Assembly: GCF_900114615.1 (NCBI RefSeq)
Contig: NZ_FOTS01000055.1
Location: 1-35,527 of the forward strand
Direction of reading: 5' to 3'
DNA: 35,527 nucleotides
Origin: Pelosinus propionicus DSM 13327
Lineage (GTDB): Bacteria; Bacillota; Negativicutes; DSM-13327
Position numbers and translations under genes: made by a program. Numbering within the stretch: position 1 is the stretch's first letter; every line of letters begins with the position of its first letter. The notes under the pieces were generated by a model. That model made no database searches. It saw only the letters and a list, made by a program, of their open reading frames with translations, and was not told where the DNA came from. This document shows, one piece after another, positions 1 through 35,527 of this stretch.

Positions 1-1
1 G

Positions 2-148
2 GGCTTCCGACGTTTTCTTATGAGAGGCAGCGTCAAGGTGCAAACCGAGTTTCTATTGCTGTGCATGGGGTATAACCTAAACAAACTCCACAACAAAATT
101 CAAAGTGGTCGCTGTGGAACTTACTTGCATATTCCCAAAGCAGCCTGA
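2..148 (+). CDS. IS1182-like transposase, C-terminal fragment (partial, runs off the left edge)
   Basis: An open frame enters at base 2 and stops with TGA at 146-148, giving 48 residues. It begins GFRRFLMRGSVKVQTE and continues with a C-M-G-Y-N-L-N-K-L stretch. This GFRRFLxRGxxKVxxEw...NLxKL pattern is what I know from the extreme C-terminus of IS1182-type DDE transposases. The catalytic domain lies outside the window, so intactness cannot be judged. A second open frame (1-75) overlaps it but resembles nothing I know. The protein would act on the ends of its own element. Family is reasonably sure; subgroup is not. Confidence 0.62.
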   Translation, partial: GFRRFLMRGSVKVQTEFLLLCMGYNLNKLHNKIQSGRCGTYLHIPKAA

Positions 149-262
149 CAAATACAAATAGACTTTTTTATTGGGGAAGAGGCTTCCTCTGTTTGCTATG
201 GGCATAAACGGAAGAAGAGCTTCTTTGTTTATTCTTTTTCGCCTGGATTTTATCTGCTCAAG

Positions 263-322
263 AAAGGAAGGCTGCCACAAAATGCTTTTTTTCAAAAAGC
301 ATTTTGCGACAGCCTCCTTTTT
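263..322. terminator. Long bidirectional hairpin terminator
   Basis: Arms 263-290 and 294-322 pair over about 28 bp with only a few mismatches and a 3-base loop. A-rich left and T-rich right flanks give a U-tract for transcripts from either side. It ends pfk transcription (pfk stop at 340) and may also be the IS end. Confidence 0.7.
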
Positions 323-339
323 ATCTCTATTTTTTACAA

Positions 340-1599
340 CTAATCTAATAAATATGCAAATCGTTTCACAAAATCATCTGGGTCTACATTAATTGTCAAT
401 GCCATTTTCTTTAAATCTGCTTGAGAGTATAAATCATCTTTTTCCAAGCGAATCATGTATTCTCGAGCTATTCGGTATTGAACGGACTGTACATTTACCA
501 TACGAACCTGAGTTTTCTTTGTTCTCATATCCAATATTCCTTCAAAAGGAATCGGCACAATTTCATTATTTTGAATGGTAATCAGAGCATCTGTCCCATT
601 ATTCTTCAAGAACTCAAAAGCAGCAAATCCCAAATCACGTGTATACTCAATGTCAAATGCATTAGGAGAAGCACAGCGCAATTCATAGCCGATTTCCTTA
701 CCAACAATGGTCATTTTCAGCCCTAAATCAGCAAGATTTTTCACAACAGCCTGCTTTAGCAGTTCAGGAAAATTTAACTCTGTATAGCGAATATGTCCAT
801 GTTCATCAAAACATGTACAATCCAGCTCCTTTAAATCTTCCACTGCTATTTTTTCCACTAATCCTTCAGCAATAACAGCCACACCATAATTGCGTTTCCC
901 TGCTAATCTTTTAATAATCGAGCCAACTAAAATATCAACCAGCATCTGCAATCGTATGGTCTTATCCCCAAATTCTTCAGGAATAATCGTCAGTGTAGCA
1001 CCTGAGCTCTTCCCAATACCCAAAGACAGATGCCCAGCAGTACGCCCCATAGCGATGGCAAAATACCAGCGATTTGTAGTTTTTGCATCTTCCATTAAAT
1101 TTGTAACCAGTTGACTACCTAACGCCCGAGCTGTTTCAAAACCAAATGTAGGAATCCCCTCTGGCAGTGGCAAATCGTTATCAATTGTTTTAGGTACATG
1201 CACTACCAATAGATCAATCCCAAGCACTCTCCTTGCATATTCTGATACCTTACAAGCTGAATAAGCAGTATCATCTCCTCCAATGGTCACTAAATGAGTG
1301 ACGCCCATTTCAATTAAAGTATTTACTACGTTTCGCAAATGAGCTTCACTTTTAGTTGGATTGGTTCTGGCTGTTCCCAATATGCTGCCACCATCAAGGT
1401 GTATCCGACTAACCATATCAATCGTTAAGGAAACTACATTCTTCTCTCCATTACATAAATGAGAATACCCTTCATAGATTCCCATTACGTTCCATCCATT
1501 TTTTATGGCTTCGATAGTGACTGCACTAATTACACTATTCATACCAGGTGCCGGACCACCACCACATAAAATAGCGATCGTTTTCTTTGTCTCTAACAT
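340..1599 (-). CDS. pfkA: 6-phosphofructokinase, probably pyrophosphate-dependent
   Basis: 419 residues, longer than the ~320 of short bacterial ATP enzymes. It phosphorylates fructose 6-phosphate in glycolysis, in the cytoplasm. The N-terminal nucleotide loop CGGGPAPGMN is at about 12-21. The two diagnostic positions read GGDDT (about 103) and PKTIDND (about 136). ATP enzymes have GGDGS and PGTIDND, while Asp and Lys here are the established signature of PPi users. The enzyme would therefore be reversible. The ATG at 1599 has GGAGGG eight to ten bases upstream. It stands alone, with terminator hairpins on both sides. The family is certain; PPi use is inferred from two residues. Confidence 0.93.
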   Translation of the reverse strand: MLETKKTIAILCGGGPAPGMNSVISAVTIEAIKNGWNVMGIYEGYSHLCNGEKNVVSLTIDMVSRIHLDGGSILGTARTNPTKSEAHLRNVVNTLIEMGVTHLVTIGGDDTAYSACKVSEYARRVLGIDLLVVHVPKTIDNDLPLPEGIPTFGFETARALGSQLVTNLMEDAKTTNRWYFAIAMGRTAGHLSLGIGKSSGATLTIIPEEFGDKTIRLQMLVDILVGSIIKRLAGKRNYGVAVIAEGLVEKIAVEDLKELDCTCFDEHGHIRYTELNFPELLKQAVVKNLADLGLKMTIVGKEIGYELRCASPNAFDIEYTRDLGFAAFEFLKNNGTDALITIQNNEIVPIPFEGILDMRTKKTQVRMVNVQSVQYRIAREYMIRLEKDDLYSQADLKKMALTINVDPDDFVKRFAYLLD

Positions 1600-1839
1600 A
1601 TTGCACTATCCCTCCGTAAATTCATAATATATTTTTACCTTTAGAACTTTATGTCTAGATTAAGTAAAGTATTCATCCTATTCATTCCTTCATAGGACTC
1701 CTCCTATCTTTACAAAATTCAATGTATTTTTTTAATTTTCTTACTATTTAACTTTCTACATCTGTAATAAAATTCCTTTTCAAGGGATAAAACAATTTGA
1801 AGTGCGATCCCGAAGATTCATACACTATATTTCTACAAT
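1600..1839 (-). other. Upstream region of pfk with two tiny reading frames
   Basis: This gap holds no full gene. On the minus strand a strong AGGAGGAG (1698-1705) precedes a three-codon frame (ATG 1691-1693, stop 1682-1684). An 11-codon frame follows at 1676-1641. They could be leader peptides or chance. I see no convincing promoter box. Confidence 0.3.
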
Positions 1840-1867
1840 AAAAAAAGATTTGGCATAAGCCAAATCT
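1840..1867 (-). terminator. Intrinsic terminator downstream of sigH
   Basis: Read on the minus strand, AGATTTGGC-TTAT-GCCAAATCT is a perfect 9-bp stem followed by TTTTTATT. It lies about 110 bases beyond the sigH stop and separates sigH from pfk. Confidence 0.8.
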
Positions 1868-1975
1868 ATCGGATCACAAACAATATTTCATTTTTTCTTT
1901 ACAATATGAAATAATCTTATGCAGTTCATAAAAATAGAAAAACAAAGCTTTAAGCTAAGTTTTTCTTATAAGATT

Positions 1976-2713
1976 TCAATCATTGTTTTTATCACCATAA
2001 CCAGTCAATCCTTGGACTTCTTTGCCGAATCCCGCAAGACCTTTATACATATCTTGTATGTCACTGTCATCTCCACGATTATCCAAGTATCTCTCCAATT
2101 TGCGTTTAACACGTTGAAGAGCATTATCAATTGACTTTACATGACGATCCAATTCTACAGCTATTTCCTGATAGGACTTCCCATCAAGATAAGCCATAAG
2201 TACTTTCCACTCTAGATCGCTTAAGATCTCTCCCATCTTCTCCTCAATATCAATAAATTCTTCTCTACTAATGACCAATTCCTCAGGATCTGATATTTTA
2301 GAACCTGATAATACATCTAACAACGTTCTATCTGAATCTTCATCGTAAATCGGTTTATTTAAAGATACATATGAATTCAAAGGTATATGCTTTTGTCTTG
2401 TAGCTGTTTTAATCGCCGTAATGATCTGGCGTGTCACACAGAGTTCAGCAAAAGCGCGAAAAGAAGAAAGCTTATCAGTTCGAAAATCACGAATAGCCTT
2501 ATATAATCCAATCATTCCTTCTTGGATTATATCTTCGCGGTCAGCACCAATCAAAAAATATGATCTGGCTTTCGCCCGAACGAAATTGCGATACTTGTTA
2601 ATCAAGTAGTCGAGTGCGATTGTATTATCACTTTCTTTTGCATCAAGCACAATTTCTTCGTCACTCATATTTTCAAATGAGCCATACAAATCGCATTGAG
2701 TATTAAAACGCAT
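1976..2713 (-). CDS. sigH: RNA polymerase sigma-H factor (sporulation and stationary phase)
   Basis: 245 residues of sigma-70 family. Region 2 (about 20-95) carries NKYRNFVRAKARSYFLIGAD and REDIIQEGMIGLYKAI, nearly identical to Bacillus SigH. Region 4 (about 165-215) has the helix-turn-helix with KSYQEIAVELDRHVKSIDNA. SigH directs genes at the onset of sporulation. It is about 27 residues longer than the Bacillus protein because of a polar, glycine-containing C-terminal tail from about 217. The ATG at 2713 has GGGGGCG in front. The gene lies downstream of yacP as in Bacillus, but here with its own promoter and a hairpin in the leader (see those entries). Confidence 0.96.
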   Translation of the reverse strand: MRFNTQCDLYGSFENMSDEEIVLDAKESDNTIALDYLINKYRNFVRAKARSYFLIGADREDIIQEGMIGLYKAIRDFRTDKLSSFRAFAELCVTRQIITAIKTATRQKHIPLNSYVSLNKPIYDEDSDRTLLDVLSGSKISDPEELVISREEFIDIEEKMGEILSDLEWKVLMAYLDGKSYQEIAVELDRHVKSIDNALQRVKRKLERYLDNRGDDSDIQDMYKGLAGFGKEVQGLTGYGDKNND

Positions 2714-2749
2714 CGCATCGCCCCCACTTTCAAATTGCTACACATTCAC

Positions 2750-2778
2750 AAAAAGAAAATGCACTAAAGGATTAGTGC
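2750..2778 (-). terminator. Terminator-like hairpin in the sigH leader
   Basis: On the minus strand GCACTAA-TCCT-TTAGTGC is followed by ATTTTCTTTTTG. It lies after the yacP stop and between the likely sigH promoter and the sigH start codon. It could end yacP transcripts, attenuate sigH, or both. Confidence 0.6.
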
Positions 2779-2811
2779 TCTAAGTTATGTGTACATGCCA
2801 CTTCAAAGCAA

Positions 2812-2841
2812 ATTATACCTCACTGCTCTCTATTTCGTCAA
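2812..2841 (-). promoter_or_regulatory. Probable sigA-type promoter of sigH
   Basis: TTGACG (2836-2841 on the complement), an 18-base spacer and TATAAT (2812-2817). The start would fall near 2805, giving a leader of about 90 bases that includes the hairpin at 2761-2778. Confidence 0.6.
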
Positions 2842-2857
2842 GCTTAAACTTGTCCAA

Positions 2858-3373
2858 CTACACCCGTTTACGCAGTTCATGTAAACGTTGAACCACATCA
2901 CTATTTAAGCGATTCTCTAATTCATGCCGCCTGTAGGTAAGCTGGGACTCACTAAAGCCCTCTTTGATCAGCTTATTCACTTTCTTCACATCTTGTAAAA
3001 GTTCCCTGGCAGAAATGCGATATGCTCCTGCTCCTAATATAACCATTTGTTCCACCCAATCAGAGGTAACTACATATACCAGCTTTCGCTGCCGTACCAT
3101 ATCATACGCCATTCTTTCAATATAACTGTCAGCAGTTTCGCCCTCTTGTGTATAAATGACGGATACGGGTCCAACTAGATCCTCAAATACTGTAGCGCCG
3201 CTTACTGCATTTGCATCAAAAATAATTGTAACAGTCAGATCTTGAAAAGCACCATAACTGGCCATCATATCAATTAATTTATCCCTTGCATCTTCCAAAT
3301 TATCTTTGTGGGCACTCAATTCCGGCCAAGCATGAATTACATTATACCCATCAACCAATAGAATGTTTTTCAT
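2858..3373 (-). CDS. rae1: YacP/Rae1 family NYN-domain endoribonuclease
   Basis: 171 residues from the ATG at 3373, chosen because GGGAG precedes it. An upstream in-frame start at 3406 has no such site. The NYN (PIN-like) fold shows LLVDGYNVIHAWPEL at the N-terminus, then IIFDANA, a TADSYIERMA acidic block and VVTSDWVEQ. These are the acidic metal-binding strands of the family. Bacillus Rae1 cleaves mRNA in a translation-dependent way at the ribosomal A site. The basic C-terminal tail (RRHELENRLNS onward) is typical. It sits between the VanW-domain gene and sigH, in the same place as Bacillus yacP. Family is sure; the exact RNA target is not. Confidence 0.88.
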   Translation of the reverse strand: MKNILLVDGYNVIHAWPELSAHKDNLEDARDKLIDMMASYGAFQDLTVTIIFDANAVSGATVFEDLVGPVSVIYTQEGETADSYIERMAYDMVRQRKLVYVVTSDWVEQMVILGAGAYRISARELLQDVKKVNKLIKEGFSESQLTYRRHELENRLNSDVVQRLHELRKRV

Positions 3374-3433
3374 AAATATCTCCCATTGCCTCTGCCTACA
3401 CTGCATTCTAAATCTATATATTCTTCCATAAGG

Positions 3434-4786
3434 TTATTTTGTTTTTTGCTTCTTATCCGTCGCGTCTGCCGTAGGAGGAATTTTCTTACCTACCTTGACT
3501 ATCGTATCCTCTCCCATGTATATATCTTTTGACAATACTTCTTTGGAAATCTGCCGCCCTCTTGACCATACAACCCTGAGAGTTGTTAATGCATAACCCG
3601 GTCTTCCTTCTTGCTCTACTAGTGTTTCCCCCAAATATAAATCATCATCGTCTTTCTTGACAATGGTCGGGGGAATTGCTTTCTGATTCTCATGTTGGAT
3701 TTCTACCTTTTCCGTTAAAGGGTGCGGCCCCAAAATTCCAACTACCAATTTATTATCCTCAACCTCAGCCAGAATCAGTATGGGCTCTTGCGTATTGTTC
3801 ATAAACTGAAAATCCAATGCACCATATGCCACTGTAGCATCCCGACCTAACGGCACATAACTGAGAGGCTTCGAATGGTTGGATCTTTCAATAATTTTTA
3901 AATTTGCCAAAAGAACAGCATTATACAACGTAGAAGAAACTTGGCATATTCCTCCGCCAATGCCTGGAACAAATTCACCATCAACAATTTCCAACGCTTC
4001 TTTAAATCCATATTCTTTTTCCCGTGGTCCTACTATTTCATTAAAAGAAAAGATCTTTCCAGGGTAAATGATGGTTCCATTGGTGTTCAAAGCAGCTAAT
4101 TTTATATTGTCTGTACGGTTCATATCTCCACTATTAAACGTTGTCGTATAACTGCTCAAAAATTCCTTCATACCAGCATTTGTGATATCTTCCATCGTAA
4201 CTTTGGGCTGAATTATTTTGACTGGTAAAGTTATTTCTGCACGATTTGATGTTTTGAATGCATCTAAAATCATTGGGCGCAAAGCCTCACGATCCAAAGA
4301 ATATCCTAATTCATGAGGAACAATTGTCCCGGTCCACAAATTAATAACCGCATTACGAGGCGGACGATCAATCGTACTTCTCCATTGTTCGATTAGCCCC
4401 TCTAGCTTGCTTTCATTATACTTGATTGCCAGAAGAACAGGATAACTCTTCTCCCAGCCAATTCTAATGTTTTGCATTCTTTCCCACCAAGATCCACGTC
4501 GTCCATAATTCCAAACTTGATCCAATGTAGCATCCGCATCAATGCCTAATTCAATCATTTCAGCATCTACCTTTGATGTTATATCACCATACTGCACTAC
4601 AATTGACTTAGCATGATATTGACTTTGCCATGATGACAATAATTGAACTACCTCGTCCCGACTATATCCTCCAATATCCACGCCTTCTAGTATTACACCT
4701 TTATATACCTTAGGATACCAAGAAAAAAGGATAATAACTACGACTAAAATACCCAGCGCGGTCATTCCTAACCACGTTTTCTTCAC
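3434..4786 (-). CDS. Membrane-anchored VanW-domain protein with C-terminal G5-like domain
   Basis: 450 residues. One N-terminal membrane segment (about 6-23) anchors a large extracytoplasmic part. A peptidoglycan-binding-type module lies at about 35-200, with a GVDIGGYSRDEV motif. A VanW domain follows at about 205-335, with PGKIFSFNEIVGPRE and GGGICQVSSTLYNAVL. A G5-like stretch near 345-440 follows. Such proteins are linked to the cell wall in Firmicutes; no enzymatic activity is established. The start is GTG at 4784-4786, overlapping the rlmB stop by four bases (GTGA), so the two are translationally coupled. This gene is absent from the equivalent Bacillus locus. Confidence 0.85.
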   Translation of the reverse strand: MKKTWLGMTALGILVVVIILFSWYPKVYKGVILEGVDIGGYSRDEVVQLLSSWQSQYHAKSIVVQYGDITSKVDAEMIELGIDADATLDQVWNYGRRGSWWERMQNIRIGWEKSYPVLLAIKYNESKLEGLIEQWRSTIDRPPRNAVINLWTGTIVPHELGYSLDREALRPMILDAFKTSNRAEITLPVKIIQPKVTMEDITNAGMKEFLSSYTTTFNSGDMNRTDNIKLAALNTNGTIIYPGKIFSFNEIVGPREKEYGFKEALEIVDGEFVPGIGGGICQVSSTLYNAVLLANLKIIERSNHSKPLSYVPLGRDATVAYGALDFQFMNNTQEPILILAEVEDNKLVVGILGPHPLTEKVEIQHENQKAIPPTIVKKDDDDLYLGETLVEQEGRPGYALTTLRVVWSRGRQISKEVLSKDIYMGEDTIVKVGKKIPPTADATDKKQKTK

Positions 4787-5535
4787 TTATTTTTCATCTC
4801 CCGCTGTCTGACAACCTCATATAAAAGTAAGGAACAGGCAACGGAGGCGTTTAAAGAACTAATCTTACCAAGCATCGGGATCCGAACTACAAAATCACAA
4901 TGTTCTTTGGTCAAACGTCCCATCCCTTTGCCCTCATTGCCTACCACTACAACAATGGGTCCCGTCAAATCTGCTTCATAGTAATTCTTTTCTCCGTCCA
5001 TATCGGCTCCAACGATCCACATCCCTGTTTTTTTTAACTCTTCAAGCGTTTGCGAAACATTGCCAATTCTTGCTACTGGTACATATTCTACTGCACCAGC
5101 TGAGGTTTTAGCTACCGTACTTGATAAAGAGCAACTGCGCCTTTTGGGCATCAGCACGCCATGTACCCCTGCTGCATCCGATGTACGTAAAATAGCCCCT
5201 ACATTATGAGGGTCTTCTAACTCATCCAAAAGAACAAGAAAAGGAGTTTGGTCAGGTGACGTGGCTTTGGCTAAGATATCATCCAATTCAGCATAAGCTA
5301 CAGGCGGTATGCTAGCTACGATACCCTGATGCTTTTGTCCATTTGTCATCCCGTCCATTTTGCTCATTTCTACCTCTTGTATAACAAGCCGCTTTTCACG
5401 AGCTAAGGCAATTACTTCGCGAATTGATCCTTGCCGCTCTCCTTTTGCCACAAATATTTTATTAATCGGACGACCACTTTTCAATGCCTCCATCACACTG
5501 TTACGTCCCATAATAAACTCTTCTGATTCGGCCAT
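4783..5535 (-). CDS. rlmB: 23S rRNA (guanosine-2'-O)-methyltransferase RlmB, SPOUT/TrmH family
   Basis: 250 residues from the ATG at 5535, chosen for AAAGGGG eight bases upstream; the longer frame begins at 5559 without a good site. The N-terminal substrate-binding part starts EEFIMGRNSVMEALKSG. The SPOUT knot motifs are LDELEDPHNVGAILRTSDA (motif 1), VVVVGNEGKGM (motif 2) and IPMLGKISSLNASVACSLLL (motif 3), which bind S-adenosylmethionine. It methylates a guanosine (G2251 in E. coli numbering) of 23S rRNA. It is coupled to the downstream VanW gene. Expression probably starts from a promoter near 5612-5640, beyond the inverted-repeat element. Confidence 0.93.
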   Translation of the reverse strand: MAESEEFIMGRNSVMEALKSGRPINKIFVAKGERQGSIREVIALAREKRLVIQEVEMSKMDGMTNGQKHQGIVASIPPVAYAELDDILAKATSPDQTPFLVLLDELEDPHNVGAILRTSDAAGVHGVLMPKRRSCSLSSTVAKTSAGAVEYVPVARIGNVSQTLEELKKTGMWIVGADMDGEKNYYEADLTGPIVVVVGNEGKGMGRLTKEHCDFVVRIPMLGKISSLNASVACSLLLYEVVRQREMKNK

Positions 5536-5611
5536 TATGTATCCCCTTTCATTTATCATTTAACGACATCTATTTTTCCCTTTTTTCTGTTTCGGTATGT
5601 GTATGAGCATT

Positions 5612-5640
5612 TTCTTATATTTAAAATTACACCATGACAA
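5612..5640 (-). promoter_or_regulatory. Candidate promoter of rlmB
   Basis: TTGTCA (5635-5640) and TAAGAA (5612-5617) with a 17-base spacer on the minus strand. The -10 is imperfect. It lies just beyond the inverted-repeat element, so the repeat would not be transcribed from it. Confidence 0.35.
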
Positions 5641-5653
5641 TAGAAAATCCTGC

Positions 5654-5818
5654 CTAGTAGTCCGCCAAGACTAAAGCTATGGAATGAATTGCGCGAGATT
5701 TTTTGTCCAACAAGGCGGAGGAGCCGCGCATATCGGATATATGTAAGGTAACGACAACGAAGCTGGGCGAAAAATCTCACGACAAGAGCACCATGGATTT
5801 AACTTGGCGGACTACTAG
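5654..5818. repeat. Structured ~165-bp inverted-repeat element (MITE/REP-like)
   Basis: A perfect 16-bp inverted repeat (5654-5669 and 5803-5818, CTAGTAGTCCGCCAAG) bounds the element. Inside it, 5692-5708 pairs with 5765-5781 over 17 positions, with one mismatch and two G-U pairs in plus-strand RNA. Two small hairpins sit in the middle: GCGG-AGGAG-CCGC (5715-5727) and CATAT-CGGAT-ATATG (5729-5743). The whole could fold into a branched RNA or cruciform. A 72-codon frame runs across it but looks like chance. No function is known to me. Confidence 0.6.
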
Positions 5819-5888
5819 ACAGTTATATGGCAATGTGACAATCAAATATATGATGACTGAAAATTATATACAAGTGCTTAAAAACAGA

Positions 5889-5964
5889 AACCACAAAGAC
5901 AAAAAACACAAGTCAGAGTGACTGGCTTTGTGTACCGCGGCAACGGTATTGTATCTTTGTGGTT
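5889..5964. repeat. 76-bp inverted-repeat element, copy 1 (AACCACAAAG...CTTTGTGGTT)
   Basis: An 11-bp perfect inverted repeat (5889-5899 and 5954-5964) bounds 76 bases. A second element with the same ends and the same 76-base length is at 29208-29283. This copy lies just past thyX and contains the thyX terminator. Confidence 0.6.
5901..5933 (-). terminator. Intrinsic terminator of the cysE-cysS-mrnC-thyX operon
   Basis: On the minus strand an ACACAAAGCCAGTCA arm pairs with TGACTTGTGT around a 3-base loop (a small bulge is needed), followed by TTTTTG. It lies about 50 bases after the thyX stop, inside the 76-bp inverted repeat. Confidence 0.6.
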
Positions 5965-5980
5965 CATTTCATCTTTACAA

Positions 5981-6667
5981 TTATTTTTTAGAATTACCTT
6001 GTATAGCTGCTAAACGACCACAAGTTAGCTCACCCTCACCACAATAATTGCTAGTTATACAAGTTGGTCCGGCTTTTTTAAACAGCAGAGGAGCAATTTT
6101 CTTTACTTCCTTGAGCATGATTTCTGCTAAACTCCTAATTTCCCATTGTGCTCTTGCACAGCAGCGCAATTCAAAAAAATGCAATAAGGTTCTAGCGTTC
6201 ATCGTTACTACAATTTTAGTTTCTGCAGCATTTGCCAAACAATATCTGGCATCTTCCTTGTGAACTCCTAATTCTACCAATTCATTATATGTATTTTGAA
6301 TCGATTCCATCAATTCTTCAAACTTTGTTCTAGCAAGTTCATTCGCTGCTATTGCAGGAGGCATAATATATTCGAAATCATGTTCACTAACATAACGCTG
6401 AGATTGCTGTGAGTAAGAAGCAATACGATGGCGAACCAATTGATGAGTTAATACCCGGGACACGCCTTCAATTGCAAAGGTAAAACTTACATGTTCTAAT
6501 GTCGACAGATGCTCCATTTCGACAATCTTATTTACTAACTTTTCCACCTGGGTATTCGACATGTTTTCTACTAATTCTTCTGCCCCAACTGGCGAATAGC
6601 AAAGTCTTGCTGACATTGCTACCATTCGTTCTGGTTCAGGAGTATGCGATATTAATTTTACTTTCAT
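5981..6667 (-). CDS. thyX: Flavin-dependent thymidylate synthase ThyX
   Basis: 228 residues. It converts dUMP to dTMP with FAD, NADPH and methylene-tetrahydrofolate. The signature RHR-x7-S is present as [11 protein letters not shown] (about 80-90), followed by QRYVSEH. The C-terminal half carries [20 protein letters not shown] and [10 protein letters not shown], the usual dUMP/FAD contact region. The start overlaps the mrnC stop by four bases (ATGA), so it is the last gene of the cysE-cysS-mrnC-thyX run. No ThyA-type enzyme is in the window, so this may be the main route to dTMP, though the rest of the genome is unseen. Confidence 0.96.
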
Positions 6668-7164
6668 TTCTTTTCCCCACTCTTCTTGGCATCCTTTGTC
6701 ATTTCCCGGGCAATAATAGCAAATGCTTTTTCCACAAGTTCTGACAAGCGCTCGTAATTTTTCCCTAAATATAAATAACCTAACAACGCCTCAAAACCCG
6801 TACTATTTCGGTATTCGGCAACAGTAGCACTCTTCGGGACTGTTGATTTGGCATTCCGTCCTCGTTTGACTATACTCATTTCCTGCTCAGTGAGCTGACC
6901 TTCCAAAGACTGATACGCAATTGCCTGCATGGTAGCTGACACAATTTTGGAGTCGAGGGTATGCATCACCCGCACTTTATTTTGCTCGTAAGCTAATAGT
7001 GTTGTACGTATATAGAGTGTAAAATACGCATCACCAACATAAGCAAGCACCAAAGGGTGCAGGCGCTCCACAGGCAAATCTTTATATTTTATAGGTGGAG
7101 GTCCTTCTCCCTCGTTTTCTTGAAAAACATTACTGAGCAAGTATTGGAACTGATCAAATTTCAT
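6664..7164 (-). CDS. mrnC: Mini-ribonuclease III (23S rRNA maturation)
   Basis: 166 residues from the ATG at 7164. That start overlaps the cysS stop (ATGA) and follows AGGTGG at a good distance; a GTG twelve bases further up is less likely. It is an RNase III-type catalytic domain without the double-stranded RNA-binding domain. The catalytic motif reads [15 protein letters not shown] (about 38-52), and the second acidic block [12 protein letters not shown] lies near 125-137. In Bacillus MrnC trims 23S precursor rRNA. It sits between cysS and thyX, the usual place for this family. Confidence 0.94.
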
Positions 7165-8606
7165 CGTTTTTTCCACCTAACGCCTTGAGGAGAATCTTCT
7201 AAAATAATTCCCACTGCCCCTAGGCTATCACGAACTTTATCGGCTGTCGCCCAATCCTTATTCTGCCTAGCATGTTGCCGAATCTCAATGATAATATCCA
7301 TTAATTGCTCTACCAGCTCTTGACTGTCATCCACTTTACCAGTTTGCTCCTGCACAAATATTCCTATAATATTTGCCATCATAAAATAAGTTTCACGAAG
7401 GGCAGTATAGCCTTTAGTAGTGTGCTGAACTTTTCCAGCAATCACGCCATTATAATATACATTAATTTCCTTAGCTAAACCAAATATTACACTAATGGCT
7501 AGCGCCGTATTAAAATCATCATCCATAGCTTTACAGAAATCTTCTTCTGCCTGCTTTGCCACTTTTACCAATTCATTAGCTTTATTTTCATTCACAGCAT
7601 CTGGCAGTTTTTCCAATTGCAGTACGTTCTCCACAGCAGTACGCAATCTCTCTAAACTACGCTGTGCTTCTGATAAACGCTCATCACTAAAATCAAGAGG
7701 ACTGCGATAATGTGTGGACAAAACAAAAAAGCGCAATACTTCTGGAGAGTAATGGTCTAAAATATCCTTTACCAAAAAGAAATTTCCTAACGACTTACTC
7801 ATTTTTTCTTCATTTACGGTAATAAACCCATTATGAAGCCAATAACGCACGAAAGGCTGACCTTCTTCTACAAAAGCTTCTGATTGAGCAATTTCATTTT
7901 CATGATGTGGAAAAATCAGATCACTGCCACCGCCATGAAAATCAAAACTATTTCCCAAATATTTTAGAGACATTGCCGTACATTCGATATGCCAGCCTGG
8001 CCGCCCTTTTCCCCAGGGACTCTCCCAGGCTGGCTCACCAGGCTTAGCACTTTTCCATAATGCAAAGTCCATAGGATGGTGTTTGCGCTCATCTACATCC
8101 ACTCTGGCTCCAGCTTTCATATCTTCAATATCTCGGCCGCTCAATTTTCCATAGTCATCAAATTTTTCCACACTGTAATATACATCGCCATCAACAATAT
8201 AAGCGTAGCCTTTTGCTACTAAACCTTCAACAATTTTAATGATTTCTGTCATGTGATCAGAGACTGTTGGATAGATATCAGCCCGACGGATGTTTAATTT
8301 ATCCATTACTTCGAAATAAGATGCTATATAACGGTTGGCAATTACATCCCAAGTCACGCCTTCTGTATTGGCAGCTTTAATAATCTTATCATCAACATCT
8401 GTAAAATTTTGCACGTGAAAGACTTCGTATCTACAGTGCTCAAGATAACGCTTAATGACATCCCAAGTAATGAAAGGTCTGGCATTCCCAATATGTGGAT
8501 GATTATAAGGCGTTACCCCACAGACATACATTTTAACTTTGCCTGCCTCATGCGGTACAAATTCTTCTTTTTGCCTAGTCATCGTATTATATACTTTTAA
8601 TGCCAT
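7161..8606 (-). CDS. cysS: Cysteinyl-tRNA synthetase
   Basis: 481 residues, full length for the family. It is a class I synthetase that charges tRNA-Cys. The HIGH motif is [13 protein letters not shown] (about 33-45) and the KMSKS motif is [10 protein letters not shown] (about 266-275). The zinc site is visible as Cys in MYVCGVTPY, Cys in WHIECTAMS and the HHENE group. A DALR-type anticodon-binding C-terminus follows. The start overlaps cysE by 20 bases and has AGGAG ten bases upstream inside cysE. Expression is governed by the T-box upstream of cysE. Confidence 0.97.
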
Positions 8607-9264
8607 TTTTCTTTAACTCCTCTTCTAACAGATTAATTCGCTCTTCCAATTTAAACATATGATGCTGCAAACACTGCATCATTTCCTGCACTGGATCCGG
8701 TAAATCATCATGCTGTAAATCAATAACTTCAATTCCATTTACCTTTTTACCATTATGCCACACAATTTGCCCTGGAATACCTACCACGGTGGAATTAGGA
8801 GGTACGGTCTTTAAAACAACAGAGCCAGCACCAATTTTAGAATTATCTCCAACTGTAAATGATCCTAATACTTTTGCACCGCTGGCAACTACCACATTAT
8901 TACCAATTGTAGGATGGCGTTTGCCTTTTTCTTTCCCCGTGCCCCCCAAGGTTACTCCCTGGTACAATGTTACATTCTCCCCTAATTCAGCCGTTTCTCC
9001 AATAACAATACCTGTACCATGATCGATAAATAATCCTTCTCCAATTGTAGCACCGGGGTGTATTTCAATTCCGGTTATAAATCGCGCTATATTAGAGATC
9101 ATACGTGGAAAAACAACCCACCCCCGCTTATAAAAATAATGTCCAATGCGATGCAGCCAAATAGCATGAAGCCCAGGATAGCATAGCAATACCTCCCACA
9201 CTGTTCTTGCAGCTGGATCACGTTCAAATATTACCCTAATATCCTTTTGTAACCGTGCAAACAT
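8587..9264 (-). CDS. cysE: Serine O-acetyltransferase
   Basis: 225 residues from the ATG at 9264, chosen for the strong AGAGGGGGG nine bases upstream; a GTG start at 9321 is possible but weaker. It makes O-acetylserine from serine and acetyl-CoA, the first step of cysteine synthesis. The N-terminal helical part contains [19 protein letters not shown]. The left-handed beta-helix of hexapeptide repeats (about 65-165) contains [37 protein letters not shown] and [20 protein letters not shown], with the catalytic Asp-His in the DHGTG segment. The C-terminal tail forms a coiled coil ([14 protein letters not shown]). It leads the operon behind a cysteine T-box. Confidence 0.96.
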
Positions 9265-9410
9265 AGGATGTTCCCCCCTCTTAATTATAAACGGCTTGGC
9301 AATAGCTTTTAACTCCACCAATCTTCATCCTGCTTCTCAACGACTTAGCCCTCTTGACTAACACTTAAATAGTGTATATATGCGTTTTTTTCATCGGATT
9401 AAAGATCAAC

Positions 9411-9446
9411 AAAAAAAGACCACCATCTCGTACAGAGACAGTGGTC
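9411..9446 (-). terminator. T-box terminator stem
   Basis: GACCACTGTCTC (9435-9446 on the complement) pairs fully, with two G-U pairs, with GAGATGGTGGTC (9418-9429). Seven T residues follow. It is mutually exclusive with pairing of the T-box sequence at 9446-9460. Confidence 0.9.
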
Positions 9447-9725
9447 CGTGGTTCCACTCTGCTTAGGTATTACTATTAATACCTCTTAGACGCACAATAA
9501 CGGTTGCTACCGAATTGACCTACTATACATTCAGCCAACTTGTTCATGGGTGCATTTTGGGCGTATCTTTCCTAGTATCGCTCTCAGCCGGTGGCGTTAC
9601 TTCTCTGGAAGGTAGACTTACACTTACTTTTCCCAATCATTACATTTTCTTATATATGTATGCAGCATTACTTGATTTGGTAACCTTCAAAATAACAACC
9701 ACTCAAATTTATGCTTACTTCTTAT
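9411..9725 (-). ncRNA. T-box riboswitch leader, cysteine-specific, upstream of cysE-cysS
   Basis: Read on the minus strand, the 5' part has the stem I features of T-boxes: AAAAGTAAG, CAGAGAAG and GGCTGAGAGC. A loop with AAAATGCACCCATGAAC follows, whose TGC at 9552-9554 is the likely cysteine specifier codon. The T-box core AGAGTGGAACCACGG lies at 9446-9460, and a competing terminator follows at once. Uncharged tRNA-Cys should stabilise the antiterminator and allow cysE-cysS-mrnC-thyX transcription. The 5' end is inferred from the promoter. Confidence 0.92.
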
Positions 9726-9731
9726 TATGAA

Positions 9732-9760
9732 ATTATACTAAGAGAGGATAGGTGTGTCAA
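9732..9760 (-). promoter_or_regulatory. Promoter of the cysE operon T-box leader
   Basis: Consensus TTGACA (9755-9760) and TATAAT (9732-9737) with a 17-base spacer. The -35 box abuts the gltX stop codon at 9761-9763, so cysE has its own strong promoter rather than read-through from gltX. Confidence 0.88.
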
Positions 9761-11224
9761 TTAGATTTTAGCTAATGTACTCGTTATTCTGTTCAATACT
9801 TTTTCTCTGCCAATTAAAGCAATAATTTTATCTAAATCCGGACCATGCATTTTACCTGTTACTACAACCCGCAAAGGCATAAAGACCTTTTTACCACCTA
9901 ATTTTAATTCTTTTGTGATACTTTTTAAAAGCGCCTTAACACTAGGAGCATCTACAACCTCTAGCCCTTGTAATTTCTCACAAAAACTCTTTATAACCCC
10001 TGGAACATCTTCATCTCGTAAAACTTCAGCAGCTTCCTCATTTTCAAATTCAATATTTTCCGTAAAGAAAAGATCTATATGGTTCACGATTTCTGCCGCA
10101 TAACTAATGTATTCTTGCAATAAAGCAACTACTTGCGTCAGCCATTCTCTATTTTCGGCAGATAACTCTTCACCAATGTAACCAGCTTCTCTCAGATGAG
10201 GCAGCGCAAGTTCTGTAACCTCTTCTGGACTGGCTTTCTTAATATATTGGGCGCTAATATAATTTAATTTATCAACATCGAAAACAGCAGGATTCTTGGC
10301 AACCCGCTCCATAGAAAATTCCTCAATTAATTCTTCTAATGAGAAAAATTCTTTTTCTCCACCTGGTGACCAACCAAGCAGTGCCAAAAAGTTTACAATA
10401 GCCTCTGGCAGATACCCCAAATTACGATATTTCTCCACAGAAGTCGCACCATGGCGTTTACTCATTTTCGTGCGATCCGATCCTAAAATGAGTGAAATAT
10501 GGCCAAAGGTTGGTGGTGTAAGACCAAGGGCTTCGTATAACACAATTTGCCTAGGTGTATTTGATAAATGTTCCTCTCCACGGATTACATGGGTAATTTT
10601 CATTAATGCATCATCAATTACCACGGCATAATTATATACAGGTATACCATCTGATTTCACAATCACAAAGTCCCCTACTCCATTTGAATCAAAAGTCACT
10701 GTATCACGTACCATATCCTTAAAGATAATCTGCTTATTTTCTTGTACATGAAAACGTACTGTAGGCTTACGGCCTTGGGCTACTAAATCAGCTTTTTCTT
10801 CTGGTGTAAGATGCAGACATTTACCGCCATAATGAGGAGTTTCACCCTTTTCTGATTGTAGTTGTCGTTCCTCGTCTAACTCTGCTTCACTGCAATAGCA
10901 GTAATATGCCTTGCCTTCATTCAGTAATTGTTCTGTATAAATGCGATATGTATCCAAACGTTCAGTTTGGCGATAAGGCCCATATGGTCCGCCTACATCA
11001 GTACCTTCATCCCAGGTAATTCCCAGCCATTGCAATGCTTCTTTAATATTTTCCTCTGATTCTTTTGTAGAACGTTCTAAATCCGTATCTTCAATCCGCA
11101 TAATAAATTTGCCATTATACCTTTTTGCCAATAACCAATTAAACAATGCCGAACGAGCTCCTCCAATATGAAAAGGGCCTGTTGGACTTGGCGCAAATCG
11201 CACTCGAATATCCTGCTGTAACAT
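9761..11224 (-). CDS. gltX: Glutamyl-tRNA synthetase
   Basis: 487 residues from the ATG at 11224, which follows GGAGGG; an in-frame start at 11239 has no such site. It is a class I synthetase for tRNA-Glu. In many Firmicutes it also charges tRNA-Gln for later amidation. The HIGH-type motif is PSPTGPFHIGGARSALFNWL near the N-terminus, and KMSKR is at TKMSKRHGATS (about 248-258). The helical anticodon-binding C-terminus follows. A zinc-type CYCS segment lies near 114. It is the first gene after a gap with its own candidate promoter. Confidence 0.97.
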   Translation of the reverse strand: MLQQDIRVRFAPSPTGPFHIGGARSALFNWLLAKRYNGKFIMRIEDTDLERSTKESEENIKEALQWLGITWDEGTDVGGPYGPYRQTERLDTYRIYTEQLLNEGKAYYCYCSEAELDEERQLQSEKGETPHYGGKCLHLTPEEKADLVAQGRKPTVRFHVQENKQIIFKDMVRDTVTFDSNGVGDFVIVKSDGIPVYNYAVVIDDALMKITHVIRGEEHLSNTPRQIVLYEALGLTPPTFGHISLILGSDRTKMSKRHGATSVEKYRNLGYLPEAIVNFLALLGWSPGGEKEFFSLEELIEEFSMERVAKNPAVFDVDKLNYISAQYIKKASPEEVTELALPHLREAGYIGEELSAENREWLTQVVALLQEYISYAAEIVNHIDLFFTENIEFENEEAAEVLRDEDVPGVIKSFCEKLQGLEVVDAPSVKALLKSITKELKLGGKKVFMPLRVVVTGKMHGPDLDKIIALIGREKVLNRITSTLAKI

Positions 11225-11285
11225 GCAAATTCCCTCCAAAACGTCTTTCTGCTAGCCATTATGTATATATAGTTAGTTCCATATA

Positions 11286-11314
11286 ATTCTAGCAGATTCT
11301 CAATATTTATGCAA
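11286..11314 (-). promoter_or_regulatory. Candidate promoter of gltX
   Basis: TTGCAT (11309-11314) and TAGAAT (11286-11291) separated by 17 bases on the minus strand, about 60 bases before the gltX start. The -35 box is imperfect. Confidence 0.5.
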
Positions 11315-11357
11315 AAAAAGCTTTTGGCACTTGTGGTTTTATTTCCTCAAGTGCCAA
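11313..11357 (-). terminator. Intrinsic terminator downstream of the small secreted-protein gene
   Basis: TTGGCACTTG and CAAGTGCCAA (11348-11357 and 11324-11333) form a perfect 10-bp stem with a 14-base loop. AGCTTTTTTT follows on the minus strand. Confidence 0.78.
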
Positions 11358-11365
11358 TGATGTCA

Positions 11366-11632
11366 TTACTCTACTTTTATCATAAATAATCCATCTACTA
11401 AGTCTGGTGCTATGAATGTCGTCTTTGCACTATGAAATGCCGATACTGGCTTAGCACCATCAGCTAAAATAGCCAACCGCCAGATAATCTGGTTGTTATA
11501 CCAAAGTTCACCGCATGTAGTGCCATCTTCTTGTCGTACAACATTTATATTCACCATGTAATCTGCAGCCAATGCTGCACTTGGCCATACTAATACTGCT
11601 ATCATAAATAACACACATATTCTTCTGCGCAT
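11366..11632 (-). CDS. Small secreted protein of unknown function
   Basis: 88 residues from the ATG at 11632, which follows AGGAGGAG seven bases upstream. The N-terminus is a clear signal peptide: MRRRICVLFMIAVLVWPSAA then an ALA-A cleavage site. The mature part of about 65 residues starts near ADYMVNINVVRQEDGTTCGE. It has one cysteine and several aromatic residues, and reads like a short beta-sandwich. I do not recognise the family. It has its own terminator and lies between gltX and a divergently transcribed membrane protein. Confidence 0.7.
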   Translation of the reverse strand: MRRRICVLFMIAVLVWPSAALAADYMVNINVVRQEDGTTCGELWYNNQIIWRLAILADGAKPVSAFHSAKTTFIAPDLVDGLFMIKVE

Positions 11633-11979
11633 GTATACTCCTCCTAGATGTATCAATACCCTCTCTAAAAGCGACTACTTAAGTCTAGCAGGCAAAAGAC
11701 GAGGTAATGCTAACCATGAATGAATGATTTAATCAATAGGTTAAGGCATTAGTAACTCTAATTCTTCGTCATACTATAATGACACGTTTCAGAGAGACTA
11801 TTAACAGAATGCTACATAAAATCCAGATTATTTATAATATGTATCAATTCATAAATTTTATACAAATCCCCCCTTATTTCTACTTTATTTTTGCAAAAAT
11901 ACAGGAGATTATAAATGAATCGTGAATTATTTATAATAGATAAACTTTTGCATTTTAAACATTAATAGGAGGTAATAAC
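11633..11979. other. Divergent intergenic region
   Basis: No gene seen in about 347 bases between two divergent genes. A GTCAT-ACTATA-ATGAC palindrome (11768-11783) contains a TATAAT and could be an operator. AT-rich -10-like boxes occur near 11930 (TTTATAATAG). No clear -35 partner was found for either. Confidence 0.3.
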
Positions 11980-12537
11980 ATGAAAACTTATGTCAGATGT
12001 AAAGCCTGCGGATTCATTATGGACGAAAACCATGTAGAAGACCTATGTCCTGCTTGTGGTTTACCAAAAACAGTCTTTGAACCGTACACGAAGAAAATTT
12101 CTCCTCGTCGCACATTTATTATTGATCAGCATCTTCATCCTATCAGTGTGCATTTTCCTCAAGTCTTTATTGCCGTCATCTTTTTCATGCTAAGTCTTTC
12201 CTTCTGGGTGGAAGATCCGCTGCGGGGAGAATTTCTTATCGCGGCTAAACTTTCCATCATTGCTTTTCCTTTCTCTGTATTGCTAGGCTTTATTACAGGC
12301 CTAATCGATGGTAAAATTCGATTTAAAAAGTTAAAAACACCGCTTCTCGTCCGCAAAGCAATTGTCGGAGCAGTCCTCCAACTCTTATCTATTGTGATAC
12401 TAGTTTTATATCTTGCTAATGGCTTTACTACAAGCAGCATGTTACTTATTATTGTATTGAGCATTGTATCTACCATTTGTGGCATTTACCTCGGCAGAGC
12501 AGGCTCTACTATGTTTAATTCCATGATGCCGGGATAA
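11980..12537 (+). CDS. Membrane protein with N-terminal rubredoxin-like zinc ribbon
   Basis: 185 residues. The first ~30 residues hold two C-x-x-C pairs (Cys7/Cys10 and Cys23/Cys26), a spacing suited to a rubredoxin-like or zinc-ribbon knuckle binding Fe or Zn. A link with HLHPISVHFPQ leads into four predicted membrane segments (about 55-74, 84-108, 125-147, 151-170). The HxHP...HFP start and helix pattern recall DUF2231-type membrane proteins. A role in electron transfer or metal sensing at the membrane is possible but unproven. RBS AGGAGG is eight bases before the ATG. It lies alone on the plus strand within an otherwise minus-strand run. Confidence 0.8.
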   Translation: MKTYVRCKACGFIMDENHVEDLCPACGLPKTVFEPYTKKISPRRTFIIDQHLHPISVHFPQVFIAVIFFMLSLSFWVEDPLRGEFLIAAKLSIIAFPFSVLLGFITGLIDGKIRFKKLKTPLLVRKAIVGAVLQLLSIVILVLYLANGFTTSSMLLIIVLSIVSTICGIYLGRAGSTMFNSMMPG

Positions 12538-12685
12538 ATAACAATGCATAAATAAGCAAACATAACGAACTGCGAAGGCTGCAAAGAATAAAAAAATAGA
12601 CTCCTTTAGAGGTTAATTAGATCTTTACCTAGCTTTATACATTTTAGATATCAATACAACTTATACAGTCTTCACCTAAAAGAAT

Positions 12686-12724
12686 GAAAACTGCCAGCCC
12701 GTTTATCAGGCTGGCAGTTTTTTG
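12686..12724. terminator. Bidirectional terminator between convergent genes
   Basis: CTGCCAGCC (12691-12699) and GGCTGGCAG (12709-12717) form a perfect GC-rich stem. It has A-rich left and T-rich right flanks and serves both the zinc-ribbon gene and ispDF. Confidence 0.85.
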
Positions 12725-12725
12725 T

Positions 12726-13922
12726 TTATTCGACTTGCAGGATCGATGCCACGGCATAGGCAGCAATGCCCTCTCCCTTACCTGCAAATCCTAGTCCTTC
12801 GGTTGTAGTTGCCTTTACATTGACCTGCCCGATCTTAAGTCCAAGAGCAGCAGCAATATTACAATTCATTTCAGGGATGTACATTGCCACTTTCGGTCTT
12901 TGGGCTACAATCGTTGCATCCAAATTATGTACGAGATAACCATGCTCAGCAATAATTTCTCCTACCCTCTTTAGCAGGAAGAGACTAGATACTCCCTTAT
13001 ATTGTATATCCGTATCAGGAAAATGCCTCCCAATATCACCTAATGCTGCGGCACCTAAAAGAGCATCTTTAATTGCATGCAGCAATACATCTGCATCAGA
13101 ATGCCCATCTAGCCCTAATTCATAAGGTATCTCTACACCACCTAGTATTAGTTTGCGGTTCTTCACCAATTTGTGAACATCATATCCCATACCAACACGC
13201 ATCATTTCGTTATTGTCACAACCTTTACTTTCTACCATACTCTTTCGTTCCTTTAGTAATGCCTCAGCTATTGTTAAATCCTCCGGAGTAGTAACTTTTA
13301 GATTATCATAACAACCGCATACAATCTTAACCCTTACGCCTAATCTCTCAACAAGAGAAGCATCATCTGTACCGACAAATTGATCTTTCTCTGCTTGCTC
13401 ATATGCTTTACGTAATAAATGAGCATCAAACCCCTGCGGTGTTTGTACCGACCAAAGCTTGCGACGCTCTAGAGTATCCGTAACCCATCCATCTTCATCT
13501 ACTGTTTTAATTGTATTTTTTACAGCTACAGCAACTATAGCAGCCTTATGAACGACAGAAGCTTTAATAACATTAGTAATACATTCTTCTGTTATAAGAG
13601 GTCTAGCACCATCATGCACTAGAATTGTTTTTGTTGTGCTAGGAACTACTTTAATCGCATTTGCAATAGAATGTTGCCGTTCACTACCACCTGCTACAAC
13701 TTTCCAAGGTTTAATCCCTGTCAAATTACATAGCATCGTCTGCACCTGAACCACTTCATCAGAAGCAACAACAACGACTAAATTATCCACCTCGGAACAG
13801 GCTGAAAAAGTTAGCACACTATGTAATAGTACGGGCATATCAACGAGCGGCAGAAATACTTTATTGCCTCCCCTCATCATCCTTTTTCCCTGCCCAGCAG
13901 CTGGTATAATCACTGTAACCAC
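12726..13922 (-). CDS. ispDF: Fused IspD-IspF: MEP cytidylyltransferase and MECDP synthase
   Basis: 398 residues from a GTG at 13922, chosen for AGGCAGGA seven bases before it. In-frame starts up to 13958 lack a site. Two steps of the MEP isoprenoid pathway are joined. The IspD half (about 1-225) starts [12 protein letters not shown], with VHDGARPLI and [12 protein letters not shown]. The IspF half (about 240-398) starts [13 protein letters not shown], with [20 protein letters not shown] (zinc ligands Asp, His) and [11 protein letters not shown] short polar linker joins them. Bacillus keeps ispD and ispF as separate adjacent genes at the same place, so the fusion fits their order. Confidence 0.95.
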
Positions 13923-14027
13923 TATATTATCCTGCCTTTCCCATAAATACATCATCACTTATTATATCTTATTGTTCGATTATTGTTACCAAATAACCTC
14001 TTTTAAAGCAATAAATTACTTCTCCTT

Positions 14028-14056
14028 ATTCTATTAAAAAATCTCGATCTTGCCAA
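14028..14056 (-). promoter_or_regulatory. Probable promoter of ispDF
   Basis: TTGGCA (14051-14056) and TAGAAT (14028-14033) with a 17-base spacer on the minus strand, about 105 bases before the chosen ispDF start. Confidence 0.55.
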
Positions 14057-14132
14057 GTCATAATAATTACATTAGCCTATCGATAAAGGAAATACCAAGT
14101 ATTTTTAAAATCATTATACATTCTTATCTTAC

Positions 14133-14180
14133 AAAAAAATGTCTTCGAAACTGTTTATCAACAGATCTCGAAGACATTTT
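14133..14180 (-). terminator. Intrinsic terminator of yacL
   Basis: On the minus strand an AATGTCTTCGA...TCGAAGACATT stem, extended inward by CTGTT/AACAG, is followed by TTTTTTT. It lies about 25 bases after the yacL stop. Confidence 0.85.
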
Positions 14181-14201
14181 CCGTTATTATACATGATTGC
14201 T

Positions 14202-15332
14202 TTAAGCGCCTTTTTCAATGCCTTTAGGCTTTGCAAAAATCATTCGTCCAGCAGCTGTTTGCAATACAGATGTCACTAGTACTCCAATGGTATCACCCAT
14301 ATGTTTCTTACCACTATCAACGACAATCATTGTACCATCATCAAGATAGCCAACCCCTTGCCCAAGTTCTTTGCCATCTTTTACAACATGTACAACCATT
14401 TCTTCTCCCGGCAATACTACCGGCTTCACCGAATTAGATAATTCATTAATATTCAAAACAGTTACACCCTGCAATTCAGCAACTTTATTTAAATTGTAAT
14501 CATTCGTAACCAGCTTACCTTTCATCAATTGAGCCAACTTAACAAGTTTTGCATCTACTTCTGTAGTATCTTCAAAATCTTGTTCACTAATTTCCACATG
14601 CAACCCCAGCTCTTTTTGCATACGATTTAGAATATCTAAACCCCTACGTCCGCGATTGCGCTTCAGCGAATCAGAAGAATCCGATATATGCTGTAATTCC
14701 TCTAACACAAACATGGGAACTACAAGAGTACCTTCGACAAAACCACTTTTACAAATATCAGCAATACGACCATCAATAATGACACTGGTATCTAGAATTT
14801 TATAGCTTGGCTTCGTAATAATTTTTTCTTTCTGCCGTTCTTTGGTCTTCCAAGGGAGGACTGCCACTAGCCCAATCATTTCTTCTCGTTTATGAATAGC
14901 AATATTTACTCCCAGATATCCCAAAATAATACTAATAATTCCAGGAACATAGCTACCAATAAGCGGAATATGCATAAATGCAGAACCAATCAAATTCGAG
15001 ATGATCAAACCAACAGCCAGTCCAATAGAACCGGCAATGACATCAGATACTGGCATTTTATTAAGTCTAGCTTCTACCCAATAGGTAAACTGCCACAAAT
15101 ATTTAATAAAAAAGGGTGCCAATATATAACCAATAATCCCACCTGCTACTCCACCAAAAGCAGCTACGAAGATGGTGACGATTGTATCATCACTGGTAAT
15201 AAATCCTACTTTTAAAAACTCACCACTCACCATAGATGATAAAAAGGAACTGGTGCCTAGCCATTTTGCTGTCATCAAACCTGAAACAGCTGCTAATAAC
15301 GTAATGACAAATCGCAAAATTTTGTCCAACAA
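14202..15332 (-). CDS. yacL: Membrane PIN-TRAM domain protein YacL
   Basis: 376 residues. Four membrane segments fill about 1-150 (for instance near 5-22, 50-75, 95-115 and 120-145). A PIN domain follows at about 175-300, starting [20 protein letters not shown], with [20 protein letters not shown] and [13 protein letters not shown] supplying the acidic residues. A C-terminal TRAM domain (about 305-365) may bind RNA. It is a probable membrane-anchored ribonuclease whose substrate is unknown. The start is TTG at 15330-15332 (the next codon is also TTG) after GGGAGG. It lies between carD and ispDF as in other Firmicutes. Confidence 0.92.
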
Positions 15333-15445
15333 ACTTACACCTCCCTTACTATTTATTTATTATATAAGACTTTCTCCATTCCCACAAGTCTAGCATTGCA
15401 ACTAAGACCTTCTGGAAACATTATCTATTATATCCTAACATTAAC

Positions 15446-15475
15446 AAAAAAATACGTCAGCTACCTGGCGTATTT
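15446..15475 (-). terminator. Terminator overlapping the carD stop codon
   Basis: AAATACG and CGTATTT flank the last carD codons and its TGA stop, followed by T residues on the minus strand. Termination structure and coding end therefore overlap. Confidence 0.65.
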
Positions 15476-15951
15476 TCCTGCATCAACTCATCTATCCATT
15501 CTTCTATGCTTCCTAAATCCTTACCACAAGCTAATACCAATTCACTTACCATTATTTTTCTAGCAGTTTCTAGCAACCTTCGTTCACCTGCCGAAAGTTT
15601 TTTTGCATTGTCCTGAAGAATAAGATTCCGCACTACTTCAGCCACTTCATAGATGCTACCAGTTTTTATCTTTGTTAAATTTAAGTTAAATCTTTTATTC
15701 CAACTAGCCGTTTCTTGTACCGAAGTAGCTCTTAATATATCTACCACTTTGCTAATTCCGACTTCGTCAATTACTTCTCTAAGTCCAATATTTTCTACAT
15801 TCTTCATAGGAATCATCACTCTCATGCCACCGTAAGGCATAGTGAGAATATAATAATCTTGCAGCTGCCCAAACACTTCATGCTTTTCAATTGCTTCAAT
15901 GACACCTGCACCATGCATGGGATATACTACTTTGTCCCCTATAGCTAACAT
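15457..15951 (-). CDS. carD: CarD/CdnL family RNA polymerase-binding regulator
   Basis: 164 residues from the ATG at 15951, which follows AGGAG nine bases upstream; the longer frame to 16020 overlaps the promoter and is rejected. The N-terminal RNA polymerase-interacting domain (Tudor-like, about 1-60) reads AIGDKVVYPMHGAGVIEAIE. The helical C-terminal part (about 65-160) contains SWNKRFNLNLTKIKTGSIYE and LSAGERRLLETARKI, as in known CarD proteins that stabilise open complexes at promoters. It is transcribed alone from a near-consensus promoter. Confidence 0.95.
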   Translation of the reverse strand: MLAIGDKVVYPMHGAGVIEAIEKHEVFGQLQDYYILTMPYGGMRVMIPMKNVENIGLREVIDEVGISKVVDILRATSVQETASWNKRFNLNLTKIKTGSIYEVAEVVRNLILQDNAKKLSAGERRLLETARKIMVSELVLACGKDLGSIEEWIDELMQENTPGS

Positions 15952-15973
15952 AGCATCAACTCCTATGTAAGCT

Positions 15974-16002
15974 AGTATATCACAAACAAAAGATATTGTC
16001 AA
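15974..16002 (-). promoter_or_regulatory. Promoter of carD
   Basis: TTGACA (15997-16002) and TATACT (15974-15979) with a 17-base spacer on the minus strand. The start would lie about 15 bases before the carD ATG. Confidence 0.82.
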
Positions 16003-16198
16003 AATTGTATATTTTAGCATAGCATATTAATTATTGTCAAATAAAATTTTGACCTCATAATCGATTTATTGAAGTTTACATCCCAATACCTTCGATTATA
16101 TCCTTACTTTTGGCCATTAAGAATATTTTGAAAATATTTATTATGTAATAATCACAAAATCATCTTCTTAAATTTCAAAATTCATGCCTGTACAAATA

Positions 16199-16228
16199 TT
16201 GACAATCATAGAGTGAAGTTTATATAAT
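16199..16228 (+). promoter_or_regulatory. Promoter of the MazG-like small protein gene
   Basis: TTGACA (16199-16204) and TATAAT (16223-16228), both consensus, with an 18-base spacer. The gene starts 27 bases further on. The ~190 bases between this and the carD promoter are AT-rich and show no other feature. Confidence 0.75.
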
Positions 16229-16254
16229 AAACATCAAAGTGAGGTGTTTATTTA

Positions 16255-16647
16255 ATGGATGAAAAATGCTCTGATTTTCAAACCGCTGTAGATGACTATT
16301 TAATCCGTCATCGCAGTATTCTTGATATTATGACAAAATACCAAGAAGCAAGTGCCCGAGTAAATCGTGCATTTGCCAAAACAGTTACCGAATGCGGCTG
16401 TGTCGCCGTAAATGCCACTCGTCAACAAGCACCTGCTGATATCGAATATAGTGATTTGAAGCAATTTATGTCTTCTCATTTATCAGGTGAGCCTTGCGAG
16501 CAATGTAAAGAAGTACTCACAAAAGAACTCGGTCATAGTCTATTTTATCTAGCTGCACTTTGCAATTTATCTGGAATTAGCCTCAATGAAGTGATGCGCA
16601 GGGAATGCAATACCGTTACTACTTTAGGATTTTTTCATCTATCCTAA
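16255..16647 (+). CDS. Conserved small helical protein with a MazG-like segment
   Basis: 130 residues, predicted mostly helical. The C-terminal half has LTKELGHSLFYLAALCNLSG followed by I-S-L-N-E-V. This resembles the E-x-x-D-x-L-F-x-L-A helix of MazG-type nucleotide pyrophosphohydrolases, but with His where the metal-binding Asp usually sits, so activity is doubtful. The middle carries two cysteine pairs (ECGC near 47-50 and EPCEQC near 79-84) that might bind a metal. A GAGGTG site precedes the ATG. It has its own promoter and terminator and stands alone. I do not know its role. Confidence 0.7.
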   Translation: MDEKCSDFQTAVDDYLIRHRSILDIMTKYQEASARVNRAFAKTVTECGCVAVNATRQQAPADIEYSDLKQFMSSHLSGEPCEQCKEVLTKELGHSLFYLAALCNLSGISLNEVMRRECNTVTTLGFFHLS

Positions 16648-16699
16648 TTGTCAGCTTACAAACACTTCCTTCGAAGATAAAACCTTTAATTTACAGTGA

Positions 16700-16728
16700 A
16701 CACGACTATTATAGTCGTGTCTTTTTTA
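16700..16728 (+). terminator. Intrinsic terminator
   Basis: ACACGACTA (16700-16708) and TAGTCGTGT (16712-16720) form a perfect 9-bp stem followed by CTTTTTT. It ends the MazG-like gene. Confidence 0.88.
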
Positions 16729-16803
16729 TTACATAAAGGACTTACTATGAGGACATGATACAACTATAATGAGGTCATTTATTACAGATAATGAGGTGGT
16801 ATC

Positions 16804-17982
16804 ATGCATCTTTTTCCAACATTAGTTTTTCTATTTCTACTTTTTTCAACTTATTCTCCTTGCACCCAGGCATCTTCTTCTCCTGCTATTGATGAACTGG
16901 AATCAGGATATAATACAATATTAGATGAAAATGATCAAATTATTCTGCAGTCAGGATTGGTTCTTCATATAGGTGACCAATACATTAGTGAGGACAATAA
17001 ACTGTATGAAATTGTCACAATAGAAGGTTCATTAGCAAAAGCTCGTTATATAGAATCCGAACCCACTCTTTCGTTAGAAATGGAAATAATCACGGTGCAA
17101 GGTGCTGCTGATAGCAATCAGCCAATCATTGCCATTTATCATACCCATACCGATGAATCTTACATTCCCACTGATGGTAAGTCAACGACTCCTGGTGAAG
17201 GTAGTATTATGAAAGTCGGTGACCGTTTTAGCAACCGTCTCAAAGAACTTGGTTACCAACCCCTACATAGTAAAACGCTGCATGAGCCACATGATGCAAA
17301 TGCTTATCAGCGATCTAGGCGTACCTTTATGAAACTGCTCGAACGCCAGCCTGCTGCCCTATTTGATCTTCACCGTGACAGCGGACCTCTTACATCATAT
17401 ACGACAACCATCAATGGAGAAGATACCGCTAGGATTTTATTAGTTGTGGGGCGACAAAATCAAAATCAGGCCACGACCCTTCAATATGCAAAAAAAATTA
17501 AAGCAAATGCGGATAAAACGTACAAAGGATTAATACGTGGCATCTTTATGGCTCGTGGTAATTATAATCAAGATTTAAATCCTCGTTCTATGCTGTTAGA
17601 AATGGGAACCCAATATAATACAAGAGAAGCTGCGGAACGCAGTGCTGCTTTATTTGCTGATATCCTTCCATCCATTATTACTCCAAAGCCAATTCCTGCT
17701 TCTCCTGCACCAAATTCAGCAGATACGCCGCTATCTGGTGCTACTTCCTCAAACGATCAAAGCACAACTACAGGAACCTTTGCCGAAAATACCTCACCTA
17801 CCGAAGAAGCAGGCATCACTCTCACTAATATTTTATCCATTATTGGAGTTGTACTACTTGGGATCATTGCATATCTCTATCTTAGTACCGGCAGTTGGAA
17901 AGAGGCAAGGAATAAATTATATAAATTCTATAAATACGAGTTTACTAACTTTCTTGGCCCGCAAAGAAAAAGGAAAGATTAA
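16804..17982 (+). CDS. SpoIIP-family peptidoglycan hydrolase (stage II sporulation protein P-like)
   Basis: 392 residues. An N-terminal signal sequence (about 1-23) precedes a short domain (about 39-84) with IGDQYISEDNKLYEIVTIEG. That domain recurs in the next gene. The amidase-type SpoIIP domain covers about 105-292. IAIYHTHTDESY gives His113, His115 and Glu118; ALFDLHRDSG gives His190; MLLEMGTQYNTREAAERS gives Glu266. These fit the zinc and catalytic residues of the family, which degrades septal peptidoglycan during engulfment. A Ser/Thr/Pro-rich linker and a C-terminal membrane segment (about 341-361) with a basic tail follow. RBS GAGGTGG is present. It is convergent with disA and paired with the small gene after it. 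Confidence 0.88.
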   Translation: MHLFPTLVFLFLLFSTYSPCTQASSSPAIDELESGYNTILDENDQIILQSGLVLHIGDQYISEDNKLYEIVTIEGSLAKARYIESEPTLSLEMEIITVQGAADSNQPIIAIYHTHTDESYIPTDGKSTTPGEGSIMKVGDRFSNRLKELGYQPLHSKTLHEPHDANAYQRSRRTFMKLLERQPAALFDLHRDSGPLTSYTTTINGEDTARILLVVGRQNQNQATTLQYAKKIKANADKTYKGLIRGIFMARGNYNQDLNPRSMLLEMGTQYNTREAAERSAALFADILPSIITPKPIPASPAPNSADTPLSGATSSNDQSTTTGTFAENTSPTEEAGITLTNILSIIGVVLLGIIAYLYLSTGSWKEARNKLYKFYKYEFTNFLGPQRKRKD

Positions 17983-18007
17983 TTATACACCTTGAGGAGT
18001 TGTCATT

Positions 18008-18334
18008 ATGATACACAAACGTCGATTTGCGGTGTTAATCGGAATTGTACTATTTTCAAGTTTGCTCATCCTTAGCTTTTTGCATTTATTACCACTGAAT
18101 CTCTTTTCGATTCAACAAAAACCAGAACCAGTACCTCAGCAAATCTATGATTATTATTTCATTTTAGATGAAGCGGATGGTCATAGCTTAATGTATGTAC
18201 CTTTAGTGGTAAGCGTTGGTGATGAAATCTTGACAGAGGAAAACAAACTGTATGAAGTCGTAAAAATTGAAGAAAACCGAGCTTATGCTCGGTTTGTAAG
18301 AGATATAAATTTAGATAAGTATAAGAAAAAATAA
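18008..18334 (+). CDS. Short membrane-anchored protein sharing a domain with the SpoIIP-like protein
   Basis: 108 residues with one N-terminal membrane segment (about 7-31), a proline-rich link, and a domain at about 49-98. Its core VGDEILTEENKLYEVVKIEE matches IGDQYISEDNKLYEIVTIEG of the neighbouring SpoIIP-like protein at most positions. Both continue A-x-A-R-[FY]-[VI]. The gene starts 25 bases after its neighbour with TTGAGGAG upstream, so the two form one unit. I know no family name. It could be a partner that docks with, or regulates, the hydrolase, but that is inference. No terminator is visible before convergent disA. Confidence 0.75.
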   Translation: MIHKRRFAVLIGIVLFSSLLILSFLHLLPLNLFSIQQKPEPVPQQIYDYYFILDEADGHSLMYVPLVVSVGDEILTEENKLYEVVKIEENRAYARFVRDINLDKYKKK

Positions 18335-18357
18335 TAACTTGCTATCCAGTTTTGTCT

Positions 18358-19434
18358 TTACATATTACGGTCTAACAAGGCTTGCTCCCGCACACGTTTT
18401 AATCCGTCTTTTATTGTTTTTGCTCTCACTTCACCAATTCCTTCTACGTCATCTAATTCAACGATCGTAGCATTATAAATACAATGTAACGTCTTAAAGT
18501 GAGATACTACATTTTCCACAATGGACATTGGCAAACGAGGAATTCGCCTTAATACTCGAAACCCATGCGGCACCACAGGAACATCCAAGATATTCGGCGT
18601 AGCTCCATAGCCTAAAATACGGCAAATGGTATACGGCTCTAAACTTTCTTCTGGCAGTGCTGCCAATTGCTCTCGTACTTCTTGCTCTTGGCATCCATTA
18701 AAACAATAATCTTTAAGCAATAACTCCATATCATCCTGCTCTGCCATCAATTCTTCTAATTGCATGCTCACCAGACGACCTTCACTACCCAATTCAATAA
18801 CATGGCGCTCGATTTCCATAGCGATACGACTCACCTGTTCTACTCGAATAATAATTTCGGCAACATCTAATAATGTTACAAAATCTTCAAACTCTAAAGC
18901 GCTTAAATTTGTCAAACTTCGAACCAGCACTTTACAATATTTCTCTAATGTTTGCAGTGCTTGATTAGCACGGCTTAAACTTACTGTAATGTCTTTTAGG
19001 GTATACCGTAAATCACCAAGATACATGGTAATTAAATTCCGTCTTTGTGATATAGCAATCACCAAACCTCCGGTTTGCCTAGCAACTCTTTCAGCAGTAC
19101 GGTGTCTTGTACCGGTTTCTGTCGTAGGAATTCTTGAGTCTGGCACCAATTGGGCATTGGCATATATAATATGCTTTAGGTCAGAAGATAAAATTAAAGC
19201 TCCATCCATTTTTCCCAATTCATAAAAACCAGCAGGAGTATACTCACAATTTAGTGAAAATCCACCATCAACTACGTCCAATAGAGGCTGATTATTGCCT
19301 ACCAATACCAAGACCCCCATCTTGGCCCTTAAAATATTCTCCAAGCCTTCTCGCAGCGGCGTGCCAGGAACTAATTTTTTAATTGTTTTTACAAATTTCG
19401 CATCCCATAATTTATCTTGTCGCTTTTTCGTCAT
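18358..19434 (-). CDS. disA: DNA integrity scanning diadenylate cyclase DisA
   Basis: 358 residues. It makes cyclic di-AMP and scans DNA for lesions before sporulation. The DAC domain (about 15-150) shows the two signatures KMDGALILSSD (DGA) and TGTRHRTAERVARQTG (RHR). A helical linker follows, then the DNA-binding helix-hairpin-helix at the C-terminus, VEGIGEVRAKTIKDGLKRVR. The start overlaps the radA stop by four bases (ATGA) and has GGAGGCGG upstream, so radA and disA are coupled, as in Bacillus. Confidence 0.97.
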   Translation of the reverse strand: MTKKRQDKLWDAKFVKTIKKLVPGTPLREGLENILRAKMGVLVLVGNNQPLLDVVDGGFSLNCEYTPAGFYELGKMDGALILSSDLKHIIYANAQLVPDSRIPTTETGTRHRTAERVARQTGGLVIAISQRRNLITMYLGDLRYTLKDITVSLSRANQALQTLEKYCKVLVRSLTNLSALEFEDFVTLLDVAEIIIRVEQVSRIAMEIERHVIELGSEGRLVSMQLEELMAEQDDMELLLKDYCFNGCQEQEVREQLAALPEESLEPYTICRILGYGATPNILDVPVVPHGFRVLRRIPRLPMSIVENVVSHFKTLHCIYNATIVELDDVEGIGEVRAKTIKDGLKRVREQALLDRNM

Positions 19435-20795
19435 AGAAACACCGCCTCCATTGCTTCAATTACATTACTAACTCCAACTATTTTCAATCCTGGCTGTCGT
19501 ATTTTGAGTCCTGTTAAATTACCTGCTGGGATCACAAATCGTTTAAATCCCATGGTAGCTGCTTCACTAATTCGCACGTCTACTCTTGACACCATCCTCA
19601 CTTCACCTGTGAGACCAACCTCTCCCATAACCACCGTATGAGCATCCAACGATATGTTACGAAAGCTGGATGCAACTGCAAGAATGACTGCCAAATCAGC
19701 AGCAGGTTCCGTTACTTTAATGCCACCAACAGCATTCACATACGCATCCTGATTGCTCAGCATCAATCCGACCCTCTTCTCTAACACTGCCATTAAAAGA
19801 ATCAATCGATTATAATCAAAGCCAACTGCCATACGCCTAGGCATGCCAAAGCAAGTGGTGCTGACCAACGCTTGGATCTCAATCAGTAAGGGTCTAACAC
19901 CTTCCATACAAGCTAATACGACAGATCCTGGAGCACTTTCTGGCCTTTCGGATAGCAATAGCCCTGAAGGGTTTTTGACTTCTATAAGGCCATCTTCCTC
20001 CATGGAAAAAATTCCACTCTCATGGGTTGAGCCAAAACGATTTTTAATCGCACGAAGTACACGGAAAGCGTAGGTTTTCTCTCCCTCAAAATACAATACA
20101 ACATCTACCATATGTTCGAGAATACGGGGACCAGCAATATTTCCTTCCTTTGTTACATGACCAATAATAGCAATCGGAATACCACTTTCTTTTGCCAAGC
20201 GTAATAGTTTTCCTGTAGACTCTCTCACTTGCCCTACGCTTCCTGGAGCTGATGGAATCTCTGGGCTATACATCGTTTGAATCGAGTCAATAATCAACAA
20301 TGCAGGGTTTAAGTGATTGGCAGATAGTGCGATTTCATCTAAATTTGTTTCTGTCATAATCAATAACTTATTACTTAATTTATTCAAACGCTCGGCCCGC
20401 ATTTTTGTTTGAGCAGCTGATTCTTCGCCAGAAACATATAAGACACTGCCATAGGTCTGACTAACACTGCAAGCCACTTGCAGCAGCATTGTTGATTTTC
20501 CAATACCAGGATCACCGCCAATCAGTATAAGAGCCCCTGGCACAATTCCCCCGCCTAGTACACGATCAAATTCTCCTACCCCTGTTGAAAGTCTAGGCAC
20601 CACAAAATTGTCCACTTCCGTAATTGGACGTGGTTTAGCACCATTGCCGGCGTTATTACTCTTCTTCCCATTTTGCCTGCTAAACGTTTCCTCTACCATA
20701 CTATTCCACGACTCACAGCCTGGACAACGTCCTAACCACTTCGGTGAATCCGCACCGCACTCTTGACAGACAAAATGAATCTTAGCTTTAGACAA
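19431..20795 (-). CDS. radA: DNA repair protein RadA/Sms
   Basis: 454 residues. It is a RecA-like branch-migration helicase in recombination. The N-terminal zinc finger is CQECGADSPKWLGRCPGCES (about 10-29). Walker A is GGDPGIGKSTMLLQ, and the RadA-specific KNRFG motif is in RAIKNRFGSTHE. A Lon-protease-like domain fills the last ~150 residues, with EPAADLAVILAVASS. The start is TTG at 20793-20795 after AAGGGG at ten bases; the zinc finger directly behind it supports this. It lies between clpC and disA, in the Bacillus order. Confidence 0.96.
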   Translation of the reverse strand: MSKAKIHFVCQECGADSPKWLGRCPGCESWNSMVEETFSRQNGKKSNNAGNGAKPRPITEVDNFVVPRLSTGVGEFDRVLGGGIVPGALILIGGDPGIGKSTMLLQVACSVSQTYGSVLYVSGEESAAQTKMRAERLNKLSNKLLIMTETNLDEIALSANHLNPALLIIDSIQTMYSPEIPSAPGSVGQVRESTGKLLRLAKESGIPIAIIGHVTKEGNIAGPRILEHMVDVVLYFEGEKTYAFRVLRAIKNRFGSTHESGIFSMEEDGLIEVKNPSGLLLSERPESAPGSVVLACMEGVRPLLIEIQALVSTTCFGMPRRMAVGFDYNRLILLMAVLEKRVGLMLSNQDAYVNAVGGIKVTEPAADLAVILAVASSFRNISLDAHTVVMGEVGLTGEVRMVSRVDVRISEAATMGFKRFVIPAGNLTGLKIRQPGLKIVGVSNVIEAMEAVFL

Positions 20796-20844
20796 TTATG
20801 CTTACCCCTTCCAATTTCCAACAATATCAAATATAAAACACAAT

Positions 20845-20894
20845 AAGAGCATTTTATAACATGCACTATATCGTTGCTATTATAAAATGCTCTT
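20845..20894. repeat. Perfect 15-bp inverted repeat between clpC and radA
   Basis: AAGAGCATTTTATAA (20845-20859) and TTATAAAATGCTCTT (20880-20894) flank a 20-base loop. Transcripts from clpC would fold a strong stem followed by only a modest T run. It may be a partial terminator, an mRNA-stability element or a processing site. Confidence 0.65.
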
Positions 20895-20937
20895 CGTGCT
20901 ATTTCTTCTATTTTCCTGCAATAACTTACAAGATCTG

Positions 20938-23379
20938 TTATTTTTTCATCAATTTTACTTTTCCATCAGCATCAACATCAATTAAAACTGTGTCGCCTTT
21001 GGTCACTTGATGACGAAGCATTAATTCTGCAATTTCATCTTCAACTAATTTTTGAATAGCCCTTCTTAGAGGTCTTGCACCATATGCGTAGTCTCGTCCC
21101 TCTTTTACTAATTCCGCCTTAGCCTTATCACTGCATTCTAAATAAAGTGTATTGTCCTCTAGACGCTTACCCACATCCTTTAACATAATATCCACAATAC
21201 TAGTAAGCTCGCTATCACTCAGGCTGCTAAATACAATCATTTCATCCACTCGATTGATAAACTCAGGACGAAAGGTGCGTTTTACTTCCTCCATCACCCT
21301 GATCTTGGCATTTTCAGCTTCATTATTCATTTTATCATCCGCTAAGAACCCCAACATAGTGTTATCTCTACGCAAATGCTTTGCCCCTACGTTAGAAGTC
21401 ATAATAATGACCGTATTCTTAAAATCTACCTTACGACCCTGGCTGTCAGTTAATCTGCCATCTTCTAAAACCTGCAATAAAATATTAAAAACATCATAAT
21501 GAGCTTTTTCAATTTCATCTAATAAAATAACTGAATAAGGTTTACGTCTAACAGCATCTGTTAACTGCCCGCCCTCATCATATCCAACATAACCGGGAGG
21601 AGCTCCGATTAAGCGAGAAACAGTATGTTTTTCCATATACTCTGACATATCTAATCGAATCATAGAACTTTCATCATTAAACAAAGTAGCAGCTAAAGCC
21701 TTTGCTAACTCTGTTTTACCAACACCTGTTGGTCCTAAAAATATGAAAGAACCAATAGGACGCTTTGGATCTTTAAGACCTGCCCTAGCGCGACGTACTG
21801 CTCTAGCCACAGACTTAACTGCATCCTCCTGACCAATCACTCTTTTATGAAGTTCCTCTTCCAAATTCAGCAGTCTTACCGCTTCTTCTTGGGCCAGTTT
21901 TTCAACGGGGATACCTGTCCAAACAGCTACTATATGAGCAATCTCTTCACCTGTAACTACAAGCTGTTCATTTCCCTGCTGCTTCCATTCCTTTTGCTTA
22001 CTTTCCAGTTCATTTTTTAATCTTTTTTCTTCATCTCTAAGGTGCGCAGCTTGCTCATACTCTTGTGCCGCGATAGCAGCCTCTTTTTCTGTCTGCAATT
22101 GTTTTAATGTCTTTTCCAACTCTTTCACATTAGAAGGAGATGAAAACGTTTTAAGACGTACACGGGCTGCTGCCTCATCCATAAGATCAATTGCCTTATC
22201 CGGTAAGAATCGATCGGATATGTAGCGATGAGACAAAGTAACTGCCGCCTCAATTGCTTCATCTGTAATACTGATTCGATGAAAGGCTTCGTATTTATCT
22301 CGAACTCCTTGCAAAATAGTAATAGCATCTTCTACAGATGGCTCACTTACCGTTATTGGCTGAAAACGCCGTTCCAGTGCAGCATCTTTTTCAATGTATT
22401 TTTTATATTCATTAAGCGTCGTTGCGCCAATCACTTGTATTTCGCCCCGAGCTAAAGCAGGTTTTAAAATATTTGCGGCGTCAATCGCTCCTTCTGCAGC
22501 GCCTGCTCCAATTAGAGTATGCAACTCGTCAATGAACAAAATAACATTACCATCCTGACGAACTTCTTCTAAAACCTTTTTCAAGCGTTCTTCAAAATCA
22601 CCACGATATTTCGATCCAGCTACTAACGATGCCATATTCAAAGAAATAATTCTCTTTACACCAAGTATATCAGGAACATTATTCTGCACAATACGCTGCG
22701 CCAGCCCTTCCGCAATCGCAGTCTTACCAACACCAGGCTCACCAATGAGTACAGGATTATTTTTTGTACGACGACTGAGAATTTGCAGTACACGTTCAAT
22801 TTCAGTTCCTCGACCAATCACAGGATCAATCTTGCCTTCACGTGCTAACTTATTGAGATCACGACCAAATTCTTCTAACGTAGGCGTATTGGAGCTTACT
22901 TGTTTTCCTCCCTGCTGCTGCTGCTGCGCGCCTTGCCCAGATGCAGAGAAGCCGCTTAATAACTCTGATACTTTCTGACTTAATACTTGTACATCTACAT
23001 CAAGCCCGTCTAATAGTTGAGCTGCTACACCTTCTCCTTCCTGAAGGAGGCCTAATAATAAATGTTCTGTGCCAACATAGTTATGCCCTAAATCAGCAGC
23101 GACATTAATTGCCAGTTCAATGCACCGCTTCGCACGAGGAGTATAGGAAATTTGAGAATTCGCAGCTTCGCCTCGCCCAACTAATTTTTCCACCTCCATC
23201 CGGACAGTTTCAATGCTAATATTTACTGACAGCAGTCCCTTGGCTGCTATTCCCTCACTTTCATGCAATAGACCTAATAATAAATGTTCTGTACCTATAT
23301 AGTCATGTCCTAATCCGATAGCCTCTTGATGAGCAAAATGCAGTGCTTTTTGTGCTCTTTCAGTAAATCGTCCTAACAT
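20938..23379 (-). CDS. clpC: ATP-dependent Clp protease ATP-binding subunit ClpC
   Basis: 813 residues. It is a Hsp100 unfoldase that feeds proteins to ClpP. Two Clp N-terminal repeats fill about 1-150 ([20 protein letters not shown] and [20 protein letters not shown]). The first AAA module has [15 protein letters not shown] and [20 protein letters not shown]/coiled-coil middle region near 425-465 ([20 protein letters not shown]) is typical of ClpC. The second AAA module has [15 protein letters not shown] and a GAPPGYVGY pore loop. It is last in ctsR-mcsA-mcsB-clpC, 13 bases after mcsB, with AGGAGGGG before the ATG. CtsR controls it. Confidence 0.97.
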
Positions 23380-23392
23380 CTAAATTCCCCTC

Positions 23393-24457
23393 CTAGTTAT
23401 TTGCTAATTTCTCTCGAATAATCTGCGCTCTTAATTTTTTACGTTCATTACCGCTTAATTCGGAGCAATCACTCATTTTTTGCAAGAAATTTGGTCTTGT
23501 AATTACCATAAGCTCATTAAAATTACAGCCAGAGCCTTCATTAATAATTCCTAACTCATATCCCATTCGTACATCACTCAATAAAGCCAATGCTTCCTGA
23601 CCCGAGATGCTACGAGCGTACTTTAAAGTTCCATAAGCGCGCCATACGCGATCAACCAACATATCCGTAGTATCAGCATACAAACCGCCGCGGGCTGTAC
23701 GCTCATGATCTACTACCTGCTTTACTACACTGTATAAATTATCAATGATCTCTTGTTCTGTAAAACCTAAAGTCAATTGATTGGAAATCTGAAAAATATT
23801 GCCAACAGCCTCTGTACCTTCGCCATACAGTCCTCTTACCGTTAAACCAAGCTGAATTACAGCATTCACAATACGATTGATTTGTCCAGTTAAAACCAAT
23901 GCAGGTAGATGTACCATAACTGAAGCCCTGAGACCTGTACCTAAATTAGTAGGACAAGAAGTCAAATATCCAAGTTCTTCATTAAAAGCAAGAGCATGTT
24001 TATTTTCAATTATGTCATCTACCTGATTGGCACTTGTAAAAGCTTTCACTAAATTGAGTCCAGGCATTAAACATTGTATTCGCAAATGATCCTCTTCATT
24101 AACCATAATGCTTACCGTTGTATCTTGCTTTACAAGAATTGCTCTATTGCTTGCTTCTCGTGCATGATCAGGACTAATAATATGCTTTTCAACTAATACT
24201 AATCTTTCTAACAATGGCAGCTTCTCTAAATCAACAAACATGTAATCCGACTGCTCGTTATTATTTAAATCGCATAAAGAACTCTTTAACTGAGACACCA
24301 CTTGAGACAGCTGCTCTCCGTTGGCCCTTTGAGGAAAGGGTATACCTTCCAAGTTACGTGCCAAACGAATGCGGCTGGCAAGTACAATATCACCATCCTG
24401 CGCACCACTACTCATCCAATGCACAAATGGCTGATCAAGCAAATTTTCCATTGACAT
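23393..24457 (-). CDS. mcsB: Protein arginine kinase McsB
   Basis: 354 residues. It is a phosphagen-kinase-like enzyme that phosphorylates arginines of CtsR and other proteins, marking them for ClpC-ClpP. The N-terminal part contains IVLASRIRLARNLEGIPFPQ, and the catalytic region has LTSCPTNLGTGLRASVMVHL (about 165-184) with the conserved Cys. The C-terminal part contains RGLYGEGTEAVGNIFQISNQ. AAGGGGG, overlapping the mcsA stop, precedes the ATG. It lies between mcsA, its activator, and clpC. Confidence 0.96.
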   Translation of the reverse strand: MSMENLLDQPFVHWMSSGAQDGDIVLASRIRLARNLEGIPFPQRANGEQLSQVVSQLKSSLCDLNNNEQSDYMFVDLEKLPLLERLVLVEKHIISPDHAREASNRAILVKQDTTVSIMVNEEDHLRIQCLMPGLNLVKAFTSANQVDDIIENKHALAFNEELGYLTSCPTNLGTGLRASVMVHLPALVLTGQINRIVNAVIQLGLTVRGLYGEGTEAVGNIFQISNQLTLGFTEQEIIDNLYSVVKQVVDHERTARGGLYADTTDMLVDRVWRAYGTLKYARSISGQEALALLSDVRMGYELGIINEGSGCNFNELMVITRPNFLQKMSDCSELSGNERKKLRAQIIREKLANN

Positions 24458-24460
24458 TTG

Positions 24461-24988
24461 CTATTCCCCCTTGCCGCTTAACCCAATTTCTTTTTCTAAA
24501 TTTTTAATTTCATCTCGCAATAGCACGGCCTTCTCATACTCTTCATTGATAACATATTGTTCCAACTGCTGACGTATCTTCTTAATTTGCTGCTTAATTT
24601 TAAGGGTACCGCCGTTACGCTTAGGTATTTTCCCCGTATGAGAGCTAGAGCCATGAATACGTTTTAACAAAGGCTCAAATTGCCCACCAAAAACAGTATA
24701 GCAAGCACTGCAGCCAACTTTTCCTTTGCGATTAAAATCCGTATATGTCATGCCACACTCAGAGCAGCTTTCCTGCCCCCTTAGCATCTGAGGATCAACA
24801 AAAAGCCCATGATTGAAAATACCTTTCAAAAAATCGTGGACATAAGACTGTGTGTCAAAGGATAAACTAATTTCACCTGCGGCCTTTGCACATTCAGCAC
24901 ACAAGTTTTTTTCCGTCTTTTGATTATTAACGATTTTGATTATATGCATACAAGCTGTACGGCTCTTACATTCATCACACAACATCAT
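24461..24988 (-). CDS. mcsA: McsA, zinc-binding activator of McsB
   Basis: 175 residues. Four C-x-x-C pairs form two zinc clusters: CDECKSRTAC/CAECAK in the first 40 residues and CSECGMTY/CSACYT near 74-97. A UVR motif closes the protein (about 135-170), LEQYVINEEYEKAVLLRDEI. In Bacillus McsA activates McsB and helps control CtsR. RBS AGGAGG is five bases before the ATG and just past the ctsR stop, so translation is tightly linked to ctsR. Confidence 0.94.
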   Translation of the reverse strand: MMLCDECKSRTACMHIIKIVNNQKTEKNLCAECAKAAGEISLSFDTQSYVHDFLKGIFNHGLFVDPQMLRGQESCSECGMTYTDFNRKGKVGCSACYTVFGGQFEPLLKRIHGSSSHTGKIPKRNGGTLKIKQQIKKIRQQLEQYVINEEYEKAVLLRDEIKNLEKEIGLSGKGE

Positions 24989-24998
24989 ACAATCCTCC

Positions 24999-25445
24999 TC
25001 ATGTTAACTCAGATAATTTTAATAGCAAAGAACGTAACATTGCAGATCGTTCTTCAGGTGCTATATGTTCATAAATAATGTCAAAGAAATGTAGCATCAA
25101 AGCGGCCTCTCGTCCAGTTAGCATCCCCTGAGCAGTAAGACTTTTTACAATATTTACAGCCTCAGAAAACATCGTATCCTCGACAACTTGTTCTGCTGCA
25201 TCTTCATAAATCAACGTATGGACAGGAATGCGTTCTATACGTATAAATCCACCTGAGCCACGCCTTGACTCTACAATAAACCCTCTTTCTATCGTAAAGC
25301 GAGTACTTAATACATAACTAATCTGAGACGGGGCACACTCAATCTCTTCAGCCATTTCATTACGTTTTAATACAACAATATCCTCACACTGATTCGCTAG
25401 TTTATGAAGAATCAGCTTTTCAATATCGTCTGCCAAATTGCCCAT
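24999..25445 (-). CDS. ctsR: Transcriptional repressor CtsR
   Basis: 148 residues. It is the heat-shock repressor of clp genes and first gene of its own operon. The winged helix at the N-terminus includes VLKRNEMAEEIECAPSQISY and the glycine-rich wing ESRRGSGGFIRIER, which contacts DNA and senses heat. The C-terminal dimer domain has LTAQGMLTGREAALMLHFFD. RBS AGGTAGGTGAG precedes the ATG. Its promoter contains repeated GTCAAAT units that look like its own binding site. Confidence 0.96.
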   Translation of the reverse strand: MGNLADDIEKLILHKLANQCEDIVVLKRNEMAEEIECAPSQISYVLSTRFTIERGFIVESRRGSGGFIRIERIPVHTLIYEDAAEQVVEDTMFSEAVNIVKSLTAQGMLTGREAALMLHFFDIIYEHIAPEERSAMLRSLLLKLSELT

Positions 25446-25473
25446 AGTCTCACCTACCTGCTTTAATCATTAT

Positions 25474-25516
25474 TTGACCTTTACTTTATTCTATTTGACT
25501 ATTTGACTTTTTGCAA
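25474..25516 (-). promoter_or_regulatory. ctsR operon promoter with CtsR-type sites
   Basis: TTGCAA (25511-25516) and TAGAAT (25488-25493) with a 17-base spacer. The spacer holds AGTCAAATAGTCAAA, two heptads one base apart, and AGGTCAAAT follows downstream near 25474-25482. The known CtsR box is two RGTCAAA heptads separated by three bases, so the spacing here is unusual. Confidence 0.7.
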
Positions 25517-25778
25517 CTATTTTTTATTTATAATTCATAGTTTTTTTTAAATAATAATAATACGCCCTGCACTGCAATCATACTTAATCTTTCTTCTTTA
25601 TAGTATTGCGCTAAAAAAGACTGATCTATGCCACCATATAAGAAAAACCTTGGTACATCAATAAAATGAATTGGACAATTCGAACCCTATGCATTCTTTG
25701 CTGCAGTACCAACGGCATTTTGTCTTTGCAAATCACAATTACTTATATTTATTCACCTGCAAAACTTATCATTCTACT
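25517..25778. other. AT-rich intergenic stretch with a possible gene remnant
   Basis: No intact gene is seen. On the minus strand 25531-25686 is an open stretch of 52 codons without a start, bounded by stops, containing DQSFLAQYYKEERLSMIAVQ. Its composition looks protein-like. It could be a decayed C-terminus or chance. Confidence 0.25.
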
Positions 25779-25810
25779 AAAAAAGAGAGAGCGATATTTT
25801 GCCCTCTCTT
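25779..25810 (-). terminator. Intrinsic terminator of the flavodiiron protein gene
   Basis: On the minus strand AGAGAGGGC and GCTCTCTC pair around an 8-base AT-rich loop, followed by TTTTTT. It lies about 20 bases beyond the stop at 25829. Confidence 0.8.
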
Positions 25811-25828
25811 ACTCTAGAATAGTTATTC

Positions 25829-27019
25829 TTATTTTTTATTTTCCTGTATTTTCTTTGCAAATTCCAATCCAAATTGAAAGCATGCATCCTGCTCATCTTT
25901 GCTCGCTAACCATTTTACTGCTAACCCCGGATTTTCAACAGCTATACCCGCACGTTTCAAGGACTCTTCCATCGCTTTTATTGCGCCTCCTGCCCAGCCA
26001 TGAGCACTAAAAGCAGCACCTATTTTATTTGCAGGCTTTAGTCCTTCTATATAAGTTAAGAATCCTCCCATAGTCGCTAAAACCGTATTATGCTGAGTAG
26101 AGGATCCAAGAATGACTCCTCCTGCTTCAAGTACATCATTAATAATATCGCTCATTGCTGATGTTTTTAGGCGATGAAGTTTTCCTTTGGCTCCCGAAGC
26201 AGCAACACCTTCCAATATGCGCCGAGCCATGTCTTCTGTGGCACCCCACATCGTATCGTATATAATGACTACGGTGTCGTCATGATATCCGCTGCCCCAT
26301 TGTTCATATTTCTTTAAAATGTCTCCAATATGGGAACGCCAAATCACCCCATGGCTAGGAGCGATCATTTTTATGTTTACCGTTTCTGCTTTTGTTAAAG
26401 CCGTACCAACTAAGCGGCTATAAGGCATTAAGATATTTGCATAATATTTAGCAGCTTCTTGCATAATATCATGAATCTCATTTTCATCATCAAATCGTTT
26501 AGTAGTAGAAATATGTTGGCCAAAAGCATCATTTGAAAACAAGATTTCTTCACCAGTTAAGTAGGTTGCCATAGAATCTGGCCAATGCAGCATTGGCATG
26601 GTAATAAATTTCAGCTGTTTTTCACCAAGATCTAAAGAATCTCCTTCTTTTACAACTTGAAAATCATATTCTTTATTATAGTGCTTGACAATTGAATCTT
26701 TCCCTTGGCTTGTTAATACGACTTTAGCCTGAGGCGCCTTTTCCATAATGATCGGTAAAGCACTGGCATGATCAGGCTCAGTGTGATTGCAAACAATATA
26801 ATCGATCTTTGCAGGATCAACAATCTGACTGATACGCTCTAATAATTCTGGAGCAAAAGGTGCTTTTACTGTGTCAATTAAACAAATTTTTTCGTCAACA
26901 ATTAAATAGGCATTATAGGTAATACCTCTTGGTGTACCATATCCATGAAAATCCCGCATGGTCCAGTCAACTGCACCTACAGAATAGATTCCCTTTGCGA
27001 TTTCAATATTATTCATCAT
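25829..27019 (-). CDS. fprA: Flavodiiron protein (A-type flavoprotein, O2 or NO reductase)
   Basis: 396 residues from the ATG at 27019. AGGAGG lies 13 bases upstream, a little far; a TTG start at 27049 has no site. The metallo-beta-lactamase domain (about 1-245) shows all expected di-iron ligands: H-x-E-x-D-H in CNHTEPDHASAL, His in MLHWPDS, Asp in SNDAFGQH and His in PSHGVIW. The flavodoxin domain (about 250-395) has VVIIYDTMWGATEDMARRIL and binds FMN. Such enzymes remove oxygen or nitric oxide in anaerobes, fed by rubredoxin. It may share a transcript with the upstream flavoenzyme gene, 43 bases away. Confidence 0.95.
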   Translation of the reverse strand: MMNNIEIAKGIYSVGAVDWTMRDFHGYGTPRGITYNAYLIVDEKICLIDTVKAPFAPELLERISQIVDPAKIDYIVCNHTEPDHASALPIIMEKAPQAKVVLTSQGKDSIVKHYNKEYDFQVVKEGDSLDLGEKQLKFITMPMLHWPDSMATYLTGEEILFSNDAFGQHISTTKRFDDENEIHDIMQEAAKYYANILMPYSRLVGTALTKAETVNIKMIAPSHGVIWRSHIGDILKKYEQWGSGYHDDTVVIIYDTMWGATEDMARRILEGVAASGAKGKLHRLKTSAMSDIINDVLEAGGVILGSSTQHNTVLATMGGFLTYIEGLKPANKIGAAFSAHGWAGGAIKAMEESLKRAGIAVENPGLAVKWLASKDEQDACFQFGLEFAKKIQENKK

Positions 27020-27061
27020 ACTACTTTCTCTTCCTCCTAGATCTCCCAACTTAATCTTTTA

Positions 27062-28012
27062 TTATAATACATTAGGGGTTTTTGCTAATGCTGACACAAC
27101 TAACCGAGCTTCCTCAATAATATGCTCAATGATAACCTTCGCTGGTTCAATCTTCGTCAATGGCAGTAAACTCTGCCCAGCTTGTACCATACCATTTTCT
27201 ACATCTCCGTCAATCGCAGCCAGACGATTGGTTCCCGTTGCCAAAGCAGCAAGTTCCGCTTCTGGCGTATGTTGGCGCTCCAGTTCTAAGAAGCGGTCTG
27301 TAAACTTATTTTTTACCCCGCGAACGGCATGTCCAGAAAGCAAACCTGTCACAACACTATCAGTGTCACTAGCGGAAATTAACTTTTGTTTTACATTGGC
27401 ATGAACAGCACATTCTTCTGCTACTAAAAATCGAGTACCCATTTGAATTCCTGATGCTCCCATAGAAAGTGCTGCAACTAAACCTCGCCCGTCAGCAAAG
27501 CCGCCGGCTGCAATCACGGGAATATCTATCTCTGGAATGACTTGTGTCATTAAAGCCATAGTCGTCAATACACCAATATGACCTCCGGCTTCCATTCCTT
27601 CGATTACAATCGCATCGGCACCTTTTTCCTGTACTCGTTTTGCCAGTTTCACATTCGGTACTACTGGTATTTTCTTTATACCTGCTTGGTCAAGTTGAGC
27701 AAAGAACGGAATTGGATTCCCAGCACCAAGAGTAACAAAAGCTACTTTTTCTTGGCAGACCACATTCATTATTTCTTCCTTATCTGCAGCCATAAGCTGA
27801 ACATTTACACCAAAAGGCTTTTTGGTCAAGGTTTTTGCTAAACGTATTTGTTCACCAACCCATTGAGCATTACGTCCCCCTGCAGCAATGATACCAGCCC
27901 CACCAGCTTCTGATACGGCTGCTGCCAGCTTTCCATCTGATACCCATGCCATACCACCTTGTATAATTGGATACTTTATATTTAGCATTGTTGTTAATTT
28001 TGTACTCATCAT
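27062..28012 (-). CDS. FabK-like enoyl-ACP reductase / nitronate monooxygenase family
   Basis: 316 residues. It is a TIM-barrel flavoprotein using FMN. Motifs: YPIIQGGMAWVSDGKLAAAV at the N-terminus, IEGMEAGGHIGVLTTMAL (the conserved His region), PVIAAGGFADGRGLVAALSM and GIQMGTRFLVAEEC, which bind the FMN phosphate. Length and the GMEAGGHIG segment fit FabK, the enoyl-ACP reductase of fatty-acid synthesis. The wider family also oxidises nitronates. No other fab gene is adjacent, so function stays open. AAAGGGGTGG precedes two adjacent ATGs; the first is taken. Confidence 0.88.
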   Translation of the reverse strand: MMSTKLTTMLNIKYPIIQGGMAWVSDGKLAAAVSEAGGAGIIAAGGRNAQWVGEQIRLAKTLTKKPFGVNVQLMAADKEEIMNVVCQEKVAFVTLGAGNPIPFFAQLDQAGIKKIPVVPNVKLAKRVQEKGADAIVIEGMEAGGHIGVLTTMALMTQVIPEIDIPVIAAGGFADGRGLVAALSMGASGIQMGTRFLVAEECAVHANVKQKLISASDTDSVVTGLLSGHAVRGVKNKFTDRFLELERQHTPEAELAALATGTNRLAAIDGDVENGMVQAGQSLLPLTKIEPAKVIIEHIIEEARLVVSALAKTPNVL

Positions 28013-28145
28013 TTATCCACCCCTTTTACTAATGTATTGTCTTTTGAAAATTCACTATTGAAAATAGATTTTCCTGCAAAAAAATGTTGTTATTTTATTT
28101 AAAACCAATATGCAGTATTTTCTGTCTTTTTATCGCAAAATATTC

Positions 28146-28174
28146 TTTACAATCTTATGTATTCAATTTATAAT
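28146..28174 (+). promoter_or_regulatory. Candidate promoter of the SpeD-like gene
   Basis: TTTACA (28146-28151) and TATAAT (28169-28174) with a 17-base spacer. The leader to the start codon would be about 115 bases. The rest of the divergent gap is AT-rich without clear structure. Confidence 0.5.
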
Positions 28175-28297
28175 GAAAAGCTACAATATATATAATAAAG
28201 GCGTTATTATGAATATTTGAAACCAAAATATATATTTAATTATTATTAACAGTGCATACGCCTAAATCACCACTTAAATTTAAAGGAGCAGTCAAAT

Positions 28298-28765
28298 ATG
28301 ATTATGGGAATTATAAGCAGGCACCTCACCATTGATATGTACGGATGCAGTTTTGAAGGTCTTACTACCATGGAAATTCTTAAGCAAGCAATTCTGACAG
28401 CCATTGCTGAATCGAATATGACCCTACTTGAATTCACCGAACACCAATTTCAACCCCAAGGTTTAACAGGTCTCGCAGCTCTGGCATTACTAGCAGAAGG
28501 TCATATGAGTATACATACATTTCCCGATAAAGGTTATGCCGCCATCGATTTATTCAACTATAGTGATGCAAGCCAACCTGACAATGCCTCTAAAGTTTTA
28601 AAGAAATTCTTGAAACCAGAAAAAATTAAAATTACAAATATTAAACGTGGAGACTTTGGCTCGATCAGTGACATGAAACCAAAAATTAGAGTAACCAGCA
28701 CCCCTATACGCCGTGTACGAGATACAAGTGCTAAGGTGTTCAAATTTTTATCCCGCTCCAAATAA
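28298..28765 (+). CDS. SpeD (S-adenosylmethionine decarboxylase) family protein lacking the cleavage serine
   Basis: 155 residues, against about 125-130 for class 1B SpeD. The fold is recognisable: RHLTIDMYGC near the start, HQFQPQGLTG, and AEGHMSIHTFPDKGYAAIDL (about 66-85). In known SpeD this reads SESH[LI][TS]IHT[WF]PE, where the Ser after Glu becomes the pyruvoyl cofactor. Here that position is Gly68. The later FTCG, with the proton-donor Cys, reads FNYS. His73, used in processing, is kept. A basic tail (about 125-155) is extra. The protein should therefore not self-cleave in the known way, and decarboxylase activity is doubtful. No speE neighbour. RBS AAAGGAG precedes the ATG. Family is sure; function is unknown. 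Confidence 0.82.
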   Translation: MIMGIISRHLTIDMYGCSFEGLTTMEILKQAILTAIAESNMTLLEFTEHQFQPQGLTGLAALALLAEGHMSIHTFPDKGYAAIDLFNYSDASQPDNASKVLKKFLKPEKIKITNIKRGDFGSISDMKPKIRVTSTPIRRVRDTSAKVFKFLSRSK

Positions 28766-28778
28766 TGGACCAGACGTA

Positions 28779-28827
28779 AGAAAACCACTAGACGATTCAT
28801 TTAATGAATGCGCTAGCGGTTTTTTTA
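28779..28827. terminator. Bidirectional terminator between the SpeD-like and HPr-like genes
   Basis: AAAACC-CTAG...GATTCATT pairs with AATGAATGCGCTAGCGGTTTT with small interruptions. It is flanked by A-rich left and T-rich right tracts and serves both converging genes. Confidence 0.82.
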
Positions 28828-28851
28828 TTTATAGCAGACTCTATATCCCTT

Positions 28852-29118
28852 TTACTCTTCTCCAAATTTGCTCTTAATCATATCTTCAAGAGCCTTACTG
28901 CATTCTTTTTCATCCTCGCCTTCAGTAGTAATCGTAATCTGAGTATTTTGTTTTAAGCCCATACTCATAACTGCCAAAATGCTCTTTCCATCTGCAACTT
29001 TATTATTGGCAGCGATTTTGACTTTGCTTTTAAAGGCAGCTGCCTTCTGCACAAACTGAGCTGCTGGCCTAGCATGCAAACCACTAGTATTTGTAATTGT
29101 CACCTGTATTTCAATCAT
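28852..29118 (-). CDS. HPr-like phosphocarrier protein
   Basis: 88 residues, the usual HPr length. The phosphorylated His lies in SGLHARPAAQFVQKA (His16), and the regulatory Ser is in ADGKSILAVMSMG (Ser46). Both key sites are intact, so it can take phosphate from enzyme I and probably be modified by HPr kinase. It lies 190 bases after dhaM on the same strand, with a 76-bp inverted repeat between them. It may serve as phosphate donor for DhaM or as the general HPr (ptsH) of the cell. No ptsI is in the window. GAGGG precedes the ATG. Confidence 0.92.
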   Translation of the reverse strand: MIEIQVTITNTSGLHARPAAQFVQKAAAFKSKVKIAANNKVADGKSILAVMSMGLKQNTQITITTEGEDEKECSKALEDMIKSKFGEE

Positions 29119-29207
29119 AGTTATCCCTCACATATAAAAAATATTATTTTATTCTTAGGAGGCAATGGTTAACCCCCGCCATAAACAATAGAAACCGAGA
29201 AGATTTG

Positions 29208-29283
29208 AACCACAAAGGTACAAAGCACGATTAGACACTCATCTTTGCGTGTCATGATTAGCGTTCATTGCGCCTTTGTGGTT
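29208..29283. repeat. 76-bp inverted-repeat element, copy 2
   Basis: AACCACAAAGG (29208-29218) and CCTTTGTGGTT (29273-29283) are perfect inverted repeats. Total length equals copy 1 at 5889-5964. It lies between dhaM and the HPr-like gene, and could fold in the transcript and reduce read-through. Confidence 0.6.
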
Positions 29284-29310
29284 GCAAACTCATACTCTAA
29301 AACAATCTTT

Positions 29311-29703
29311 TTAGCACTTATTCAAAGTGCGTGCACCTTCTGCTGTTGCAACAACTGCAGCTAAATTACTCCCTAACGATGCTTCTACTACAGCACTAAT
29401 GGCTCCTTCTAAAATTGGAGCATCGGCAATTTGAACCTTAGAACGCAATTCTTCATCCAAGAACTCAAAAGCAGTTTCTGTACTCAAAACGGCACTGCCT
29501 AAATCTACCATAATTGCGACACCATCACCTGTATCAGCGGAGACAATCGCCTCACTCACTCGAAATGCATCTGTCCCAATACCACCATCTGCCATTCCCC
29601 CAGCTGCAATTATTTTTTGTTCCGGGGCTGACATTTGCAACGCCATTTCTCGTATTCCTTCTGCAACTTTTTGGCTATGTGAAACAATAACAACTCCAAC
29701 CAT
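29311..29703 (-). CDS. dhaM: DhaM, PTS EIIA-type phosphotransfer subunit of dihydroxyacetone kinase
   Basis: 130 residues, a single EIIA (mannose-family) domain without the HPr and enzyme I extensions of the E. coli protein. The active-site His is in VVIVSHSQKVAEGI near the N-terminus. GGMADGGIGTDAFRVSEAI and VAIMVDLGSAVLSTETAFEF are the usual family motifs. DhaM passes phosphate from HPr to ADP bound in DhaL. AGGAGG is ten bases before the ATG. The gene follows dhaL by 21 bases. Confidence 0.94.
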   Translation of the reverse strand: MVGVVIVSHSQKVAEGIREMALQMSAPEQKIIAAGGMADGGIGTDAFRVSEAIVSADTGDGVAIMVDLGSAVLSTETAFEFLDEELRSKVQIADAPILEGAISAVVEASLGSNLAAVVATAEGARTLNKC

Positions 29704-29724
29704 GCGCTTGAGACCTCCTATTTA

Positions 29725-30351
29725 CTAACGACGAAGATATTCTACCAATGCCTTTAACATAATATATGATGATGTTGCACCAGGATCTTGATGTCCACGA
29801 CTTCTCTCTCCGAGATAACTTGCTCTCCCTTTGGTGGCGATGATCGTTTTAGTAAATTCCACTCCCTGCTGCGCTGCCTCATATGCCAATTCCAAACATG
29901 CAGTTACTGTTTTTCCTGTATTGGCACCATCCTGAAATGCTTCATAAGCAGGCACTAAAGCATCAAGCATAGTTTTTTCGCCTGTCGTTGCTTTTCCTCT
30001 TTCCTTAATACCAGCAATTGCCGCTTCTAACATTAAACCAATGGTCTGCGTATCAAGCTCCGTTTTACCCTGACTTGGAGCAGCAGCCCGTAAGAAAGCA
30101 GTGCCATACAATGGTCCTGCCGCCCCACCTACACTCGATATCAGGGTCATCCCTACTATTTTAAGAACCTTTCCTATATCACTTTCCATTTCCATTCCTT
30201 GCAGTTTTGCCTTTACTGCCTCAAAACCTCGTGCCATATTAATTCCATGGTCTCCATCGCCAATCGCAGCGTCTAAATCTGTTAACTTTTGTCTGTTGCC
30301 AATGATCATTTCACCCACAGCAGATATTACTTCGTATAAATTTCCACTCAT
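29725..30351 (-). CDS. dhaL: DhaL, ADP-binding subunit of PTS-dependent dihydroxyacetone kinase
   Basis: 208 residues. The nucleotide and magnesium site is DAAIGDGDHGINMARGF (about 25-41), with the conserved aspartates. SSVGGAAGPLYGTAFLRAA and GRASYLGERSRGHQDPGATS are the other signature blocks. ADP here is a bound cofactor that is rephosphorylated by DhaM and gives phosphate to dihydroxyacetone on DhaK. AAAGGGGG precedes the ATG, and the dhaK stop is 17 bases upstream. Confidence 0.95.
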   Translation of the reverse strand: MSGNLYEVISAVGEMIIGNRQKLTDLDAAIGDGDHGINMARGFEAVKAKLQGMEMESDIGKVLKIVGMTLISSVGGAAGPLYGTAFLRAAAPSQGKTELDTQTIGLMLEAAIAGIKERGKATTGEKTMLDALVPAYEAFQDGANTGKTVTACLELAYEAAQQGVEFTKTIIATKGRASYLGERSRGHQDPGATSSYIMLKALVEYLRR

Positions 30352-30367
30352 ATAGCCAAATCCCCCT

Positions 30368-31366
30368 TTAAAACTGTACCAAAGCTGGTGTATCTGCAGG
30401 AGCTAATAATAACTCTTTTAACTCACTATCAAGTTTTAAAATACTAATAGAAAATCCCGCCATTTCTAGTGATGTCATATAATTCCCGATATACGTTTTA
30501 GCAATGTGCAAACCCTTCTCTTTTAAGAGCGCTGCTACTTTTCGATTTACAATGTAAAGCTCCATTAATGGTGTAGCCCCCAGTCCATTAACCAGTACTG
30601 CAACTTCTTCTCCTGCAGCCAAGGGCATATCAGCTAAAATCTTATCCACTAAATGATCTGTAATTTCATCTGCCGAACGCAGAACTTCTCGATGGGTACC
30701 CGGTTCACCATGAATCCCCATACCAATTTCGATTTCATTATCTTCCAAGACAAAGCTAGGCTTACCAGCTGCCGGTACTGTGCAAGAATCAAGTGCCATT
30801 CCCATTGATCTCACATTATGGATGACTTTATCAGCAACTCTTTTTACTTCTTCTAGTTCCGCACCTGTTTCTGCTTTTGCTCCGGCAATTTTATGTACCA
30901 ACACAGTGCCCGCAATACCTCGTCTGCCAATGGTCCAAGTACTGTTCTCCACAGCTACATCATCATTTACAATAACTTTATCCACCGTAATACCATCAGC
31001 ACTTGCCATCTCAATTGCCATTTCAAAGTTCATAACGTCACCGCTATAATTTTTTATGATCAATAGTACGCCCTTGCCATTATCTACTGCCTTTACAGCT
31101 TCGTATACCTGATCTGGAGTTGGAGAAGTAAACACAGCACCTGCTACGGCACCATCAAGCATTCCACGGCCAACAAAACCAGCATGAGAAGGTTCATGAC
31201 CACTGCCGCCGCCGCTTACCAGAGCTACTTTAGCAGCTTCTGGTTTATTAGCTCTTACTAAGACTTCAAATCCATCCACTCTTTTTACATATTGTGGATG
31301 CGCCGACACCATACCTTGCAACATTTCCTCTACTACCTGTTCTGGCACATTAATAACTTTTTTCAT
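30368..31366 (-). CDS. dhaK: DhaK, dihydroxyacetone-binding subunit
   Basis: 332 residues from the ATG at 31366, chosen for AAGGAGAG upstream; the longer frame to 31480 runs through the promoter and is rejected. DhaK binds dihydroxyacetone covalently through a His. LVSGGGSGHEPSHAGFVG lies near 45-62, and GMGIHGEPGTHREVL near 210-224 contains the candidate His. NYSGDVMNFEMA is also typical. The product, dihydroxyacetone phosphate, enters glycolysis. It is the first gene of dhaK-dhaL-dhaM and is preceded by a sigma-54 promoter. Confidence 0.96.
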   Translation of the reverse strand: MKKVINVPEQVVEEMLQGMVSAHPQYVKRVDGFEVLVRANKPEAAKVALVSGGGSGHEPSHAGFVGRGMLDGAVAGAVFTSPTPDQVYEAVKAVDNGKGVLLIIKNYSGDVMNFEMAIEMASADGITVDKVIVNDDVAVENSTWTIGRRGIAGTVLVHKIAGAKAETGAELEEVKRVADKVIHNVRSMGMALDSCTVPAAGKPSFVLEDNEIEIGMGIHGEPGTHREVLRSADEITDHLVDKILADMPLAAGEEVAVLVNGLGATPLMELYIVNRKVAALLKEKGLHIAKTYIGNYMTSLEMAGFSISILKLDSELKELLLAPADTPALVQF

Positions 31367-31468
31367 GTCATTTCTCTCCTTCGTTATTATATTCCATTCG
31401 TGACAGGGTTCCCGATGATTTGGCAATATGCATAATACACATACATATGCTTTACATAGTACATTACA

Positions 31469-31486
31469 AGCAATAATCATGCCAAA
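31469..31486 (-). promoter_or_regulatory. Sigma-54 (-24/-12) promoter of dhaKLM
   Basis: On the minus strand TTTGGCATGATTATTGCT carries GG at 31482-31483 and GC at 31470-31471, exactly ten bases apart. It fits the TGGCAY-N5-TTGCW consensus. The start would lie near 31458, about 90 bases before dhaK. Confidence 0.88.
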
Positions 31487-31592
31487 GGAAATTTGGCAAG
31501 ATAAAAGCAGGTAACAATCTAGTAGATGGCCTTAAACTCCTATACATATAGAAGCGTCTATCTACAACAAAGGCAAGTGATCGTAAAAATAC

Positions 31593-31647
31593 TACCACTT
31601 GGTAAAAAATATCAACTTTCATTACTTTATTGATATTTTTTTACTAA
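31593..31647. promoter_or_regulatory. Palindrome and inverted repeat: possible activator site and regulator terminator
   Basis: TACCA-CT-TGGTA (31593-31604) lies about 115 bases upstream of the sigma-54 promoter, a normal distance for an enhancer-binding protein. A longer inverted repeat, TTGGTAAAAAATATCAA (31599-31615) with TTGATATTTTTTTACTAA (31630-31647), follows the regulator gene and could be its terminator. Which role applies cannot be told from sequence. Confidence 0.45.
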
Positions 31648-31659
31648 GTATATTCTTTT

Positions 31660-33702
31660 TTACCAGCTTATTGTTTTTTCTATTCCATATTTTTTAGCTT
31701 TGGCTGCTATTGTTTTATGTGTAAGCCCTAAAGCTTTGCCAGCCCTATTATAGCTATTATAAGTACCTAAGGCTAACTTGATAATTTTCTTTTCATATTC
31801 TTCCCAAGGCAAAATAATTTCATTACTGACTATGCTACTTCCTTCTTTATCTTTTGTTATTAATTTTTCTTTGAGGTATGTAGGTAAATGCTCAATACCA
31901 ATAAAATCAGCTTCTGTTAATGTTACAAGTCGTTCGATCATATTTTCTAGTTCACGAACATTTCCTGGCCATTTATACTGCAACAGTATATCCAGAGCAT
32001 CATTTTTTATACCTTTTGCTTTCCTTGCTAATTCAACACTGACTTTATTTAAAAAATGTTCTACTAATATTGGAATGTCCTCCTTGCGCTCTCTTAAGGG
32101 TGGTAACAACAAGGGAATTACATTTAAACGATAATATAAGTCTTCACGAAACTCTCCATTTAATACCATTCTCTCTAAATCCTGATTCGTAGCGGCAATA
32201 ATTCGTACATTTACTTTTATTGTACTTTCTCCGCCAACTCTTTCAAATTCTTTTTTTTGTAATACACGCAGTAATTTGACCTGCATACTTTTTTCCATCT
32301 CACCAATCTCATCCAGAAAAATGGTACCATGATCAGCTAACTCAAATTTTCCTAACTTTCTACGAATGGCACCTGTAAATGCTCCCTTTTCATGACCAAA
32401 AAGCTCACTTTCCAATAAATTAGCAGGAATTGCACCGCAATTAACCCGAATAAAAGGCCCAGCTCCCTGTCTGCTGGCATAATGAATTCCTTCTGCCACT
32501 AATTCCTTACCAGTACCGCTTTCACCGCGAATTAATACGTTTGAAGAGCCTTCTGCCGCTTTTGCTGCCATTGCTAATACATCAAACACTTTACCACTGC
32601 GCCCAATAAAGTGTTCAAAAACCCGATTGGGTTTCTTAGTACGCCATAATTCTTGTTCTAAGTACTCAGCTTTTGCTGAAATATGATTCAAGTTTTCCAT
32701 TAGCCCCTGTACCTCTGTAATGTCCTTTACCACAGATACCACTCCTGTTACTTCATCATCTACGATAATTGGGTTGACATTAGCCACTACTGCCACTCCA
32801 TTTCTCTTCTTACTAATAGTCCCCAATACTTGTTTACCAGATGAAAGTACACTACAACGTGCCCCATTAGGAGATATTTCCTGTATATTCTGACCTACCA
32901 GCTGTGCATACTGTTGATTAAGAATACGCAAATACGCTGGGTTTACATAGGTAATACAGCCTTCTTTATTTACTACACAAATTCCGTCTTGTACAGATTC
33001 TAGTATTAATTGAAGCTGTCCTTTTAACTCTTTAACCTCTTGTAATTCTCCTGTAATTTTCTCTAATGCAGAAATATCTTCAAAAATAGCAACTGCACCT
33101 TTAATTTGTCCATCAATAATAATAGGTGTTCGATTCGTAATCGTACTTGAAGAGCCTATAACCTGCCGATAAGCAAGCTCAGGAATTCCTGTTTTATTCA
33201 CAAAATGCAACCTGGAATTTGGAATTACATCATATACTTTTTTTCCAATCACACCATTAGCGGGAATACCTAATATCTCCTCTGCTGCTGGATTAAAGAT
33301 TGTCACTATATCATGCTCATCGCTTACCATTAAACCATTAGCCATACTATTAAAAATTTGCTCAGCCGTAAAGGCATTATCCTGAAGCAACTTATCAACT
33401 TCGCTGATAATCTGAGCATTATCCAATTGAAAATCACTCTCTAGAAAGCCCACCATCTGGTTAACTACATATTCAGCGTGCTTCCCATGACCTACAACCC
33501 AGACTTCATCACCTGCTTTTATCTTTAAAGAACAAAGTAAAATTAAGCTATTTGATGCTATATTTTCTTGCTCTTTATATCTAAAAAATAGAGTCGTTTG
33601 ATAGGTCATGCTCAATGCATGGGATTTTTGTACTACCATTGCTGCCACCCGTGTGTGTAGCCCTTTCTGATGCTGGATTACCGCTCTTTTTTCATAATGC
33701 AA
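31660..33702 (-). CDS. Sigma-54-dependent activator with N-terminal HPr-like domain (probable dha regulator)
   Basis: 680 residues from a TTG at 33702 with GAGGGTG upstream; the ATG at 33723 lacks a site. Domains in order: HPr-like (about 1-88) with KGLHTRVAAMVVQKS, keeping the phospho-accepting His and Arg of GLHARPAA, and IKAGDEVWVVGHGKHAEYVV; two PAS domains (about 108-215 and 232-340); AAA+ (about 365-595) with GESGTGKELVAEG, GAFTGA and GTIFLDEIGEM; a Fis-type helix-turn-helix at the C-terminus (NRAGKALGLTHKTIAAKAKK). GAFTGA contacts sigma-54. It lies directly upstream of the sigma-54 promoter of dhaKLM, so it most likely activates that operon. The HPr-like domain suggests control by PTS phosphorylation. 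Confidence 0.92.
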   Translation of the reverse strand: MHYEKRAVIQHQKGLHTRVAAMVVQKSHALSMTYQTTLFFRYKEQENIASNSLILLCSLKIKAGDEVWVVGHGKHAEYVVNQMVGFLESDFQLDNAQIISEVDKLLQDNAFTAEQIFNSMANGLMVSDEHDIVTIFNPAAEEILGIPANGVIGKKVYDVIPNSRLHFVNKTGIPELAYRQVIGSSSTITNRTPIIIDGQIKGAVAIFEDISALEKITGELQEVKELKGQLQLILESVQDGICVVNKEGCITYVNPAYLRILNQQYAQLVGQNIQEISPNGARCSVLSSGKQVLGTISKKRNGVAVVANVNPIIVDDEVTGVVSVVKDITEVQGLMENLNHISAKAEYLEQELWRTKKPNRVFEHFIGRSGKVFDVLAMAAKAAEGSSNVLIRGESGTGKELVAEGIHYASRQGAGPFIRVNCGAIPANLLESELFGHEKGAFTGAIRRKLGKFELADHGTIFLDEIGEMEKSMQVKLLRVLQKKEFERVGGESTIKVNVRIIAATNQDLERMVLNGEFREDLYYRLNVIPLLLPPLRERKEDIPILVEHFLNKVSVELARKAKGIKNDALDILLQYKWPGNVRELENMIERLVTLTEADFIGIEHLPTYLKEKLITKDKEGSSIVSNEIILPWEEYEKKIIKLALGTYNSYNRAGKALGLTHKTIAAKAKKYGIEKTISW

Positions 33703-33738
33703 ATTTTCACCCTCTTTACACATGGTCTTAATCTATTT

Positions 33739-33754
33739 ATGTTATATATAACAT
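33739..33754. promoter_or_regulatory. Perfect 16-bp palindrome (possible operator)
   Basis: ATGTTATATATAACAT lies between the regulator gene and rubrerythrin. It would cover the likely transcription start of the regulator. The protein that binds it is unknown. Confidence 0.4.
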
Positions 33755-33758
33755 ATTA

Positions 33759-33788
33759 TTTATAAAGATGGCAATTTTTACTTGACAA
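33759..33788 (-). promoter_or_regulatory. Candidate promoter of the sigma-54 activator gene
   Basis: TTGTCA (33783-33788) and TATAAA (33759-33764) with an 18-base spacer on the minus strand. Its -35 overlaps the -35 of the divergent rubrerythrin promoter. Confidence 0.4.
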
Positions 33789-33810
33789 ATTCTCTATAAT
33801 GGATAATAAT
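33782..33810 (+). promoter_or_regulatory. Promoter of rubrerythrin
   Basis: Consensus TTGACA (33782-33787), a 17-base spacer and AATAAT (33805-33810). The leader is about 40 bases and AT-rich. Confidence 0.5.
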
Positions 33811-33856
33811 AATTAATAGATAATAAATAATAATATTTTTTATGGAGGTATCTTAA

Positions 33857-34351
33857 ATGAAAACAGAAAAAAACTTAGGTGATGGATTTGCTGGAGAATC
33901 TCAAGCAAATATAAAGTACTTAGCATTTGCTAAAAAGGCAGAAGCCGATGGTTTCCCACAGGCAGCTAAATTATTCCGTGCAACTGCTGAAGCAGAAATC
34001 ATTCATGCCCATGCTCATTTGAAAGCCCTAGGTAAAATCAAAACAACCGCTGATAATTTACAGGCTGCTATTGATGGTGAAACCTATGAGTTTAGCGAAA
34101 TGTATCCTCAATTCATTAAAGAAGCAAAAGAGGAAGAAAATACGGCAGCAGCGATACGTTCCTTTACATTAGCAAATGAAGCTGAAAAAGTACATGCTGT
34201 TTTGTACAAGAAAGCTCTCGATACTTTAGATAATCAAGAATCCTTCCCTTACTATCTCTGTACTGTTTGCGGTCACATCCATGAAGGCAGCGCTCCAGAT
34301 TCCTGTCCAATTTGTGGTGCAAAAGCACAAGCCTACAAAAAATTCGATTAA
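33857..34351 (+). CDS. Rubrerythrin
   Basis: 164 residues. It reduces hydrogen peroxide in anaerobes. The four-helix di-iron domain (about 1-125) has ESQANIKYLAFAKKAEADG, an E-x-x-H-A-H-A-H block (AEIIHAHAHLK) and a second E-x-x-H pair in LANEAEKVHAVLYKKAL. The C-terminal rubredoxin-like domain has two C-x-x-C pairs, CTVCGHIHEG and CPICGA, for one Fe. Compared with classical 190-residue rubrerythrins it is slightly short, a common form in Clostridia and Negativicutes. RBS GGAGG precedes the ATG. It fits with the flavodiiron protein as oxygen defence. Confidence 0.96.
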   Translation: MKTEKNLGDGFAGESQANIKYLAFAKKAEADGFPQAAKLFRATAEAEIIHAHAHLKALGKIKTTADNLQAAIDGETYEFSEMYPQFIKEAKEEENTAAAIRSFTLANEAEKVHAVLYKKALDTLDNQESFPYYLCTVCGHIHEGSAPDSCPICGAKAQAYKKFD

Positions 34352-34372
34352 ATATATTTTTCACTATACATA

Positions 34373-34405
34373 GAAAGACCACTTCATTTCTGAGGTGGTC
34401 TTTTC
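34373..34405. terminator. Bidirectional terminator between rubrerythrin and carbonic anhydrase
   Basis: GAAAGACCACTTC pairs with GAGGTGGTCTTTTC around a short loop, with A and T tracts on the two sides. The two flanking genes converge on it. Confidence 0.85.
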
Positions 34406-34408
34406 TGC

Positions 34409-34975
34409 TTATATTTTATAACCATTCACCACAATTTTAACTTCTCCTGTCTGGGGATTAAATATTAATCCATGTACAGGCACATCATTGGGGATTAAAG
34501 GATTTTTACAAATCTTTTGCACTACCTCTTCTACATTGTCAATCGGATGATGAAAGTGATCTAGCCAGTCCTCTAACTCTTTTTCTACCATTTTAAGTGC
34601 ATCAGGAGAAATACCACGATCTAGCATCTTACGAACTAATTCTTTTGATGATGCATGTGCGATCCCACAATCCATATGCCCAATCACAAAAATCTCTTTT
34701 ACTCCCAATTCAAAGATACTTACCACCAAGCTGCGAATCGTAGCTTCAAAAGGTCCTGTCACAGAGTTGCCTGCATTTTTAATTACCTTTGCTTCTCCTC
34801 TTCTAATCCCTAAAGCGGGCTCTAAGAAATCAACTAAACGAGTATCCATGCAAGTAAAAATTGCTAATTCACGTTTTGGAATCTTACTTGACCAAGGACA
34901 ATAATCAACATAGTCATTAGGTAATTTCTTTATAAAGTTATCATTTGCCTTTAACATTTCTTCTAAAATGCTCAT
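34409..34975 (-). CDS. Beta-class carbonic anhydrase
   Basis: 188 residues. It interconverts CO2 and bicarbonate. Zinc ligands are visible: Cys and the Asp-Arg dyad in IFTCMDTRLVDF (near 40-51), and His and Cys in VIGHMDCGIAHASS (near 99-112). The protein is short and lacks long extensions, resembling the compact mycobacterial Rv1284-like group. AGGGAG is six bases before the ATG. It stands alone, convergent with rubrerythrin. Confidence 0.93.
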   Translation of the reverse strand: MSILEEMLKANDNFIKKLPNDYVDYCPWSSKIPKRELAIFTCMDTRLVDFLEPALGIRRGEAKVIKNAGNSVTGPFEATIRSLVVSIFELGVKEIFVIGHMDCGIAHASSKELVRKMLDRGISPDALKMVEKELEDWLDHFHHPIDNVEEVVQKICKNPLIPNDVPVHGLIFNPQTGEVKIVVNGYKI

Positions 34976-35278
34976 ATAGCTCTCCCTTAAAGATATCTAT
35001 ATCTTTACTATTGTTAATAACTTTATGATTTTTAAAAAACTATGTATTAATATATTATTTTTTTTATAAATAATAGCAAATTTATTTTTAAAAAATCGTT
35101 TTTTTCTAAATTATATTTGATAATACACAGAATAATCCCCAATTGTTTATAATTGCATATAACTCTCTTTTACACTTTTAGTGTATCCACAAGTCAAGAA
35201 GAGCATTCTTCTAGCAATCCGTTTTATTTTAATCTACATTAACGAAAAAATAACAATCTCACTTAAGAACAATATGAC
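34976..35278. other. AT-rich intergenic region between carbonic anhydrase and the rRNA terminator
   Basis: About 300 bases, very AT-rich, with no gene. A weak minus-strand promoter (TTGACT with TGTAAA 17 bases on, near 35175-35203) might serve the carbonic anhydrase gene. I see nothing else. Confidence 0.4.
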
Positions 35279-35308
35279 AAAAAGCACTCATAAAAATGAG
35301 TGCTTTTT
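35279..35308 (-). terminator. Terminator of the rRNA operon
   Basis: AAAAAGCACTCA and TGAGTGCTTTTT form a 12-bp stem with a 6-base loop directly after the 5S gene on the minus strand. Confidence 0.88.
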
Positions 35309-35312
35309 ATTT

Positions 35313-35429
35313 AACCAGCAACTACCTATCCTCCCAGGCCGTTTCCAACCAAGTACTTTCGGCGTATAAGGGCTTAACTACTGTGTTCGGTATGGGAACA
35401 GGTGGAACCCCTTAGCTATCGTCACTGGA
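35313..35429 (-). rRNA. rrf: 5S ribosomal RNA
   Basis: About 117 bases. Conserved 5S segments are seen on the minus strand: CCACCTGTTCCCATACCGAA, CACAGTAGTTAAGC, GCCGAAAGTACTTGG and CCTGGGAGGATAGG. The ends pair: CCAGTGAC (5') with GTTGCTGG (3') over eight positions, which sets the boundaries to within a few bases. It is the last gene of an rRNA operon whose 23S gene would lie beyond the right edge. Confidence 0.96.
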
Positions 35430-35527
35430 TTTAAAGTTTTTAGAAGTACATATAAATATGTTCCTTCAAAACTTCACAGAAGAAAGACTGCATGTTAGTC
35501 GCTAACAGCCAAGCTGCTAACTTGTTT
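35430..35527 (-). other. 23S-5S internal spacer (partial)
   Basis: The sequence upstream of 5S continues AT-rich to the window edge without a recognisable tRNA or the 23S 3' end. It is taken as spacer of the rRNA operon. Confidence 0.55.

Follow-up and report, generated by a model that had tools for sequence, protein, structure and literature searches.

A class-wide family of SpeD homologues in Negativicutes with a conserved basic C-terminal extension and repeated loss of the pyruvoyl-forming serine

Results

The window gene and its surroundings

The window analyzed here is a stretch of 35,527 nucleotides from Pelosinus propionicus DSM 13327, contig C100 of a 5.41-Mb genome. An open reading frame in it had been predicted from the letters alone to encode a homologue of adenosylmethionine decarboxylase (SpeD, AdoMetDC), and profile searches bear this out. 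The 155-residue product scores 104.6 bits against PF02675 (cut-off 25) and 107 bits against TIGR03330 (cut-off 75.65); because both scores exceed the cut-offs, the protein is a SpeD homologue beyond chance. No Pfam model other than AdoMet_dc rises above its own cut-off within the 155 residues, and a fusion to an aminopropyltransferase domain is thus absent. The protein is 95-96% identical to a protein of P. fermentans JBW45 and to two other records. The features of the window that concern us are as follows.

9431-9649, minus strand: T-box leader (Rfam)
28146-28174, plus strand: sigma-70-like promoter candidate, TTTACA-17-TATAAT (consensus match only, 11/12; the scan gave 8 sites in the region against 4.9 expected)
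28298-28765, plus strand: coding sequence of the tailed SpeD-like protein, 155 residues, stop included (PF02675 and TIGR03330 matches)
28313-28651, plus strand: SpeD-fold core, residues 6-118 (TIGR03330 match to residues 6-118; AlphaFold2; VIA Z of about 19 to T. maritima AdoMetDC)
28469-28477, plus strand: three-residue insertion, residues 58-60, preceding the cleavage-site strand (alignment)
28499-28501, plus strand: Gly68 codon GGT, at the position of the pyruvoyl-forming Ser63 (alignment)
28514-28516, plus strand: His73 codon, equivalent to the processing His68, kept (alignment)
28559-28561, plus strand: Tyr88 codon TAT, at the position of the catalytic Cys83 (alignment)
28652-28762, plus strand: conserved basic C-terminal extension, residues 119-155, net charge +7 (alignment and charge count)
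28776-28828, unstranded: hairpin between convergent genes, probable terminator (-22 kcal/mol, z -5.5)
35313-35429, strand not given: 5S rRNA at the window end (Rfam)

The candidate promoter, the hairpin after the stop and the convergent next gene together make it probable that the gene is monocistronic. The pattern scan that gave the promoter candidate listed no terminator. The Rfam matches at the gathering score in the window are the T-box leader and the 5S rRNA only, and neither lies near the gene as a riboswitch would. The T-box leader is upstream of serine acetyltransferase- and cysteinyl-tRNA synthetase-like genes (names by reading). As had been predicted, neither speE nor another polyamine gene is seen beside the gene in the open reading frame list of the window, where gene names were read from the sequences.

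The pyruvoyl-forming serine and the catalytic cysteine are replaced

The window protein was aligned with T. maritima AdoMetDC and 24 ordinary class 1b SpeDs, 22 from other Bacillota and 2 from Negativicutes. Section 7 of PMC10407285 names Ser63, His68 and Cys83 as essential in SpeD. The original prediction had assigned Gly68, His73 and Tyr88 to these positions, and the alignment places them there: the pyruvoyl-forming serine is replaced by Gly68 and the catalytic cysteine by Tyr88, and the processing histidine is kept as His73. All three residues are present in the 24 ordinary class 1b SpeDs, which are the best-scoring ones and hence a favourable choice, and in all 17 class 1a SpeDs of Negativicutes (16 and that of the window genome). 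The glycine is conserved in its clade. It occurs in all ten Pelosinus-family genomes (G000-G009) and on the complete P. fermentans JBW45 chromosome, which rules out an isolated change or a sequencing error, and the serine is gone in other families as well. Five of the 152 aligned rows have the insertion at residues 58-60; they all come from Pelosinus and have already lost the serine.

Self-cleavage at Ser71 had been named as a way in which the protein might still be processed. As a general substitute it fails, since that column holds serine in 14 and threonine in 22 of the 76 Ser-less proteins, but in the Pelosinus protein itself cleavage at Ser71 could still take place. Within six columns of the cleavage position, no single Ser, Thr or Cys is found in more than 22 of the 76. 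With the pyruvoyl-forming residue missing at its usual site, it is very unlikely that the window protein is a pyruvoyl-dependent decarboxylase. The SpeD-derived arginine and ornithine decarboxylases (SpeDA and SpeDC) likewise have a changed activity, and all those described in PMC10407285 are pyruvoyl-dependent. The change in the window protein is of another kind, as had been proposed, for here the serine itself is gone.

A conserved basic extension marks the Negativicutes proteins

A basic tail of about 25 residues had also been predicted. The tail is present, but it is longer and spans 37 residues. It fits the consensus DFG..DMKPK...P.RR...TG.KV...L, which follows the SpeD core in the relatives of the window protein. 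Across 112 thinned tailed proteins the extension is 34-61 residues long and has a net charge of +5 to +20 in every case, with a mean of +9.2, compared with a mean of -0.3 for the C-terminal ends of 12 ordinary proteins. Its most conserved residues are P128 (128 of 128 proteins), D125 (121) and D119 (117). In three proteins of family f23 (L114, L155 and L156, from genomes G313, G312 and G311), the RGDFG stretch that opens the tail and is conserved elsewhere lacks its DFG.

The distribution of the family was followed with two profiles. The whole-length profile A1, built from 27 relatives, matches 357 of 380 Negativicutes genomes (E up to 1e-15), but it cannot prove the presence of a tail because ordinary SpeDs also match it, at 1e-24 to 1e-36. 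The tail-only profile A4 was built from 33 tails, and the window tail, which matches it with an E of 4e-19, is one of its rows. A4 matches 355 of the 380 genomes and 97 of 102 genera, and 228 of the 234 genomes with a completeness of 90% or more and a contamination of 5% or less. There is a single match per genome, except for two each in G058, G180 and G204. The 25 class genomes with no match include two, G023 and G061, that are 99-100% complete.

Among 299 evenly drawn Bacillota genomes, the tail-only profile matched 10 of 10 Negativicutes and 3 of 289 others. These three matches are at chance level (E 6e-4); two of them lie in frames interrupted by three stops, the third in a frame of 347 residues. 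A1 matched 196 of the same 299 genomes, and its listed matches outside the class end at model position 131 or before, except for one that reaches 140 through a stop. The two match patterns indicate that SpeDs of the ordinary kind are widespread in the phylum and that the extension marks the class. When the 45-residue C terminus of the window protein was searched in 12 genomes, the only hits outside the family were two at chance level (E 0.32 and 0.55), and no PDB chain matched it at E up to 10. Together with the Pfam search, these searches found no separate home for the tail, and an origin as a shuffled domain was rejected.

Proteins that represent the diverged families (L079, L090, L091, L098, L171 and L174) score 58.8-72.4 bits against TIGR03330, below its cut-off of 75.65. 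Automatic names are therefore inconsistent across the family, as the Ser-less window protein passes this model and diverged members fail it.

Structure prediction gives a SpeD fold with an added strand and helix

The AlphaFold2 model of the window protein, made from 48 rows, has a pLDDT of 86.6 and a pTM of 0.76. The SpeD core is confidently predicted, with block means of 86-98 from residue 11 to 120. In the tail, a strand is predicted at residues 129-136 (pLDDT about 71-75), followed by a basic helix at 143-152 with low confidence (pLDDT about 55-58). A second model, led by a protein of f11, has the same layout, with the strand at 124-129 and the helix at 136-147; the helix is of low confidence in both models (pLDDT about 54-63).

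The best fold matches are structures of T. maritima AdoMetDC, with a VIA Z of 18.9-19.2, an rmsd of 1.7-2.1 over 116-117 residues and 33-34% identity. They include the non-processing mutant S63A, whose structure shows that the AdoMetDC fold forms without processing. The next matches, at a Z of about 10-12.5, are eukaryotic AdoMetDCs, including the trypanosome AdoMetDC/prozyme complex, which Foldseek also finds. The N-terminal part of human spermine synthase matches with a Z of 10.4 and an rmsd of 2.6 over 100 residues. Weak matches at a Z of 6-7 (SAM lyase, GTP cyclohydrolase and others) were not counted as functional evidence.

The serine has been lost repeatedly within the family

The catalytic positions were read in 128 distinct tailed proteins, a set that is not a census and in which the Sporomusa side is over-represented. 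The cleavage position is Ser in 46, Gly in 70, Cys in 4, Ala in 4, Thr in 2, His in 1 and Phe in 1, so that the serine is missing in 82 of the 128. The cysteine is missing in 45 and kept in 83, His68 is kept in 122, and the full triad is found in 29. These 29 may be active, and for this reason the family as a whole should not be regarded as dead. In two Ser-less families, glycine is fixed at the cleavage position (27 of 27 thinned proteins in f11 and 20 of 20 in f15). Of the 46 proteins that keep the serine, 44 encode it by AGC or AGT; both codons are one transition away from a glycine codon, which may explain why glycine is the usual replacement.

After the Ser and Cys columns had been taken out of the alignment, an IQ-TREE phylogeny was calculated for 112 tailed proteins and 12 ordinary ones. 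The tree splits the tailed from the ordinary proteins (support 95/96), and parsimony on it requires at least 10 changes of the serine and at least 16 of the cysteine. The exact numbers are soft, since 29 of 121 inner branches are open, the tree has several long end branches and the bootstrap is unsettled. Separate losses of the serine are well supported for the Pelosinus family (100/91), for two f9 proteins (97/91), for a protein with a Ser-to-Cys change inside an f23 clade (100/98) and for the large side of the tree that holds f11 and f15. A tree joining all 76 Ser-less rows was rejected with a p-AU of 4e-87, in a test whose group is defined from the residues themselves and which includes long branches. 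The serine was thus lost repeatedly, and a single origin of the loss was discarded.

Both the core and the tail remain under constraint

Mean pairwise identities of core and tail are 0.69 and 0.88 in f1, 0.40 and 0.68 in f11, 0.39 and 0.54 in f15, and 0.44 and 0.61 in f25, compared with 0.74 and 0.69 among the triad-keeping proteins. The tail therefore leads where the triad is lost, and the core equals or exceeds it where the triad is kept. Nei-Gojobori dN/dS values, for which dS is near saturation in most pairs, are 0.06-0.14 for the core and 0.025-0.11 for the tail in Pelosinus-family pairs, and 0.03 and 0.04 in the triad-keeping pair L006/L038. The Ser-less pair L118/L119 has a core value of 0.03, as low as in triad-keeping pairs, and in the Ser-less pair L150/L152 the tail (0.14) exceeds the core (0.07). 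Core and tail are clearly both under continued constraint. The identities suggest that the core was relaxed after the loss of the serine; dN/dS does not settle this.

Several residues of the core are nearly invariant in the Ser-less proteins, namely His69, His73, Asp84, Cys17 and Asp13, and Cys83 is kept in 27 of 27 f11 proteins. Most proteins of f11 and f15 have lost Phe49 and the Pro and Gly that follow it. The persistence of near-invariant residues after the serine is lost suggests that the site has a function beyond scaffolding.

The tailed gene persists without class 1a SpeD or SpeE

A canonical speD elsewhere in the genome had been suggested as something to look for, and one is found. 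The window genome has one further PF02675 member, an intact class 1a SpeD on another contig (C89; TIGR03331, 467 bits) with its K-S-H and T-C-G motifs intact, and SpeE is encoded on a third contig (C128, 244 bits). For INDEPENDENCE from pathway, 65 Negativicutes genomes were chosen for completeness and spread. Two PF02675 members are present in 35 of them, one in 28 and none in 2. TIGR03331 detects class 1a SpeD in none of the 30 genomes with at most one member and in all six controls. The tail profile matches each of the 28 single-member genomes and neither of the two that have no PF02675 member, and the serine is absent from all 26 tailed proteins read among the 28 (G259 and G277 left out). 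SpeE has a strong match in 13 of these 28 genomes, a 26-bit match only in one and none in 14. Conversely, the two genomes without any PF02675 member, G023 and G061, do have SpeE. The survey therefore indicates that SpeE can do without the tailed protein, which in turn does not depend on class 1a SpeD.

SpeE in genomes without class 1a SpeD is often lower scoring, at 188-198 bits, and these genomes have no visible source of decarboxylated AdoMet. At four such loci (L215, L216, L217 and L218, in G047, G038, G019 and G339), Orn/Lys/Arg decarboxylase- and saccharopine dehydrogenase-like genes were read nearby. Profiles applied to L217 identified SpeE, an Orn/Lys/Arg decarboxylase and NspC (423 bits, cut-off 409), together with a dehydrogenase that scores 418 bits against carboxynorspermidine synthase, below the model cut-off of 800. 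The same dehydrogenase was found in L216, and an agmatinase in L215. Class 1a SpeD may have been lost because of a carboxyspermidine-type route, for which no AdoMet is required. Some genomes have, in addition to the tailed protein, a class 1b SpeD of the ordinary kind without a tail (L004 and L005, in G058 and G011), and G058 has class 1a SpeD too.

The neighbours of the tailed gene differ by family and include nitronate monooxygenase/FabK-like, rubrerythrin, RecD2-like helicase and LGT genes, with one example of each neighbour type confirmed by Pfam. A divergent RecD2-like helicase gene, whose identity is backed by Pfam in L152 only, adjoins the tailed gene in 15 loci of f15, f27, f28 and f29, and LGT flanks it in 11 loci of f11. 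A ctsR-type cluster (ctsR-mcsAB-clpC) is near the gene in about 30 of 73 loci, with names by reading, and a scan of 20 loci showed rRNA genes close by in 8. Assemblies often break near the tailed gene because rRNA genes lie close. The ctsR-mcsAB-clpC and rRNA surroundings look like inherited gene order and not function. Operon logic was set aside as a guide to function, as the neighbours vary between families and show no consistent functional link.

Discussion

The reading that we favour, with a confidence only a little above even, is that the window protein is a SpeD-derived pseudoenzyme, from a family specific to Negativicutes, that serves as a scaffold and holds out a basic arm to a polyanion. 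The core would keep the AdoMetDC fold and presumably also its dimer, and a protein without the pyruvoyl residue at the usual site would not carry out pyruvoyl-dependent decarboxylation. Selection would act on the fold and more strongly on the C-terminal arm, made of the added strand and the basic helix. The folded dimer could then present its arms to a polyanion, for which the ribosome or another RNA, DNA or the inner face of the membrane are candidates, and a ligand in the old pocket might perhaps gate the arm. The strongest positive clue to function is the tail: a folded core that carries a basic, amphipathic predicted arm suggests a scaffold in contact with a polyanion, which might be RNA, DNA, a ribosome, a membrane or an acidic protein.

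The near-invariant residues of the old site fit a different emphasis, in which a small molecule would still occupy the AdoMet/polyamine pocket and its presence would be signalled by the basic arm to a nucleic acid or a protein. Cys83, fixed in f11, and the five residues named above would then be the remains of a binding site. However, all the residues retained are also kept in ordinary SpeD and could be structural, and the position of Cys83 is a tyrosine in Pelosinus. Phe49, the adenine contact, has mostly disappeared from f11 and f15 together with the Pro and Gly after it, which makes AdoMet itself an unlikely ligand in these families. We consider such a sensor possible but doubtful.

A more specific form of the polyanion reading, which we put forward as rather improbable, is that the SpeD fold has been turned into a nucleic acid- or ribosome-binding factor. 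Its arms would bind RNA and partly replace spermidine by protein contact, and the vestigial pocket might read the polyamine or AdoMet status of the cell. If true, this would account for the retention of the protein in genomes that have lost class 1a SpeD and SpeE.

An enzyme that works without a pyruvoyl group, or that is processed at another residue, on AdoMet or another substrate was also considered. His73 is kept, and in the 13 class-1a-less genomes with a strong SpeE the tailed protein is the sole visible AdoMetDC. A phage SAM lyase, which acts as a lyase on AdoMet (PMC7877911), is among the weak fold matches. Its Z of about 6 is, however, in the range of common arrangements, and no alternative cleavage residue is conserved within six columns of the site. 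In addition, G023 and G061 have that SpeE without any PF02675 member, and in the loci inspected SpeE lies beside carboxynorspermidine-type genes. Enzymatic activity of this kind appears unlikely.

Trypanosomes and one bacterial fusion already provide examples of dead AdoMetDC relatives, and an AdoMetDC-like domain is also part of human spermine synthase. The prozyme of trypanosomes is the precedent for a dead AdoMetDC paralogue that acts as an activator (PMC5201418), and like the tailed proteins it is a paralogue kept by selection. A non-enzymatic partner of the prozyme kind had been proposed; as such, the window protein would form a heterodimer with class 1a SpeD and switch it on. The intact class 1a SpeD and SpeE in the window genome and the Foldseek match to the AdoMetDC/prozyme complex are in line with such a role. 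It is nevertheless disfavoured, because the tailed protein is retained in 28 of the 30 genomes in which no class 1a SpeD is found, 14 of these 28 also without SpeE, whereas the prozyme pairs with a live AdoMetDC. Moreover, the prozyme derives from the eukaryotic two-domain enzyme, the E. coli class 1a enzyme is not known to need a partner, and the tail of the window protein matches no PDB chain at E up to 10. We regard a prozyme-like function as highly unlikely.

Least probable is a redundant SpeD copy that is heading for loss in each lineage: catalysis is indeed redundant in the triad-keeping genomes examined, as another SpeD is present in 14 of 14 (in G031 as two fragments), and Ser and Cys were lost many times, but decay is already strained by a tail found in 355 of 380 class genomes, by low dN/dS in the pairs tried and by a tail that is more conserved than the core in Ser-less clades.

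Compared with class 1b SpeD of the T. maritima and B. subtilis type, which is taken as ancestral, the window protein has the same fold and keeps the equivalent of His68. It differs in being without the pyruvoyl serine and the catalytic cysteine, in its conserved basic extension and in that its family persists in genomes without a SpeE match. The N-terminal domain of human spermine synthase also has an AdoMetDC-like fold and is not known to carry a pyruvoyl group. That domain is fused to an aminopropyltransferase, whereas the window protein is a single chain of 155 residues with its own tail. PMC11203672 associates the spermine synthase N-terminal domain with dimerization. In Victivallis, a SpeD-SpeDC fusion has a dead C-terminal domain (PMC10407285), which sits together with a live SpeD half, whereas the window protein is free-standing. 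The words Negativicutes, Veillonella, Pelosinus and Firmicutes are absent from the main text of that paper. A literature search that covered few subscription journals found no free-standing bacterial pseudo-SpeD family among the matches listed and no paper on adenosylmethionine decarboxylase in Pelosinus.

What began as one odd protein widens to a class-wide family derived from SpeD, often without the catalytic residues and with a new, conserved basic extension. For the window protein, the curated name adenosylmethionine decarboxylase is probably a misnomer, although the protein passes the NCBIfam equivalog cut-off. The repeated losses of the serine provide a natural series in which to study the passage from a self-processing enzyme to a non-enzyme, and the tailed family poses a testable functional question in the diderm Firmicutes.
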